Shown: in pieces, positions 1 to 64,000 of the stretch
Layout of the letters: every line of letters starts with the position of its first letter
Numbering within the stretch: the stretch's first letter is position 1
From: Paucisalibacillus globulus
Lineage (GTDB): Bacteria; Bacillota; Bacilli; Bacillales; Amphibacillaceae
Assembly: GCF_900184735.1 (NCBI RefSeq)
Contig: NZ_LT855387.1
Span: forward strand, 181,099-245,098
Direction: 5' to 3'
Length of the DNA stretch: 64,000 bases
Program-made: the position numbers and the translations under genes
The notes under the pieces: model-generated
The model's database searches: none
What the model saw: the letters and a program-made list of their open reading frames with translations, nothing else
What the model was told of the DNA's origin: nothing

Positions 1-258
1 GTTGCAAATGGACGTGAGGATTATTTGCGGATGGTATTTTCAAAAGATGGCTATACGATTACCGATACAAAAAATGAATTATTTACAAGGAGGCTACCAG
101 AAGATTGGGAAATTGACACCCGTACACTAAATTATATTTCATTTAAGCATAATGGTACTACAAGATATTCCGGTACGATAGAGATAATATCCCCTAATAA
201 TAGGTATACAGTAACGTTTCCTATTGGTAAAGGACGTGGTTATATTGTTAAACGATAA
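1..258 (+). CDS. comGD: ComGD competence pseudopilin, 3' part
   Basis: The reading frame is open from the first base of the window and stops at 258, so the N-terminal prepilin leader lies outside. The visible 85 residues have the beta-rich C-terminal character of a minor pseudopilin and end in GRGYIVKR. ComGD is one of the minor pseudopilins assembled into the transformation pilus on the outer face of the membrane after cleavage by ComC. The identification rests mainly on position: it directly precedes comGE, comGF and comGG, with the last codons overlapping the start region of comGE. An internal TTG at 25 is not a likely start. Confidence 0.8.
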   Translation, partial: VANGREDYLRMVFSKDGYTITDTKNELFTRRLPEDWEIDTRTLNYISFKHNGTTRYSGTIEIISPNNRYTVTFPIGKGRGYIVKR

Positions 259-586
259 AGGCTTTACTATTTCTGAAGTATTAGTTTCGTTAACGGTTTT
301 ATTAATTATCTCCACAGCTGTGCTTCCACTAACGACCTTCGTAGCACAGGAACGAAAAATACTTAGTCAAAAACGTGTTATTACTTATAAACTCCAAGAT
401 GAATTACAGGATATTTTACAAGATGATTTTGTTTCAACAATTAACTGGGAGGAAAACTTACTATCAGTAGATGTTACTTTCCAATTTAAAGAAACAAATG
501 AACAGTACATCCAAGGTTGTGCCACTTGGAATAATCTAATGAGTCGACAAGAAGAGGTTTGCTTATATGGAATTTCAGAAAAATGA
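245..586 (+). CDS. comGE: ComGE competence pseudopilin
   Basis: This is a minor pseudopilin of the DNA-uptake pilus. A short leader (MLNDKG) is followed by a type IV prepilin cleavage and hydrophobic helix motif (GFTISEVLVSLTVLL), after which the prepilin peptidase ComC should cut. I place the start at TTG 245 because an AAAGGA ribosome-binding sequence lies about 11 bases upstream and this gives the short charged leader typical of the family. The frame can be extended to TTG 224, but that would give an odd hydrophobic leader. The start overlaps the end of comGD and the stop overlaps comGF, which suggests translational coupling. Confidence 0.82.
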   Translation: MLNDKGFTISEVLVSLTVLLIISTAVLPLTTFVAQERKILSQKRVITYKLQDELQDILQDDFVSTINWEENLLSVDVTFQFKETNEQYIQGCATWNNLMSRQEEVCLYGISEK

Positions 587-986
587 ACATGGATTTACTT
601 TTTATTCGTTACTATTCACTCTGGCTGTTATTATAATGTGCATTCCATTATATGGTGCCATAATTAAGACAATAAAAGACAACTCGTACTACGATGAGAT
701 TTCCATTCAACAAGTCTTCTACTTCATCCAACAAGATGTTATACAAGCAATAAACTACCATGTTGAAGATAAAAAGATTTATCTGACATTAATTGATGGC
801 GATACCGTTACCATTGAACAATATGGAAATGTAGTAAGACGGCAAGTTGATGGAAAAGGACATGAAATATATTTAAGGGACATCCAAGATTTTCACGTTC
901 GATCTTTAGATTATGGATTTAAACTTTCTATTACTTCGTTTGAAGGAGAGCATTATGAAAAAACAATCACATTCTATCCATCATGA
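567..986 (+). CDS. comGF: ComGF competence pseudopilin
   Basis: 139 residues with a short leader and the prepilin-like segment HGFTFYSLLFTLAV, followed by a soluble domain. ComGF is a minor component of the competence pilus and is needed for DNA binding to the cell surface. The start overlaps the end of comGE by 20 bases and the stop lies inside comGG, as in the tightly packed comG operon. The family is short and variable, so the call depends on the prepilin motif and on order in the operon. Confidence 0.83.
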   Translation: MEFQKNEHGFTFYSLLFTLAVIIMCIPLYGAIIKTIKDNSYYDEISIQQVFYFIQQDVIQAINYHVEDKKIYLTLIDGDTVTIEQYGNVVRRQVDGKGHEIYLRDIQDFHVRSLDYGFKLSITSFEGEHYEKTITFYPS

Positions 987-1341
987 AAAAGGATTCATTC
1001 TCCCCTCAGTACTCTTTCTTACCACAATTGTATTACTTTATTTCTCTTCAAGTTTACTGACCTACAAGCATGATGTCCAGTTAACATTTAACCTCATAGA
1101 ACAAGTTAAGAGTCAAACATTGTTTCAAATGGCATATATGCAGTATAAAACGGATTATCTATCACAAAATATCATAGAAGAAGATGTTGATTATTCTTTT
1201 CCAACTGGAGAAGTGAAAGTAAAAGTGATTGAATTAGGTAATAATATACAACTTGAGTTTATAATTCAAACTAATAACAATTTCAACTTCTTCGTCACAA
1301 AATCGTCAAATTCTTTTACTAATGTCAAGGCCCCTATTTAG
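955..1341 (+). CDS. comGG: ComGG competence protein
   Basis: Last gene of the comG operon. ATG 955 is preceded by an AAGGAG ribosome-binding site, and the 128-residue product has a short basic leader, a KGFILPSVLFL motif and one long hydrophobic helix (about residues 14-33). ComGG is processed by ComC and takes part in the transformation pilus. The gene overlaps comGF by 32 bases. A longer in-frame extension back to 913 lies within comGF and lacks a ribosome-binding site. No clear terminator was seen just after it. Confidence 0.8.
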   Translation: MKKQSHSIHHEKGFILPSVLFLTTIVLLYFSSSLLTYKHDVQLTFNLIEQVKSQTLFQMAYMQYKTDYLSQNIIEEDVDYSFPTGEVKVKVIELGNNIQLEFIIQTNNNFNFFVTKSSNSFTNVKAPI

Positions 1342-1462
1342 CAGCAGTCAATGGTTTAATCTTATTTTGACTAAATTTCAAACTAAGATTATGTTTCATT
1401 TACATTATCTCTATAGTTGTATATAATAACATTGATGACGTCACCGAAAAGGAGGGGAAATT

Positions 1463-1705
1463 ATGGACAGAATGTTTCGCGTCCTTGCTTTTTGGACTGG
1501 TATCTTTACAGTAATGTTTTATGTTGGTGGTATGACTAACACTGCATTGCTATTTCTAGTTCAAACGGTATTTTTCCTAACAGTAAGTTACTTAAAATTA
1601 TCTGAGCGTATGTATATGTACTTGTTCGGAGCTTATTGTACTGTTTTCATGATAGGTTTTACATGGTATTCAGAATTTATTTTAGTGCCTGGATTCGGGC
1701 ATTAA
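1463..1705 (+). CDS. yqgY: DUF2626 family small membrane protein (YqgY-like)
   Basis: 80 residues, almost entirely hydrophobic, with three likely membrane segments (about 5-22, 26-44, 52-72). An AAAGGAGGGG ribosome-binding site lies 8 bases before the ATG. The sequence and position next to yqgX- and yqgW-type genes match YqgY (DUF2626) of Bacillus. The function is unknown. It is a single-gene unit closed by a strong hairpin terminator right after the stop. Confidence 0.75.
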   Translation: MDRMFRVLAFWTGIFTVMFYVGGMTNTALLFLVQTVFFLTVSYLKLSERMYMYLFGAYCTVFMIGFTWYSEFILVPGFGH

Positions 1706-1709
1706 AAAC

Positions 1710-1752
1710 AAAAAACCCTGCTTACATACTTCTTTATCGCAGGGTTTTTTTG
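1710..1752 (+). terminator. Rho-independent terminator after yqgY
   Basis: A 12-bp stem (AAAAAACCCTGC paired with GCAGGGTTTTTT) is followed by a T run. It ends the yqgY-type transcript. Confidence 0.9.
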
Positions 1753-1820
1753 TTTGTTAAAATTTAATAACTCTTAGACCCTTTAATCCTAATGCTGAGT
1801 GAGCTATTATATGTAGGTAT

Positions 1821-2447
1821 TTATATTTCAGGCACAAACGGATTTAACAACTTTTCTTCTCCTATGGTTGTCACCGGACCGTGGCCAGGATACACAATCG
1901 TTTCATCTGGTAGTTGATATAGTTTATTACGGATAGTATCCTGAATAATTTTATAATCCCCTCCAGGTAGATCTGTTCTACCAATTCCTCGCTGGAATAA
2001 AACATCTCCACTAATAAGCATTTTTTCACTCACTGTTAAAAAACTAATACTTCCTGGTGAATGTCCCGGTGTGTGAATGACATCTAGTTCAAAATCTTCT
2101 ATGTACAAGGGCCCCGGTTCAACTAATATATCTGGCTCTCTTGTTATTATTTCCTCTCCAGTAAATAAAAGAGAACCATTAAGTCTTGAACTACCTAACC
2201 ATGATTTTTCTGCTTCATGCATATATACTTTGATACCATAAGATTTACGTAAGTATTCTACTGCACCAATGTGGTCAAAATGTGCATGTGTTAACAAAAT
2301 AGCAATAGGTTGAAGGTTATTGCTACTTAACCAACTCTTTACCTTTTCACCTTCAGCACCTGGATCTACAATTATTGCTTTATCTTCCTTATAGAGAATA
2401 TAACAATTCGTTCCTAGCGCCCCTAAAGAAAAACTCTTGATATTCAC
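1821..2447 (-). CDS. yqgX: MBL-fold metallohydrolase (YqgX, glyoxalase II-like)
   Basis: A metallo-beta-lactamase-fold hydrolase of about 208 residues. Metal-binding motifs are visible in order: THAHFDH (HxHxDH), TPGHSPGS, SGDVLF and the C-terminal PGHGP. This set is typical of the small glyoxalase II-like group, which may hydrolyse S-lactoyl-type thioesters. In Bacillus, YqgX is linked to methylglyoxal detoxification by homology. I choose GTG 2447 as start because GGAGGTG lies 7 bases upstream; the longer TTG start at 2462 would place the ribosome-binding site inside the gene. It is transcribed towards the yqgY terminator. Confidence 0.85.
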   Translation of the reverse strand: MNIKSFSLGALGTNCYILYKEDKAIIVDPGAEGEKVKSWLSSNNLQPIAILLTHAHFDHIGAVEYLRKSYGIKVYMHEAEKSWLGSSRLNGSLLFTGEEIITREPDILVEPGPLYIEDFELDVIHTPGHSPGSISFLTVSEKMLISGDVLFQRGIGRTDLPGGDYKIIQDTIRNKLYQLPDETIVYPGHGPVTTIGEEKLLNPFVPEI

Positions 2448-2622
2448 GTATTCCACCTCCAATATAAAGTGAATATGAACAAAATAGAAAGATTACGTGA
2501 TTTCCTCGACAAAACCTACATTTTATACTAGAATAAATGTGTTAGTAAGATACATATTAATATAAAGGCTTTAATAAGACAACAAAGATCAATTGTAAGA
2601 AGCGTAAGGAGGTTAATACACA

Positions 2623-2808
2623 ATGCCAGTAACTCATATTGTATTAGGTATTTTATTTTTAATTGTAACAATTGTGGCGGTAGTATCAGTTGTTCGCCAA
2701 CTTAAGTTCAGAAATTACTTTGCTCTTTTATTTTCTGTTCTAACCGTTATTGTCTTTGGATTTTTCTCTGTAAGTACAATAATATCTATTTTAAAAGATT
2801 CCTTATAA
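2623..2808 (+). CDS. yqgW: DUF2759 small membrane protein (YqgW-like)
   Basis: 61 residues with two membrane helices (about 5-25 and 32-56) joined by a short basic loop (RQLKFRN). A good AAGGAGG ribosome-binding site precedes the ATG. Size, topology and position between yqgX and yqgS match the uncharacterised YqgW/DUF2759 family. It stands alone between its own upstream region and a strong terminator. Confidence 0.7.
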   Translation: MPVTHIVLGILFLIVTIVAVVSVVRQLKFRNYFALLFSVLTVIVFGFFSVSTIISILKDSL

Positions 2809-2810
2809 TA

Positions 2811-2842
2811 AAAAGCTGCTCAAAATGGTTGAGCAGCTTTTT
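2811..2842 (+). terminator. Rho-independent terminator after yqgW
   Basis: Perfect stem AAAAGCTGCTCA / TGAGCAGCTTTT with a 7-base loop and T run. Confidence 0.9.
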
Positions 2843-2907
2843 ATTTATGCATCAGTAATTTACATAAAGCCTACTATCAGAAATATTTGGTTAAGCATTA
2901 TTTTATT

Positions 2908-3196
2908 AGAAACTGTGCGGTAACCACTGTTAATTTCCTAAAAATAAATGGGATAGTGGTATGATTCCGCTCCGGCAGAATACTCCGCTTTCCACGGGCA
3001 CGGCCTCAGCCTCCTCGCGGATAGTTCACCGCTGCGGGGTCTTCGGACACGTGCTATTCCCGTAGGAGTCTACGTATTCTGCCTGCGCTGGTTTAATTTT
3101 CCAATTATTGTTAGTTGTTGAATCATGTTTCGGATTTATGTGGTTCAATTACTCTTTTACACTCATTACTAGCGAAGGAAATACACGGAGACTCCT
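2908..3196 (+). repeat. Dispersed GC-rich element E1, left part
   Basis: Left part of a GC-rich repeat in AT-rich DNA. It begins with AGAAACTGTGCGGTAAC, which is inverted with one mismatch at 4919-4935. Inside is a block (about 2966-3053) nearly identical to the reverse complement of 63008-63109 in E3, and a second block (3170-3196) matching the reverse complement of about 62888-62920. It has no coding frame of its own. The element is cut at 3196 by the IS110-family insertion; the rest is at 4797-4935. Confidence 0.85.
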
Positions 3197-3315
3197 ACCA
3201 TGAAAATAAAGTTCTAAAATATGGAAAAACGGCAATACTTAAATAGACGCAGCTCATTCTTTCTTTTTTTTTAAAAGCGAGAGCGCCAAAATCTACTATC
3301 ATATGGCGATGGTAA

Positions 3316-4539
3316 TTATGATGCTTTTGGTTTTTTGATTTCCACAACGTAACCTAGACTCTCTAGGCGGCGACGTGAATGCCTGACAATTGACTCTTGT
3401 CTTTGTTTGTCAAAATAATCTTCTCCTAAATCTATATACATTTCCTTACGTGTTAGTAAATAGTAGGAGATCCGTAAAATCGCATGAGCCACTACAACCG
3501 CTGCTCGCTTTTTACCTTTGCGTGCTGCAGTACGGCGATAAAGTGCTCCGAGATAGTTCTTTGAGCCACGGACTGAATGAGCTGCTTCGATTAAAGCTGA
3601 TTTCAAGTATTTATTTCCGTTTCTTGTTTTAGACGATTTGCGTTTTCCGGCACTTTGGTTATTTCCAGGAACCAGACCTGCCCACGAACACATGTGAGCT
3701 GCGCCAGGATATTGTTTTTTTATATCCCTTCCTAGCTCAGCGAGCATCTGTTCAGCCATTCTTCTGGCGATTCCAGGAATGGAATCCAAGCGATCGATAT
3801 CTTCCTGATAATCTTGCATACGTAAAGCGATTTCTTTATCCAATTTATCAATATTGTCGGCAAGAAAATCAATATGCCCTAGGATGGTCTTTATCATAAA
3901 TCGTTGATGATCTTGTATATACCCCTGAAGGGCTAGTTTGAGTTCTTCCTTTTTTTGTTTCATTTTCCCTCTCGCCATGTTGGCTAACACTTCAAGATCA
4001 TCATTTCCATCAGCGATTGACCGAAGCATTTCAAGCGAAGAAACTCCCGTGATTTCAGAAACAACGGAACCTAGTTTGATATTAGCTCCTTCTAAGACTT
4101 TCTGTATCCGGTTCAATTGTCTTGCGCGTTCTTCGATGATACTTCGACGATAACGAACGAGTTCGCGTAATTCTCGTTGTTCTCGGTCGGGAATATAGCT
4201 GGCTCTGAGTAAACCATGACGAAGTAATTTCGCAATCCATTCAGCATCTTTTACATCTGTTTTTCTTCCCGGAACAGCTTTAATATGTTGCGCATTAACA
4301 ACCAGGAATTCAATATCTTCAGCTTCTAATAAATTAACAATTGGTTTCCAGTAGACACTTGTACTCTCCATCGCCACATGCGAGCATTTGTGATCCTTTA
4401 CCCAATCCACCAACTCAATTAGGTAAACTGTCTTAGTTGAAAATGTTCTAATCTCCTTTCCTTCCGGTGTTATAATACACGCAGTGATACTGTCCTTGTG
4501 GACATCCAAACCACACGCTCTTTCAATGATAATATCCAT
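3316..4539 (-). CDS. IS110-family transposase (DEDD recombinase)
   Basis: Complete recombinase of about 407 residues. The N-terminal RuvC-like DEDD domain shows GLDVHKD (first Asp), AMEST (Glu) and TDVKDA (the paired Asp). The C-terminal Tnp20 domain shows SWAGLVPGNNQSAGK, the region of the catalytic serine. These enzymes recombine a circular element with a target, guided by a bridge RNA made from the element. No frameshift or stop is seen, so it may be active. I prefer ATG 4539 because AAAGGATG lies 6 bases upstream; ATG 4548 overlaps that site. Confidence 0.95.
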   Translation of the reverse strand: MDIIIERACGLDVHKDSITACIITPEGKEIRTFSTKTVYLIELVDWVKDHKCSHVAMESTSVYWKPIVNLLEAEDIEFLVVNAQHIKAVPGRKTDVKDAEWIAKLLRHGLLRASYIPDREQRELRELVRYRRSIIEERARQLNRIQKVLEGANIKLGSVVSEITGVSSLEMLRSIADGNDDLEVLANMARGKMKQKKEELKLALQGYIQDHQRFMIKTILGHIDFLADNIDKLDKEIALRMQDYQEDIDRLDSIPGIARRMAEQMLAELGRDIKKQYPGAAHMCSWAGLVPGNNQSAGKRKSSKTRNGNKYLKSALIEAAHSVRGSKNYLGALYRRTAARKGKKRAAVVVAHAILRISYYLLTRKEMYIDLGEDYFDKQRQESIVRHSRRRLESLGYVVEIKKPKAS

Positions 4540-4551
4540 TGAAAACATCCT

Positions 4552-4722
4552 TTCTACGGCAAATCATAATAGAGGCTGGCGCAACAACCAGAATAGGGTT
4601 AATCTACCATGAGTGCTTCCTATAAAAGGAGCAACAATCAGTGATGCACCGTGGTCGAAGGAGTCAGACTGCGGGTAGGGCTCTCACGCACCAAGGAGTT
4701 CCGACCTTCCACATCCAGCCGT
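4552..4722 (-). ncRNA. Candidate IS110 bridge RNA
   Basis: Noncoding region upstream of the transposase, read on the minus strand. After a TATACT -10-like box (4729-4734), a hairpin-forming stretch carries CCCGCAG (4675-4669) and, 3 bases later, GACTCCT (4665-4659). The first equals the minus-strand sequence on one side of the target and the second is complementary to the minus strand on the other side, as expected for left and right target guides. Further on, TCATGGTAG (4612-4604) equals the last bases of the right end plus core, a candidate donor guide, and GATTAAC after it partly matches the other donor side. The boundaries are approximate. Size and place fit known IS110 bridge RNAs (about 180 nt). 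Confidence 0.65.
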
Positions 4723-4796
4723 AGCAACAGTATAGCCAAATAAAAGTCATTTTCATCCTCTGTGGTGTATAGCTCTTTTTTGATATACATGATTGA

Positions 4797-4935
4797 CTGC
4801 GGGAGGATAGGCATCGGTGAGACCCCGCAAGAGCTTTAGCTCTGAGGAGGCTCACCAGCCGCCCGCGGAAAGCGGAGTGTATTTCCGTAGCGGCTATGAT
4901 GCGCTACCATAATGCTTAGTTACCGCGCAGTTTCT
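4797..4935 (+). repeat. Dispersed GC-rich element E1, right part
   Basis: The right part of E1 resumes with CTGCGGGAGGATAGGC and runs through AAGCGGAGTGTATTTCCGTAGCGG to the terminal inverted repeat GTTACCGCGCAGTTTCT (4919-4935). The stretch 4797-4900 is nearly identical to the reverse complement of 62740-62830 in E3. Without the insertion, E1 would be about 426 bp. Confidence 0.85.
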
Positions 4936-4983
4936 TATCAACAGTAAAATTATATGATCAAATATCAAGAAAATGAATACTGT

Positions 4984-5026
4984 AAAAACAAACAAACGAC
5001 TTGCTAAAAGTTAGCAAATCGTTTGT
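4984..5026 (-). terminator. Terminator after yqgS
   Basis: Stem ACAAACGATTTGCTAA / TTAGCAAGTCGTTTGT (minus strand) with a T-rich tail. It ends the LTA synthase-like gene. Confidence 0.75.
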
Positions 5027-5038
5027 CATAACCATCAA

Positions 5039-6916
5039 TTATTTTTCTTCAAAATCTGTAAATCGGAAGAGATCTCCGTATATAATATCATCCGAATAGC
5101 TTAGTTCTTTCTTTACTACTTCACTTATGTCAAAACATGATTGTGAAGATGTTTCGTCTAAAAGCTCTCCACTTTCAAAGTCATAGCAACTATCATTTGT
5201 ATATACATATTCCTTCGTTATAAAATTACCATTTCGTAAAGCAATATACTCTTTTCTGTCATCATTAAATAAATCATTACCGAAATAGATATCGTTATCC
5301 ATTTCTATGCCTAATAAATTCAGAATTGTAGGCTTCATATCTATCTGACCAGCAATAGTAGATTTAACTTCTCCTTTTCCATGACCTGGTATATGGATAA
5401 ATAATGGTACACGTTGCAACTGGACATGGTCATAAGGTGTTATTTCTTCTTTATCAAGATACATGCTCATTGCTTTGTTATGGTTTGAACTTATTCCATA
5501 GTGGTCCCCCATAATAACAATAATAGAATCCTCATATATCCCAGCATCTTTTAATTGTTCAAAGAACAGCTCAATCGATTCATCCATATATCGTACAGTA
5601 GGAAAATAATTATTTAATGTATTGGAATTTGAATCATAACGATCAATAGATTTATCTTTTTCATCTAATTCAAACGGAAAATGATTTGTTAACGTAATGA
5701 ACTTGGCATAATAAGGTTCTTGTAAGGTTTTTAGATATTTCATCGATTGCTCAAAGAATGGTTTATCCTTCAGTCCCCAACCAATTTTGTTATTATCATT
5801 AACTTCATATGCTTCTACATCGTAAAAATAATCAAAACCTAGATTTGGATACATTTGATCACGATTGTAAAAGCTATCGTTATTAGCATGGAACATGGTA
5901 GTATAGTAACCCTCATTACCTAATATTTCTGGAAGTGCATGATAGTTATTTTGTGCATGTGTATAAAAAACTGCACCCCTCGGTAATGGATAAAGGGAGT
6001 TTTCTACTAGAAACTCTGAATCGGACGTTTTACCTTGTTCTGTTTGATGGTAAAAGTTTTCAAAATAATACGTGTCCTCATCTTCTACCAAACTGTTTAA
6101 AAACGGCGTAATTTCTTGACCATTTACGGTTTCATTAATAACAAAGCTCTGTAAGGATTCAGCAGAGATAAATATGACATTCTTCCCTTCCGCAACACCA
6201 AATAAATCTGATTTACCATTCTGATCAATTTCTGTATCAACATAATCCTTAATGGTAGGCAGTTCACTTCCATCAGCAAAAACATGTTGTGTTTTAACTT
6301 TTGAGTGAAGTACTGCATCATAGACATGATAGTTAAAAAGTCCAATGTATTTTACAAGGTATTCACGATCGAAAGCTCGAGTAAATAATTGTGGTCTTTC
6401 CATTTCAGCTAAAAAGAAGTTACCCACCATTAGAGCTAAAGAAAGAGCGAGTGCAAACACCTTACCACTTCTCGGATAATTAGTAACTACCGTTTTCTGA
6501 CGTTTCTTACTAAAATACCAAACAGCAATTACATCGGCAAATAGTAAGATATCATATACTTTTATAAGGGATAAGATACTGGATCCTAAATCCCCTGCAT
6601 TACCACCCTGCATAAGTTGTGGAATAGTAATGAAGTCCGAAAACGAACGATAGAATACTAGATTCGCAAAAATAATAAGTGTTCCGATTAATACCGTATA
6701 CCGTAAATATTTCATCTGTCTTTCAGGCTTTTTAATCCATACACTCAAGGCGAATATCAAAAACGCAGACACGAATGGATTAATAAAAAGAATAAATTCT
6801 TGCATTGTGTTTTCTATTTCAAGACTAAATAAAAATCGGTATACCAAATAGGTTTTTATTCCAAATAATATCGTCGTTGTGACATATAAAGGAAGCTTGA
6901 GTCCTTTAATATTCAT
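5039..6916 (-). CDS. yqgS: Lipoteichoic acid synthase family protein (YqgS/LtaS-like)
   Basis: 625 residues: five N-terminal membrane helices (within about 1-175), then an extracellular sulfatase-fold domain. The metal-site Glu lies in ISAESLQ near residue 250, the catalytic Thr in QGKTSDSEF near 295, and the metal ligands Asp-His in MGDHYGI near 470, closely matching S. aureus LtaS spacing. Such enzymes transfer glycerol phosphate from phosphatidylglycerol to a growing lipoteichoic acid chain. The position next to glcK matches B. subtilis yqgS, a secondary LTA synthase, so it may be an accessory rather than the main enzyme. It appears monocistronic, with a good ribosome-binding site and its own terminator. 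Confidence 0.92.
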   Translation of the reverse strand: MNIKGLKLPLYVTTTILFGIKTYLVYRFLFSLEIENTMQEFILFINPFVSAFLIFALSVWIKKPERQMKYLRYTVLIGTLIIFANLVFYRSFSDFITIPQLMQGGNAGDLGSSILSLIKVYDILLFADVIAVWYFSKKRQKTVVTNYPRSGKVFALALSLALMVGNFFLAEMERPQLFTRAFDREYLVKYIGLFNYHVYDAVLHSKVKTQHVFADGSELPTIKDYVDTEIDQNGKSDLFGVAEGKNVIFISAESLQSFVINETVNGQEITPFLNSLVEDEDTYYFENFYHQTEQGKTSDSEFLVENSLYPLPRGAVFYTHAQNNYHALPEILGNEGYYTTMFHANNDSFYNRDQMYPNLGFDYFYDVEAYEVNDNNKIGWGLKDKPFFEQSMKYLKTLQEPYYAKFITLTNHFPFELDEKDKSIDRYDSNSNTLNNYFPTVRYMDESIELFFEQLKDAGIYEDSIIVIMGDHYGISSNHNKAMSMYLDKEEITPYDHVQLQRVPLFIHIPGHGKGEVKSTIAGQIDMKPTILNLLGIEMDNDIYFGNDLFNDDRKEYIALRNGNFITKEYVYTNDSCYDFESGELLDETSSQSCFDISEVVKKELSYSDDIIYGDLFRFTDFEEK

Positions 6917-7070
6917 AACATTTCCTCCTAAGAAACTACTGCTTTAATATATGTTTATTTATGCACATAGTAACGGCATATATGACAAACAGAAAAAACA
7001 TACTATTCTATAAGACGATTTATATCTCAAAAAGGTTTCAAATATTTAACATTTTAAGGAGAAAAAATAG

Positions 7071-8036
7071 TTATTCTGTTTTAAAATTCTTCACCAAGTA
7101 AGCAGCACCAATGATTCCAGCATCGTTCCCTAACTCGGCAATTCGCAGTTCACAGGCCTCACTTATTCTAGGTAGCGCATATTTTGTAAAGTATTTTTTA
7201 ATTGGTTGTAATAATTGATTACCAGCCTTAGACACGCCTCCACCTATTAAAATCTTAGAAGGATTTAAGGTAATCGATAGATTAGCTAATGCAAAACCAA
7301 TAACATCAGCCGTGTAGTCAATAATTTGATTACAATCATCATCCCCAAGAGCAGCTAATTCAAATACATCCTTAGAGTTAATGGTCTTATTCTCTTCGAA
7401 TACTTTCGCTAATTTACTCGCAGGCTTATCTTTGACTATTTTCATTGCTTGTCGTGCAATTCCCGTTGCAGAAGCAATCGTTTCTAAACAGCCCTTACGT
7501 CCACAATTACAAGTATATCCACTAGTATCAACAATAATATGACCTATTTCACCAGCCGTTCCATTTGCACCATTTAATATCTTACCACTCGTGATGATGC
7601 CGCCACCGACACCTGTTCCTAGTGTAACAGCAATAACATCTTTCGAATGATTACCAGCACCTAACCAGTTTTCACCAATCACAGCAATATTAGCATCATT
7701 CTCTACAAAAACAGGTAATCCCGATTTACTAGACATATAGTCCGAAAGGTTAAAGTCTTTCCAACCAAGATTAACAGCCTCATACACATACCCATTTTCC
7801 CCATCTATAAAACCTGGAGCACCTATACCTATGCCGAGTAATTGCTCCAGATCTATCGACAACTCCGTTAATGTAATCAATACCGAATCCCAGATATCAT
7901 CCACTACTTGTGTACCATCTTTGGATTTCTTTGTTTCAATTTCCCACTTTTTGATTATTTTACCATCAATTTTTAGAAGGCCAATTTTAACCGTAGTACC
8001 TCCTATATCTACTCCAACTATAATGTTTTTATTCAT
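7071..8036 (-). CDS. glcK: Glucokinase, ROK family
   Basis: A ROK-family sugar kinase of about 321 residues that phosphorylates glucose with ATP in the cytoplasm. Visible motifs are the N-terminal ATP-binding GVDIGGTTVK, the catalytic ENDAN region, GTGVGGG, and the zinc-binding CNCGRKGCLE that marks ROK proteins. ATG 8036 is chosen because AAGGTGAGG lies just upstream; it overlaps the last 8 bases of yqgQ, so the two are likely translationally coupled. The yqgQ-glcK pair is conserved in Bacillus. Confidence 0.93.
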   Translation of the reverse strand: MNKNIIVGVDIGGTTVKIGLLKIDGKIIKKWEIETKKSKDGTQVVDDIWDSVLITLTELSIDLEQLLGIGIGAPGFIDGENGYVYEAVNLGWKDFNLSDYMSSKSGLPVFVENDANIAVIGENWLGAGNHSKDVIAVTLGTGVGGGIITSGKILNGANGTAGEIGHIIVDTSGYTCNCGRKGCLETIASATGIARQAMKIVKDKPASKLAKVFEENKTINSKDVFELAALGDDDCNQIIDYTADVIGFALANLSITLNPSKILIGGGVSKAGNQLLQPIKKYFTKYALPRISEACELRIAELGNDAGIIGAAYLVKNFKTE

Positions 8037-8244
8037 TGTCCTCACCTTTTTCAGAAATTACTCTGTTAACTTCTCTCCGTAGAATTAACAAAGCCATGCG
8101 ATATTCCTCTACATCAATGACCTTAAATTTATATAGCTCACTGATTTCACTCTGCATCAATTCCATATCACTACGACGATCTCCAGTGTAAATAAACGTT
8201 CCAAATCTTTTTAATAGTTGTTGTACATCATAAACTGTTTTCAT
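8029..8244 (-). CDS. yqgQ: YqgQ family protein (DUF910)
   Basis: A small soluble protein of 71 residues, rich in helices, starting MKTVYDVQQLLKRFG. It matches the short YqgQ family (DUF910), which folds as a three-helix bundle and may bind nucleic acid; its role is unproven. ATG 8244 follows a GGTGATT site, so the longer frame to 8256 is not needed. It is the first gene of the yqgQ-glcK operon and overlaps glcK by 8 bases. Confidence 0.88.
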   Translation of the reverse strand: MKTVYDVQQLLKRFGTFIYTGDRRSDMELMQSEISELYKFKVIDVEEYRMALLILRREVNRVISEKGEDNE

Positions 8245-8371
8245 AAAAATCACCAATCTTTATTATACCAAATTATACAAGTAACCTGGAAGCGAATATT
8301 AGGATATTTTTTATTGATTGTGAATCCCTAATGTAACAATTGCTAAAGAATTAGATTACCATAGCCCATAT

Positions 8372-8404
8372 AAAATAAAAACCCTGATCATTATCGATCA
8401 GGGT
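8372..8404 (-). terminator. Terminator overlapping the end of the germination gene
   Basis: Stem ACCCTGATC / GATCAGGGT with a T-rich tail on the minus strand. The stop codon of the upstream gene lies inside the loop side of the hairpin. Confidence 0.85.
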
Positions 8405-9848
8405 CTCTAGGATGCAGAACTTTTGGTCTTTCCCTTTTAAGTGGTATTGGTGTACGAATAAACACATCTCTAAATGCACGAAAAGAAAAAGGTAATACTG
8501 GCCAAAAATAAGGGATTTCAAAGGACTTCATCCGTACTGTGTATAAAATCCATAGCAATGTGCCTATCATGTAGCCAATGACACCAAAAGCAGCAGTTGC
8601 AATTAATAAGAAAAGTCGAACTATACGATTAGCAAGACTCATTTCATAGCTTGGTGTTGCGTATGTGCCTATTGCTGCGACAGCTAAATATAAGATAACC
8701 TCATAAGAGAATAAACCTACTTCAATTGCCACTTGCCCTATTAATATTGCAGCAACTAAACCAATGGCTGTTGCCAAAGAAGTTGGAGTATGGATGGCAG
8801 CCATTCTTAACATATCGATGCCGATTTCTGCAATAAGAAATTGTAACAAAATCGGAACTGCTCCAAACTCATTAGGTCCAATAAACTCCATACCCTCTGG
8901 TAGTAATTCCGGATTAGTAGAGAACAAGTAATACAATGGTAAAATAAATATTGAAGCCCAAACAGCAATAAACCTTACAAACCTTAAGTACGCTCCAATT
9001 AGGGGCTTCTGACGATACTCTTCAGCATGTTGTAAGTGATGCCAGTAGGTTGTCGGTGTAATCATTACACTTGGAGAACCATCAATGATTAGAAGTACGT
9101 GTCCCTCATATAAGTGGGATGCAGCGGTATCTGGTCTTTCCGTATACCGTACTGTAGGAAATGGGTTCCAATGTCTACCACTTAAGTATTCTTCAATAGT
9201 TTTCTCTGCCATCGGAAGTCCGTCCGTATCTATTTCTTTCAACTTACTTTTAATATCTTCTACCCTACTACTGTCGGCGATATCTTCTAGATAACAAATA
9301 CAAATGTCGGTCATGGACCTTCTACCAATCTGCATATACTCCATTCGCAGCGAGCGATCTCGTACTCTTCTTCTTGTTAAAGCAGTATTAAAAACAATCG
9401 TTTCTACATAACCATCTCTTGAACCTCTTACAACTCTTTCTAAGTCAGGTTCACCGGGGGAACGAACAGGGTAAGTTCTCGCATCGATAATAATAATCTT
9501 ATTGATACCTTCTACCAACAATGCAGTTGGCCCAGCTAAAACAGTATCAGCTGCCTGATTTAGGTCGTCTACCTGATCCAATTCGATATAGGGTAAATAT
9601 GTTTTGAGTAGCTTATTTAAAGTGTCAGGTTCCAATTGTTCCGGCTCTAGTTTCGCTAAGAATTTCATAATTAAATGAAGTATGTCATCTTTAGCAAACC
9701 CATCAATGAAGAACATGGACATTTTTCTACCAACATATTCTAAATCTAGATTTACAATATCGAAGCTCTTATCCACTTGTAACCTATCTTGCATATAGGA
9801 GTTGTTTTGTTCATAAGACGAAAATAAGGGTTGTTTTTCTTTTTCCAT
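8391..9848 (-). CDS. GerA-family spore germination protein (SpoVAF-like)
   Basis: 485 residues: an N-terminal soluble half (to about 285) followed by five or so membrane helices. The motifs SMFFIDGF, PFPTVRYTERPD and the membrane-region IGIDMLRMAAIHTP place it in the GerA A-subunit family, and its overall form is closest to SpoVAF. These proteins sit in the inner spore membrane and act in nutrient germination or ion release. No B or C germinant-receptor partner is next to it, which supports a SpoVAF-like rather than a complete GerA-type locus. ATG 9848 has a GGAGGAATT site. It is probably expressed in the forespore, but I could not identify a sigma-G promoter. Confidence 0.85.
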   Translation of the reverse strand: MEKEKQPLFSSYEQNNSYMQDRLQVDKSFDIVNLDLEYVGRKMSMFFIDGFAKDDILHLIMKFLAKLEPEQLEPDTLNKLLKTYLPYIELDQVDDLNQAADTVLAGPTALLVEGINKIIIIDARTYPVRSPGEPDLERVVRGSRDGYVETIVFNTALTRRRVRDRSLRMEYMQIGRRSMTDICICYLEDIADSSRVEDIKSKLKEIDTDGLPMAEKTIEEYLSGRHWNPFPTVRYTERPDTAASHLYEGHVLLIIDGSPSVMITPTTYWHHLQHAEEYRQKPLIGAYLRFVRFIAVWASIFILPLYYLFSTNPELLPEGMEFIGPNEFGAVPILLQFLIAEIGIDMLRMAAIHTPTSLATAIGLVAAILIGQVAIEVGLFSYEVILYLAVAAIGTYATPSYEMSLANRIVRLFLLIATAAFGVIGYMIGTLLWILYTVRMKSFEIPYFWPVLPFSFRAFRDVFIRTPIPLKRERPKVLHPRDPDR

Positions 9849-9989
9849 AATTCCTCCATGCAAAACTGTCTTCCATACTATTTTCTCTCCAACTAGTTAT
9901 TCTATACACACGAGTCTAATCATAATCTATTAATTTTTGACATATAAATGTATAAACTTGTTAATCTACTTCTATTAATAAGGGGGGAA

Positions 9990-10823
9990 ATGATGAAAAA
10001 GATTATACTAATTCTATTTTTTATTACTCTTACATCCGTAGGAATATACTTTGCAAATGGGATGAAAAGCTCTCCAACCATTACTTATTTTCCCATTGAT
10101 TACGGGACTGGCTTTGAGGTTTCTGAGACTTCCTTACAACTCGATGATGTAATGGAATCTTACAATGTATTGTGGAATGTTCATTCTAAGACAGAAGTCC
10201 CCATGTATTTGAGACAAGATGTATCTTTGCTTTACAAAGATGGCATGTTACATGGGATGCGTAGCAAGTGGAGAGAAAACACGGACTCTATTTCTTTTTC
10301 CGAACATACTTCAGACAACAAGAGTAGAAAATGGGAAGCAATATCTTTTCACTATGGGGAAATTCACTCGGACGAAACCATTAATAGCACACAACATTTA
10401 TCTCATGACGAATTGTACGTCTTAAAGGAAAATAATCAGTTCTTAGGTTTTCATAAGTACAACAATGAGAGTAATCTAATTTCACTAGATAAGGAAATAA
10501 AAAAGAAACTATTAGCTCATTGGCAAGATTTATTATTTTATTTTCATATCGATATGAATGATTACCATCTAGTACCACTTACGAGTCTCTATTTATATCA
10601 AGAGAATCCCTTACCTAACTTGGATCAAGAAACTACCAACCGAGTTATGGGACAATTATGGGAAGGGCTTTATAAGAATTATATTATTCCATACATCGAT
10701 ACAACGGAAACACTAGATAGCTATGTTCCATTGATACTTATTGATAAGGAAAGCGAAACCTTACTTGTTTTATTTGAAATGAATGGAAAGAAAGAAAAGT
10801 TGATACAAAAAATCGGAAGTTAA
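9990..10823 (+). CDS. Unrecognised exported or membrane-anchored protein
   Basis: 277 residues that I do not recognise. A GGGGGGAAA ribosome-binding site precedes ATG 9990 (ATG 9993 is also possible), giving a typical signal or anchor sequence (MMKKIILILFFITLTSVGIYF) without a lipobox cysteine. The rest is hydrophilic and mixed alpha/beta. No catalytic motif is obvious. It stands alone on the plus strand between the germination gene and gluP and ends at a bidirectional terminator. It may be a regulatory or checkpoint protein of the envelope, but this is not supported directly. Confidence 0.75.
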   Translation: MMKKIILILFFITLTSVGIYFANGMKSSPTITYFPIDYGTGFEVSETSLQLDDVMESYNVLWNVHSKTEVPMYLRQDVSLLYKDGMLHGMRSKWRENTDSISFSEHTSDNKSRKWEAISFHYGEIHSDETINSTQHLSHDELYVLKENNQFLGFHKYNNESNLISLDKEIKKKLLAHWQDLLFYFHIDMNDYHLVPLTSLYLYQENPLPNLDQETTNRVMGQLWEGLYKNYIIPYIDTTETLDSYVPLILIDKESETLLVLFEMNGKKEKLIQKIGS

Positions 10824-10850
10824 GTATGTAACTTAACCTCCGATTTTTTT
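10806..10850. terminator. Bidirectional terminator
   Basis: The hairpin AATCGGA-GTTAAGT / ACTTAAC-TCCGATT is flanked by A and T runs and serves both the plus-strand unknown gene and gluP on the minus strand. Confidence 0.9.
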
Positions 10851-12389
10851 GCCTGTTATGGTTTCGTATAATTCCTCTATACGTTCGTCTGATGGATTAG
10901 CTTGGTAAGCTTTTTCAATCATTTCAATTGCCTTCTCATCCCCAACTTCAGCATATAAAATTGCTAAATTATAGTAAGCTTCTGGAAGATCTTCTGGCTT
11001 ATCTAACTTTTCAATACTTTTTTCTAAGTCTTCGATCGCCGGTTCCATTTCGTTTAAGTGAATATAAGCGTAAGCACGTTGGAAAAACAAGATTGCCTCA
11101 AAGTCTCCTGGATTTTGAAGTCCTTTTGTTGCACTTTCAATTACTTCTTCAAACTGTTCCTCTTGAATGTAATTCTCAATTTTCATTAACTGATAGCTGA
11201 CACTATTTTCATTCTGTTGCATGCCGTACGAAAACACTGCCAAAATAGCAACAACATAGATAATAAGAGCAGCTAATTGTACTGGAAAGTTTCGTTTCTT
11301 TGGAAAGTGGATAATTCCAGCTGCGATAAATCCTGCAATTAAACCACCAAAATGTGCTGACACATCAAGTTGTGGAAGTGTAAATCCTAAGATAATATTA
11401 ATTCCTAAAAGTACCAATATATTCGAACCAATTGTTTGGAAAAAAATTCGTTTATGGAATATCCCAAAATATATAAACGCTCCCAACAAGCCGTATAAAG
11501 CACCTGATGCACCCGCAGATATATTAGCAACGAATACAAAGCTAGCAATACTGCCTCCTATACCCGCAAGAAAATAAACTACCAAGAATCGAAATGAACC
11601 ATAAATACGTTCTGCTAATGAACCAAAATAATAAAGAAATAACATATTTGATACAAAATGTAATATTCCTATGTGTAAGAACATGGATGTGATTAAACGC
11701 CACCATTCACCATCTACAATGAGCGGATTAAGTTTAGCACCAAATTCAATTAAGGTTGAGGTATTTTCACTTCCACCTTTAAATTCAAGTAGTAGAAATA
11801 GTAAAGTATTAATTGCAATTAATAGATACGTGATAAAGGGTTTACCATAGGTAAAAATGCTTTCTTCATTCTTTTGTTTTTCCTGTACTTTATGGAATAA
11901 ATCAAGCTTATATTGTTGGATTTCATTCTCTATTTGATCTATATCTTTTTCATCAGAAATCTCATTAAAGCTAATGGAAATATTTTTTTCTAATCTATTA
12001 CGTTCAGATACTATCTCATTTCCAGATAAATAATAAATGTTCATTTTAATGGGGTTTTTTTCTTGTACTATCAAAGTTTTTTTTAGCATTTCCCAACTAT
12101 CTATAGGTGTATGTGGGGATATATAAACATTATGTATTTCGATATCTTTGCCTCGGAGCATTTTTTTCATCGCTCTAGTCTTTTGGAATACAATACCAAT
12201 ATCTTTTTTAAGATGATTTTTCCAATCGAAACCTGTTGTTGAGATTCTTATGATAGAAGAAGTCTTATTTAGATATTTCTCCAACCAAATTTCCTCTACA
12301 TTATTATTTATATATATAATATCATAGCCATGTTGCTCAGCTAATTGATTCGCATAAGTGTACATCATGTAGCTTGCTTTTTGTTCCAT
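10833..12389 (-). CDS. gluP: Rhomboid intramembrane protease GluP
   Basis: About 518 residues: a cytoplasmic N-terminal domain (to about 180), a rhomboid membrane core with the catalytic Ser in GASGALYG and the catalytic His in SAHFGG, and C-terminal TPR-like repeats (from about 400). B. subtilis GluP (YqgP) cleaves membrane proteins such as MgtE and influences cell division and glucose export. ATG 12389 is chosen for the GGGAGGGG site upstream. It is followed in the operon direction by the bidirectional terminator and preceded by yqgO and yqgN. Confidence 0.95.
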   Translation of the reverse strand: MEQKASYMMYTYANQLAEQHGYDIIYINNNVEEIWLEKYLNKTSSIIRISTTGFDWKNHLKKDIGIVFQKTRAMKKMLRGKDIEIHNVYISPHTPIDSWEMLKKTLIVQEKNPIKMNIYYLSGNEIVSERNRLEKNISISFNEISDEKDIDQIENEIQQYKLDLFHKVQEKQKNEESIFTYGKPFITYLLIAINTLLFLLLEFKGGSENTSTLIEFGAKLNPLIVDGEWWRLITSMFLHIGILHFVSNMLFLYYFGSLAERIYGSFRFLVVYFLAGIGGSIASFVFVANISAGASGALYGLLGAFIYFGIFHKRIFFQTIGSNILVLLGINIILGFTLPQLDVSAHFGGLIAGFIAAGIIHFPKKRNFPVQLAALIIYVVAILAVFSYGMQQNENSVSYQLMKIENYIQEEQFEEVIESATKGLQNPGDFEAILFFQRAYAYIHLNEMEPAIEDLEKSIEKLDKPEDLPEAYYNLAILYAEVGDEKAIEMIEKAYQANPSDERIEELYETITGKKIGG

Positions 12390-12459
12390 CAATTCCCCTC
12401 CCTTTTCCATCATAACAAAATCCTAAGATAAATGCTTTAACGTACGTTACAATAAACAT

Positions 12460-12490
12460 AAAAAAAGAACTGTTTAGACAGCCCTTTTTG
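12460..12490 (-). terminator. Terminator after yqgO
   Basis: Stem AAGGGCTGT / ACAGTTCTT (with G-U pairs) followed by seven T on the minus strand. Confidence 0.75.
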
Positions 12491-12497
12491 AGGAAAC

Positions 12498-12695
12498 TTA
12501 AGACGTTGAATCTGAAGTCTCATTAAAAATACTTGGAAGAATATTTTTTCGAATAGAAGGTAAGTTCATGGAAATGGATACCGCCATTCTTCTTAAAAAG
12601 CTGACAGCTAACATAGCGTTCATAAGCTTATAACGCCACTTATATAGCACTGAAACCGCCGCTACAATTCCTGTTAATATTACAAATAATCTCAT
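12498..12695 (-). CDS. yqgO: Small membrane protein, YqgO-like
   Basis: 65 residues with an N-terminal hydrophobic helix (about 3-20) and a basic middle part, no known domain. The call rests on position between gluP and yqgN, as in B. subtilis, and on its size. A GGGGTGTTT site precedes the ATG and a terminator follows the stop. Function unknown. Confidence 0.65.
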   Translation of the reverse strand: MRLFVILTGIVAAVSVLYKWRYKLMNAMLAVSFLRRMAVSISMNLPSIRKNILPSIFNETSDSTS

Positions 12696-12762
12696 CTAAA
12701 CACCCCTTTATTAGGTTTGGTGTTACTAGTCTTTTCATTCTACGGTAAAAATATTCGGGCTT

Positions 12763-13320
12763 TTACTTAACGAATCCATCTTCTGTCAAAAGATGCTTAA
12801 CGGGAATATCAAATGATTGAGATGGTACATTATCTGTTAGTTGGCATTTGCTTAATAAGGATACAGTAGTACCTTCATAATTATCCAAGAAACGATCATA
12901 ATATCCACCCCCAAAACCAATACGATAACCATTTAGGTCAAATACAATTCCAGGTACAATAATTAAATCCATTAACTGCTTAGAAATTTGGTTTTGTTCT
13001 ACTGGTTTAGGTTCTAATAGATTATAATAAACTGTTTCTAATTCATTGAAGCTGTGTAAACGATAAAAATCAAGTCTCTTTCCCTTGGGATCACATTTTG
13101 GTACTGCAATGGTCTTACCTTGCTCCCAACCAGCTTCAATTATTTTACTTGTATCCCACTCAAAACCTCTTGAGATGGTTATTCCAATTATATCCGATTG
13201 TTTCCATAGGTCAGATTGTAATAATTGATTATGTAATATTTTATTAACTTCATCTTTATGTTGTGGAGTTAAATTTTTAAGTACATTGATTGTTTGTTTT
13301 CGTAGTTCTTCTTTTTTCAA
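12763..13320 (-). CDS. yqgN: 5-formyltetrahydrofolate cyclo-ligase
   Basis: 185 residues. It converts 5-formyl-THF to 5,10-methenyl-THF with ATP, restoring a dead-end folate to one-carbon metabolism. The C-terminal signature VFDLNGYRIGFGGGYYDRFL, with its Gly-rich and Tyr-Tyr-Asp-Arg core, is diagnostic, as is the early MKKEELRKQ helix. I choose TTG 13320 because GGGGAGGAAGG lies directly upstream; a longer reading would start with a hydrophobic stretch that overlaps the preceding terminator. It lies downstream of rpmG. Confidence 0.93.
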   Translation of the reverse strand: MKKEELRKQTINVLKNLTPQHKDEVNKILHNQLLQSDLWKQSDIIGITISRGFEWDTSKIIEAGWEQGKTIAVPKCDPKGKRLDFYRLHSFNELETVYYNLLEPKPVEQNQISKQLMDLIIVPGIVFDLNGYRIGFGGGYYDRFLDNYEGTTVSLLSKCQLTDNVPSQSFDIPVKHLLTEDGFVK

Positions 13321-13342
13321 TTCCTTCCTCCCCTTATATAAG

Positions 13343-13380
13343 AAAAAGCTCGCTCTATAAAATAGGAGCAAGCTTCTTTT
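13343..13380 (-). terminator. Terminator after rpmG
   Basis: Stem GAAGCTTGCTC / GAGCGAGCTTTTT on the minus strand, between rpmG and yqgN. Confidence 0.9.
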
Positions 13381-13389
13381 ATTGTGAAA

Positions 13390-13539
13390 TTATTTAGTTT
13401 CACGGTGTAAAGTGTGTTTTTTAAGACGTGGACAATATTTCATAAGCTCAATACGCTCAGGATTGGTACGCTTATTTTTTGTAGTAATGTAGTTACGTTC
13501 TCCTGTTTCAGTACAAGCTAAAGTAATGTTTACGCGCAT
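13390..13539 (-). CDS. rpmG: 50S ribosomal protein L33
   Basis: A 49-residue L33 ([13 protein letters not shown] at the start, HRETK at the end). The family may hold two CxxC zinc pairs; here each pair keeps a single Cys (ACTET and KYCPR), so this is the zinc-independent form. Bacilli often carry several L33 paralogues switched under zinc limitation; a zinc-binding copy may exist elsewhere. A GGGAAAAA ribosome-binding site precedes the ATG. The place before yqgN matches B. subtilis rpmGA. Confidence 0.95.
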
Positions 13540-13715
13540 GTTTTTCCCTCCAAACTCATCAAGACTTGCATTAATCGCATGTATTAGTTCATTTCAGACT
13601 AGTTAATAATAGCAGATGTTTGGCAATCAATCAAGTGTATGGAAAAAATTTATGGTTTATTCATGTCGAATTATATGATATAACTAGTATTGTATATGAA
13701 ATGGAGGTAAAAAGA

Positions 13716-13931
13716 ATGATGATTTTTGTTTCAGGAGCAACTATCGCAATTATAGCAATTGCTTTATTTATACTATCCTTTTTCTTAAATGACCGTTTTG
13801 AGAAAATTGAGAGTGAATTAGAGCAATTATCGATCTCAACAATGCAGGATACGTATCAATTAAAGAAAAAAGTAAAAGTGTTAGAAGAAGAATTATTAAC
13901 TGAGGATTTTGAAACAACTGATATCTATTAA
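13716..13931 (+). CDS. Small membrane-anchored coiled-coil protein
   Basis: 71 residues: one N-terminal membrane helix (about 3-24) and a charged helical tail that looks like a coiled coil (heptad pattern around [10 protein letters not shown] and [11 protein letters not shown]). GGAGGT lies 8 bases before ATG 13716; the frame upstream to 13620 is not needed. I do not recognise the family. It is probably co-transcribed with the next gene, 24 bases downstream. In B. subtilis two small genes (yqzD, yqzC) lie in this place, so it may correspond to one of them. Confidence 0.7.
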
Positions 13932-13955
13932 TCTATAAAGGTAAAGGTGGATAAC

Positions 13956-14543
13956 ATGAAGCAACCGATACGTGCATTTGCTGTTGGTTTATTTACTGCA
14001 GCAATCATAATGTTGATTGTCAATTATTTCTCAAATGGCTCTAAACAAGAATTTTCCGAAATGCCAATAGAAGATATTGTCAATGAACTAAAAGAAAAAG
14101 GTTACCGAGTTCTATCGGAAACTGAATATATCTCTCTATCAATGAACGGTGAGGTAGCGAAGAAAGAAACGGAAATTGCATCCTCAGATTCCGAGAAGGT
14201 TGACACAAAAGATGAAGAAGTAGACACTAATGAATCAACCGAAGGTACCGAAACAAATGAAGAGAATACAGAAGAAGAAACGAATAATCAATCCGATTCT
14301 ACAGAAGAAACTGATAACAAAAAGGAAGAAGAAAATACAAAGAATTTTACACTTGTCATTGAATCTGGTATGCCTTCTTCATCAATCAGTAATGAGCTAG
14401 AAGCTAATGGTATTATAGATGACGCTGCTGAGTTCATTAGTTACCTAGAAGATGAAGGATATGCTGTTCGCATTCAACTTGGTGAATTTCAATTATCAAG
14501 TGATATGAGCTATTTTGAAATTGCAGAAGCATTAACAAAATAA
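13956..14543 (+). CDS. Membrane protein with acidic linker and MltG-like N-terminal type domain
   Basis: 195 residues. A membrane helix (about 8-28), then a long Glu/Thr/Asn-rich linker (about 65-130), then a C-terminal segment with FTLVIESGMPSSSISNELE that resembles the LysM-like start of the MltG/YceG lytic transglycosylase family (usually I-P-x-G-x-S). The catalytic part of MltG is absent, so it cannot be a complete enzyme. It may be a cell-wall binding or regulatory protein. AAAGGTGG precedes ATG 13956. Annotations of such proteins as aminodeoxychorismate lyase would be wrong. Confidence 0.65.
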   Translation: MKQPIRAFAVGLFTAAIIMLIVNYFSNGSKQEFSEMPIEDIVNELKEKGYRVLSETEYISLSMNGEVAKKETEIASSDSEKVDTKDEEVDTNESTEGTETNEENTEEETNNQSDSTEETDNKKEEENTKNFTLVIESGMPSSSISNELEANGIIDDAAEFISYLEDEGYAVRIQLGEFQLSSDMSYFEIAEALTK

Positions 14544-14551
14544 GAATATTA

Positions 14552-14588
14552 ATAGAGGTGTTATCATGGATCATGATAACACCTCTTT
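14552..14588. terminator. Bidirectional terminator between the MltG-like gene and phoU
   Basis: Strong stem TAGAGGTGTTATCATG / CATGATAACACCTCTTTA shared by converging genes. Confidence 0.85.
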
Positions 14589-14591
14589 ATA

Positions 14592-15251
14592 TTAATCGTT
14601 TAGATCAACTATTTCCCCTTTAACTAGGAACAAAATACTCTCTCCAATATTTGTAATATGGTCAGCAAATCTTTCAATATAACGGGCACTAAAAGCAATT
14701 TGCATCACATATTGCACTTGCTCTGAATTATTTGCTGTTTTCCCTAGCATATTCGAAATGACGTTCTTATATAATTTGTCTACTTTATCGTCCATTTCTG
14801 CTAACTTATGTGCAACAGAAATATCCTCATTTTGGAAAGCGCTGATAGCAGTTTCTAACATAACTAAAGCTGTATCACGCATTGTGACTAATTCTTGTGG
14901 AAGTTCCGCTTGATAATGATCCCCCAACCGAATAGCCGCTTTTGCAATATTCTTCGCATTATCACCCATACGTTCAATATCGGTTACAACTCGAAGGGCA
15001 ATGATCAGTCTACGTAAATCTGTAGCAACAGGAGATTGTTTCGCAATTAATAGAATCACTTTATCATTGATTGCCGCTTCTTCTTTATCAATTAATTTAT
15101 CATCATTAATTACTTTATTTGCTAAATCGATATCTTGATTAAACAAGGCATCCATCGATCCTCTAAGTGCCTTATTTGCTCGTTTTGCTAATTGAATAAT
15201 GTCACGATCTAATTCTTCCAAATCGGAATGAAATTGTTCTCTACTTCGCAT
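14592..15251 (-). CDS. phoU: Phosphate transport regulator PhoU
   Basis: 219 residues, all-helical, with two tandem PhoU three-helix repeats. The metal-binding motifs are RVVTDIERMGDNAKNI in the first repeat and ARYIERFADHITNI in the second. PhoU modulates the PstSCAB transporter and PhoR signalling. Here no pst genes adjoin it, although in B. subtilis the pst operon occupies this position between pbpA and the yqz genes. It may instead act with a distant Pst system or the Na/Pi cotransporter at 20905. Confidence 0.95.
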   Translation of the reverse strand: MRSREQFHSDLEELDRDIIQLAKRANKALRGSMDALFNQDIDLANKVINDDKLIDKEEAAINDKVILLIAKQSPVATDLRRLIIALRVVTDIERMGDNAKNIAKAAIRLGDHYQAELPQELVTMRDTALVMLETAISAFQNEDISVAHKLAEMDDKVDKLYKNVISNMLGKTANNSEQVQYVMQIAFSARYIERFADHITNIGESILFLVKGEIVDLND

Positions 15252-15351
15252 GTTATCGCTCTCCTATCAAAATGGTAACCATATTCTTATAATAAGACCA
15301 TTATATAAAGAGCATATTAAATCAATGTAAAATTATTGTAAATTCGATAAA

Positions 15352-15384
15352 AATACCCTAAAACCTCATAAGGCTTTAGGGTTA
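15352..15384 (-). terminator. Terminator after pbpA
   Basis: Hairpin ACCCTAAAGCCT / AGGTTTTAGGGT with a T-rich tail on the minus strand. Confidence 0.85.
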
Positions 15385-15387
15385 TTC

Positions 15388-17538
15388 TTATTCATTATCT
15401 TGTTTTTCTTCCTCTTCCTCACCTTCTTTATTTTCCTCTGTAGATTCCCCTTTAGCTCTTTTTTCTTTAAGTGAGAAATAGGCATCAAATATTCTACGAG
15501 TTATATCATGGTTTATGGAAGAGGTTGAGTTTTGATTCAGGTTAGGAACAACAACAGATAATGCAATCTCCGGATTATCATAAGGTGCGTAGGCTACCAT
15601 GGTTAAATTAATCGTGTTAGCAACTAACTTACCATCTTTATAAATTTCATTCTCGGCAGTACCTGTTTTCCCAGCTGCATTAAAGTCAGTACCTTTAAAA
15701 TAATTATAGGCTGTTCCTCCCGGCGCTTGAAACACTTGACGGAATCCTTCCTGTACACGCTTTAGATTGGATTCGCTCATCTCAATTTTATTAAGAATTT
15801 TCGTATTCATGCTGCGATAGACTGTCCCAAGATTATCTATTTCTGGTGTTGGATTACGAACTTCCTTCAAGAAATGAGGCTGAAGTCGATATCCGCCATT
15901 GGCTATTGTAGAAACGTACTGGGCCATTTGCATAGCTGTATACGTATCATACTGACCGATTGCAAAGTCTTGAAATAGACCTGCTGCACCAGCAATATTG
16001 GTTGGTCCAACAAAACCTTTTTCCTCAAATGGATAGTCAACCTTAGTTAACGCTCCTAACCCAAATTGTCTAAAGTAATTACGCATTTTGGTATAAGCTA
16101 AAGGATTAAAAGTTACTGATTTACCATATTGATAATTATATTCTCCACCCATCTTCATCGCTATATGAAACATATATACGTTGGAAGAGCGTCTTAATGC
16201 ATCCAGATCATTTACATATCCTAGATTTGTCCATGAGGACTTGATTGGAGTTCCAGCAATTTTAACAGGCTTATCTTGTAATCCATCCCCAGGTGAAATA
16301 ACACCAGATTCATATCCTGCTAGAACAGTTGCACCTTTGACAATGGAACCCGGTCGATGAGCATCATATAATGTTTTATAAGCAGAATCCACGATTTTAT
16401 CTTTTTCTGCTGCTTCCGTTTCAGGATCATCATAGTAGCTCTGTCCGGATACTGCCAATAATTCTCCTGTATTTGGATCCATTACAACAGCCATTACATC
16501 GCGTAAATATCTTTCTTTTCCACCATTTTTTTTGAGTTCATCACGGAGTATTTCATCCACCATTTTTTGGAACTCCATATCAATAGTTAATACTAGATCT
16601 TTTCCACTCTCTCCCGAAACGATTACATCAGAATCTAGAATGACCCCAGATTTACTCATCGTGTACTCAACTTGTTCTTTACGACCTCGAAGTAAATCTT
16701 CATATTGTTGTTCAAGACCGCTAGTACCAACTCTGTCATTCCTGTTGTATCCCTTGGCTAAATAATAATCAATATTTTCAGCGGGTACACCTTCTTTTTC
16801 AGTTGTAATATTACCAATGATATTTTTTAAAGTTTCATCATTTGGAAATTCCCGAACCCAGTCTGTTGTAGCATTGATTCCTGGTAATTCAGACAAATGT
16901 TCCGCCACCCTTGCATATTCCTCAGGCGTTACATTCTCACTTTTAACGATTTGAGGTGTTAGAGCATAAGCTCGATCTAGTTCTTTCTTTATCAAGATAA
17001 TTTCTAAATCTTGCATAGTTAGATTCTCATATTCATTTACTGTTATTCGTTTTAAAATCGTTTTATATTGGTCTGCAGGTTTTAAATCTGCAGCTTCTTC
17101 TGGTGTTAATCTACTTTTGGCTTCCTCTTCATTTTCAAGGTACCAATACTCTTTTTTATCCCGATCCGTTATCCGATTGATTTGTTTTTCTCTTTCCTCT
17201 TTATCTGGATGAAACATATCAATAAATTGTGAAAGCTTCCTAGCAACTGCTATTCTATCCTGTGCCTGGACGCCTTTTGGTGGTGTATAAGTAATTGCAT
17301 ACATGGGTTTGTTTTTTGCAATCACATTATAGTTACGATCATATATTTCACCTCGAGGTACAGGAACTTTCGTCGTATCTTGTGTCGTTTTATCGATTTC
17401 CTCCTGAAAACTTTCCCCATTAAGGATTTGAACAACTCCTAGCTGCAGTATTAATACCGCAAACAAAATAAAAACGACAAAAAATAATATATTTAAACGA
17501 AAGGGAAGTTGTGCTTTCTTCTTTTTTTCTTTTTTCAT
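15388..17538 (-). CDS. pbpA: Penicillin-binding protein 2 (class B transpeptidase)
   Basis: About 716 residues. A short cytoplasmic start rich in lysine, one membrane helix (about 16-40), a dimerisation domain with the VPRGEIYDRN box, and a transpeptidase domain with SxxK in PGSIVKG, SxN in RSSNVYM and KTG in AGKTGTAEN. It cross-links peptidoglycan, most likely during rod elongation, as B. subtilis PBP2A does. The acidic C-terminal tail (Glu-rich) is lineage-specific. ATG 17538 follows GGGGGGAAG. Conserved neighbours are yqgE and sodA. Confidence 0.95.
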   Translation of the reverse strand: MKKEKKKKAQLPFRLNILFFVVFILFAVLILQLGVVQILNGESFQEEIDKTTQDTTKVPVPRGEIYDRNYNVIAKNKPMYAITYTPPKGVQAQDRIAVARKLSQFIDMFHPDKEEREKQINRITDRDKKEYWYLENEEEAKSRLTPEEAADLKPADQYKTILKRITVNEYENLTMQDLEIILIKKELDRAYALTPQIVKSENVTPEEYARVAEHLSELPGINATTDWVREFPNDETLKNIIGNITTEKEGVPAENIDYYLAKGYNRNDRVGTSGLEQQYEDLLRGRKEQVEYTMSKSGVILDSDVIVSGESGKDLVLTIDMEFQKMVDEILRDELKKNGGKERYLRDVMAVVMDPNTGELLAVSGQSYYDDPETEAAEKDKIVDSAYKTLYDAHRPGSIVKGATVLAGYESGVISPGDGLQDKPVKIAGTPIKSSWTNLGYVNDLDALRRSSNVYMFHIAMKMGGEYNYQYGKSVTFNPLAYTKMRNYFRQFGLGALTKVDYPFEEKGFVGPTNIAGAAGLFQDFAIGQYDTYTAMQMAQYVSTIANGGYRLQPHFLKEVRNPTPEIDNLGTVYRSMNTKILNKIEMSESNLKRVQEGFRQVFQAPGGTAYNYFKGTDFNAAGKTGTAENEIYKDGKLVANTINLTMVAYAPYDNPEIALSVVVPNLNQNSTSSINHDITRRIFDAYFSLKEKRAKGESTEENKEGEEEEEKQDNE

Positions 17539-17611
17539 GTTTCTTCCCCCCAATACATGTATGTTAATTAAAAATCTCTAACTTTCATTATATCATGTAT
17601 TGAATTAGATA

Positions 17612-18886
17612 TTAACGGTTTTTTTCGTCTGAAACCTGATCTTTAATCAATACTTCTTTTTTATTTGGTCCGGTTAAATAGATTTGACGAACAAAGAAGT
17701 AAACACCCAAATGCATAGCCCCAAATACAATGAGGAGTATAGGAATGATACTTTCCGTTTCCCAAAAAGTGATGCCTAATATAAAGAAGATAATGGATGT
17801 AACCCGTCCAATATTTAGAAACAATTCCCTCACGACTATATATTCAATTCTAAGTTCCGCTGCCTTCCATGCCTTACCAATTACATCGTATGTCATTGAA
17901 ATATAAGGTACATTCACAATAGGGTAGGCAATACCTATGATAATACCGTAGATAATCAACGTCAGATAGCTTGCATGAGAAATAATAATAAATAGGGAAA
18001 GATAAAGCATTAAACTACCAATTAAAATTGCTTTTTTACGTGTAGATGGTTTAATCAATTTTGTAGCCAGAAAGTAAAATACAAACGAAAAGCCTGAAAA
18101 ATATAAATTAAACATTCCAAGAGATAGTTCACTCTGCGTTACAATATATACCCATATTGTGATGACAAAAAGGAATATCCCCTCACGAAAACCTTGGAAT
18201 AGATGTGCATTTAAAATACGACTCCAGTTTTTATTTTTTTTTCTTTCCTGGACTATTCGTCTAAATAAATATACCCCTTCAGCAGGTCTTCTTTTCAAAA
18301 ACAGGCTACAAATAACTGCACAAATGAACAATATAAATGATACCGTGAATATCGTACTATATCCAATATTAGCTTCCATTTTAGATATAATAAACCCTGC
18401 AGAAAATGGTCCAATCATTCCACCAAATGACTGTAAAACTCCAAGGAAACCGTTGAAAAAGTCTCTCGTATCTGGTTCAGTTATTTCAAATGTTAGTACA
18501 TTAAATGCTAACCAATAGAATCCATAACCAATCCCCAAAAGACTACCTAATAATATATTGAAATAGGCTGCATTTTCTCCAATCATTAGTACCATTAAAA
18601 AAAATAGCGATAAAAATATGACTCCTAGTCTCAACACAATAACTCGGTCAACTTTTTTCGCAATCTTTCCAGCAATTATAAAGGTTACAGGTTGTAAAAT
18701 AAATATGGCTAAGTTGTAAAATGCTATCGTAAAGTAATTGCCATCAGCCTGCTTCCATAAATAAATATTGACAAATGTATTGGATAAATATATCCCTAAC
18801 GAATATAAACCACCAATTACTAACAATAAGATTAAATCTCTATTTATTTCTGTTTTACCAATTACCGTTTGTAAGGTTTTATGCAT
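17612..18886 (-). CDS. yqgE: MFS transporter (YqgE-like)
   Basis: 424 residues with about 12 membrane helices in the major facilitator pattern. It lacks a motif that would tell the substrate. The position between pbpA and sodA matches B. subtilis yqgE. The ATG has a GGGGCAATTC-type weak ribosome-binding site. It is probably an exporter of a small molecule, but this is only family knowledge. Confidence 0.85.
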   Translation of the reverse strand: MHKTLQTVIGKTEINRDLILLLVIGGLYSLGIYLSNTFVNIYLWKQADGNYFTIAFYNLAIFILQPVTFIIAGKIAKKVDRVIVLRLGVIFLSLFFLMVLMIGENAAYFNILLGSLLGIGYGFYWLAFNVLTFEITEPDTRDFFNGFLGVLQSFGGMIGPFSAGFIISKMEANIGYSTIFTVSFILFICAVICSLFLKRRPAEGVYLFRRIVQERKKNKNWSRILNAHLFQGFREGIFLFVITIWVYIVTQSELSLGMFNLYFSGFSFVFYFLATKLIKPSTRKKAILIGSLMLYLSLFIIISHASYLTLIIYGIIIGIAYPIVNVPYISMTYDVIGKAWKAAELRIEYIVVRELFLNIGRVTSIIFFILGITFWETESIIPILLIVFGAMHLGVYFFVRQIYLTGPNKKEVLIKDQVSDEKNR

Positions 18887-18945
18887 GTTGAATTGCCCCT
18901 TTTCTCTCTTTTCTTAGTGTAAGCAATTCAAACCGGAGATATACG

Positions 18946-19000
18946 AAAAGAAAAAAGAAGAGTGACCAATAGAGTTTATACTCATTCGGACACCCTTCTC
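18946..19000 (-). terminator. Terminator after sodA
   Basis: Stem AGAAGGGTG / CACTCTTCT with a long AT-rich loop and a T-rich tail on the minus strand. Confidence 0.7.
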
Positions 19001-19017
19001 TTACAGTTAGAGACTAT

Positions 19018-19626
19018 TTATTTAGCTTCACTTAAGTTTTTTGCTACTTCATCCCAATTAACAACATTCCAGAATGCTGAAATATAGTCAGGACGTCTAT
19101 TTTGGTAATTTAAGTAGTAAGCATGCTCCCAAACATCAAGTCCAAGTAAAGGAGTTTTACCTTCCATTAATGGAGTATCCTGGTTTGGAGTGCTTGTAAC
19201 TTCAAGTTCACCATTATTAAGAACTAACCAAGCCCAACCTGAACCAAAACGGCCAGCAGCAGCAGCAGCAAATTCTTCTTTAAATTTATCAAGACTACCA
19301 AATTTAGCGTTAATCTTTTCAGCTAGTTCACCAGTCGGTTCACCGCCGCCATTTGGGGAAAGAACTTTCCAGAAAAGACTATGGTTAGCATGGCCACCAC
19401 CATTATTACGTACTGCTGTACGAATATTCTCAGGTACTGCATCAAGATTACTTACTAGATCTTCAATAGACTTAGCTTGTAGATCTGCATTCCCTTCTAG
19501 CGCAGCATTTAATTTTGTAACATAAGTATTATGATGCTTTGTATGATGGATGTTCATTGTTTCTTTGTCGAAGTGTGGTTCTAATGCATCATATGCATAA
19601 GGTAATTCAGGTAATTGATATGCCAA
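19018..19626 (-). CDS. sodA: Superoxide dismutase, Mn/Fe family
   Basis: 202 residues. It dismutates superoxide to oxygen and peroxide in the cytoplasm. The metal ligands are the His in HHTKHHNTY, the His in [10 protein letters not shown], and Asp and His in DVWEHAYYL; the last motif is the Fe/Mn SOD signature. The residues around these ligands fit the manganese type. The start is TTG, with AAGGAGGAG about 8 bases upstream. It is a single-gene unit next to the tRNA cluster. Confidence 0.97.
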
Positions 19627-19828
19627 AACGAACTCCTCCTTAAATTTTATACAAGGATATAATACCCTTTATTTGAAAGGTTATCACGCGTTACCATATC
19701 TTGCAAATTATTTGCCTAGATTACCCAATTAATTATGTAGGTGAAATATTAAAGAAGATATACATTTAGGTGAGCCGTCGGCATCGATTTTTAAGCAAAA
19801 TAAAAACAAGCCATAAGCTTGTATAAAG

Positions 19829-19904
<76 letters not shown>

Positions 19905-19970
19905 TTATGTTATAAAGTTAATTTATGAAGCAAAGCTCGTCGCTCTACTGGTTAAAGATGAAATTATGTA

Positions 19971-20063
19971 TGGAGGAGGTAGAGGGATTCGAACCCCCGC
20001 GCGGTTTGACCCGCCTGTCGGTTTTCAAGACCGATCCCTTCAGCCAGACTTGGGTATACCTCC
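19971..20063 (-). tRNA. tRNA-Ser (TGA)
   Basis: Class II tRNA of 93 nt with a long variable arm, acceptor GGAGGTA / TACCTCC, anticodon loop CTTGAAA, encoded CCA. Confidence 0.95.
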
Positions 20064-20074
20064 CGAGTTTTTTA

Positions 20075-20151
20075 TGGTGGACCCTGCAGGACTCGAACCT
20101 GCGACCGATCGGTTATGAGCCGATAGCTCTAACCAACTGAGCTAAGGGTCC
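20075..20151 (-). tRNA. tRNA with CAT anticodon, probably tRNA-Ile2
   Basis: 77 nt with acceptor GGACCCT, anticodon loop CTCATAA and encoded CCA. The anticodon CAT reads Met, or Ile AUA codons after lysidine modification by TilS. The C4-G69 and C5-G68 pairs favoured by TilS are present, and the sequence resembles Bacillus tRNA-Ile(CAU) more than elongator or initiator Met. Confidence 0.8.
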
Positions 20152-20166
20152 TTGTAATAAATAATA

Positions 20167-20243
20167 TGGGGCGATCGATGGGAATCGAACCCACGAATGC
20201 CGGAGCCACAATCCGGTGCGTTAACCCCTTCGCCACGACCGCC
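20167..20243 (-). tRNA. tRNA-His (GTG)
   Basis: Anticodon loop TTGTGGC, with the extra G at position -1 opposite C73 that marks tRNA-His, and encoded CCA. Confidence 0.95.
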
Positions 20244-20267
20244 ATGATGTAAATTAACTTAAGTAAA

Positions 20268-20344
20268 TGGTAGCGGCGGAGGGGATCGAACCCACGACCT
20301 CACGGGTATGAACCGTACGCTCTCGCCAGCTGAGCTACGCCGCC
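20268..20344 (-). tRNA. tRNA-Met (CAT), elongator
   Basis: 77 nt with acceptor GGCGGCG / CGCCGCT, anticodon loop TTCATAC, encoded CCA. It closely resembles Bacillus elongator tRNA-Met. Confidence 0.93.
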
Positions 20345-20352
20345 ATTTAATT

Positions 20353-20427
20353 TGGCTCCACAGGTAGGATTCGAACCTACGACCGATCGGTTAACAGCCG
20401 ATTGCTCTACCACTGAGCTACTGTGGA
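20353..20427 (-). tRNA. tRNA-Asn (GTT)
   Basis: 75 nt with acceptor TCCACAG / CTGTGGA, anticodon loop CTGTTAA, encoded CCA. First tRNA of the cluster, downstream of the promoter at 20481-20509. Confidence 0.95.
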
Positions 20428-20480
20428 ATAATGTTAATTAAGAATACTAGGTTACTACTTTTTTTAGTGGCACGAGATAT

Positions 20481-20509
20481 AATTTATCATATCTCAACAA
20501 GCTTGTCAA
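20481..20509 (-). promoter_or_regulatory. Sigma-A type promoter of the tRNA cluster
   Basis: TTGACA (20509-20504) and TAAATT (20486-20481) are separated by 17 bases on the minus strand, about 50 bases upstream of tRNA-Asn. The perfect -35 and the spacing fit strong transcription of stable RNA. Confidence 0.8.
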
Positions 20510-20699
20510 CTACTTTTTTAAGTGAAAATAAATATGTATTTGAAAACGACAATATTTACTATAACACCTTTACAATAATAATTCAATATAAAAATAGAAA
20601 AATATCTTACCATTTTTTTCTATATAGACTTATCAATTCTTCTTCATTTAATTGCAACCTAATTACCAACCATTTAACTATACCGATTTCGATAATTGC

Positions 20700-20816
20700 T
20701 ATTGATAGACAATGTGCAATAAAGACTTGATTGTGAACTTCATCCCTTACGGAAATACACTCCGCTTTTCACTTTACTGTTGAGGAATTGATAGTAGTTA
20801 CCACATAGCTTCTTCA
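20700..20816 (-). repeat. Decayed copy E4 of the dispersed element
   Basis: TTACGGAAATACACTCCGCTTTT (20747-20769 or so) matches the conserved inner block of E1, E2 and E3, and TTGATAGACAATG before it resembles the end of E2. A degenerate GTTACCACATAGCTTCT (about 20798-20815) looks like the terminal repeat. The GC-rich middle is missing, so this is a remnant. The rest of the 470-base gap between tRNA-Asn and the Na/Pi gene holds only the tRNA promoter and, at the end, a terminator. Confidence 0.6.
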
Positions 20817-20866
20817 ACTCTTTGAAGATTAACTTTACACACATTTTTTCAAGAAACAGACAAAAT

Positions 20867-20902
20867 AAAAAAATGGATTAGAAAAAATCTAATCCATTTT
20901 TC
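20867..20902 (-). terminator. Terminator after the Na/Pi cotransporter gene
   Basis: Perfect stem AAAAATGGATTAGA / TCTAATCCATTTTT with T run on the minus strand. Confidence 0.9.
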
Positions 20903-20904
20903 GA

Positions 20905-22533
20905 TTACTGATCGGCTAAAACAGACTCCGCAATATTCACTGCATGGTCGCCAATACGTTCAAGGTTTGAGATGATATCAACGAATACAATTCCAGCTGA
21001 TACACTACATTCCCCTTCATTCATTCGAATGATATGCTTTTTACGGTAATTACGTTCCATTTTGTCAATTTGGTCTTCTTTTTGCATAACAGCAAGCGCT
21101 TCTTCTCTATCTTCTTTATCAAGAGCATGAATGGCTTGTTTTACTGTAGACATCGTTAAATCGAACATATTATTTAAGTCTTCTTGAGCCTTATCCGTTA
21201 TGACTACTTTATTAGATATTTTATAATCAATTAATTCGATAATATTCTCGAAATGGTCACCAATTCTTTCAATATCACGAACAGAATCCATTAACAACGT
21301 ATGTTTTTCACTTTCAAATTCAGATAATGAACCACCAGATATATCAATTAAATAGTCAGTAATGCTCCGATCCAAACTGTTAAGTGCACCTTCTATTTGC
21401 ATGGCCAAATCAGAATGTTTGGTCTGGTTTGTGGTCAAATATAAATTAGTTTCCTCTAACCCCTGGTGTGCATATTCGCCCATTCGCACAATTTCAGCTT
21501 TTGCTTGGTCTAATGCTAATGCTGATGATTGTTGAATAAATATTGGATCTAAGTGTTGTGGTTTATATTCAATCGTTGTATCTTTACCAGGTACAATCTT
21601 TGTTACAATCCATGCTAATACAGCAATGAAAGGGAATTGAATGATTGTGTTCATAATATTAAAGCTTCCATGTGCAAACGCAATCGTCATTTCCTCATTC
21701 AACGAAAAGATATCTTGTAAGTAGATTACATATCTTTCAAATAACCCAAGTATGAGCATAAATATTACAGTACCAACAAGGTTAAAAATAACATGTACAC
21801 CCGCAGCTCGTCTTGCAGCCACCGAAGCACCTAGAGATGCAAGGACAGCTGTTATCGTTGTACCTATATTATCTCCGAACAATACTGGTAAAGCAGCATC
21901 TAGTCCAATGGCACCTTCTGAATATAATCCTTGTAAAATTCCAATGGTTGCACTAGAACTTTGAACAATTAAAGTAAATAATGTACCAATAACTACCCCT
22001 AAAACCTCATGTTCACTCATGCTAATCGTTAGATCTTGAAAAGCCTGTAAGGAACGTAAGGGTTTCATACCACTGCTCATTAATTCAAGTCCGAAGAATA
22101 ACGCCCCAAATCCGAACACTGCTTGTCCTACCGCAGTTACTTTTTGATGTTTAAAGAAGAAAATTAAAAAGGCTCCTACTGCAAGGATAGGTAACGCATA
22201 TTCACCAAGGTCAATACCTATAATAAACGCCGTTACCGTTGTACCTATATTGGCCCCCATGATAACACCTATAGCTTGTCTAAGCGTCATAAAACCTGCA
22301 TTAACAAGGCCTACGGTAAGTACCGTTGTTCCAGAACTACTTTGTATTAATACTGTTACAATTATACCAGCAAGTACCCCTAGAAATGGATTACTTGTAA
22401 AACGGTCTAATATATCTCTTAGACGATCTCCAGCAGATTTTTGTAACCCATCGCCCATAAATTTAATACCTAATAGAAATATACCTAAACCACCGATGAA
22501 TTCAAAAATCAATTTCTGTACATCTATTTCCAA
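20905..22533 (-). CDS. Na/Pi cotransporter with C-terminal PhoU-like domain
   Basis: 542 residues: a membrane part of two inverted halves, each with the hallmark QSSS motif (IQSSSGTT near 65 and VQSSSATIG near 190), then a cytoplasmic PhoU-like helical domain (from about 345) with the RDIERIGDHFENI and ISNLERIGDHAVNI motifs. It should couple phosphate entry to sodium. The fused PhoU-like domain suggests regulation by phosphate status. Start is TTG 22533 with GGGGAGAA upstream. A terminator follows. In B. subtilis the related yqeW lies near rpsU, not here. Confidence 0.92.
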   Translation of the reverse strand: MEIDVQKLIFEFIGGLGIFLLGIKFMGDGLQKSAGDRLRDILDRFTSNPFLGVLAGIIVTVLIQSSSGTTVLTVGLVNAGFMTLRQAIGVIMGANIGTTVTAFIIGIDLGEYALPILAVGAFLIFFFKHQKVTAVGQAVFGFGALFFGLELMSSGMKPLRSLQAFQDLTISMSEHEVLGVVIGTLFTLIVQSSSATIGILQGLYSEGAIGLDAALPVLFGDNIGTTITAVLASLGASVAARRAAGVHVIFNLVGTVIFMLILGLFERYVIYLQDIFSLNEEMTIAFAHGSFNIMNTIIQFPFIAVLAWIVTKIVPGKDTTIEYKPQHLDPIFIQQSSALALDQAKAEIVRMGEYAHQGLEETNLYLTTNQTKHSDLAMQIEGALNSLDRSITDYLIDISGGSLSEFESEKHTLLMDSVRDIERIGDHFENIIELIDYKISNKVVITDKAQEDLNNMFDLTMSTVKQAIHALDKEDREEALAVMQKEDQIDKMERNYRKKHIIRMNEGECSVSAGIVFVDIISNLERIGDHAVNIAESVLADQ

Positions 22534-22710
22534 TGGATATTCTCCCCTTTAAAAAAGTTGTCGTATGTATTCCCTTTTTAACACACCCTAACCATTATTG
22601 TAAAAAGTCCGCGATTTGTAAAGTAATTATGAAAAACTTTACAATAAATTTACATTAACTAGTTTGGAAGTTCGAAATCAATAACCTAATAAAAATAGTT
22701 TGCCTTAAGT

Positions 22711-22748
22711 CAAAAAAAAAATTCTTAGGAGATTACGCCTAAGAATTT
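22711..22748 (-). terminator. Terminator overlapping the end of the NfeD gene
   Basis: Stem AAATTCTTAGG / CCTAAGAATTT followed by a run of T on the minus strand; the stop codon of the gene is within the stem. Confidence 0.88.
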
Positions 22749-23374
22749 CTTTTGGGTTCAACAAGTATTTTAGTACCATCAACTTGCATAACCATTATTT
22801 CAGTTCCTTTTGGTATCCATTGTCCATTCGATACAGCACTATAGTCTCTAGAACCGATACGGATTGTACCAACCGGACGCATGTCATTTAATGTTATACC
22901 TTCTTGGTTTAGTAATGTTCGATACTCCTTATTAATGGAGTTATAGCCTGCTTCGCTTGTTAATTGATCTTTTAAGGTTATTTTATTCCACATATCTCTT
23001 CTTTTGAATACTTTTAAGAAAAATAGTGAGCCGCCTGCACCTAGTAAGACACCTAGAACAGCATATAATCCTGCCGCAAAATTCGGGGCTGGGAGTGCTA
23101 CTGAAGCTAACATGCTTGCAGTACCAATTACAGCCAAAGTCCCATCATTTAATACTTTACCATCAATAATAATTAAAAGAATCCCAATAAAATAAATGAT
23201 TAGCATAAGTATAAGAGAGTCTGTTTCCAAATATACTGAGAAATATACAGTAATAAATCCAATACCTAATAATGCAAATATACCACGCATATTTACTAGT
23301 ACTTCACCAAGTAAAAATAATGTACCTAATCCTGTAATAACTAAAGCAATCCATTCTTGAGAAAATATTTCCAT
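22739..23374 (-). CDS. NfeD family membrane protein
   Basis: 211 residues: four or five membrane helices (to about 125) and a C-terminal soluble domain with MRPVGTIRIGSRDYSAVS, the NfeD OB-fold signature. Such proteins usually pair with a flotillin or an SPFH protein and shape membrane domains. There is no flotillin next to it; floA lies at 47152 with a separate NfeD protein (YqeZ), so this copy may serve another partner. It is monocistronic with a terminator. Confidence 0.85.
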   Translation of the reverse strand: MEIFSQEWIALVITGLGTLFLLGEVLVNMRGIFALLGIGFITVYFSVYLETDSLILMLIIYFIGILLIIIDGKVLNDGTLAVIGTASMLASVALPAPNFAAGLYAVLGVLLGAGGSLFFLKVFKRRDMWNKITLKDQLTSEAGYNSINKEYRTLLNQEGITLNDMRPVGTIRIGSRDYSAVSNGQWIPKGTEIMVMQVDGTKILVEPKRNS

Positions 23375-23452
23375 ATTCTTCTCCCTCTCAATATGTTCTT
23401 TCTTTATATACGTATTATGATAATAATTGGTTTCAAATAAAGGAGTAATATG

Positions 23453-23773
23453 ATGAAAAAGACGATTATTAATATTTTCATTATACTATTATTAGTCAGT
23501 ATTTATAAAGATTTAACGCTTGGTACAGATATATCCCATAATATTAAAAGAGAGGATAACCCAACTGAAGGATTGGATAAACAGGCGTTTGATATATTGA
23601 AAGTAAAGATCGAAGCTGGGGATACTGTTTTAACCGTGATGGAGAAAATAAATCCGTCATTAAGTGATTTAAATATAGAACAAATTATGGAGGATTTCTC
23701 CTTGTTAAATCCAAATATTGACCCAAACCATTTGCAATCTAATCGATTTTATTTCTTCCCAAAATACAATTAA
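23453..23773 (+). CDS. Exported LysM-like small protein (YqfZ-like)
   Basis: 106 residues: an N-terminal signal or anchor helix (to about 20) and a C-terminal domain with VKIEAGDTVLTVMEKIN, which has the pattern of a LysM motif, ending in FYFFPKYN. LysM domains bind peptidoglycan. AGGAGT lies 7 bases before ATG 23453; ATG 23450 is possible. The context matches the yqfZ gene of B. subtilis, but ispG, its usual neighbour, is missing. Confidence 0.65.
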   Translation: MKKTIINIFIILLLVSIYKDLTLGTDISHNIKREDNPTEGLDKQAFDILKVKIEAGDTVLTVMEKINPSLSDLNIEQIMEDFSLLNPNIDPNHLQSNRFYFFPKYN

Positions 23774-23806
23774 AAAAGAGGCCAGGTAAAATCCTGGCCT
23801 CCTTCA
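23773..23806. terminator. Bidirectional terminator
   Basis: Stem GAGGCCAGG / CCTGGCCTC between converging genes, with A and T runs. Confidence 0.88.
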
Positions 23807-23807
23807 T

Positions 23808-24185
23808 TTAAACAAATGGCAATATAAATAGTGTAATCAAGATCGAAATTGCTCCAGCTGCTATAGCGATGTTACCAAGAGTATTGGCATGGCGATTTCT
23901 GGCTATGAATCCTACAATAATCCCCGCACCACCGAGAAGTATAGGCGCCCAGAAGAAAGATGCGATAGATAAAGCTAATGCAATCCATCCTATGGAAGTG
24001 TTCGCACGTTCTCCATCATCTTCAATTGTCACATTTCTCCTGTAATCATCTGCCGTTAACTCAGCTGCAGTTTCCTCATCACGGCTACTAAAGATACCAT
24101 CTGTGTGATGGGACATATAATAATCCTCTTCACCATGCTTTGGAGCTTTTTCAACATTATTATTTGTACGATTGTTATCGTCCAT
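23808..24185 (-). CDS. yqfX: Membrane protein with acidic N terminus (YqfX-like)
   Basis: 125 residues: a hydrophilic, acidic N-terminal half (to about 65) and two membrane helices rich in Gly/Ala (about 65-95 and 100-125). The layout and place match YqfX of B. subtilis. AGGAGGTCAATT precedes the ATG. The function is unknown; it converges on the yqfZ-like gene. Confidence 0.7.
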   Translation of the reverse strand: MDDNNRTNNNVEKAPKHGEEDYYMSHHTDGIFSSRDEETAAELTADDYRRNVTIEDDGERANTSIGWIALALSIASFFWAPILLGGAGIIVGFIARNRHANTLGNIAIAAGAISILITLFILPFV

Positions 24186-24351
24186 AATTGACCTCCTTCT
24201 AATATGATGAGGTGCATCTATAGTTTATGATTAATCGCAAATTCTATAATGTTACATTTTGCCATCCAATGAAATCAAGTACATTTTCAAGGAAACAAGT
24301 TGATAATAACCAAATGGAAGCATATAGTGAAAATCAAGAGGAGTTGTTGTT

Positions 24352-24636
24352 ATGTCAATATTTATTAAGCAAATGATTATTAATAAGATGAGACAAATTA
24401 CACCGGAAGATATATTAATTTATTCCCAAAAATACGGTTTTGTCATTAGTCAAGAACAAGCAATTGAAATATCAAATTATGTTCGTAGAAAGAAACTGAA
24501 TCCTTTCGACAAAAGAGAACGGGAAAAAATGTTAAGGGATTTAAGTGAGATAACTGATCGAAACACTGCAATAAAAGCAAATAAACTATTTTATGAACTC
24601 ATTAAATCGTATGGATTAGAACATCTGTTCAATTAA
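24352..24636 (+). CDS. yqfT: DUF2624 family protein (YqfT-like)
   Basis: 94 residues, helical and charged (FDKREREKMLRDLSEITDR in the middle), without membrane segments. It matches the short YqfT/DUF2624 family that lies beside nfo in Bacillus. GAGGAG precedes the ATG. It ends at a terminator shared with nfo. Function unknown. Confidence 0.75.
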   Translation: MSIFIKQMIINKMRQITPEDILIYSQKYGFVISQEQAIEISNYVRRKKLNPFDKREREKMLRDLSEITDRNTAIKANKLFYELIKSYGLEHLFN

Positions 24637-24669
24637 AAAGCTACCTCGAATTATCGAGGTAGCTTTTTA
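24634..24669. terminator. Bidirectional terminator between yqfT and nfo
   Basis: Perfect stem AAAAAGCTACCTCGA / TCGAGGTAGCTTTTT. Confidence 0.93.
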
Positions 24670-24683
24670 AATGCAATAACACG

Positions 24684-25577
24684 CTACTGATTCATAATTT
24701 TTTCTTGTAAATCTGCATCAAACTTTCCATTACGGATCATTTCAATTTCAAACTTATATGGTGGCTTCTTAGTTTTCTTATCTAATCCCACATAAGGCGT
24801 TTCTAATATCTTAGGCAACGTTGCTAATTGTGGATGATTAATTACATAATGTAAAGCTTCAAAACCAATATGGCCAAAGCCTATATTTTCATGACGGTCT
24901 TTGTGGGCCCCTTTTTCATTTTTAGAATCATTCACATGGACCACTTTAATTCTGTCCACACCAATAATTTTATCGAATTCTTCTAAAACCCCATCAAAAT
25001 CATTTACTATGTCATAACCAGCATCATGAATATGGCAAGTATCTAAGCATACCGATAATTTCTCATTAAATGTAACTCCATCAATGATTTTTGCTATCTC
25101 ATCAAATGTTCTTCCAATCTCAGAACCTTTTCCAGCCATTGTCTCTAATGCGATTTGTACATCTTTATCTTTATCCAATACCTCATTTAAACCTTCAATA
25201 ATCTTCTTAATACCATCTTCAGGCCCAGCACCAACATGTGCTCCAGGATGAAGGACTATTTGCTTTGCACCAATTGCTTCCGTGCGTTCTATTTCAGTTC
25301 TTAAGAAGTTTACTCCCAGTTCAAAGGTTTCCGGTTTTGTCGTGTTTCCAATATTAATAATATATGGAGCATGAACAACTATATCTGCAATCCCATTTTC
25401 TGTCATATGTTTTAAGCCTTCTTCGATATTCAACTCTTCTATTGGTTTTCTACGCGTGTTTTGTGGAGCTCCTGTATATATCATAAATGTGTTTGCTCCA
25501 TATGAAACCGCTTCTTCACTAGATGCTAAAAGCATTTTCTTCCCACTCATGGAAACATGTGATCCAATTTTCAACAT
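24684..25577 (-). CDS. nfo: Deoxyribonuclease IV (AP endonuclease Nfo)
   Basis: 297 residues, a TIM-barrel AP endonuclease with three zinc ions. Ligand motifs are visible: [40 protein letters not shown] with [13 protein letters not shown], and ILETP. It incises DNA at abasic sites in base-excision repair, important in spores. GGGGGAG precedes the ATG. cshB lies 15 bases upstream, so they are likely co-transcribed. Confidence 0.96.
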
Positions 25578-25592
25578 TGTATTTCTCCCCCA

Positions 25593-26906
25593 TTACCTCT
25601 TGTGGTTCTTTGATTTTTTGTTAAGTTTCCTCTTGATCGATTCTTGCTGTTGTTTCATTTTCTTTTTATAACCAGGTTTTACCTTTTTCGGTTTTCTAAC
25701 TTGTTTCCAAGCCTCTTTTTCAACATCTGTTGTTGTTTTCAATCGCAGATTACGCTCATTCCACGACTTTGCATCTTTCCACTCGCCATTACGAACATCA
25801 TAAAATATAAACTCAAGACCTTTTTGCTCTAGTTTTTCAATTAATTTCAGATCATCTTCTCTGTATAAACTAACCGCAGTACCTTCCATGCCTGCCCTAG
25901 CAGTTCGACCAACACGGTGTATATAAAATTCTTCTTCTTTTGGTAGTTGTGCATTTATAACGTGACTAACACCTTTTATATCGATTCCCCTTGATGCAAG
26001 ATCTGTTGCAACAATATATTGGTATTTAAGACTTTGAATTTCTTTTAGTACTCGTTTCCTCTCTCTTGGAGGAAGTCCCCCATGGATAATGCCTACGTTT
26101 AATCCCTTATCCAGTAACTTTTCATGTAGAGTATTAGCATTTTCTTTACCATTTGTAAAAATAATAGCAAGGTAAGGATTAATGGCCTTGGAAATTTGGA
26201 AAATTATTTCATCTTCTTCTCGGTGTTTAACTGCTATTAAACGGTGTTCCATAGTTTCGGGTGATAGCTCATTCGCAATTTTTACATGTAATGGATTTTC
26301 CAGATATTTCTTAAAGAAGTGTTCTAAACGTTGCGGTATAGTAGCCGAAAATACCATTAGTTGGATATCCTTTTTGCAGCGTACTAAGAGCTGATCAACG
26401 TCATCAATAAAGCCTAAGTCAAGCATTAAGTCAGCTTCATCGATTACAAATGAATTAGCGGAGTATATAGAAAGAGCTTCATCTTTTACAAGATCCAATA
26501 TTCGGCCTGGTGTTCCGACTACTATTTGTGGTGCTTCTTTTAGTTTATCAACCATTTTCTGCTTATCTGTTCCACCAACCAGTAACTTTGCACTCCAATC
26601 TTGTTCTTTTCCTGCAAGCTTTATTATCTTCTTTACTTCATCAAAAATTTGAGTCGCTAGTTCACGGGTTGGAGCTGTGATGACACTTTGAACTTGTTTC
26701 TCTTTCTCATTTAATTGTTCGAAGATAGGTAGTAAAAATGAATGTGTTTTTCCTGAACCTGTATGTGACTGGCCAATAACACTTTTCCCTTTTAGAATGG
26801 CAGGAATCACTTTTAATTGTATCTCTGTCGGTTGTTGGAAGTGTAATTTATCAATAACTTCTAATGTTGTTGGGTTAAATGTTAACGATTTAAATGTAGT
26901 ATTCAT
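25593..26906 (-). CDS. cshB: DEAD-box RNA helicase CshB
   Basis: 437 residues with all helicase motifs: Q motif, SHTGSGKT (Walker A), PTRELA, IDEADLM (DEAD), FSATIP, ATDLASRGIDIK and HRVGRTARAG. A lysine-rich tail (KKVKPGYKKKM onward) should help RNA binding. CshB (YqfR) unwinds RNA at low temperature. It is followed by nfo and preceded by yqfO after a 32-base gap; in B. subtilis ispH lies in this interval. Confidence 0.95.
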   Translation of the reverse strand: MNTTFKSLTFNPTTLEVIDKLHFQQPTEIQLKVIPAILKGKSVIGQSHTGSGKTHSFLLPIFEQLNEKEKQVQSVITAPTRELATQIFDEVKKIIKLAGKEQDWSAKLLVGGTDKQKMVDKLKEAPQIVVGTPGRILDLVKDEALSIYSANSFVIDEADLMLDLGFIDDVDQLLVRCKKDIQLMVFSATIPQRLEHFFKKYLENPLHVKIANELSPETMEHRLIAVKHREEDEIIFQISKAINPYLAIIFTNGKENANTLHEKLLDKGLNVGIIHGGLPPRERKRVLKEIQSLKYQYIVATDLASRGIDIKGVSHVINAQLPKEEEFYIHRVGRTARAGMEGTAVSLYREDDLKLIEKLEQKGLEFIFYDVRNGEWKDAKSWNERNLRLKTTTDVEKEAWKQVRKPKKVKPGYKKKMKQQQESIKRKLNKKSKNHKR

Positions 26907-26938
26907 TATACTGCTCCTTTTTTTGCCTTACGAGAGAT

Positions 26939-28063
26939 CTATTTATATTGAAACGGATCGGTATTTACCTTAGACACAATTACTTCAATATTAGAGTCTT
27001 CCATCGAGCCATTTTGAATATATTGATCTAAATAATCTTTGGTTCCTGATTTCATTACCTGTTCTATATAATGCCCTGCATCGATAACAGAAATTCCCAT
27101 TTCAATAGCTTCTTGTGCAAAGTGGAAACTCATATCGCCGGTTATATAAACATCAGCTTTTTTATTCCTAGCAGCAAAAAGGTATTTCTCTCCACTACCA
27201 CCTAAAATGGCGACACGCTTTATTTTCTTAGATAAATTACCAGAAACTCTAAGATTGTCTACTCCTAATGATTTTTTCACATGATCTATAAACTTATCCA
27301 ATGTAATTGGTTCATTTAGTGTACCTACACGCCCTAAACCAAGCTTGTCATCCACATTTTTTAACGGAAATATATCGTATGCAACTTCTTCATATGGATG
27401 TGCATTTTTGACTGCATGAAGAACATTGGCTAATATGGACTCCTTTACAATCGTTTCTACTTTAATTTCATTTACTCTTTCAAGTTCATTCTGTTTGCCA
27501 ATAAAAGGATTAGCCTGGGTCAAGGGCATAAATGTTCCTGTACCTTTAGACTGGAATGTACAATGGCTATAATTACCTAGATGCCCCGCACCCTCTTTAG
27601 AAAGTGCATCCGTTACCGATTCCAAATGAGTTTCAGGAACATATACAGCAAATTTATAGATTGCTTCAGGGTCAGTTTCCACTAACACTCCCGTATTTTC
27701 TAAACCTAACAAATCTGCAAGCATATCATTCACGCCACCTGTTGCCATATCTAGGTTGGTATGAGCTGCATAGACCGTTATATTATGTTGAATCAACTTC
27801 TGAATAACTCTACCACGCCAATTATCCAAATTTAATTGGCTCAGAGGTTTAAACAGTAATGGATGATGAGCAACGATAAGGTCTACCTCATTTTCTATTG
27901 CTTCATCTACGACTGATTCTAGGACATCTAATGTGACCATTATCTTTTTTACCGGTTTATTGTAAGATCCAACTTGCAAACCGACATTGTCCCAATCATA
28001 CGCTAGAGACTTAGGTGCCCACTTCTCCATTAATTTAAATATATCGGAATTAGTAGTGGTCAT
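26939..28063 (-). CDS. yqfO: Nif3-like dinuclear metal-binding protein YqfO
   Basis: 374 residues of the long NIF3 type: two metal-binding halves with AHHPLLF and AAHTNLD at the N terminus and DAGHYIEQ at the C terminus, plus an inserted ferredoxin-like (PII-type) domain in the middle. It forms a hexameric ring; the substrate is unknown, though GTP cyclohydrolase I activity has been suggested for relatives. The ATG lies inside the end of trmK (14-base overlap) with GAGGAGG upstream, so the two are coupled. Confidence 0.93.
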   Translation of the reverse strand: MTTTNSDIFKLMEKWAPKSLAYDWDNVGLQVGSYNKPVKKIMVTLDVLESVVDEAIENEVDLIVAHHPLLFKPLSQLNLDNWRGRVIQKLIQHNITVYAAHTNLDMATGGVNDMLADLLGLENTGVLVETDPEAIYKFAVYVPETHLESVTDALSKEGAGHLGNYSHCTFQSKGTGTFMPLTQANPFIGKQNELERVNEIKVETIVKESILANVLHAVKNAHPYEEVAYDIFPLKNVDDKLGLGRVGTLNEPITLDKFIDHVKKSLGVDNLRVSGNLSKKIKRVAILGGSGEKYLFAARNKKADVYITGDMSFHFAQEAIEMGISVIDAGHYIEQVMKSGTKDYLDQYIQNGSMEDSNIEVIVSKVNTDPFQYK

Positions 28064-28757
28064 CTTCTAATACCTCCTCAATCCAACCCAATTGCTCTTG
28101 GAACTTACTGATTTTCTCACGGTCTTGATTCTTGGCATTCTGCATTTGACTTATTACCCTAATTAATTTTACTCGCTCTGATTCCCATTTTTTATAGAAT
28201 AATTCATTCCTCTGCGCTAATAGCTTAGGTCCGAAAAGTTGCTCTTTTTCGCTTAGGGTGGTTGCATTGTTTACACGTATACCTACGATTATTTCATAGA
28301 TATGTCCATTTTCTTCTAGGATTGATTCATCCTGAATGTTAAAATGATTCTCCATGAACCAATTACGAACATTTTTCTCATCCACATTGGGCTGTGTAAT
28401 AATTAAATTTACGCTAGAAAGTTTGTCTTTTCCGTTCTCCAGAATAGTGCGTATTAAAGAACCACCCATGCCTGCAATTACAACTTGATTAACTTCATTT
28501 TGTTGTAGTACAGATAATCCATCACCTAATCTAGCCTCAACATACTCATTCAAATTGTATTTGTTAATCGTTTCCTGTGCACTAGACAAGGGACCGACAT
28601 TTACTTCTCCAGCTATTGCAGTTGCTGTTGGATCTTGCTGACACACAAAACACGGAAGATAAGCGTGATCAGAACCAATATCTGCAAAATTTGCTCCTTT
28701 GGGAAGATATGATGCAACTAATAACAATCGATTCGACAGTTTAATATCCTCTGTCAT
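28050..28757 (-). CDS. trmK: tRNA (adenine-22-N1)-methyltransferase TrmK
   Basis: 235 residues: a SAM-dependent methyltransferase with ADIGSDHAYLP (SAM-binding motif I) and VIAGMGGSLI, and a C-terminal coiled-coil part. It makes m1A at position 22 of some tRNAs. ATG 28757 follows GGAGGTTACAT, so the longer frame from 28805 is rejected. It overlaps yqfO and follows cccA, which has its own terminator. Confidence 0.95.
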   Translation of the reverse strand: MTEDIKLSNRLLLVASYLPKGANFADIGSDHAYLPCFVCQQDPTATAIAGEVNVGPLSSAQETINKYNLNEYVEARLGDGLSVLQQNEVNQVVIAGMGGSLIRTILENGKDKLSSVNLIITQPNVDEKNVRNWFMENHFNIQDESILEENGHIYEIIVGIRVNNATTLSEKEQLFGPKLLAQRNELFYKKWESERVKLIRVISQMQNAKNQDREKISKFQEQLGWIEEVLEDDHY

Positions 28758-28811
28758 ATGTAACCTCCACAATAAAAAATATTTGGTTGTGACTTTAATT
28801 GACAAAGTATA

Positions 28812-28847
28812 AAAGAAAAGCTTTCTGTATTATAGCAGAAAGCTTCC
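28812..28847 (-). terminator. Terminator after cccA
   Basis: Stem GAAGCTTTCTG / CAGAAAGCTTTTC with a T-rich tail on the minus strand. Confidence 0.85.
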
Positions 28848-28858
28848 CTCATCACTAT

Positions 28859-29221
28859 TTATTTTTTCTCACTTAACCATTCAGAGATGACTGTAATTTC
28901 TTCTGGAGATAGTGTACCAGATTGCGCTGGCATACCACCATCTGTACCATTTGTAATGATATCTTTAATTTCATCTAACGACAATTCTGCACCAACAGTT
29001 GTTAATGCCGGACCAGCCCCACCAGAAAGATCGGAACCGTGACATCCTAAACAAGAAGCCTCGTAAATTGCTTCTGGGTCCTGTACAGCACCTTCTTCTT
29101 GTCCTGCATCAGGGTTAGCTATTTGTTCCCTTTGGTTAATTCCTACAAATGAAATAACAATTACTGCTAGTATCCCTACAATCGCAATTAGTGCAAAAGG
29201 GATTATTGGGTTTCGTTTCAT
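28859..29221 (-). CDS. cccA: Cytochrome c-550, membrane-anchored
   Basis: 120 residues: an N-terminal membrane anchor (about 6-28), a short acidic linker, and a class I cytochrome c domain with the haem motif CLGCH and the sixth-ligand Met in GGMPAQ. It carries electrons on the outer side of the membrane to a terminal oxidase. Its place next to sigA is conserved in Bacillus. AGGAGG-type ribosome-binding site upstream. Confidence 0.95.
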   Translation of the reverse strand: MKRNPIIPFALIAIVGILAVIVISFVGINQREQIANPDAGQEEGAVQDPEAIYEASCLGCHGSDLSGGAGPALTTVGAELSLDEIKDIITNGTDGGMPAQSGTLSPEEITVISEWLSEKK

Positions 29222-29296
29222 TAGTATTTCCTCCTTATGTATCCCCGGAATATTATATATTCCACATAGCTATATCTATTCTATATGAAAAATCAT

Positions 29297-29851
29297 TTAG
29301 TTAAAAGAAAAAAGATGTGAAAAGTTTACGAACAATATTAAGATAATAGCAAAAAAGCTAGAAACCATTAGATATCTATAGTTTAATTTACGACTTAATA
29401 TATACCAACCAATGAAATTCATGACAAAAAAAATAATAGTAACGTATTGATTAATATGAAGCATATCGGTAAGATAATCTGTCGTAACTAGCAATAAGAA
29501 TAAAAGCACGATGATAGAAATATGTATATAGTTACTTTCTTTTTTTCGAAAAAAATGAAAAGTCCAGAAAGCATAACTTATAAATAGAACTAATATACCC
29601 AGTTGCAAAATAGAATTAAATTGAGTAAAATAAACTACAAGAAATGAAAACGGTATCAACAACACTAATAATATTAATTGAATGTATTGATATACGGTAT
29701 TTTTCTTTTTCTTAATAGTAGTTGATGACTCGTATTCTTCTCCTTTAGTATATAAAGCAAGTAAAAAGTCACACTGTGCCTGAGGAAGTAATTTATGTTC
29801 CTTCCAGTACTTTATTTCCTTTACGATGATTCGGGTACGATCATCCGCCAT
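29297..29851 (-). CDS. Unrecognised multispanning membrane protein
   Basis: 184 residues. A soluble N terminus (about 1-50) with EIKYWKEHKLLPQAQ, which has the look of a DUF2157-type start, then five or six membrane helices. GAGGTGG lies 6 bases before the ATG. It sits between sigA and cccA on the same strand, where B. subtilis has no such gene that I recall. No function can be assigned. Confidence 0.7.
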   Translation of the reverse strand: MADDRTRIIVKEIKYWKEHKLLPQAQCDFLLALYTKGEEYESSTTIKKKKNTVYQYIQLILLVLLIPFSFLVVYFTQFNSILQLGILVLFISYAFWTFHFFRKKESNYIHISIIVLLFLLLVTTDYLTDMLHINQYVTIIFFVMNFIGWYILSRKLNYRYLMVSSFFAIILILFVNFSHLFSFN

Positions 29852-29894
29852 ATTACCACCTCATTGTAGAGAGAGAGCTACTGATTTAGATGTA

Positions 29895-29936
29895 AAAAGA
29901 AAGGAAAGTCATTGCCCTATTGACCAATGACCAACC
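29895..29936 (-). terminator. Possible terminator after sigA
   Basis: A hairpin of 7 bp (GTCATTG / CAATGAC) with a T-rich tail on the minus strand; weaker than the others in this window. Confidence 0.5.
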
Positions 29937-29940
29937 TAGT

Positions 29941-31062
29941 TTAATCTAAAAAGTCCTTTAATCGTTTGCTACGACTAGGGTGTCTTAATTTACGAAGTGC
30001 TTTTGCTTCAATTTGACGAATTCTTTCGCGTGTTACACCGAATACTTTGCCGACTTCTTCAAGCGTTCGAGTCCGTCCATCATCAAGACCAAAACGTAAT
30101 CTAAGAACATTTTCTTCTCGATCTGTTAATGTATCTAACACATCTTCTAATTGTTCCTTTAATAATTCATATGCGGCATGGTCAGAAGGTGAAATAGCTT
30201 CTTGGTCTTCGATAAAATCACCTAAATGGGAATCATCTTCTTCACCAATAGGTGTTTCTAGTGAAACCGGCTCTTGTGCAATCTTTAATATTTCGCGTAC
30301 CTTGTCAGGTGTCAGATCCATTTCCTCACCGATTTCTTCCGGTGTAGGTTCACGGCCCAAATCTTGAAGTAATTGTCTTTGTACACGGATTAGTTTATTA
30401 ATCGTTTCCACCATATGAACTGGAATACGAATTGTTCTTGCTTGGTCTGCAATTGCTCGAGTTATTGCTTGACGAATCCACCAAGTTGCATAGGTACTAA
30501 ATTTAAACCCTTTACGATAATCGAATTTTTCTACAGCCTTAATTAGACCCATATTACCTTCTTGGATTAAATCAAGAAATAGCATTCCTCTACCAACGTA
30601 TCTCTTGGCAATGCTAACTACTAGTCTCAGGTTAGCTTCGGCAAGTCTTTTCTTTGCTTCTTCGTCACCATCTTCAATTCGAGTAGCAAGTTCAATTTCT
30701 TCGGTAGCAGATAGTAAGTCTACCCTACCGATTTCTTTTAGATACATCCTAACAGGGTCATTAATTTTTATCCCTAATGGTACACTTAGGTCATGCACAT
30801 CAAATTCTTCTTCTTTTTCAATTTCTTTCATTTTAGGATCATCTTCTGATTCACCTATTACATCTACACCCTGTTCAGCTAGATTTTCATAAAATTCGTC
30901 CATTTGATCAGGTTCAATTACAAAACTTGATAGACGATCAGCAATTTCTTCATAGGCTAATACGCCCCGTTTCTTGCCAATCTCAACAAGCTGTTCTTTT
31001 GCTTGTTCTAAAGTTAACTCAGGCTCATTTTCTTTTGTTTGTGAAGGTTTATTTTCAGCCAT
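29941..31062 (-). CDS. sigA: RNA polymerase primary sigma factor SigA
   Basis: 373 residues. Region 1.2 ([11 protein letters not shown]), region 2 with the -10 recognition helix ([23 protein letters not shown]), region 3 and region 4 ([20 protein letters not shown], the -35 helix-turn-helix) are all clear. It directs most vegetative transcription. ATG 31062 is chosen because AAGGAGGGGGAC lies upstream; the in-frame ATG 31080 overlaps that site. It follows dnaG by 34 bases as in the classic macromolecular-synthesis operon, here without rpsU at its head. Confidence 0.98.
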
Positions 31063-31096
31063 GAGTCCCCCTCCTTCCATACTACTTGAATCAATT

Positions 31097-32905
31097 TTAA
31101 TGTTTCACTTGTCTTTGTAATTCTATAATCTTTAATGCTATTTGAGCAGCTTTTATTGGATCTTTTTGCTGTTCAGCTAATCTCTGTTCAGCTTTTAATT
31201 GTTTTATGTCGACCCCTGTACTACCTTCAGCTCGGATAATATGGAGATAGTCATTAATTTCTTTATCACTAATTTCAGCCTGAGTAGGAACGAGTGCAAG
31301 TTGAATAACAAGTTTTCTCAGTTTATCATCAGTTATTCGATCGATAAACATACTTACATCTTCTGGATTATTTTCTTCATAATATCCATATAAATAAGTT
31401 GCAATAATCTTATGCTCATCTATATTAAATGAAGCTCCTAATTCCTCTTGTACTTTATCAGCAATCGTTCGGTTCTGAAGCATATAAGCTAATAACTTTC
31501 TCTCAGCATTATGGAAAGCTGGTAATAATTTTCCACTTGACTTTTGTCCCTTATTAGTATATCTGTCTTTTTCCCTCTTATCCTTTTCAGGGGCTGATTT
31601 TTCCCTATATTGCTCTATTTGTTCTAATAATGACTCTGCTGTAATATTATATTCAGCACTAAGCTCATTTACATAAAGTTCTCTTTCTACTGAACTTTCT
31701 ATTTTTGCTAGTTCTTTTAATACTTCTTCTAGGTATTGAATACGGTCACTCTCAAGACTTACATTAAAATCCTTCTTTAAGTACCGCATATAGAAGCTCA
31801 TGAATGTCTGTGAGGCACCAATTACTTCTCTTCTAAACGCCTCTCCACCATACTCTTTAATAAAACTATCTGGATCAAGGCCATCTTTCAAACTGGCTAT
31901 CTTTACCTGACAGCCAACTTGCTGAAGTAATTTAGAAGCTTTATAAGTTGCCTCTATTCCAGCCCTATCACCGTCATAACAAAGAATAACTGTGTCAACA
32001 TACCTTTTTAACAATTTTGCCTGCGTTTCAGTCAATGCTGTCCCCATGGTGGCGACGACATTCTCAACCCCCGCCTGGTATGCAGAGATAACATCCATAT
32101 ACCCTTCAAAGAGTACAGCTTCGCTTTTTTTTCTAATATGTTTTTTTGCTAAGTCAAAATTGTAAAGTAACTTACCTTTTTGAAAAAGGTCTGATTCTGG
32201 GCTATTTAAGTATTTTGGTTCTTGATTCTTCTCTAGTGCTCTGGCACCAAAAGCAACTGTTTTACCTAAATGATTTCGAATTGGGAAGATTACCCTTCCT
32301 CGAAATCTGTCTGATACAGTATCATTTTCCTGATTCATATTAAGTAAGCCGTATTTCACGAGCAATTGCTTATGGAAGCCTTTCTTCTCTAAGAAGGTTG
32401 CAATAAAATCCTTAGTGTTCGGGGCATAGCCAAGTTTAAATGTATCTATTGCTTCTTCCGTTATGCCTCTTTCAACAAGATAATCAAGTCCTATTTTCCC
32501 ATCCTTAGTATAGCGAATGAGATGGTGATAAAGTTTAGTCAACCATTCTTGAGCTGAAAGAATTTGCTGATTCTCATTTGAAAGTGAGGATTCGGTTTTA
32601 ATAGAATCTGTTGGCAGCTCTATTCCAGTACGATCAGCAAGATATTTAATGGCTTCGAAAAAAGTAAAACTTTCCATCTCCATCAAGAATGTAACAACAT
32701 TTCCTCCCTTACCACATCCAAAGCAGTGAAAGATTTGCTTCTCTTGGGTAACAGAGAATGAAGGAGATTTTTCACCATGGAATGGACAAAGTCCAAAATA
32801 ATTTCTTCCCTGTTTTTTTAATTGAACATATTCTCCTACAACATCTACAATGTCATTAGCCCCACGAACTTGTTCAATTATTTCTTCTGGTATTTGATTA
32901 GCCAT
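31097..32905 (-). CDS. dnaG: DNA primase
   Basis: 602 residues: an N-terminal zinc finger ([11 protein letters not shown] and HCFGCGKGG), the Toprim core ([17 protein letters not shown]), and a C-terminal DnaB-interaction domain. It makes RNA primers at the fork. A GGTGGTATG region precedes the ATG. sigA follows 34 bases downstream. In B. subtilis yqxD is upstream; here there is only AT-rich DNA. Confidence 0.98.
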
Positions 32906-33373
32906 TCATACCACCATACTTACGGAGTTTTGTACTAATAGATATTCGATATTCCCCCAATAAAATCCTTCATATTTCGACAAGTTTTTTGTGAAAGTCG
33001 AAAAAAATTCCTTCTATTACGTAAATCTCTTAGAAGGATATAGAAGTAATCATAATTATCAATATTGCTGCTAAAACAATCCTTGCATATTTGGACTAAC
33101 TATATATTATTAAATAAAAATTAGTCTAATAATACTATTCTACAAAAAAATGCAGATTCCTTCTTTTAGATGAATGTTTTATTTTTCTGAATATCCAATA
33201 AACTATATCGATATTATTTTATACAATATCATCTATTTTTACACAAAAAATAATTATAATACATTTTACAGAAAAATACTATTAATAAATTCAAAATATG
33301 CTCGATTTACTAAAAATATTCCCTTAAAGCGGTATTAAAGGAGCATACCAAATGGTCATGCTCCTTAAAAAAA
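32906..33373. other. AT-rich gap upstream of dnaG
   Basis: About 470 bases without a gene and with no trace of the yqxD-type gene expected here from B. subtilis. It should hold the dnaG-sigA promoter, but I could not settle on one among the AT runs. One TGTCGAA (minus strand, 32982-32976), the core of the Spo0A box, lies about 70 bases before dnaG, and a near copy (AGTCGAAA) is at 32997 on the plus strand. A single heptamer is weak evidence. A small hairpin (TTTCGAC / GTCGAAA) joins the two. Confidence 0.4.
33336..33367 (-). terminator. Possible terminator after ppsR
   Basis: Stem AAGGAGCAT / ATGCTCCTT with an 11-base loop on the minus strand; the T tail is short. Confidence 0.65.
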
Positions 33374-34171
33374 TCATTTTATCATTTGTAGAATGACATT
33401 GGCAGTTTCTTCTACTGCTTTATTGGATACATCTACTACCCTACATCCAATTCTATCCACAATTTTATTAAAATAATCTATTTCCTGATGAATTCGCTTA
33501 ATATTGGCATATGTTGCTTGATCTCCAAGTCCTAATGCCTTCAAACGTTCTTTTCGGATATCATTTAATTTCTCAGGTTTTATTCTTAGGCCAATGCACT
33601 TTGAAGGATCCACTTCAAATAACTCTTCTGGTGGTTCCACTTCCGGAACAATAGGTATATTGGCAACCTTTAAACGTTTATGTGCAAGAAATTGAGATAA
33701 AGGTGTTTTGGATGTCCTTGATACACCAAGCAAAATTATATCCGCCCGCGCAATTCCTCTTGGATCACGCCCATCATCATACTTAACCGCAAATTCAATT
33801 GCTTCCACTTTTTTAAAATAATCTTCGTCTAGTTTGTGTACTAAACCTGGCTCTAATCTTGGTTTTTTATTAAAGACACGTTCCATAGCATCCAACATTG
33901 GCCCCATAATATCAATTGCTTCAATATTTAATTCTGCTGCTTTTTCATTAAGATAATTACGAAGAACTGGCGCAACAAGAGTAAAACCGATGATTCCATT
34001 CTCTTCCTTTGCTCTGTTTAATGCCTCATCAATTGTCTTTTTATCCTCGACATACGGAACACGTTGAATGATATAATCCATACTAAATTGACTTAATCCT
34101 GCCTTCACAGCTAATTCAGCTGTTTCCCCAACAGAATCTGATAATATAAAAACTGGCTTCTTCGTACTCAT
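33374..34171 (-). CDS. yqfL: Pyruvate, phosphate dikinase regulatory-type kinase/phosphorylase (DUF299, YqfL)
   Basis: About 265 residues of the DUF299 family, bifunctional kinase and pyrophosphorylase that switch PEP synthase or PPDK on and off. The P-loop-like motif [15 protein letters not shown] (near 150) and the start [12 protein letters not shown] are characteristic. In B. subtilis YqfL is needed for CcpN-dependent control. ATG 34171 fits the GGGGGATG site about 12 bases upstream; ATG 34180 or 34183 would be too close. It lies 22 bases after ccpN, so they form an operon. Confidence 0.9.
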
Positions 34172-34193
34172 TTCTATCATCATCCCCCTAAGG

Positions 34194-34823
34194 TTAGATA
34201 TGATTATCTGTTATTAACTCCACAAAAACTTTTGTGATTGTTGTTTTAGTCACTCTGCCTATTACTTCTAATCCTTTAGGTGTATCTTTAACTACTGGTA
34301 ATCCATCAATTTGTTTGTTAATTAAGTGCTTGGCTACATCAATCAACAAGTCCTCTTTACGACATACCGTAATATTAGGCATTCTCGTCATAATAATATG
34401 AACTGCTAGAGCATTTAAGTCTTGTTTTCCAATTGCAGCTCGCAATAAGTCCTTCCGTGAAACAACTCCTGTTAAACATGAATTGTCATCCACAATAAAT
34501 AGCGTACCAACATCTTCTAAGAACATAGTAGATATTGCATCATATACAGATGAATTCTCTTGTACGACAATTGGAATAGACTGATACTCATACACCTTAT
34601 ATTTCTTAATTTTCTCTGTTAACAGTTCAGATCCTGTTTTACCTGTATAAAAATATCCTACACGTGGCCTAGCATCCAGAAATCCTGCCATTGTTAAAAT
34701 AGCCAAATCAGGTCTTAAAGTTGCACGTGTTAAATGTAACTGGTCGGCTATATGTTCGCCAGTTATCGGACCATTATTTTTTACAATTTCTATTATTTTT
34801 TCTTGTCGATTGGATAATTCCAC
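34194..34823 (-). CDS. ccpN: CcpN transcriptional repressor (HTH plus two CBS domains)
   Basis: 209 residues: an N-terminal winged helix ([21 protein letters not shown]) followed by a CBS domain pair (about 80-205, with the [10 protein letters not shown] and DGLPVVKD turns). CcpN (YqzB) represses gluconeogenic genes gapB and pckA during growth on glucose and responds to ATP/ADP. GTG 34823 is preferred, with GGTGGTG upstream; the longer TTG at 34838 covers that site. Paired with yqfL as in B. subtilis. Confidence 0.94.
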
Positions 34824-34912
34824 ATTTTCACCACCCAACGGTCTAAAAGAGACATACTATTCATTAATATTATAGCCCATATAACTAAAAAGAGGAATTA
34901 GCAGATTCATTT

Positions 34913-36997
34913 CTAATTATGTTGCTTCCACTCGATTGCATTTAAATTAGCAAAACTATTTATTAGGATTGCAATTTGTTTTAATAATGCTAGTCTGTTG
35001 GTTCTAAGATTTTCATTATCAGTCATTACCATGTTATTTTCAAAGAAGGAATGGATAGGATTTGCAAGTTTTTCTAATTCTGCAAATGCTTCTTCTAGAT
35101 TATTTTGATTTACAAACTCCTGGTATACCGAACTTACAGTTAGATAAGAAGAAAATAATTCTTTTTCGGTTTCTGTTTCAAAATAATCAGGATTTATTTC
35201 ATTCTTCTCTGTCTTTTCAGCTAAATTTAAAACACGAACTAAAGCTTCTTGTATCGGTTTAAAAGAAGCATCATTTCTTTTAGTAGATAGAATACTTGCC
35301 TTTTTCATCATATCAGACATCTTTCCAATAGAACGGCTTGTAATTGCTTGAATAATATCCTGTTCAATTCCTTGCTCTCTTAAAAGAAAAGCAACTCTTT
35401 GTTGTATAAAGGTGTGCAGTTCTTGTTTCACAATATCAGAATCAAAATGCTCAAGTGCTTGAGACTGATATAGTTCAATTGTCATATTGAAAAGTTGCGC
35501 TACTGGAATCTCCCATTCTTTTTCATTGGCAATACGAAGAATACCTGTTGCTTGTCTACGTAAACCATATGGATCCTGAGAACCAGTAGGTTTTAATCCA
35601 ACACCAATACAGCCCACAATCGTATCTAATTTATCTGCTACACTCACAATGGCACCAACCAATGTCTTTGGTAGATCTCCGCTAGCGCTTGTTGGTAGGT
35701 AATGTTCGCGGATTGCCACTGCTACAGTCTCATCTTCACCAAAAATACGAGCATATCTTTCCCCCATAATTCCTTGAAGTTCAGTAAATTCATTAACCAT
35801 ATTTGTTACTAAATCGAATTTACTTATCTGGGCTGCTCGAATAGCTTGCTCTTTTATTTCTGTATCAACTTTTAAAGCCTCTGCTAGTTGTTCAGATAGA
35901 GTAACAACACGATTAACTTTTTCGCCAATGGTACCTAGTTTCACTTGAAAAACAACGTTATTAAGTTTTTCCAAATAAAATGCAATTGAATTTTTTTGGT
36001 CTTCTTCATAGAAAAACTCACCGTCAGATAAACGTGCTCTTAATACTTTTTCATTACCTCTGACAACTGTCTCCAGTGCATTTGCATCACCATTGCGTAC
36101 TGCTACGAAGTATGGGAGTAACATACCACTCTCTGATTTGACCGGGAAGTAACGTTGGTGCTCTTTCATTGAAGTAATTAATACCTCGTCAGGTAGTTCC
36201 AAGAAACTCTCTTCAAAAGTTCCAACAAATACAGTTGGATACTCCACAAGATTTCGAACTTCATCCAGTAAATCTCGATCAATTGGTACAATGAAGTTTC
36301 TTTCTTTTTCTAACTTTTTAATTCCTTCTTCAATCATTGATTCACGTAATTTTGAGTCAACGATAACATAGTTTTTCTCTAGTTGTTCCTTGTATTGTAA
36401 AGGATTAGTTAGAACAACTTCCCTACCAAGAAAGCGATGCCCATAGGTACTATTACTAGTTTGAACACCTGCTAATTCAAATGGAATAACTTCTTCATTA
36501 TAAAGAGCAATTAACCAACGAATTGGTCTTGCATATCGCATGGTTTTCGTACCCCATCGCATATTCTTACCGAACTGAATCGATTCAATAATTTGTTTGA
36601 ATTCTGGCAGAATAGATTCTGTTGGTTTTCCTTCAATTACTTTATTAACATATATATAAGTAGTACCTTTCACTTCTTTTGTGTAGATATCATCCACGGT
36701 TTTTCCTTGCCCTCTTGTAAAACCTTCTGCAGCTTTTGTCCAGTTTCCTTCATTGTCTTGTGCGATTTTTATCGCTGGACCTTTTGCTTCTTCTTCTACG
36801 GTAGCTTGTTTTTCCGCAATATTATGAATTAATACGGCTAATCTTCTTGGTGTTGAGAATGATTCAACTTTAGTAAAGGATATACGTGATTCATTTAGCC
36901 ATTTTATTGTCTTTTCTTTTAATTGTTGTTCTGCTTGGTCGATAAAACGAGCAGGTAATTCCTCTAAACCTATTTCAAATAATACATTCTTAGTCAT
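34913..36997 (-). CDS. glyS: Glycyl-tRNA synthetase beta subunit
   Basis: 694 residues of the bacterial alpha2-beta2 type. It starts FEIGLEELPARFID, a family signature, and the C-terminal half resembles anticodon-binding DALR-type domains. With GlyQ it charges tRNA-Gly. The ATG shares its first base with the glyQ stop (TAATG), so translation is coupled. Both genes are controlled by the T-box upstream of glyQ. Confidence 0.97.
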   Translation of the reverse strand: MTKNVLFEIGLEELPARFIDQAEQQLKEKTIKWLNESRISFTKVESFSTPRRLAVLIHNIAEKQATVEEEAKGPAIKIAQDNEGNWTKAAEGFTRGQGKTVDDIYTKEVKGTTYIYVNKVIEGKPTESILPEFKQIIESIQFGKNMRWGTKTMRYARPIRWLIALYNEEVIPFELAGVQTSNSTYGHRFLGREVVLTNPLQYKEQLEKNYVIVDSKLRESMIEEGIKKLEKERNFIVPIDRDLLDEVRNLVEYPTVFVGTFEESFLELPDEVLITSMKEHQRYFPVKSESGMLLPYFVAVRNGDANALETVVRGNEKVLRARLSDGEFFYEEDQKNSIAFYLEKLNNVVFQVKLGTIGEKVNRVVTLSEQLAEALKVDTEIKEQAIRAAQISKFDLVTNMVNEFTELQGIMGERYARIFGEDETVAVAIREHYLPTSASGDLPKTLVGAIVSVADKLDTIVGCIGVGLKPTGSQDPYGLRRQATGILRIANEKEWEIPVAQLFNMTIELYQSQALEHFDSDIVKQELHTFIQQRVAFLLREQGIEQDIIQAITSRSIGKMSDMMKKASILSTKRNDASFKPIQEALVRVLNLAEKTEKNEINPDYFETETEKELFSSYLTVSSVYQEFVNQNNLEEAFAELEKLANPIHSFFENNMVMTDNENLRTNRLALLKQIAILINSFANLNAIEWKQHN

Positions 36998-37872
36998 TAT
37001 TTCTCCTCCTTTAGCATTGGATAACCTAAACGCTCACGCTCTTCCACATAAGCCTTGGCAATATTACGAGCTAAATTCCGGATTCGACCTATATAACCGG
37101 TACGTTCTGTAACAGAAATGACCCCTCTTGCGTCTAATAAGTTAAACGTATGTGAACACTTCAATACATAATCATAAGCTGGAAAAATTAAACCTTTTTC
37201 CATCGTCTTCCTTGCTTCTTCTTCATACATCGAAAATAGTTCAAATAACATATCCACATTAGATTCTTCAAATGTATATTTGGAGTGTTCGTATTCAGGT
37301 TGTTTAAAGATATCCTTTACAGTAAACCCTTCCGTCCATTCTAAATCAAATACATTTTCTTTATCTTGTATATAGGATGCAAGTCGCTCAATTCCATAAG
37401 TTAGTTCAACTGTTACTGGATTAGCTTCTAATCCACCAATTTGTTGAAAATAAGTAAACTGCGTAATTTCCATTCCATCAAGCCATACTTCCCAACCAAG
37501 TCCTGCAGCTCCAAGTGTAGGGTTTTCCCAGTTATCCTCTACAAATCGAATATCATGTTCTAATGGATTAATACCAAGAGCTTGAAGCGATTCCAGATAA
37601 AGCTCTTGAATATTATCTGGTGATGGTTTAATAATTACTTGGAATTGATGATGTTGATATAAACGATTTGGGTTTTCCCCGTAACGACCATCTGCAGGTC
37701 TACGTGACGGCTCAACATAGGCAACTCTCCATGGTTCTGGACCAAGACTTCTTAATAACGTCATCGGCGACATGGTTCCAGCACCTTTTTCAACATCATA
37801 TGCTTGTACTAGAATACAATTTTGTTCTGACCAAAACTTCTGTAATGTTAATATCATATTTTGGATATTCAT
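36997..37872 (-). CDS. glyQ: Glycyl-tRNA synthetase alpha subunit
   Basis: 291 residues: the catalytic class II core of the two-subunit enzyme. The start [15 protein letters not shown] and the motif [24 protein letters not shown] are typical; they bind ATP and glycine. GGAGGTTT precedes the ATG. It is the first gene of glyQS, after a T-box leader. Confidence 0.97.
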
Positions 37873-37983
37873 ACATAAACCTCCGTTAATTTTTATAAGA
37901 TTCCATTCTTGTATTCAAATCAAGAACTTGTTTCTTCTCCCTCTCGGGTATTCATCATTCACTAAACAATCTTGAAAGCAGAA

Positions 37984-38221
37984 TAAAAACCCGTCCCTAT
38001 GCCTATAAAAAGATTATAGACATAGGGACGGGTTTTAGTCCGCGGTTCCACCCTATTTGCTTTACCACCCTGTGATAAAGCCACTTTATTAAATATGCTC
38101 CAGAGTGCCATTCCTATCTGGCCATTTGTTCAGCTTTCACTATCCTGAACTCGCTTTTAGAAATGGTTGCAGAAAGTACTCTTCTCTCTCATCACATTAT
38201 CTTTTAAATATGTAATAAATA
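37984..38221 (-). promoter_or_regulatory. Glycine T-box leader with terminator
   Basis: Leader RNA of glyQS. The conserved T-box sequence AGGGTGGAACCGCGG is read on the minus strand at 38054-38040, followed by a strong terminator (AAAACCCGTCCCTATG / CATAGGGACGGGTTTT, 38036-37986). Upstream is stem I with a probable glycine specifier GGC near 38109-38107. Uncharged tRNA-Gly should bind the specifier and the T-box bulge (TGGA), favouring the antiterminator, so that glyQS is made when glycine charging falls. The AGTTCAGGATAGTGAAAGCTGAAC segment is the apical part of stem I. Confidence 0.93.
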
Positions 38222-38227
38222 TGTATC

Positions 38228-38257
38228 ATCTTACTTTATAAAGAAAGGAGTTGTCAA
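38228..38257 (-). promoter_or_regulatory. Sigma-A type promoter of glyQS
   Basis: TTGACA (38257-38252) and TAAGAT (38233-38228) with an 18-base spacer on the minus strand, immediately after the end of recO and before the T-box leader. Confidence 0.8.
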
Positions 38258-38260
38258 CTT

Positions 38261-39010
38261 TTATATATCATTAAATTTTGCTATCTGATTAAGAAACTTC
38301 TTTGACTTCAAAAAATATCCACCATAACGATCATAATAAGCATCAAATAGGTTTCTTAATAACTGTCTATTTTCCTCTTTAACCGTCACATTACCAACTC
38401 GTTCCAAACCAACGGTTGAAAAAATAAATAATAGCTTCGTTACTGAATTTGGTAATAGAATGGCTTCTGGGTCTAAATACTTACACCTTGAACATAAAAG
38501 TCCCCCTTCTACCATTGAGAAGGAATAGGGTGCATTCTTTTCACCACAATTAGTACACTGGTGTACAGTCGGAGCAAATCCACCGGCTCTATAAAGCTTC
38601 ATTTCATACATCATGATAGGAATGGAGACATCATCATGTTCAGAGATCCATTCAAAGGTTTTAATCAATTGTTCAAATATCTCAGGACTTGGAACTTTTT
38701 CATCTAACAACTTATCTGTTAGCTCAACCAAGTAAGCAGCATACGCTGTCTTCATAATATCTTCACGTATAACGCGATTAGATTCAATAATTTCTCCTTG
38801 CTGAATAGAACTTAATCCCTTCGAGAGATATACAAAAAATTGACCATAAATGAATGGCTGCGCAGTAGCAGCCATTCTACTTTTGGGCTTCTTAGCACCA
38901 CGTGCAATAGCAGAAAACTTACCAATTCTTTTGCTAAATATTGTAACTAGTTTATGTGTTTCGCCATAATCTTTAGTTTTAATAATAATACCGTCTATTT
39001 TTTCTAGCAT
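38261..39010 (-). CDS. recO: DNA repair protein RecO
   Basis: 249 residues: an N-terminal OB fold (IIIKTKDYGETHKLVTIFSK) and a helical domain with a four-cysteine zinc site (CTNCGEK and CSRCKYLD). RecO loads RecA on SSB-coated DNA with RecR in gap repair. The ATG follows a GGGGAATACGT site. yqzL and era lie directly upstream, as in B. subtilis. Confidence 0.96.
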   Translation of the reverse strand: MLEKIDGIIIKTKDYGETHKLVTIFSKRIGKFSAIARGAKKPKSRMAATAQPFIYGQFFVYLSKGLSSIQQGEIIESNRVIREDIMKTAYAAYLVELTDKLLDEKVPSPEIFEQLIKTFEWISEHDDVSIPIMMYEMKLYRAGGFAPTVHQCTNCGEKNAPYSFSMVEGGLLCSRCKYLDPEAILLPNSVTKLLFIFSTVGLERVGNVTVKEENRQLLRNLFDAYYDRYGGYFLKSKKFLNQIAKFNDI

Positions 39011-39035
39011 ACGTATTCCCCTTTTTTACTGCATG

Positions 39036-39188
39036 CTACATATTGGAATCCACCGGTAGGTTCTCCAGATTAGTTGTAGAGCTTCCATCTAAGTCTAGCT
39101 CACTTGGATCACTTTCTAACTCTTTCATCAGTAAATAGGTCTCAATATTTCCTGTTTGACTAAATAGCTTCCATACTAAGTCGATCAC
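39036..39188 (-). CDS. yqzL: YqzL family small protein
   Basis: 50 residues, too short for most gene finders. It starts at GTG 39188 with AAGGTGTG upstream and reads MIDLVWKLFSQTGNIETYLL, the characteristic start of the YqzL family, followed by an acidic tail. The position between era and recO is conserved in Bacillus. Function unknown. Confidence 0.88.
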   Translation of the reverse strand: MIDLVWKLFSQTGNIETYLLMKELESDPSELDLDGSSTTNLENLPVDSNM

Positions 39189-39365
39189 AAGAAAACACAC
39201 CTTTCTTTATACTTTTCTAGAAGTATCTTTTTGTAAGTTAGAACACTGATTGAAATCTTTCTTTAATCTGGATACACGTATTGCTCACTCGTAGCAACCA
39301 ATGTTCCGGATACTATTATCGTTTCCACTATGCCGGAAAACAATTAGTTAAAAAATTTTCCAACT

Positions 39366-40268
39366 CTAATACTCATCTTCACGGAAGCCGTACTCAAGTA
39401 ATTGACTTTGCTTGTTTCTCCAGTCTTTTTGGACCTTTACCCAAAGTTCTAAATATACTTTTGATCCAAGTAGTGCTTCTATATCTTTTCTTGCATCTTT
39501 ACCAATATTTTTAAGCATGCTTCCTTGTTTTCCAATCAATATCCCTTTTTGAGATTTTCTTTCCGCAATAATGGCTGCTTGTATAAATATCGCATTAGAT
39601 TCTCTTTTTTCAATGTTTTCGATTACAACAGCAATGGAGTGCGGAACCTCTTCTCGAGTCAAATGTAATACTTTTTCACGTATTAATTCACTAATAATAA
39701 ATCGCTCTGGATGGTCAGTTACTTGATCTGCTGGATAGAACTGCGGCCCTTCTGGCAAGTGACTTTTTAATACATCTAATAAATGATTTACGTTATTTCC
39801 TTGTAATGCAGATATAGGAATGATTTCTTCAAAATCATACTTTTCATTGTAAAATTCTATTAAAGGCAATAGTTCATCTGGATGCACTTTATCTATCTTA
39901 TTCACAACAAGAAAGACTGGACCCTTTACACGTTCTAGGCGATCAATAATAAATTGGTCACCTCGGCCATAACCTTCTTCTGCATTTATCATAAAAAGTA
40001 TTGCATCTACTTCATTTAAAGTATTTTCGGCAATTTTAACCATAAAATCGCCTAAACGGTGTTTCGGTTTATGTATACCTGGTGTATCTATAAAAATGAA
40101 TTGAGCATCATCTTGGGTTAGTACACCCTGAATTTTGTTTCTTGTAGTTTGTGGCTTATCACTCATGATGGCAATTTTTTGTCCGATTACTTTATTCATA
40201 AATGTTGATTTACCAACATTTGGTCTTCCAATAATGGTGATAAATCCGGATTTAAAGTTTGTGTCCAT
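39366..40268 (-). CDS. era: GTPase Era
   Basis: 300 residues: a GTPase domain with GRPNVGKST (G1), [10 protein letters not shown] (G3) and NKID (G4), then a C-terminal KH domain with the [13 protein letters not shown] motif that binds the 3' end of 16S rRNA. Era is needed for 30S subunit assembly. GGAGGAAC precedes the ATG. In B. subtilis cdd precedes era; here repeat E2 and unremarkable DNA fill the space up to dgkA. Confidence 0.97.
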
Positions 40269-40477
40269 GTAGTTGTTCCTCCAGGAAGTTTAGATAGATT
40301 CTTTCTATGTTTGGTCTATTATACTACAAAATCTTTGTAGTTTCATGTTATCGACAAAAGCTTTAAAAAGATTGTATGGTTCGATAATTCTCTCCATACT
40401 GCATGGAAAATATTTACACGATAACCTTGAATAAGCCAAATTACTATTGTTTTTTTGTGTTCTACCGGGCATTTTAA

Positions 40478-40742
40478 AGAGACTGTGTGCATACGACTGT
40501 CAATTAATGAGTGTAGTATTAATATACCGCTCCGGCAGAATACTCCGCTTTCTGCGTGCGATGCATTGCTGCCGTAGCATTCCTTGTCCTGCGGGAGGAT
40601 AGGCTCACCAGCCGCCCGCGGCAAGGTAGACACTGTGAGGTACTTTCGAACAGATGTCGCCCCTGTGCTGGCAGTAAAAGCGGAGTGTATTTCCGAAGCG
40701 GGTATGTTGCTCCCAAATAAAATTATTCATCGCATTGTTTCT
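40478..40742 (+). repeat. Dispersed GC-rich element E2
   Basis: A 265-bp copy with ends AGAGACTGTGTGCA and CGCATTGTTTCT, divergent versions of the E1 ends. It holds the block CCGCTCCGGCAGAATACTCC and the block GTCCTGCGGGAGGATAGGC and ends with AAAGCGGAGTGTATTTCCG. It is shorter than E1 and E3. Short open frames in it are not genes. The flanking parts of the 656-base gap between era and dgkA (40269-40477 and 40743-40870) show nothing else. Confidence 0.85.
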
Positions 40743-40870
40743 ATCAACAGTATAAATAACAACAAATTTAGAAAACATTCTCTAAGATTCTTTACTATAA
40801 TTTGCCCTATCTGCATTTTTCAATGCTTTCTTAGTAAACCCTACAAAGAGATAGTGGGGGTTTAGAGGTT

Positions 40871-40910
40871 ATAAAAAAACAAAAAAGTATAAGGAAAGTT
40901 CCTTATACAT
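40871..40910 (-). terminator. Terminator after dgkA
   Basis: Stem GTATAAGGA / TCCTTATAC, loop ACTT, T-rich tail on the minus strand. It closes the upstream operon before E2. Confidence 0.88.
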
Positions 40911-40924
40911 AACTGAGTTCTTTA

Positions 40925-41278
40925 TTAAAAAACTTTTGGAAGAAAAATTATGATCCCTACAATTAATGCAGTTATAGCTGTCATAAACACTCCTGCAGCA
41001 GCTAGGTCTTTGATTTTTTTTGCTGCAGGGTGAATATCTGGTTGGACATAATTGATAATTTCCTCTATAGCTGTATTGAGAATTTCAGCTGTGATTACCA
41101 TCCCAACAACGATAACCACAGCAATCCATTCTAGGTAGCTAATTTTATAGAGAAGCCCCATAATAGTGACTAATATAGTTGAAAGTAGATGTAATCGGAA
41201 ATTCCGTTCAGATTTCACTACCTCTTTTAAGCCATTTATGGCATATGAAAATCCAATCGATTTCTTTTTACCTTCCAA
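40925..41278 (-). CDS. dgkA: Undecaprenol/diacylglycerol kinase family protein
   Basis: 117 residues with three membrane helices and the family signature ILNTAIEEIINY. In Gram-positive bacteria this DgkA homologue phosphorylates undecaprenol to recycle the lipid carrier of cell-wall synthesis. The start is TTG 41278, inside the end of ybeY (11-base overlap) with AGGGGAAT upstream. It is the last gene of the phoH-pgpH-ybeY-dgkA run, since cdd, the usual next gene, is missing. Confidence 0.94.
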   Translation of the reverse strand: MEGKKKSIGFSYAINGLKEVVKSERNFRLHLLSTILVTIMGLLYKISYLEWIAVVIVVGMVITAEILNTAIEEIINYVQPDIHPAAKKIKDLAAAGVFMTAITALIVGIIIFLPKVF

Positions 41279-41732
41279 GGTTAAATTCCCCTAATATTTC
41301 TTCTTGTTTTTGGAACATTTCTTTTTCATCTTGTTCTGTCATATGGTCATAACCAAGCAAATGAAGCAAACCATGCACTGCTAAAAAGCCTAATTCCCTT
41401 TCAAAAGAATGGTTATACTCCTCTGCTTGTTCTTTTGCTTTTTCAACAGAGATAATGATGTCTCCTAGAATAACTGGTATATCATCACCAACAATTTCAA
41501 CTTCCCCTTCAGTCGTTTCTTCCAGTGCAAATGAAATTACATCAGTTGGTTTGTCTAAATTGCGATAGTCTCGATTTATTTCCTGAATCTCATTATTATT
41601 CACAAACGTAATGGACACTTCTGTATTTTCTGAGATATTTTCTTTTAGTGCAGTCAAATTAAGTAATCCCTCGATAAGTTCAAAATGGTTTTCTGGGACC
41701 GAATTTGTGTTATCTTGAAAATCTATTTCCAC
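41268..41732 (-). CDS. ybeY: Endoribonuclease YbeY
   Basis: 154 residues, single-domain metalloprotein with the zinc motif HGLLHLLGYDH near 118-128. It acts in 16S rRNA 3'-end maturation and ribosome quality control. The start is GTG 41732, sharing a base with the stop of pgpH (TAGTG), with AAGGAGG upstream. Its cluster with era and phoH is very conserved. Confidence 0.96.
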   Translation of the reverse strand: MEIDFQDNTNSVPENHFELIEGLLNLTALKENISENTEVSITFVNNNEIQEINRDYRNLDKPTDVISFALEETTEGEVEIVGDDIPVILGDIIISVEKAKEQAEEYNHSFERELGFLAVHGLLHLLGYDHMTEQDEKEMFQKQEEILGEFNLGR

Positions 41733-43864
41733 TATTTTGCCTCCTTATTTGGGTATTGAATTCTGGAGTGAAAGATTCCTTTTAATGCTTCACATATTGT
41801 TTTGTGGACAATTTTTACCTCTTTAATCGTAAGTGGACATTCATCTAACTGCCCATCCATTAATCGATCATTTACAATACTAGAAACAATTTCTTCTATT
41901 TTTTGTTCAGTTGGTTCCTTTAATGATCGAACGGCCGCTTCCACAGAATCACAAATTGAGATAATTGCTGCCTCTTTCGTTTGAGGTTTTGGACCTGGGT
42001 AACGGAAGTCCTCCTCTTGTACTGCATTATTATTTTCCTTTTCTTTATAATAAAAGTACTTTAATAAAGTTGTACCGTGATGTTGCATGGCAACATCTAT
42101 TATTTCTTTTGGCATTTTATGCTTTCTTAACAGTTCTGCCCCATCATATGGATGTCTAATAATTATCTCAGCACTTTGTTCTGGCGAAATTACATCATGT
42201 GGGTTTTTTATTGATAATTGATTTTCAATAAAATAATGCGGTCTCACCGTCTTTCCAATGTCATGATAATAAGCTGCAACCCTAGCTAGTAGACCATTTG
42301 CACCAATCGCATCACAAGCTGTTTCACTTAAGTTTGCGACCATGATCGAATGATGGTAGGTTCCTGGTGCTTCTGTAAGGATTTTTTTTAGTAATGGCTG
42401 ATTCGGGCTGGAAAGTTGTAATAACTTTATATCAGATAGTATACCTAGCCCAGTTTCAAAGAATGGTAGCAATCCAATTGTTAACACCGCTGATAAGAAT
42501 GCTGATGCTACACCAAAGCCTGATAGAATAAGTACATCCCCAATTGAATATTTTTCAAAGGACAAGAATACAAATAATAGTATAGAAATAATATTAACGA
42601 TAGACATCCCAATACCGGAACGAACGATAGATAAGCGATCTTTTACATTGACAAGAAATACAATAGCAGCAAATTGTGAGAAGAAGAAATAGACAATTGC
42701 TTCGACATTTAATGCACCTGGAATTTCCCCATTAAAGATAATTCCACCTAAAATAGCGTATAAGATAGCTAATACTATTGATAATCGTTCATTGATTAAC
42801 TGTTTAACTAATAATACACCAGTAGCGACTGGTACGATGAAAAAGAATTGGTTGCTCTGAGTGGTGTAAATACTAATTATTTTCATTAGTGATACCACAA
42901 GAAAACTGATTAATAGAATGGACGCAATGGTACCTTTATCCAGCCCTTTTCTATTGTCGATTCGATTCATTTCATAAACAATAACAGAACCAACTAATAG
43001 TATAAATAACCCTAAACCAATGACAGGAAATACATTACGATCTTTATTAAGTAGTCCTACTAGTTGTAATTTTTCATAGATCTCGTTTGTTATTGTCTCC
43101 CCTTCTCGAACAATTATTTCTCCACCATTAATCATAACTGGTTCAACATTGCTCGCAGCAACCTTCCGAGCTTCTGCAGTTTTTTCGGAGTCATAAAAAG
43201 AATTTTCGACAAGCGCAAATTCCGTTAGCTCTTGAAACGCTTCAATTAACTTCTGTTCTATATTAGAATAGCGAATGTTTTCATGAACTCTCTCTACGGC
43301 ACTATTCATGTTTTCTGTTCTTACACCGCGTTTAAACTCATCTTGTAAATACGAAATAACGACTTCTTTACCTTTTTCTCTCTCTTCTTTCGGAACATCT
43401 ATAATTCTTAAAAAGACACTGTCTTCTACTTTCTCTGTAATACTATTGGATAATAATTCTTTCAATCTTTGAACCTTTTCTCGGTTCGTTAATTGTACTG
43501 GCACCCCTTCATTTTCATCCTCGATAAGTGATTCAGCCTCTAATTTATCAACCGCTGTAAAAATCTCGTTTATGTATCCAATTTGTTCTTCCGCAATATT
43601 GGTTGATATATCGAATCGATCTTCTACTGCTTGAACCGCTTCTCTTGTTTTACGGTCAGTTTCCTGCTCATTTTCTATTGTAATAGGAGATCGAATGGTC
43701 TCCCTTGAGGTTGTTAATGGTTCAATATCATATGTTTCCGTATATACATTATTAAATGTCAATATAAAGAAATACAGCCCTAACGCTATAACTGGAACCA
43801 GTATTCTAACCCATTTAGTTCGTAACTTTATCAAATAAGCAATCAAGTTTTTAAACGAGCTCAT
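41732..43864 (-). CDS. pgpH: 7TMR-HD family cyclic-di-AMP phosphodiesterase PgpH
   Basis: 710 residues: a membrane helix (about 18-37), an extracellular domain (7TMR-HDED, about 50-275), seven membrane helices (about 280-470) and a cytoplasmic HD domain with HHSIMVANLSE and YHDIGKTVRPHYF as metal-binding motifs. PgpH (YqfF) breaks down c-di-AMP, which controls potassium and osmolyte uptake. This is relevant in a salt-tolerant bacterium. It is coupled to ybeY by TAGTG. Confidence 0.94.
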   Translation of the reverse strand: MSSFKNLIAYLIKLRTKWVRILVPVIALGLYFFILTFNNVYTETYDIEPLTTSRETIRSPITIENEQETDRKTREAVQAVEDRFDISTNIAEEQIGYINEIFTAVDKLEAESLIEDENEGVPVQLTNREKVQRLKELLSNSITEKVEDSVFLRIIDVPKEEREKGKEVVISYLQDEFKRGVRTENMNSAVERVHENIRYSNIEQKLIEAFQELTEFALVENSFYDSEKTAEARKVAASNVEPVMINGGEIIVREGETITNEIYEKLQLVGLLNKDRNVFPVIGLGLFILLVGSVIVYEMNRIDNRKGLDKGTIASILLISFLVVSLMKIISIYTTQSNQFFFIVPVATGVLLVKQLINERLSIVLAILYAILGGIIFNGEIPGALNVEAIVYFFFSQFAAIVFLVNVKDRLSIVRSGIGMSIVNIISILLFVFLSFEKYSIGDVLILSGFGVASAFLSAVLTIGLLPFFETGLGILSDIKLLQLSSPNQPLLKKILTEAPGTYHHSIMVANLSETACDAIGANGLLARVAAYYHDIGKTVRPHYFIENQLSIKNPHDVISPEQSAEIIIRHPYDGAELLRKHKMPKEIIDVAMQHHGTTLLKYFYYKEKENNNAVQEEDFRYPGPKPQTKEAAIISICDSVEAAVRSLKEPTEQKIEEIVSSIVNDRLMDGQLDECPLTIKEVKIVHKTICEALKGIFHSRIQYPNKEAK

Positions 43865-43911
43865 ATTCTCCCCCCTTTAAGAATAGAACTAATATGTTAT
43901 TACTCACAAAA

Positions 43912-43946
43912 ATAAAGAAATAAGACCCAATAATATCCGGGTCTTC
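43912..43946 (-). terminator. Terminator after phoH
   Basis: Stem AAGACCC / GGGTCTT with T-rich tail (minus strand), between phoH and pgpH. Confidence 0.75.
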
Positions 43947-43954
43947 TATACCTA

Positions 43955-44920
43955 TCAGGTCATGTTGCTTTTTTCATACGCATCAATAATTTTTTGAACA
44001 AGTGGATGTCTTACAACATCTGTCTGTGTTAGATAAATAAAGGAGATATCCTTTATAGATGTCAATAGTTTGTCGGCAATCTGTAACCCTGATTTAATTC
44101 CTTTTGGTAAGTCAATCTGTGTGATATCACCAGTAATAACCATTTTAGACCCAAAACCAAGACGCGTTAAGAACATTTTCATTTGCTCTGGCGTTGTATT
44201 TTGAGCTTCATCTAATATCACAAAAGCATCATCTAACGTTCTACCACGCATATATGCTAACGGAGCTATTTCAATGGTTTCTCTCTCTATCAACCTTAAA
44301 GTATGTTCAGCTCCTAAGACATCATTTAGCGCATCATAAAGTGGTCTTAAATATGGATCTACCTTCTCCTTTAAATCCCCAGGTAAGAACCCTAAACTTT
44401 CTCCCGCTTCAACAGCTGGTCTTGTTAAAATTATTCGTTTAACATGACCATTCTTTAGGGCTTGAACAGCCATCACTACTGCAAGATAGGTTTTTCCCGT
44501 TCCTGCAGGCCCTATACCAAAAACTAGATCATTCTTTTTAATAGCGGAAACATAGCTTTTTTGTCCGAGAGTTTTAATTCGTATTTCTTTTCCTTTAACA
44601 TTCTTAGCAATTACATCTTCAAATAAAGTTTCAAATTGATTGATTTTACCATCTTTCGCCAGTTCAATTGCATAAACAATATCACGTTCAGCAATTGTAA
44701 TTCCCTTCCGCACTACATGCAATAAGGTTAGTAACACATCTTGAACAATAGCTATATCACTATCTGTTCCAGAGACACTAACTCTTTCACCACGAGTAAC
44801 AATAGAAACATTCAGCTTATCCTCTATATGTTTTAGGTATCTATCATTGTTTCCAAAAAGTGCAAGAGCCTCTTCTGGATTTGTTAATTCAATATCAATA
44901 GCGTTTAAATTTTCGGGCAT
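43955..44920 (-). CDS. phoH: PhoH-like ATPase
   Basis: About 321 residues: an N-terminal KH-like part and a P-loop ATPase domain with GPAGTGKTYLAV (Walker A), VILDEAQN (Walker B) and TGDITQIDLP. The family may be an RNA helicase or RNase partner in rRNA processing, given its tie to ybeY. ATG 44920 has AAGGAG 7 bases upstream and begins 2 bases after the yqfD stop. Confidence 0.95.
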   Translation of the reverse strand: MPENLNAIDIELTNPEEALALFGNNDRYLKHIEDKLNVSIVTRGERVSVSGTDSDIAIVQDVLLTLLHVVRKGITIAERDIVYAIELAKDGKINQFETLFEDVIAKNVKGKEIRIKTLGQKSYVSAIKKNDLVFGIGPAGTGKTYLAVVMAVQALKNGHVKRIILTRPAVEAGESLGFLPGDLKEKVDPYLRPLYDALNDVLGAEHTLRLIERETIEIAPLAYMRGRTLDDAFVILDEAQNTTPEQMKMFLTRLGFGSKMVITGDITQIDLPKGIKSGLQIADKLLTSIKDISFIYLTQTDVVRHPLVQKIIDAYEKSNMT

Positions 44921-44922
44921 AT

Positions 44923-46146
44923 TCAATCTCCTTGACTTATTGGTTGTGCCTTAGCAATATTTTCTTCTACTGTTAAATATAAGTATAATTTAACTTTACC
45001 ATTCTCTATGGATTCATGCAAAACTTTTTCCGAAGTGATTTTAGCATCCGGACCTAGCTGTAGCTGAAGTTCCTCCTTAGCTTGTTTAATACCTGCTTGT
45101 ACCGCTTCTTCTTTACTACGTTCAAATTTTTGTATTTGTTTTTCACTTAGTGTGGTCTCAATAATATCAATTGGTAAATTCCATTTTAGGAATTTTATTG
45201 CTGATGTAGTACTATCTCGGTGAACGTCTTGATAATCTGGTGAACCAAATCCCCAAATTGGAAATTTAAAATCTTTGATACCTATGTAATATTTCTTTTC
45301 TTGTTGTCCTGTCAAAAGCTCATAATTTTGTTTAAGTGGTATGGTTACATCTATTTCATACCAAGTACTTGCAATAATCTCTCCTTCTGCAGGTACGACA
45401 ATTTCTTTTCTTTTTTCTTTCTTATCATCATCTTCATTTTCTGTTACCTCATTTAGCGTTCCAGAAACCAGTATTTTCCCCGGTTCAACATAGTCATTTA
45501 TTTCGACTTGAGGTACACCTTTTGATACATACATACGTTTTATAATACCCTTTTTAGTTGCTACAAGATTTCGTGGTCCTTCCACCTTATCCTCCTGAAC
45601 AACAATCTTTTCAACACCTTCAAGTTGATAGGTTGTCCCTTTTTGACGGACACCAACCCAGAGTAACTCAGGTATATCATCTGTGAGCTTCTGTTGAATC
45701 TTAGCAGGAGGATCTATAGTAAAGATCCACGCACCTGCATGTATACCGTAAGCATTAAGCTGTGCTTCAATTTTCTCTTCAATTTCCTTTGGTAGTTCTC
45801 CTGTAATCTCGACCTTCCAAATAATATTGGACATAAATAGAATTAATAAAATACTCATGATAAATGAAAAAACAAATTCTTTTCTGCGAAAAAAACGACT
45901 AAACAAAAAGGGGTATCCCCGCCGTTGTTCAAATGTTATTTTATAGTTTTGCTCTCTCCTTATCGTTCTAATTTTTGGGATATCTGGTAGCTTAACATTA
46001 CCACTACATGTTTTTCTACCTTCCCTTTTAATATTCCATACCGTTACTCCCCTATCCGTACACTCCTGAAAAAACATCTCAGGTCTAATTCCAGTTACAA
46101 CTATTCGCACATACCCTTTAATAAACGACCCCTGTATCTGTTTCAT
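44923..46146 (-). CDS. yqfD: Sporulation protein YqfD
   Basis: 407 residues: an N-terminal domain (to about 90), one membrane helix (about 92-112) and a large outer domain ending in a charged tail with KLYLYLTVEENIA. YqfD is expressed in the mother cell under sigma-E and is needed for normal sporulation; its biochemical role is not known. GGAGGTCG precedes the ATG. It is packed between yqfC and phoH. Confidence 0.93.
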   Translation of the reverse strand: MKQIQGSFIKGYVRIVVTGIRPEMFFQECTDRGVTVWNIKREGRKTCSGNVKLPDIPKIRTIRREQNYKITFEQRRGYPFLFSRFFRRKEFVFSFIMSILLILFMSNIIWKVEITGELPKEIEEKIEAQLNAYGIHAGAWIFTIDPPAKIQQKLTDDIPELLWVGVRQKGTTYQLEGVEKIVVQEDKVEGPRNLVATKKGIIKRMYVSKGVPQVEINDYVEPGKILVSGTLNEVTENEDDDKKEKRKEIVVPAEGEIIASTWYEIDVTIPLKQNYELLTGQQEKKYYIGIKDFKFPIWGFGSPDYQDVHRDSTTSAIKFLKWNLPIDIIETTLSEKQIQKFERSKEEAVQAGIKQAKEELQLQLGPDAKITSEKVLHESIENGKVKLYLYLTVEENIAKAQPISQGD

Positions 46147-46167
46147 TTCGACCTCCTGGTAAAATCA

Positions 46168-46449
46168 TTATCCTGATATAAATTTGACTTCTGCAATTTT
46201 CCCTTCCAGCAAAATCTCTTCGGGTAACATCATCTTTAAAACAAATGATGATCCCTTTATTTGAATATATCCTTTTGTTGTCTTAAGTCTTAATTCTTTA
46301 TCAGTAAAAACTGCTAGCCCTTTATGATTTTCAATGTATACATGTAGCTGACCAATTATTGTAATTCTCGGTAATTCCATTACAACATCAGAAGGCAATG
46401 CAAGATACTTTACTAGCCATGGTCGTAATCGTTGTTGTAGATTCTTCAC
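46168..46449 (-). CDS. yqfC: Sporulation protein YqfC
   Basis: 93 residues, a small beta-rich protein of the YqfC/YabP family (signature ITIIGQLHVYIENHKGLAVF, in which E-N-H-K-G is constant). The family is made during sporulation in the mother cell, and YabP binds the forming coat. GAGGGGGC precedes the ATG. yqfD follows 21 bases downstream, so they form one unit. Confidence 0.93.
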   Translation of the reverse strand: MKNLQQRLRPWLVKYLALPSDVVMELPRITIIGQLHVYIENHKGLAVFTDKELRLKTTKGYIQIKGSSFVLKMMLPEEILLEGKIAEVKFISG

Positions 46450-46505
46450 TAGATAAAGCCCCCTCTCACATACATATTTATGAGAAAATGAAACAGATAA
46501 GAACT

Positions 46506-46545
46506 AAAAAACCCAAAAGCATCAAAGCGACACTTTTGGGTTTTA
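46506..46545 (-). terminator. Terminator after the 185-aa gene
   Basis: Stem AAAACCCAAAAG / CTTTTGGGTTTT with T-rich tail on the minus strand. Confidence 0.85.
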
Positions 46546-46556
46546 ATTATGTTCTA

Positions 46557-47114
46557 TTAATGGGTATGCCTACTTCTTTCGGCAATTACACTTCGGAAAG
46601 GTTTTCTAGCTCTAGGAGGACCAAGAACTTCCGACATAATAATGCCATTGACCAATCCTTTATGATTTAAACTTGTTTTTACATCTTTCTTAAACTTCTC
46701 TTTGTTTACATTCTTACTTTGTAGAGTGTGGTGCTTAATCGCATCTTGAATAGATGGTCCAATAGACAAATCTTGTTGCGATAAAGAATCAATCGAATCA
46801 CTGGTCCCAGTATTCATCCGTTGCTTTAATTTCTCCATTTGTTGTTTCTGCTGTTCTTCCACACTTACATTTGTAGCAGACGATGTATACACGGTCTGTT
46901 TTTGCTTATGTCTAGTTTCTTCTGAACCTGAAGTGTTATAGACAGTTCGCTTAGGATTTTGTTGACCTCCTGAAGGGGTTGCAGTTGGTCTCGGCACATT
47001 AGGCCTATTTGGTTTTTGTTTTTGTTGTTCATTTTCTCGAGCCCCGCCCATTGCACGGATAATTCCATATACAATGAAAGCGATTATTGGCAAGAATTCA
47101 AATAACCCATCCAT
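46557..47114 (-). CDS. Unrecognised membrane-anchored protein with a long disordered region
   Basis: 185 residues: one N-terminal helix (about 6-22), a long low-complexity segment rich in Gln, Asn, Pro, Thr and Ser (about 28-130), and a short ordered C terminus with GIIMSEVLGPPRARKP. The last motif looks conserved rather than random, as GPPRARKP could be a docking site. AGGGGGGATT precedes the ATG. It lies 37 bases after floA on the same strand, so it may be part of the flotillin unit. I do not know the family. Confidence 0.7.
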   Translation of the reverse strand: MDGLFEFLPIIAFIVYGIIRAMGGARENEQQKQKPNRPNVPRPTATPSGGQQNPKRTVYNTSGSEETRHKQKQTVYTSSATNVSVEEQQKQQMEKLKQRMNTGTSDSIDSLSQQDLSIGPSIQDAIKHHTLQSKNVNKEKFKKDVKTSLNHKGLVNGIIMSEVLGPPRARKPFRSVIAERSRHTH

Positions 47115-47151
47115 TTAAATCCCCCCTTCTATCTTCTTAGAACCTTGTTTA

Positions 47152-48141
47152 TTAATTATCATCATCATTATTATCTTTAGAAAGTTTACCAATAGAATCA
47201 CGCATGTCTGTATCAGCGTTAATATTTTCATAATTTAAGTAATCCATAACACCTAATTTACCAGTACGTAATGCCTCTGCAAGTGCTAATGGAACATCAG
47301 CTTCTGCTTCCACAACTTTTGCACGCATTTCTTGAACACGGGCAACCATTTCTTGTTCTTGAGCAACTGCCATCGCACGACGTTCTTCTGCTTTCGCTTG
47401 AGCGATTTTCTTATCTGCCTCAGCCTGGTCTGTTTGTAACATCGCACCAATATTTTTACCGATATCTACATCTGCAATATCAATTGATAAGATTTCAAAT
47501 GCAGTACCAGCATCTAATCCTTTTGCAAGGACTGTGTGTGAAATCATATCAGGATTTTCTAACACTTTTGCATGAGTTTCTGAACTACCAATTGTACTAA
47601 CGACACCTTCACCGACACGAGCGATGATAGTTTCTTCACCTGCACCCCCAACTAATCGGTCAATGTTGGCACGTACAGTAATTCTAGCTTTTGCTTTTAC
47701 TTCAATTCCATCCATTGCAATACCTGCAATAAAAGGTGTTTCAATAACTTCAGGGTTAACACTCATTTGTACAGCTTCCAGCACATCACGACCAGCTAGG
47801 TCAATAGCAGCTGCACGCTCAAAAGATAGTTCGATGTTTGCACGATGTGCAGCAATTAATGCATTCACAACACGGTCTACATTACCACCAGCAAGATAGT
47901 GACTTTCAAGTTGATTTGTTTTAACATCAAGTCCTGCTTTATGAGCTTTAATTAGTGGATTGATAACACGACTAGGTACAACTCGACGTAATCTCATACC
48001 AATTAATTGTAGAATTCCTACTCGCACACCAGCAGCTAATGCACTAATCCAAAGTGTTACCGGTATAAATGTAAATAAAATTGCCACAGCAATCAAGATA
48101 ACTGCGATAAGTATCACAGGCATAATAATATTTGCATCCAT
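47152..48141 (-). CDS. floA: Flotillin-like protein FloA
   Basis: 329 residues: an N-terminal membrane hairpin (about 5-45), an SPFH/flotillin domain and a C-terminal coiled coil rich in Ala and Glu ([17 protein letters not shown]). FloA organises membrane microdomains and affects signalling and sporulation. AGGAGGAATT precedes the ATG. yqeZ lies 45 bases upstream, the conserved NfeD-flotillin pairing. Confidence 0.96.
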
Positions 48142-48186
48142 AAATAATTCCTCCTAAAATGTATTATATTATAGGTCATTATGACC

Positions 48187-49521
48187 TTATAATTCTCTTA
48201 CTATAACACGTACTCCTTCTACCTTTACAACTTTAATAGGAGTATTTGCATGAATAAAACTACCTTCTGTTACGACATCAATTCGCTCATTATTAATAAT
48301 AGCTACTCCTGATGGTCTTAATCCTGTTGCAGCAATTCCTTCCATCCCTATTAAATCTAGGCGATTTTGATTAGAAACATAACCAAGTTCTGTTGTTGTT
48401 CGATCTTTTAATATGACATGTCGGAAAATACCCTTATCTAATCCAATCCTTCTAAATAGTATGACGGAAGCTATCACAGCAACTAAAAAAGCAATAGCCA
48501 CGCTCGTCATCATATGACCCACATTTGCACCTGACATAAATAATGAGCCAATAATTGCCCCGATGCCTAAAATACCTAAGATACCCCCGGGGACAAAAAA
48601 TTCTGCAATAAGTAATGCAATACCGAGAATTAATATGATGATTGCTTCCATTCCGGCAAGCCCTGCAACAAAATGACCATAAAAGAATAGTGCAAGTGAT
48701 AGTAGCCCAACACTACCAGGCACCCCGAATCCAGGTGAATATAGTTCTAGAATCAACCCTAAGCTTGCTAGTGATAATAGAATCGGAACAACGATTGGGT
48801 TCGTGATAAATCTAGCAATATTTTCTGCAAGAGTAGGTTCTGTTTGAATGATGGTGCCATTTGATAATCCTAACTCAAACAATAACTCCGTTCGATCTTG
48901 AACAATTCCTTCAGCATAACCAACCTCTAGTGCTTCTTTAGGTGTCAAGGTTAAAAATTCACCCTCAGGTGCATCCAATTCAGGAAGATCGATACTTGCA
49001 TCTGCCATTGCTGCTGCATATAATGGGTCTCTTCCACCAGCTTCAGCAGCACTTGTCATAGTTTTCAGCCAGGCAGATTGTGCTTTTTTATCTGCAGCAG
49101 TACCATCAGAATTGATAACGCCACTAGCTCCCATCCTTGCTCGAGGTGTCATGTAGATATTATCTGTGTGTAGGGCAATATACGATCCTGCAGAAAACGC
49201 CTCACTTACAATAAAAGAGGTTGTGGGAATTTCAAGGTTAGCAATTATAGTTCCAATATTATTTGCTGCTTCTACACTTCCACCAGGAGTATTAATCTCA
49301 AATATGATATGATCTGCTCCTGCTTCCACTGCCTCACTAGTAGTTCTTGAAAGGAATGCTTCTAACCCACGTTCTATGTCATCCTCTATTGGAATAACAT
49401 AGATTTGTTTACCTCCACCTTGCGCATCAGCATGAACGGGATTATTAATCCCCGATGATAACAACGATAATATGATGACAATATAAATAGAGAAATAAAA
49501 TGCCAAACGCTTTCTCGGCAA
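48187..49521 (-). CDS. yqeZ: NfeD-type ClpP-like serine protease protein YqeZ
   Basis: 444 residues: a signal peptide (to about 32), a ClpP-class protease domain with catalytic Ser in SEAFSAGSYIA and Lys in ADKKAQSAW, four or five membrane helices (about 235-375), and an NfeD OB domain (ATGLRPSGVAII). The partner flotillin floA follows. The pair probably tunes membrane protein turnover. AGGAGGTG precedes the ATG. Confidence 0.94.
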   Translation of the reverse strand: MPRKRLAFYFSIYIVIILSLLSSGINNPVHADAQGGGKQIYVIPIEDDIERGLEAFLSRTTSEAVEAGADHIIFEINTPGGSVEAANNIGTIIANLEIPTTSFIVSEAFSAGSYIALHTDNIYMTPRARMGASGVINSDGTAADKKAQSAWLKTMTSAAEAGGRDPLYAAAMADASIDLPELDAPEGEFLTLTPKEALEVGYAEGIVQDRTELLFELGLSNGTIIQTEPTLAENIARFITNPIVVPILLSLASLGLILELYSPGFGVPGSVGLLSLALFFYGHFVAGLAGMEAIIILILGIALLIAEFFVPGGILGILGIGAIIGSLFMSGANVGHMMTSVAIAFLVAVIASVILFRRIGLDKGIFRHVILKDRTTTELGYVSNQNRLDLIGMEGIAATGLRPSGVAIINNERIDVVTEGSFIHANTPIKVVKVEGVRVIVREL

Positions 49522-49689
49522 CTATTACACCTCCTTCTCTGTACATTTATTCATACGATTGATGACAAAATAAAGTTTCAAAAAATTTCATATGTACATC
49601 CCTATTCACCTAAATAGTATCACAGTTTACTACTGGAAAGGTAGAAATATGAAAGCAGTATTGGATAACTTTCATAAATTTGAGTAAAA

Positions 49690-49721
49690 TAAAAAACCCT
49701 TGCTATTAACAAGGGTTTTTA
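49690..49721 (-). terminator. Terminator after yqeY
   Basis: Stem AAAACCCTTG / CAAGGGTTTT with a T run on the minus strand. Confidence 0.92.
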
Positions 49722-49731
49722 TAGGGCAAAC

Positions 49732-50178
49732 TTAATTCAAATGTTCTTGAACTAATTTATTAATTTTAGAGCCGTCAGCTTTTCCTTTTACTTTAGGCAT
49801 CACTGCACTCATAACCTTACCCATATCTTTTTTTGAAGATGCGCCAGTTTCTTGAATCGCTTCTTGAACAATTACTGAAAGCTCTTCATCAGAAAGCTGT
49901 TCAGGCATATATTCTTGAATAATTTTGATTTCCATTTCAAGTTTTTCAACAAGATCTTCGCGTCCAGCTGATTTAAATTCTTGGAGGGAATCTTTTCTTT
50001 GTTTCAATTCTCTTGATAAAATTGTCAAATCTTCGTCTTCCGATAATTCACTTTTACCAAGCTTTATCGATTCATTTTGTAATGAAGCTTTTACCATTCG
50101 AATAACACTAAGTCTTTCCTTATCTTTATTCTTCATCGCTTGCTTCATATCGTCGTTCAACTGTGATAGTAATGACAT
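49732..50178 (-). CDS. yqeY: GatB/YqeY domain protein
   Basis: 148 residues, all-helical, of the stand-alone YqeY family related to the tail domain of GatB, which binds tRNA. The start [19 protein letters not shown] and end [17 protein letters not shown] are typical. It lies 15 bases after rpsU, which is the usual pair; both are likely co-transcribed. The exact role is unproven. Confidence 0.95.
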
Positions 50179-50193
50179 CTTCTAGCACCTTCT

Positions 50194-50370
50194 TTAGAAT
50201 TTACGCTTTCTAGCAGCTTCAGATTTCTTTTTACGACGAACGCTAGGTTTTTCATAGTGTTCACGCTTACGATATTCTTGTAGTGTCCCACTTTTTGCTA
50301 CACTACGTTTAAAGCGACGAAGAGCATCCTCAAGAGACTCGTTTTTACGAACGCGAGTTGTATTTGACAT
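50194..50370 (-). CDS. rpsU: 30S ribosomal protein S21
   Basis: 58 residues, very basic ([20 protein letters not shown] at the start, [12 protein letters not shown] at the end). Short, so easily missed. GGAGGGAGGG precedes the ATG. S21 assists start-codon selection on the 30S. The 190 bases up to deoC hold a small hairpin (AAGGCAT / ATGCCTT at 50410-50436) whose role is unclear. Confidence 0.97.
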
Positions 50371-50560
50371 GCTAATTTCCCTCCCTCCGAAGCAAAAAAA
50401 CAGATTAATAAGGCATACTGATATATATCATGCCTTTTGTAATTATAATATATTGCTTAGTAATGGTCAACTGATTATTTTTCTTTGACTCTTTAGTTTT
50501 CTACGCTAGTTGATATGTTATCTACTTACCTAAAAGACCCGAGAAAATCCGACTGTGAAA

Positions 50561-51232
50561 TTAATAATCTGATGTGCCTTGATTTCCCTGTACAATCGCT
50601 ACTCCTGAGCTTGCACCAATTCTAGTTGCACCAGCTTCTATTACCGCTTTTGCTTGTGCTAAATCGCGTACTCCTCCAGATGCTTTCACTCCTAGATCAG
50701 GTCCAACAGTCTTACGCATTAAAGCAATATCTTCTACAGTTGCTCCTCCACCTGAAAATCCGGTAGATGTTTTGACATAATCAGTACCAGCTTCTTTTGC
50801 TAATTGACATGCTTTAACTTTTTCTTCTTCAGATAACAATGAAGTTTCAATAATAACTTTTGTTAGGGCTTTTCCTTTTGCAGCTTCAACTACAGCTTGA
50901 ATGTCTTGTTTCACAAAATCTTCATTACCTGATTTTAACTCACCAATGTTTATCACCATATCAACTTCTGTAGCGCCGTTCGATATGGCTTGTTTTGTTT
51001 CATATACCTTCGTTTCTGTAGATGTAGCTCCTAAAGGAAAACCGATGACTGTACAAACTTTTACCTCGGTATTTTTTAAATGTTCATAACATAATGGAAC
51101 CCAATGTGGGTTCACACAAACTGATGCAAACTCATACTCTTTTGCTTCCTCAACAATCTTTAAGATAGCATCTTTTGTAGCTTCAGGCTTTAATAAGGTG
51201 TGATCGATATATTTTGCAATATTTTCTACCAA
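50561..51232 (-). CDS. deoC: Deoxyribose-phosphate aldolase
   Basis: About 223 residues, TIM barrel class I aldolase. It cleaves deoxyribose 5-phosphate to acetaldehyde and glyceraldehyde 3-phosphate. Signature motifs: [11 protein letters not shown], the Schiff-base Lys in [15 protein letters not shown], and [13 protein letters not shown] prefer TTG 51232 with AAAGGATG 6 bases upstream; ATG 51241 overlaps that site. It lies apart from other nucleoside genes, between rpsU and mtaB, where B. subtilis has yqeW. Confidence 0.95.
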
Positions 51233-51328
51233 GTTAAACATCCTTTCTTAAGTTGTATGTACCTCTTGCATAATAGCATTTTAACGCCATAAAAGCTATT
51301 CAGGAAATCCTAATGCCCAATCAATTGA

Positions 51329-52684
51329 CTAGGCATTTATTTTCATCTTACCATGTGTAGCATTGTCCATGACTCTAACAAAAGTACCTTCATTGTATGG
51401 ATAACCAGATTTAGTAATCTTTACACGGACAATCTTACCAATCATATCACTAGTTCCTTCAAATTTTACTTTAAGATAGTTATCTGTATACCCTACTAAC
51501 ATATTAGGGTTGTCTTCGTCTAATACACGTTCTTCTGGGATAACTTCTAGCACTTCATTTTGATAGCGTAATGCATACTCGTTAGCTAATTCCTCCGACA
51601 AGTCAATCATTCTTTGAACACGTTCTGCTTTTACATCTTCATCTACTTGATTTTCCATTCTAGCAGCTGGCGTTCCGGTTCTTCTTGAGAATGGGAATAC
51701 ATGAAGTTCTGAATATCCAACTTTTCTAATGAAATCGTATGTCTCCATAAACTCTTTTTCTGTTTCACCTGGGAAACCTACTATTACATCAGACGTAATT
51801 GCTAAATCTGGCAAGGCTTTACGGATTTTTTCAACTTTTTGGTAGTAAAATTCCGATGAATATTTTCTACGCATACGTTTTAATACAGTGTCTGAACCAG
51901 ATTGTAGTGGAATATGTAAATGACGTACAATCTTTTCTGATTTATCTAGTACTTCAATTACTTCGTCCGTAATTTGACTAGCTTCAATGGAAGAGATCCG
52001 TATGCGTTCAAGCCCATCTACTTTTGATTCTAGATCGCGTAATAATGCTGCAAAATTATAGTCATTTAAATCTTCACCATATCCAGCTGTGTGAATACCA
52101 GTCAGAACTACTTCTTTATACCCGGCTTCAACTAACTTTTTCGCTTGAGTTAACACACTTTCAGGATCTCTAGAACGTAAAAGTCCTCTTGACCACGGGA
52201 TAATACAGAAGGTACAGAAATTATTACAGCCTTCTTGTATTTTCAATGATGCACGAGTTCTATCTGTAAATTCAGGAACATCCATTTCTTCAAATACACG
52301 ATTCTTCATAATGTTAGAGACACCATTAATTGGTTCTCTTGATTTCTTATGTTCTTCAATATATTCAATCATGTTTTTTCTATCTTGTGTTCCAACTACT
52401 ACATCTACACCTGGAATTTCTAAAATTTCACCTGGTGATGTTTGCGCGTAGCACCCAGTCACACAAACAATCGCATCTGGATTATTTCGAACTGCACGCC
52501 TAATTGTTTGTCTACTTTTTTTGTCTCCGGAATTTGTTACCGTACATGTATTAATAACATATACATCAGAATCATGGTCAAAATCAACTCGTTCATATCC
52601 TTGTTCCATGAACATGCGCCAAATTCCTTCAGTTTCATAATGATTTACTTTACAACCTAATGTATGAAATGCTACCGTTGGCAT
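51329..52684 (-). CDS. mtaB: tRNA (N6-threonylcarbamoyladenosine-37) methylthiotransferase MtaB
   Basis: 451 residues of the MiaB/MtaB group: N-terminal UPF0004 domain with FHTLGCKVN, INTCTVTN and VTGCYAQ cysteines, a radical SAM core with CNNFCTFC, and a C-terminal TRAM domain. It turns t6A into ms2t6A next to the anticodon of ANN-reading tRNAs. The ATG overlaps the rsmE stop (TAATG), so it is coupled to the dnaK operon. Confidence 0.95.
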   Translation of the reverse strand: MPTVAFHTLGCKVNHYETEGIWRMFMEQGYERVDFDHDSDVYVINTCTVTNSGDKKSRQTIRRAVRNNPDAIVCVTGCYAQTSPGEILEIPGVDVVVGTQDRKNMIEYIEEHKKSREPINGVSNIMKNRVFEEMDVPEFTDRTRASLKIQEGCNNFCTFCIIPWSRGLLRSRDPESVLTQAKKLVEAGYKEVVLTGIHTAGYGEDLNDYNFAALLRDLESKVDGLERIRISSIEASQITDEVIEVLDKSEKIVRHLHIPLQSGSDTVLKRMRRKYSSEFYYQKVEKIRKALPDLAITSDVIVGFPGETEKEFMETYDFIRKVGYSELHVFPFSRRTGTPAARMENQVDEDVKAERVQRMIDLSEELANEYALRYQNEVLEVIPEERVLDEDNPNMLVGYTDNYLKVKFEGTSDMIGKIVRVKITKSGYPYNEGTFVRVMDNATHGKMKINA

Positions 52685-53442
52685 TATTGCCCCCCCAATT
52701 CTTCTAATTGATACGATATACTAGCAAGTGCATATAAAGCAGCAGTCTCTGTCCTCAATATACGAGGACCTAATCTGACGGGTATAAAATGATGTTCTTT
52801 CAAACTATGTACTTCCTCAGGAGAAAATCCTCCTTCGGGACCAATACAAATAAGTACTTTATCACCTATACTTAGCTTACTAACAATACTTGCAAAAGAT
52901 TGAAAAGAATTTGTTTTCGCCTCTTCTTCATATGCAATAATTTTCACATGATATGTCTCACTTTCTTTAATCAACTCTTTTAAGTTCATAATTGACTTAA
53001 TTTCAGGAAGGTAATTACGATGAGACTGTTCACTTGCTTCTTTAATTATTTTTGCATAGCGAGTAATTTTTTTATCTACTTTCCTAGCATCCCATTTTAC
53101 AACAGATCTTTTCGACTGGAAAGGGATAAAGGCTGATGCACCCAATTCAGTCCCTTTTTGTAGGATTAGGTCCATCTTATCTCCCTTTGGTAATCCTTGT
53201 GCAATGGTTACAAAAACGGGTAGTTCCGTATTATTGTTTAGCCATTCAATAATTTTAGCCTTTACGGCATGTTCGTCAATCTGTACAATCTCACAAATTG
53301 CTCCAGTTGTATTTGGTGGATTACAAATAATCTTATCTCCAACCTGCATTCGCATTACGCGTACAATATGATGAGCATCGTCACCGTCAACGGTGATAAT
53401 ATCATTCTTCTTATTTTCTTCTGGGATAAAATATCTCTGCAT
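52684..53442 (-). CDS. rsmE: 16S rRNA (uracil-1498-N3)-methyltransferase RsmE
   Basis: 252 residues: an N-terminal PUA-like part and a SPOUT domain with a C-terminal trefoil knot (CIGPEGGFSPEEV and LGPRILRTETA). It methylates U1498 near the decoding site. It follows prmA with an 8-base gap and is followed by mtaB with a TAATG overlap, the same order as B. subtilis yqeU. Confidence 0.96.
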   Translation of the reverse strand: MQRYFIPEENKKNDIITVDGDDAHHIVRVMRMQVGDKIICNPPNTTGAICEIVQIDEHAVKAKIIEWLNNNTELPVFVTIAQGLPKGDKMDLILQKGTELGASAFIPFQSKRSVVKWDARKVDKKITRYAKIIKEASEQSHRNYLPEIKSIMNLKELIKESETYHVKIIAYEEEAKTNSFQSFASIVSKLSIGDKVLICIGPEGGFSPEEVHSLKEHHFIPVRLGPRILRTETAALYALASISYQLEELGGQ

Positions 53443-53450
53443 ATAAGCAC

Positions 53451-54404
53451 CTACTTTTTCTTCGCTACGACAGAAACCCAGTCTTCTAGCTCATTAATTT
53501 CAACTATTTCAAAACCTTGACTTTCCAAATTATTTAAAACTAATTGTTTTTTGGCTTGAATAATCCCAGATGTGATGAAATAACCGCCATCTACCAGATT
53601 TTCAAATGCATCATCTATAAACCGGATAATTATTTCCGCTAATATATTGGAAACAATGATATCAGCTTTCATATCAACATGACTAAGTAGGTTATTTTGC
53701 TTTGTTTTGATTAAATGATTAACTTTGTTTACTTTTGCATTTAACTGTGTGCTCTTTACCGCGACTTCATCTAAATCATACGCATAAATATCTTCCGCAC
53801 CCAATAATGCTGAAGCAATACTTAGCACACCAGAACCACAGCCAACATCAATAACAGTTTCATTCCCCTTGATATATTTTTCAAGTGCCTGAATACTTAA
53901 TACCGTTGTTGGGTGAGTTCCGGTACCGAATGCCATACCAGGATCTAGTTCTATAACAATTTCCTCGGTAGATTTTGGTGTATAGTCTTCCCAAGTTGGA
54001 GTAATTGTAATCTTATTAGAGATTTGAACTGGTTTATAGTACTTCTTCCAAGCAGTTGCCCAATCTTCTTCATTGACCTCACTAAGTGTTACTTGATTTG
54101 GCCCCAAGTCTATATCAAATGCAAGTAAGTTATTAATTGCTTGTTTAATTTCTTCCACAGTTTCTCCTAGGAAGCTATTAAACGGTAAATATGCTTTAAT
54201 ATAGACCCCTTCTTCTGGATAATCATTTTCGTTAAGTTCATAAATCTCACCAAACACGTTCTCTTTTTCAGTCAATAAATCTATCGGGTCTTCAATGACA
54301 ACACCACTTGCACCTGTTTCATGCAAAATATTCGAAATCGGTTCAATAGCCTCATTGGTAGTATGGATACATATTTCTGACCATTTCAAACGAATCTCAC
54401 TCAT
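53451..54404 (-). CDS. prmA: Ribosomal protein L11 methyltransferase
   Basis: About 317 residues: N-terminal L11-binding domain and a SAM-binding methyltransferase domain with VIDVGCGSGVLSIAS and NILAEI. It trimethylates L11. The start is uncertain: ATG 54404 has AAAGGA very close, while TTG 54425 has GGAG equally close; family members begin near KWSE, so the shorter form is preferred. It lies 43 bases after dnaJ in the heat-shock operon. Confidence 0.93.
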   Translation of the reverse strand: MSEIRLKWSEICIHTTNEAIEPISNILHETGASGVVIEDPIDLLTEKENVFGEIYELNENDYPEEGVYIKAYLPFNSFLGETVEEIKQAINNLLAFDIDLGPNQVTLSEVNEEDWATAWKKYYKPVQISNKITITPTWEDYTPKSTEEIVIELDPGMAFGTGTHPTTVLSIQALEKYIKGNETVIDVGCGSGVLSIASALLGAEDIYAYDLDEVAVKSTQLNAKVNKVNHLIKTKQNNLLSHVDMKADIIVSNILAEIIIRFIDDAFENLVDGGYFITSGIIQAKKQLVLNNLESQGFEIVEINELEDWVSVVAKKK

Positions 54405-54467
54405 TTCCTTTTTTGTTATAATCAATTACTCCTGATGGACTACAGTATGTACAGGGGATAAAGGAGC

Positions 54468-55595
54468 TCAATCCCCTTTAAATGCTCTTTTAAACTTTTG
54501 AAAAATTGAATCCTCTTGCTCCTCTGTTTTATCGTTGCCGGCAATTTCATTAAATTCTCGTAATAACTCTTTCTGTCTGTCTGTTAATTTAGTAGGTGTC
54601 ACAATGCGAACTTTGATATGTTGGTCTCCATTTCCATATCCTCTAACATTCGGTGAGCCTTTTCCTTTTAGGCGGAAAGTCTTCCCTGTTTGCGTACCCG
54701 CTGGGATTTTAAGTTTTACTTTCCCATGTACCGTAGGAACTTCTACTTCATCACCTAGAGCTGCTTGAGTAAATGTCAATGGTAATTCGCAGAAAATATT
54801 GTCACCTTCTCGAGTAAAGAATTCATGTCTTCTCACTTGGATAACAACGTACAGATCTCCCGCTGGACCACCATTTTTTCCAGGTTCTCCCTTTCCAGCA
54901 ACGCGTATTTGCTGGCCATCATCTATACCTGCTGGGATATTAATATGAATCTTTTTATTCTTTTTAACGGTTCCATCCCCAGAACATGTCGCACACTTTT
55001 CAGGAATTATCTTACCTGTTCCATTACAGTGGTGACATACTCTACGGTTAACTACACGACCAAATGGCGTATTTTGCTCGGTGTTTAATTGTCCTGAACC
55101 ATTACAATGGGAACAACTTTTTGGCTTAGTACCAGGTTTTGCCCCTGAACCATGACAAGTAGCACATTCCTCATCTCGTGGAATCATAATGTCTGTTTCT
55201 TTTCCAAAGATAGATTCTTCAAAATCAAGGATCATCGTATATTGAAGATCCGCACCTTGTTGAGGGGCGTTTGGATCACGTCTACGGCCGCCTCCACCTC
55301 CAAAGAACATATCAAATATATCTCCAAAACCACCGAAATCTTGACCTCCACCGAAGCCACCAAATCCTTGACCATCCATACCTGCATGACCAAATTGATC
55401 ATATTGTGCACGCTTTTGTTCATTTGATAGTGTTTCATATGCTTCTTTTGCTTCTTTAAATTTATCAGCAGCATCTGGTTCTTTATTCACATCAGGGTGG
55501 TACTGACGAGCTAGCTTACGATATGCTTTTTTAATTTCTTCTTTCGATGCATTTTTTTCAAGACCTAAGACTTCATAATAATCTCTTTTTGACAC
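54468..55595 (-). CDS. dnaJ: Chaperone DnaJ
   Basis: 375 residues: J domain with HPD (QYHPDVNKE), Gly/Phe-rich region (about 75-105), four zinc repeats CxxCxGxG ([32 protein letters not shown]) and the C-terminal substrate-binding part. It stimulates DnaK. It is downstream of dnaK after a hairpin that probably acts as a partial terminator. Confidence 0.98.
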
Positions 55596-55715
55596 TGTGT
55601 ATCACTCTCCCGAATCTCTTCACATAAGGTAAATCATAACACTAAAAATATTGCCATGGCAAATGGTACAAGGTCAGTTCATCCATTTGTCAGTATTCCT
55701 CTACTAAAAGCTACG

Positions 55716-55757
55716 TAGAAAAAGTCAAAGCCAAGGGAATCCTGACTTTGACTTTCT
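55716..55757 (-). terminator. Hairpin between dnaK and dnaJ
   Basis: Stem AAAGTCAAAG / CTTTGACTTT with T run on the minus strand. In a chaperone operon it may reduce expression of the distal genes relative to dnaK or stabilise the upstream mRNA. Confidence 0.75.
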
Positions 55758-55766
55758 CCTAAATAC

Positions 55767-57620
<1,854 letters not shown>

Positions 57621-57625
57621 CTAAC

Positions 57626-58207
57626 TTATTTATTTACTTTCACCATAGCTGGTCGAATAACGCGATCTTTAATTAGATATCCTTTTTGCAATTCTTCTAC
57701 AACCACATTTGAGTCCATCGATTCATCTTCTACTTGCATTACAGCTTGATGAACATTCGGGTCAAATTCTTTGCCTACTGATTCAATTGCTTCAATACCT
57801 TGTGATTTTAACGCGTCAATAAGTTGTCGGTACACCATCGATATACCTTCAAGTAATCCTTTGTTTGACTCATCAACCTCAACTTGTAATGCTCGCTCGA
57901 AATTATCAATAGCTGGTAAAAGTTCGGTTGCAAGGTCTTGTGATTTATACTTAGCTGCTGCTTCTCGTTCTTTAATAGATCGTTTCTTGAAGTTATCAAA
58001 TTCAGCCTGTGCTCTAAGGAATCTCTGATATAATTCATCTTTTTCCTTTTGCAGATTTTCTATTTCTTCGTTATGTGTTTCTGTTTCTAACTCTTCATCC
58101 TTGTTGGAAAGAGATTCTTCTTGATCAACAATCTCTGCCTCAACTGAATCATCAACTAATTGTTCTTCATTTTCTTTCTCAATGCCTGTAGTATCCTTTT
58201 CTTCCAT
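57626..58207 (-). CDS. grpE: Nucleotide exchange factor GrpE
   Basis: About 193 residues: an acidic, Glu-rich N-terminal coiled coil and a C-terminal beta domain with [14 protein letters not shown] and a family-typical VIRPAMVKV end. It releases ADP from DnaK. ATG 58207 has GGAGGTGCACGAA upstream; the longer frame from 58234 passes over that site. Confidence 0.96.
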
Positions 58208-58264
58208 TTCGTGCACCTCCAAAAATACAATCAATCAAATAACAAGTATGTCTATTACAATCTT

Positions 58265-59299
58265 TTACTCGCCGTTGTTTTTATACCATAGATACAATGC
58301 ATCTGTCATTTCATTTGATAACGCATTTAATAGAGTTATCACTTTTCGGTATTCCATTCTAGTTGGTCCTAGCAATGCTATTGTACCCTTTTGTTCACTT
58401 CCAAACTGGTAAGAAGCGGTTATGAGACTAAAATCCTTAATCTCTTCAATTTCATTTTCATTGCCAATCGTTACCTTGATGCCATGTTGAGGTGCCTTCA
58501 ATAAATTTACTACTTGATCTTCGTTTTCCATCATTTGATAAAACGCCCGAATTTTATTTATATCATTGAACTCAGGTTGGGTTAATAATTTCGTTTTACC
58601 ACCAATATATAATTTAACTGGCTGTTCCTGAAAGAAAGCAGATTTTAAATATTGGAAAGATTTCTCAAAATCATGGACATACATTTGCATTAAGGAAAGT
58701 ACTTCCTTCGTAATGACCTCTGGTAACCGAGCAAGAGAGATACCATGTAATCGATCATTTAAGATATTTACGATCTTCTCTAAATCAGATGCACTGATTT
58801 CTGCTGGAAAAGTAAATGATCGGTGCTCAACATGCCCAGAATCTGTAACTAATATGGCTACAGCAGAATGATTTGTTAATGGTACTATTTGTAGCTGCTT
58901 TAATTTAGTCTCAAATATTTCCGGACCTAAAATAATGGATGTATAGTTAGTTAAATCAGATAACACCTCTGCAGACTTTTGCACCAACTTTTCAAAATCG
59001 ATGAATTCATCCCTGACTAGGTCTCTCATAATACTTAAGTTTCCTTTACCCATAGATGATCCAATGACATTGTCCACATAATATCGATACCCTTTTTCTG
59101 ATGGCACACGACCAGATGAAGAATGTGTTTTTTCGAGATAACCCAGTTCTTCTAAGTCGGCCATGACATTTCGTATCGTAGCAGCACTTAAGGATATTTC
59201 ATCTTTTTTGGAAATAGCACGCGAGCCAACTGGGTGAGCTGATTCTATAAAATCATCAATAATAACTTGCAAAATCAACAATTGCCTTTCTGTTAACAT
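58265..59299 (-). CDS. hrcA: Heat-inducible transcription repressor HrcA
   Basis: 344 residues: N-terminal winged helix (LSAATIRNVMADLEELGYL) and a GAF-like dimer domain. HrcA binds CIRCE and represses its own operon; GroEL keeps it active. The ATG has GGGGTGATC upstream. A CIRCE copy and a promoter lie just before the gene. It leads hrcA-grpE-dnaK-dnaJ-prmA-rsmE-mtaB. Confidence 0.97.
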   Translation of the reverse strand: MLTERQLLILQVIIDDFIESAHPVGSRAISKKDEISLSAATIRNVMADLEELGYLEKTHSSSGRVPSEKGYRYYVDNVIGSSMGKGNLSIMRDLVRDEFIDFEKLVQKSAEVLSDLTNYTSIILGPEIFETKLKQLQIVPLTNHSAVAILVTDSGHVEHRSFTFPAEISASDLEKIVNILNDRLHGISLARLPEVITKEVLSLMQMYVHDFEKSFQYLKSAFFQEQPVKLYIGGKTKLLTQPEFNDINKIRAFYQMMENEDQVVNLLKAPQHGIKVTIGNENEIEEIKDFSLITASYQFGSEQKGTIALLGPTRMEYRKVITLLNALSNEMTDALYLWYKNNGE

Positions 59300-59314
59300 T
59301 AATGATCACCCCTG

Positions 59315-59341
59315 TTAGCACTCTGTTCACCTGAGTGCTAA
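59315..59341 (-). promoter_or_regulatory. CIRCE operator
   Basis: A perfect TTAGCACTC-N9-GAGTGCTAA inverted repeat, the HrcA binding site, located between the promoter and the hrcA start codon. Confidence 0.98.
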
Positions 59342-59351
59342 TTCTAATAAT

Positions 59352-59380
59352 AAATTATCAAATCCTTATTTTTTTGTCAA
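59352..59380 (-). promoter_or_regulatory. Sigma-A type promoter of the hrcA operon
   Basis: TTGACA (59380-59375) and TAATTT (59357-59352) with a 17-base spacer on the minus strand, immediately before CIRCE. The -35 lies within the end of the hemW reading frame. Confidence 0.85.
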
Positions 59381-60535
59381 TGCTATTGCCTCTAAGTCCT
59401 CATCTTCCAGTAAAAAATGTTCAAATACTTCATTTCCAAATAAAACACCATCATCAGTGAGGTGAAGTGATTTTTCAGTATTTACTAGCCAGCCCTTTTG
59501 AATGAGATAATCAATTTGGTTTTTGTAAATTAATTCAAGCGGAAAGTCAAATTTCGATATAAACTTTTCTTTGTCTACCCCACTTAGCTTACGTAGTCCT
59601 AAGAATAATTCTTCCTCAATTTGTTCTTTTAATCCTATCGTTTCCACTTTTAAGGTTGGCTTCCCATCTTGCATAGCTTGTTTAATATAAGCTGGAATAG
59701 GTTTCATGTTAATGGTACGTTTTCCAGGTAGGTAACCACTAGCTCCTGCACCAAATCCGTAATAATAGTCATTATTCCAGTAGGTTAAATTATGCTTACT
59801 TTCAAATCCTTTTTTCGAAAAATTACTTATCTCATACTGCTGTATACCTGACTCTTTCATTTTTGTTTTTAGGATGTCATACATTTTTACTTCTTCCTCT
59901 TGTGCAGGTCGATGTAATTGTCCTTTTTTATGTCGATTATAGAAAATCGTTTTGGGCTCTATTTGTAATGAATACGCTGAATAATGTGGAAGGTCAAATG
60001 CCAGCGCTTCTTTCACTGTTTTTTCAAAGTGTTCTGCTGACTGATTTGGTAAAGAATATATCAAATCAAGGCTAATATTAGTTAAATCATGTTGCTTTAG
60101 TAATTCAACTGTCTTATATACATCTTCTATACGGTGTGCTCTTCCAAGTTCTTTGAGCATTTCATTATCAAATACTTGAACACCTAACGATACCCTATTT
60201 ACGCCATAATCTTTTAATAGTTTTGCCTTCTCTTCATCAAAGTCACCTGGATTTGCTTCGATTGTATATTCTTCACAATTTGAAACATCAAATTTATCAG
60301 AGATTAATTCTAATAACGTCTTTAACTGTTTATGATTTAATGCAGTTGGTGTACCTCCGCCAATAAAAATAGTTTTTACTGGGTTCTTTTCACCATCCAC
60401 TTGGGTATTTATTTCATTTGAAAGTGCTTCTAAATAATCCGTTGCCATTTGTTCATTATAAAAAAACTTCGTAAAGTCACAATAATGGCAAATATGATGA
60501 CAAAACGGAATATGAATATACACAGATGGGATCAT
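59366..60535 (-). CDS. hemW: Radical SAM haem chaperone/HemW family protein
   Basis: About 389 residues: radical SAM core with CHHICHYC (CxxxCxxC) and GGGTPTAL, plus a HemN-type C-terminal domain. It was annotated as coproporphyrinogen oxidase but belongs to the HemW type, which lacks the extra CxxxC Cys of true HemN and handles haem. ATG 60535 has GGAGAAAG 8 bases upstream. The hrcA promoter overlaps its 3' end. Confidence 0.93.
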   Translation of the reverse strand: MIPSVYIHIPFCHHICHYCDFTKFFYNEQMATDYLEALSNEINTQVDGEKNPVKTIFIGGGTPTALNHKQLKTLLELISDKFDVSNCEEYTIEANPGDFDEEKAKLLKDYGVNRVSLGVQVFDNEMLKELGRAHRIEDVYKTVELLKQHDLTNISLDLIYSLPNQSAEHFEKTVKEALAFDLPHYSAYSLQIEPKTIFYNRHKKGQLHRPAQEEEVKMYDILKTKMKESGIQQYEISNFSKKGFESKHNLTYWNNDYYYGFGAGASGYLPGKRTINMKPIPAYIKQAMQDGKPTLKVETIGLKEQIEEELFLGLRKLSGVDKEKFISKFDFPLELIYKNQIDYLIQKGWLVNTEKSLHLTDDGVLFGNEVFEHFLLEDEDLEAIALTKK

Positions 60536-60628
60536 AGTACTTTCTCCTAACAAGCATAATTTGTATTTCAATGTAACTCTAAAAAAGAAAAGGAAAAACT
60601 TTTATTAAAGTTCTTCCGTTCATTTTCT

Positions 60629-62437
60629 TTATTCGTCATCCATTTTAAGCACGGCCATAAATGCTTCTTGTGGTACTTCAACAGAACCGACCATCTTCAT
60701 GCGTTTCTTACCTTCTTTTTGCTTTTCAAGTAGCTTTCTTTTTCGAGATATATCCCCACCATAACATTTGGCAAGTACGTTTTTACGCATCGCTTTAATC
60801 GAAGACCTTGCAACTATTTTATTTCCAATTGCAGCTTGGACGGGTACTTCGAACTGTTGTCTAGGGATTAGTTCTTTTAGTTTTTCTACAATTAGTTTCC
60901 CGCGCTCATAAGAAAAATCTTTATGGACGATAAATGATAATGCATCTATGGTTTCACCATTTAAAAGAATATCCATCTTGACTAATTTCGAAGGACGATA
61001 GCCTATTAATTCATAGTCAAAAGAGGCATATCCTTTCGTGTTTGATTTTAATTGATCAAAAAAGTCGTAGACAATTTCTGAAAGTGGTATGTCATAGATT
61101 ACATTAACACGAATATCATCAAGATATTCCATATCAATGAATTGCCCACGTTTCTTCTGAGCAATCTCCATTACAGCTCCAACGTATTCATTAGGTACCA
61201 TAATTGTAGCTTTTACATATGGTTCACGAATCTCTTGTATCTTTTGTGGATCTGGCATTATGGAAGGATTATCGATAATAATCGTTTCTCCATCAGTTTG
61301 TTCCACTTCATATATTACACTAGGTGCCGTTGTTATTAAATCGATTTTAAATTCACGTTCAATTCGTTCTTGGATAATTTCCATATGTAACAGTCCTAGA
61401 AATCCACAACGAAAACCAAATCCCAATGCTTGGGATGTTTCAGCTTCATATTGTAGAGCTGAATCGTTAAGCTCTAAGCGTTCTAACGCCTCACGTAAGT
61501 CATTGTATTTATTAGAATCAACTGGGTAAAGTCCACAATAAACCATAGGATTTAAACGTCTGTAACCAGGTAACGGTTCTGAAGCTGGGTTATTCGCGAA
61601 TGTTATCGTATCACCAACACGAGTATCACCAACATTTTTGATCGATGCTGTTAAATATCCAACATCACCAACACCCAGTTCCTTAAGCGGTAATTGCTTT
61701 GGTGTAAATACGCCCACTTCATTGACTTCAAATTCTTTACCTGTTGCCATCATCTTTATTTTATCGCCAACCTTAACAGAGCCTTCCTTAATACACACAT
61801 AAGCAACTACGCCACGGTAAGGATCATATAGAGAATCAAAAATAAGTGCTTTTAGTGGTTCTTCTGCATTCCCCATTGGAGGTGGTACAGCTTCTGTAAT
61901 CCTCTCCAATATGTCTTCAATTCCAATGTTGGCTTTCGCTGAAGCTAGAATGACATCGTCTGGATCAATTCCAATTACATCCTGAAGTTCTTTTTTAACT
62001 CGTTCTGGATCTGCACTAGGCAAGTCAATCTTATTAATAACCGGTATAATTTCAAGTTCATTATCTAATGCAAGATATACGTTTGCCAATGTTTGTGCTT
62101 CAATTCCTTGGGCAGCGTCAACAACAAGAATAGCTCCTTCGCATGCTGCAAGGCTCCTTGAAACTTCATATGTAAAGTCCACATGTCCCGGGGTGTCGAT
62201 TAAATGAAAAGTAAAATCTTCCCCACTTTTACTCTGGTATTGTAATTGAACAGCATTTAACTTAATAGTAATACCACGTTCTCTTTCTAAATCCATTGCA
62301 TCTAGCAATTGATCTTTCATTTCACGTTTTGTAACCGTTCGTGTGTTTTCTAAAATACGGTCGGCCAGTGTTGATTTTCCATGGTCAATATGGGCTATGA
62401 TAGAAAAATTACGTACATTTTCTTGTTTTCTCGCCAT
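60629..62437 (-). CDS. lepA: Elongation factor 4 (LepA)
   Basis: 602 residues: GTPase domain with [18 protein letters not shown] and NKIDLP, domains 2-4 shared with EF-G, and a C-terminal domain with [13 protein letters not shown]. It acts on the ribosome in initiation/assembly or in rescue of stalled elongation. AGGAGTGAAC precedes the ATG. It precedes hemW by 93 bases. Confidence 0.98.
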
Positions 62438-62694
62438 ACTTGGTGTTCACTCCTATTGCCTTTACCAATGTTCAGTAAAAGTACAAATTTAATACATCAT
62501 AATTTACGATAATTGCTAGGATGATTATAGCAATTGCAACCTTGAGTTTCAAGAAAGAGTTGTTAGGAGAGGTATAATTATCTCAAACAACCATTAAACA
62601 ATTACTAAAATTTCATACTACAAACTATACCAATACATAGTCTATGTTTAGAAAGCTTCTTTTTGTAATGATTGTCTTCTAACATTCAGTAGAT

Positions 62695-63144
62695 AAAAAC
62701 TGCGCGGCTAATATTCTTTTTGGGGAGCACCATACCCGCTACGGAAATACACTCCGCACTCGCTGAGCGGCTGGTGAGCCTCCTCGTGCTATCGCACTGC
62801 GGGGTCTCACCTATGCCTATCCTCCCGCAGGACAAGGAACGCTACGAAAGCAATACATCGCACGCAGAAAAAGTGATTTTCTTTTTCAAGGAGTCTCCGT
62901 GTATTTCCTTCGCTAGTATAGAATGGAAAAAATATTGCATAAAAATAAAGAACAATTTTCTTCGTGCGATGATTACGCTGACGAAGCATTCCTTATCCTA
63001 CGGGAATAGCACGTGTCCGAAGACCCCGCAGAGGTGGTTTTTCCTCGAGGAGGCTGAGGCCGGGCCCGTGGAAAGCGGAGTATTCTGCCGGAGCGGTATA
63101 TTACCACCACGCCCATTCATGACACTCGTAACCGCACAGTTTCT
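62695..63144 (-). repeat. Dispersed GC-rich element E3
   Basis: The largest intact copy, 450 bp, in the orientation opposite to E1 and E2. The ends AAAAACTGCGCGGCTAA and GTAACCGCACAGTTTCT are inverted and match E1. It holds both the GCTCCGGCAGAATACTCCGC block and the CGGAAATACACTCCGC block facing each other, so the whole is an imperfect palindrome. An open frame of 148 codons on the plus strand within it has no gene-like features. It sits between lepA and yqxA. The 257 bases between lepA and E3 show only AT-rich DNA that should include the lepA promoter. Confidence 0.88.
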
Positions 63145-63173
63145 ATTAAATTCAACAAGAATTTGAACTAAAC

Positions 63174-63229
63174 AACACAAAAATAATTCGAACTGGAATG
63201 AATTCTTAGAATCACAGTTCGAATTATTC
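63174..63229 (-). terminator. Terminator after yqxA
   Basis: Long stem AATAATTCGAACTG / CAGTTCGAATTATT with a T-rich tail on the minus strand; it closes the spoIIP-yqxA unit. Confidence 0.85.
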
Positions 63230-63262
63230 TTTAATAGATTATCCTCTAGAATTCTCACTTTG

Positions 63263-63598
63263 TTAGTAGAATAATTGTGAGATTTGGTATAGGATTTGGA
63301 CAATTAGGTCGTAGAAACCTTGAACAATTACTTCTAGGAAAGATGCTGTTTTTTGGCTTAGGTGTTCAGTGTTAGAAGCAGAGAGTTCATTAGCGACTGT
63401 TTGTTGATTTACTACTTCTGATTCTTGGTTTTTTGGTTTTACCGTCTGTTTTACTTCAGGTGTTGATTCTACTACCTCGGTATCTGCGACAGCATTGGTA
63501 GTTGGTAGAATAGATTTTCCATTATGGTCGATACCGACTAATGTTCCCACTAAAAAGCATACAACTAAAAGTAACACGACAGATATAAACTTTGCCAT
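63263..63598 (-). CDS. yqxA: YqxA family membrane-anchored protein
   Basis: 111 residues: one N-terminal helix (about 4-24), a Glu/Val/Thr-rich middle part and a hydrophobic C-terminal stretch (about 88-111). It matches the YqxA family (DUF3679) by place between spoIIP and lepA and by start motif VGTLVGIDHNG. AGGAGGTT precedes the ATG. Function unknown; probably sporulation. Confidence 0.82.
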   Translation of the reverse strand: MAKFISVVLLLVVCFLVGTLVGIDHNGKSILPTTNAVADTEVVESTPEVKQTVKPKNQESEVVNQQTVANELSASNTEHLSQKTASFLEVIVQGFYDLIVQILYQISQLFY

Positions 63599-63613
63599 TT
63601 TCCTGAACCTCCT

Positions 63614-64000
63614 TTATTCCGCACTGACCTTTTCAGCATCCCAATAAAATTCACTAAATACTTCCGCTAAAGCTTCTGCTGATCGATATAATTCCTCGAG
63701 ATTATTATCCACTCCACCAATTTCAACTGTTAGTGCATTTTCGTGTAAATCTTGGTTAAAGACCCCATCTGTCCCCGGACCTTTTTTTGGTGGCAAAACT
63801 CCGCGACTTAAACCAGGGTATTTCTTTTGCATAATCTTATGTAGTTTACTTGCAATTTCCACATTTTTCTCGTAATTTTTATTTTCACCGCCAATGACAA
63901 ACGCGATTTTTGCATAAGGTTCACCATTAATTACCTTTGTAGTAGCATCGCCTCTAATAGCATCTCGATGAATATCAAAGACATATCGAATTTCTTTGTT
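63614..64000 (-). CDS. spoIIP: Stage II sporulation protein P, C-terminal part
   Basis: The frame is open to the end of the window, so only the last 128 or so residues are seen. DIHRDA (with a catalytic-site His) and the late TVEIGG (with its Glu) match the SpoIIP amidase/endopeptidase domain, which cuts septal peptidoglycan during engulfment with SpoIID and SpoIIM. yqxA follows at 15 bases. The gpr gene would be expected upstream, outside the window. Confidence 0.93.
   Translation of the reverse strand, partial: NKEIRYVFDIHRDAIRGDATTKVINGEPYAKIAFVIGGENKNYEKNVEIASKLHKIMQKKYPGLSRGVLPPKKGPGTDGVFNQDLHENALTVEIGGVDNNLEELYRSAEALAEVFSEFYWDAEKVSAE

Follow-up and report, generated by a model that had tools for sequence, protein, structure and literature searches.

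An IS110-family element in Paucisalibacillus globulus and its predicted bridge RNA with target guides in right-then-left order

The element, its ends and the interrupted host repeat

The window, that is, the whole stretch of 64,000 nucleotides of P. globulus DNA that was analysed, contains an IS110-family element on the minus strand, placed within a host repeat with the following features.

3180–3196, left (plus-strand) part of the interrupted host repeat, from the junction compared with intact copies
3195–3196, minus strand, core dinucleotide AG at the right-end junction (CT on the plus strand), from the junctions and the ends of relatives
3197–4798, minus strand, IS110-family element of 1602 bp including one core copy, from the junctions, both ends in relatives and intact host repeats
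3316–4548, minus strand, gene for a 410-aa DEDD transposase/recombinase, open frame
4797–4798, minus strand, core dinucleotide AG at the left end (CT on the plus strand), from the junctions and the ends of relatives
4797–4890, right (plus-strand) part of the interrupted host repeat, from the junction compared with intact copies

When the junctions were read, only CT of the plus strand (AG in gene orientation) was found duplicated at the flanks of the element. The 410-aa transposase contains the DEDD RuvC-like and Transposase_20 domains expected of the IS110 family (PF01548, E 7e-40; PF02371, E 1e-19), matches NF033542 (“IS110 family RNA-guided transposase”), and is similar in sequence to the solved IS621 recombinase (chain 8wt6, E 1.8e-17). 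A first-pass annotation, made from the sequence of this DNA, had described an IS110-family element with CT as the sole duplicated bases, and both the junctions and the protein domains agree with it. The predicted RNA is held in the left, 5′ non-coding end, which measures about 250 bases (4549–4798; 250–253), and the right end is about 120 bases (3197–3315; 119–121). A long RNA-bearing left end with a short right end is the arrangement of the IS110 group, and the RNA lies upstream of the transposase gene and not downstream as in the IS1111 group. Inverted repeats near the ends, as judged by eye, amount to CATG in the window element and up to CCATGAA in some relatives, those typical of the IS1111 group being subterminal and 7–17 bp long.

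The uninterrupted site, GACTCCTGCGGGAGG, is present in the host in 79 exact copies and 23 copies with one mismatch, and the reversed-pattern control gave 0. The repeat is often palindromic with the form GGAAATACACGGAGACTCCTGCGGGAGG ... GTGTATTTCC, as seen by eye in many among 12 of the 30 retrieved copies, and palindromic repeats are described as known targets of IS110-family elements in Durrant 2024 (PMC11208160). The 12-base target CCCGCAGGAGTC also occurs 4 to 122 times per genome in 8 other genomes (control, 0). The earlier proposal that the element is aimed at the dispersed repeats of its own host is therefore well supported by the 79 exact intact sites and by the matching guides presented below. 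In the host, this target is occupied by a single copy of the element. The repeat targeted by the second copy of the same genome (L002), searched in the host as AACTAA-N3..8-CCCGTTAGTT, was not found there. In addition, an inverted-repeat unit GGCAGAATACTCCGC ... GGAGTCTACGTATTCTGCC occupies positions 2970–3095 immediately to the left of the element and probably belongs to the host repeat family as a paired copy.

Target guides in the leaders of related elements

The relatives were taken as the best 80 of 537 loci, mostly from named Bacillaceae and Paenibacillaceae; elements of Citrobacter, Nostoc, and Lactococcus, whose boundaries were not settled, were excluded. The leaders were long enough in 79 of 82 cases (L014, L016, and L039 were dropped), and both ends were located in 73 of these 79, the window and its own-genome copy included (L008, L038, L042, L061, L070, and L078 were dropped). 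Three segments of the leader are discussed here.

4669–4675, minus strand, predicted left target guide CCCGCAG, target loop, 3′ side, from covariation and identity of guide and flank
4694–4699, minus strand, predicted right target guide ACTCCT (pairs with AGGAGT), target loop, 5′ side, from covariation and from L003 and L011
4658–4668, minus strand, conserved non-guide segment TCTGACTCCTT, which includes GACTCCT, from the conservation of TCTGACTCC

Every leader column was compared with every target position in 70 elements (L079, L007, and L010 dropped), giving 10,400 tests in which no guide was assumed. The top four tests paired target positions −5 to −2 with four successive leader columns (70/70, 69/69, 68/69, and 67/69), and these columns are the CCCG of CCCGCAG in the window. 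Target position −1 (69/69) ranked seventh, after two rare-variant artefacts at position −6 (2/70). The set was then enlarged by 18 copies from three further genomes, and 87 of 90 elements were used (L027, L047, and L069 were missed by the pattern). The left guide was identical to the element's own flank over 5 bases in 82 of the 87, and in 35 of 39 when the commonest guide was excluded. It matched 423 of 435 positions against a maximum of 333 in 10,000 permutations, and so the match is not due to chance, as the first-pass annotation had argued for the window when it took CCCGCAG, equal to the left target strand, as a guide. When the three pattern-missed guides were restored by hand and the second unit of a tandem pair was omitted, identity between the left flank and the five guide bases before the core was seen in 84 of the 89 related elements. 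The five mismatched pairs were L022, in which the guide is partly deleted, and L047, L048, L055, and L186 with one base each. L022 has lost four bases of its left guide with the flank still CCGTT and is a probable guide-dead copy.

Because kinship among the sequences inflates the column statistics, the number of guide switches is the safer figure. On the transposase tree, 12 intact left guides account for at least 19 guide switches and 19 target switches, and these numbers were unchanged with weak branches collapsed; L022 was left out of the switch count. The left guides of two copies in one genome (G091; L188 and L189) differ, being CCGTT and CAGTT, and the guide of each agrees with the flank at which that copy sits, which points to retargeting within a single genome. 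Conversely, copies with the same leader at unrelated sites would have spoken against guiding. In Radiobacillus kanasensis (G118), ten copies, comprising eight single ones and one tandem pair and alike in their guides, all have CCCGC-AG-GAGTC as outer flanks while sitting in several versions of related repeats; the surroundings of two of them (L179 and L180) are nearly identical, and these may not be independent insertions. In G056, GAGTC is present at all six copies, together with CCCGC at five and, with a single base different, CCCGG at the sixth. An alternative in which the protein recognises the DNA of the hairpin repeat and the RNA matches are incidental would accord with the known targeting of palindromic repeats by the family (Durrant 2024, PMC11208160), but related transposases are found at different sites, each of which matches the guide of the copy inserted there, and we consider this alternative hardly credible. 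Selection of the target by the RNA remains the preferred reading.

The right guide was placed on evidence that is good, although less firm than that for the left guide. CCCGCAG and GACTCCT do lie 3 bases apart in the leader, as had been reported; the further proposal, that GACTCCT is the right guide and stands beside CCCGCAG in one hairpin closed by TGGTGC/GCATCA, is very unlikely. A 7/7 fit to GACTCCT (4665–4659) is indeed found in 18 elements aimed at GAGTC, namely that of the window and 17 more, but the 61 other carriers of GACTCC reach 4/7 at most; among these 61 is the first unit of the tandem pair, which has the second unit as its right flank. The sequence TCTGACTCC, which contains GACTCCT, was found in 79 of 85 elements regardless of their right targets, with 6 of 85 lacking GACTCC. 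Furthermore, three relatives with the same GACTCCTT (L002, L029, and L048) are inserted at TTTAAG, TTTAAC, and TACAAC, respectively, and the TGGTGC/GCATCA stem shows zero compensatory changes. A segment that fits the window perfectly is thus contradicted by the family, indicating that a single sequence is insufficient for calling guides.

The segment that tracks the right target is on the opposite side of the loop and reads ACTCCT for AGGAGT, AACT for AGTT, AGCT for most AGCT targets, and TTACT for AGTAA. Among 85 elements (L007 and L010, with one flanking base each, were left out), 451 of 510 positions matched against at most 376 in 2,000 permutations, the better of two registers being taken for observed and permuted data alike. 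The values were 442/498 versus 366 without both tandem units and 340/396 versus at most 325 when the GAGTC-targeting elements were also removed, among which ACTCCT and GACTCCT are inseparable by covariation. The right-guide columns came only about tenth in the unbiased scan (z 6.8), amid equally strong meaningless hits, and it is therefore the permutation test that supports the placement of this guide. In L003 and L011, the closest relatives, the segment is AGACTCCT with at least 8 bases matched, and the GAACTCCT of the window matches 6, the right guide differing from theirs just outside the six paired bases. These results together suggest ACTCCT (4699–4694) as the right target guide.

Some flanks showed further regularities. 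The right flanks of L002, L005, L009, L013, L018, L020, L025, L026, and L049 share TTTAAG-N8-TTCACA well past the guide, which might be another dispersed repeat or an end that escaped recognition. The right flanks of L077, L079, and L081 start with TAAG; the left flank of L077 and L081, TTAACGGGCAG, reads like the common target CTGCCCGTTA in reverse complement, which would fit targeting of the opposite strand in a related repeat, and L079 has its left end cut with only the guide CGGAC visible.

The conserved fold and the donor loop

The fold was derived from 67 of 82 leaders after duplicates and incomplete ones had been dropped, and it places the following features on the leader.

4756–4729, minus strand, promoter-like ATGAAA-16-TATACT, a consensus match only
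4574–4735, minus strand, inferred bridge RNA with approximate ends, from conserved structure over 4574–4720 in 67 leaders
4702–4706, minus strand, target-loop closing stem, 5′ strand GGTCG, one compensatory pair
4678–4692, minus strand, target-loop apical hairpin GGTGC/GCCC between both target guides, 2 pairs with compensatory changes
4653–4657, minus strand, target-loop closing stem, 3′ strand CGACC, conserved fold
4645–4650, minus strand, donor-loop closing stem, 5′ strand GGTGCA, paired in 67/67 with one-sided changes only
4615–4632, minus strand, donor-loop apical hairpin, 3 pairs with compensatory changes
4604–4612, minus strand, predicted left donor guide TCATGGTAG, donor loop, 3′ side, covarying with the right end
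4578–4583, minus strand, donor-loop closing stem, 3′ strand TGCGCC, conserved fold

In the structure shared by the 67 leaders, GGTCG/CGACC forms the first closing stem, an apical hairpin is present, and GGTGCA/TGCACC closes the second loop; 99.5% of cells are paired. Compensatory changes were found in 6 pairs and 11 cells, compared with 0.6 and 0.7 in shuffles, and were zero in the outer and the donor closing stems. Both target guides are unpaired in this fold and face each other across one internal loop, an arrangement also described for IS621. They do not fall within conserved paired stems, where their presence would have counted against them. The bridge-type RNA in the leader that the first-pass annotation had suggested was thus retained, and a two-loop fold with compensatory pairs took the place of the hairpin said to hold GACTCCT; the TGGTGC/GCATCA stem of that hairpin is pairable in 99.8% of cells because its bases are conserved. 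A closing stem GGTC/GACT given by RNAalifold was rejected, as it had no compensatory changes and the natural variant L068 replaces GACT. Folded as a single sequence, the RNA of the window alone was no more stable than shuffles (z 0.01).

In the donor loop, the left guide TCATGGTAG covaried with the right end of the element at 72/72, 70/71, and 70/71, which were the three best results among 2,170 tests, and variants such as TCATGGG and TCAGGGT are present among relatives. The same 9 nucleotides had been read earlier as the right end plus core, and the covariation identifies them as the probable left donor guide. For the right donor guide, which would serve the left end, candidate segments on the 5′ side of that loop showed no clear covariation. 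As far as comparison goes, the leader would therefore encode the two-loop RNA complementary to target and donor that is expected of the IS110 family, with three of the four guides placed. A scan of the element at the Rfam gathering thresholds detected no RNA family; elsewhere in the window, the Rfam scan detected a T-box leader (38021–38201) and a cluster of six tRNA genes (19832–20427).

Guide order, proposed mechanism and activity

In gene orientation, the predicted right-target guide of the window and its relatives precedes the left-target guide, the reverse of the IS110-group order. In IS621, the left guide comes first and the right guide second, as published (Durrant 2024; Hiraizumi 2024), and a real IS621 copy (L190) read by eye has the left guide ATCGGGCCT, the right guide CGTAG, and then the left donor guide. 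The window element resembles IS621 in its DEDD recombinase, the bridge RNA at the 5′ end, two loops with target and donor guide pairs, guides that include the core, a dispersed palindromic-repeat target, and a core that is CT in the frame of the RNA. It differs from IS621 in the reversed guide order, the AG core in gene orientation, and a transposase of 410 aa versus 326 that falls in a separate clade. In the seekRNA of ISEc21, according to Siddiquee et al. 2024, the segment matching the bottom strand lies 5′ of the one matching the top strand; the window family shares with it the non-coding region upstream of the transposase and natural redirection through guide changes, but has the opposite guide order.

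For the IS1111 group (ISEc11, ISPa11, and ISKpn4), Siddiquee et al. 2024 describe a top-strand guide before a bottom-strand guide, in an RNA usually downstream of the gene with exceptions such as ISMtsp17. The window family has this top-strand-first order of the IS1111 seekRNAs, but its RNA is upstream and its transposase does not group with those of IS4321 and IS884, which were separated at 100/100 in a tree of 25 proteins whose deep forks were weak (73/61) and which had several long branches. The family thus appears to combine the RNA position of the IS110 type with the guide order of the IS1111 type, which suggests that the order of the guides is not bound to the position of the RNA in the way implied by the published IS110/IS1111 contrast. 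In the literature texts searched, no description of the right-then-left order for an upstream bridge RNA was found; ISAar29, among the six examples of Durrant 2024, might show it.

The same guide order was seen by eye, with some guide/flank mismatches, in three elements of Streptomyces (L192, L205, and L206) and one of Rhodococcus (L199), the amino acid identity to the window protein being 43.8% for L192 and 40.1% for L199. These actinobacterial IS110 elements, with transposases of about 410–420 aa, resemble that of the window in the AG core, the loop layout, and guides that match their own flanks, and differ from it in having other guides and other targets. An empty site among them was found for L192 only, as CCTCTTGGT-AG-CTCGCGG in L203. 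The chances are about even that a long-transposase IS110 clade of Bacilli and actinobacteria has an upstream bridge RNA flipped relative to the core, its Bacillota left guides having been re-aimed at least 19 times, once onto a host repeat of about 100 copies, and that it represents a second natural geometry for programmable recombinases. If this is true, the element would be inserted the opposite way to IS621 in the CT frame of the RNA, and programmable recombinases from this clade would need a reversed guide layout. The 12 intact left guides and at least 19 switches provide a well-sampled natural experiment on bridge-RNA retargeting.

The locus is an insertion sequence of the IS110 family that most likely, with a probability of roughly 90%, inserts by bridge-RNA-guided recombination. 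The scheme proposed here starts from the junctions, the repeat, the fold, and the three guides read in the sequences. The 5′ non-coding end would be transcribed into an RNA with two internal loops, in which the target loop would address the target through ACTCCT on its 5′ side and CCCGCAG on its 3′ side, guides that include the core, and the 3′-side guide TCATGGTAG of the donor loop would pair with the right end of the element itself. Strands would be exchanged by the recombinase at the core, which is AG in gene orientation and CT in the frame of the RNA, and a circular form of the element, with TTTTCATGGT-AG-TCAATCA as its predicted junction, would enter the palindromic repeat present in about a hundred copies in the host. 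Because the core is CT in the frame of the RNA, as in IS621, the simplest reading we infer is that the chemistry is unchanged and the element lies the other way round with respect to its RNA.

Present-day activity of the window copy is a separate matter. This copy may be inactive since its right guide differs from that of close relatives and it is the single copy at its target. That it is a dead relic, although a real member of the guided family, is possible if somewhat doubtful: the lone copy and a right guide unlike that of close relatives outside the paired six bases are in its favour, but the 410-aa frame is open, the ends are intact, and the six- and seven-base guides both match the present flanks. 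Elsewhere in the family, the tandem pair of R. kanasensis (L174; G118:C1:1606200-1610200) is arranged head to tail with one shared core, forming a chromosomal right-end-AG-left-end junction. In another relative, L025, the right end carries a tandem duplication of its final 25 bases at the junction.
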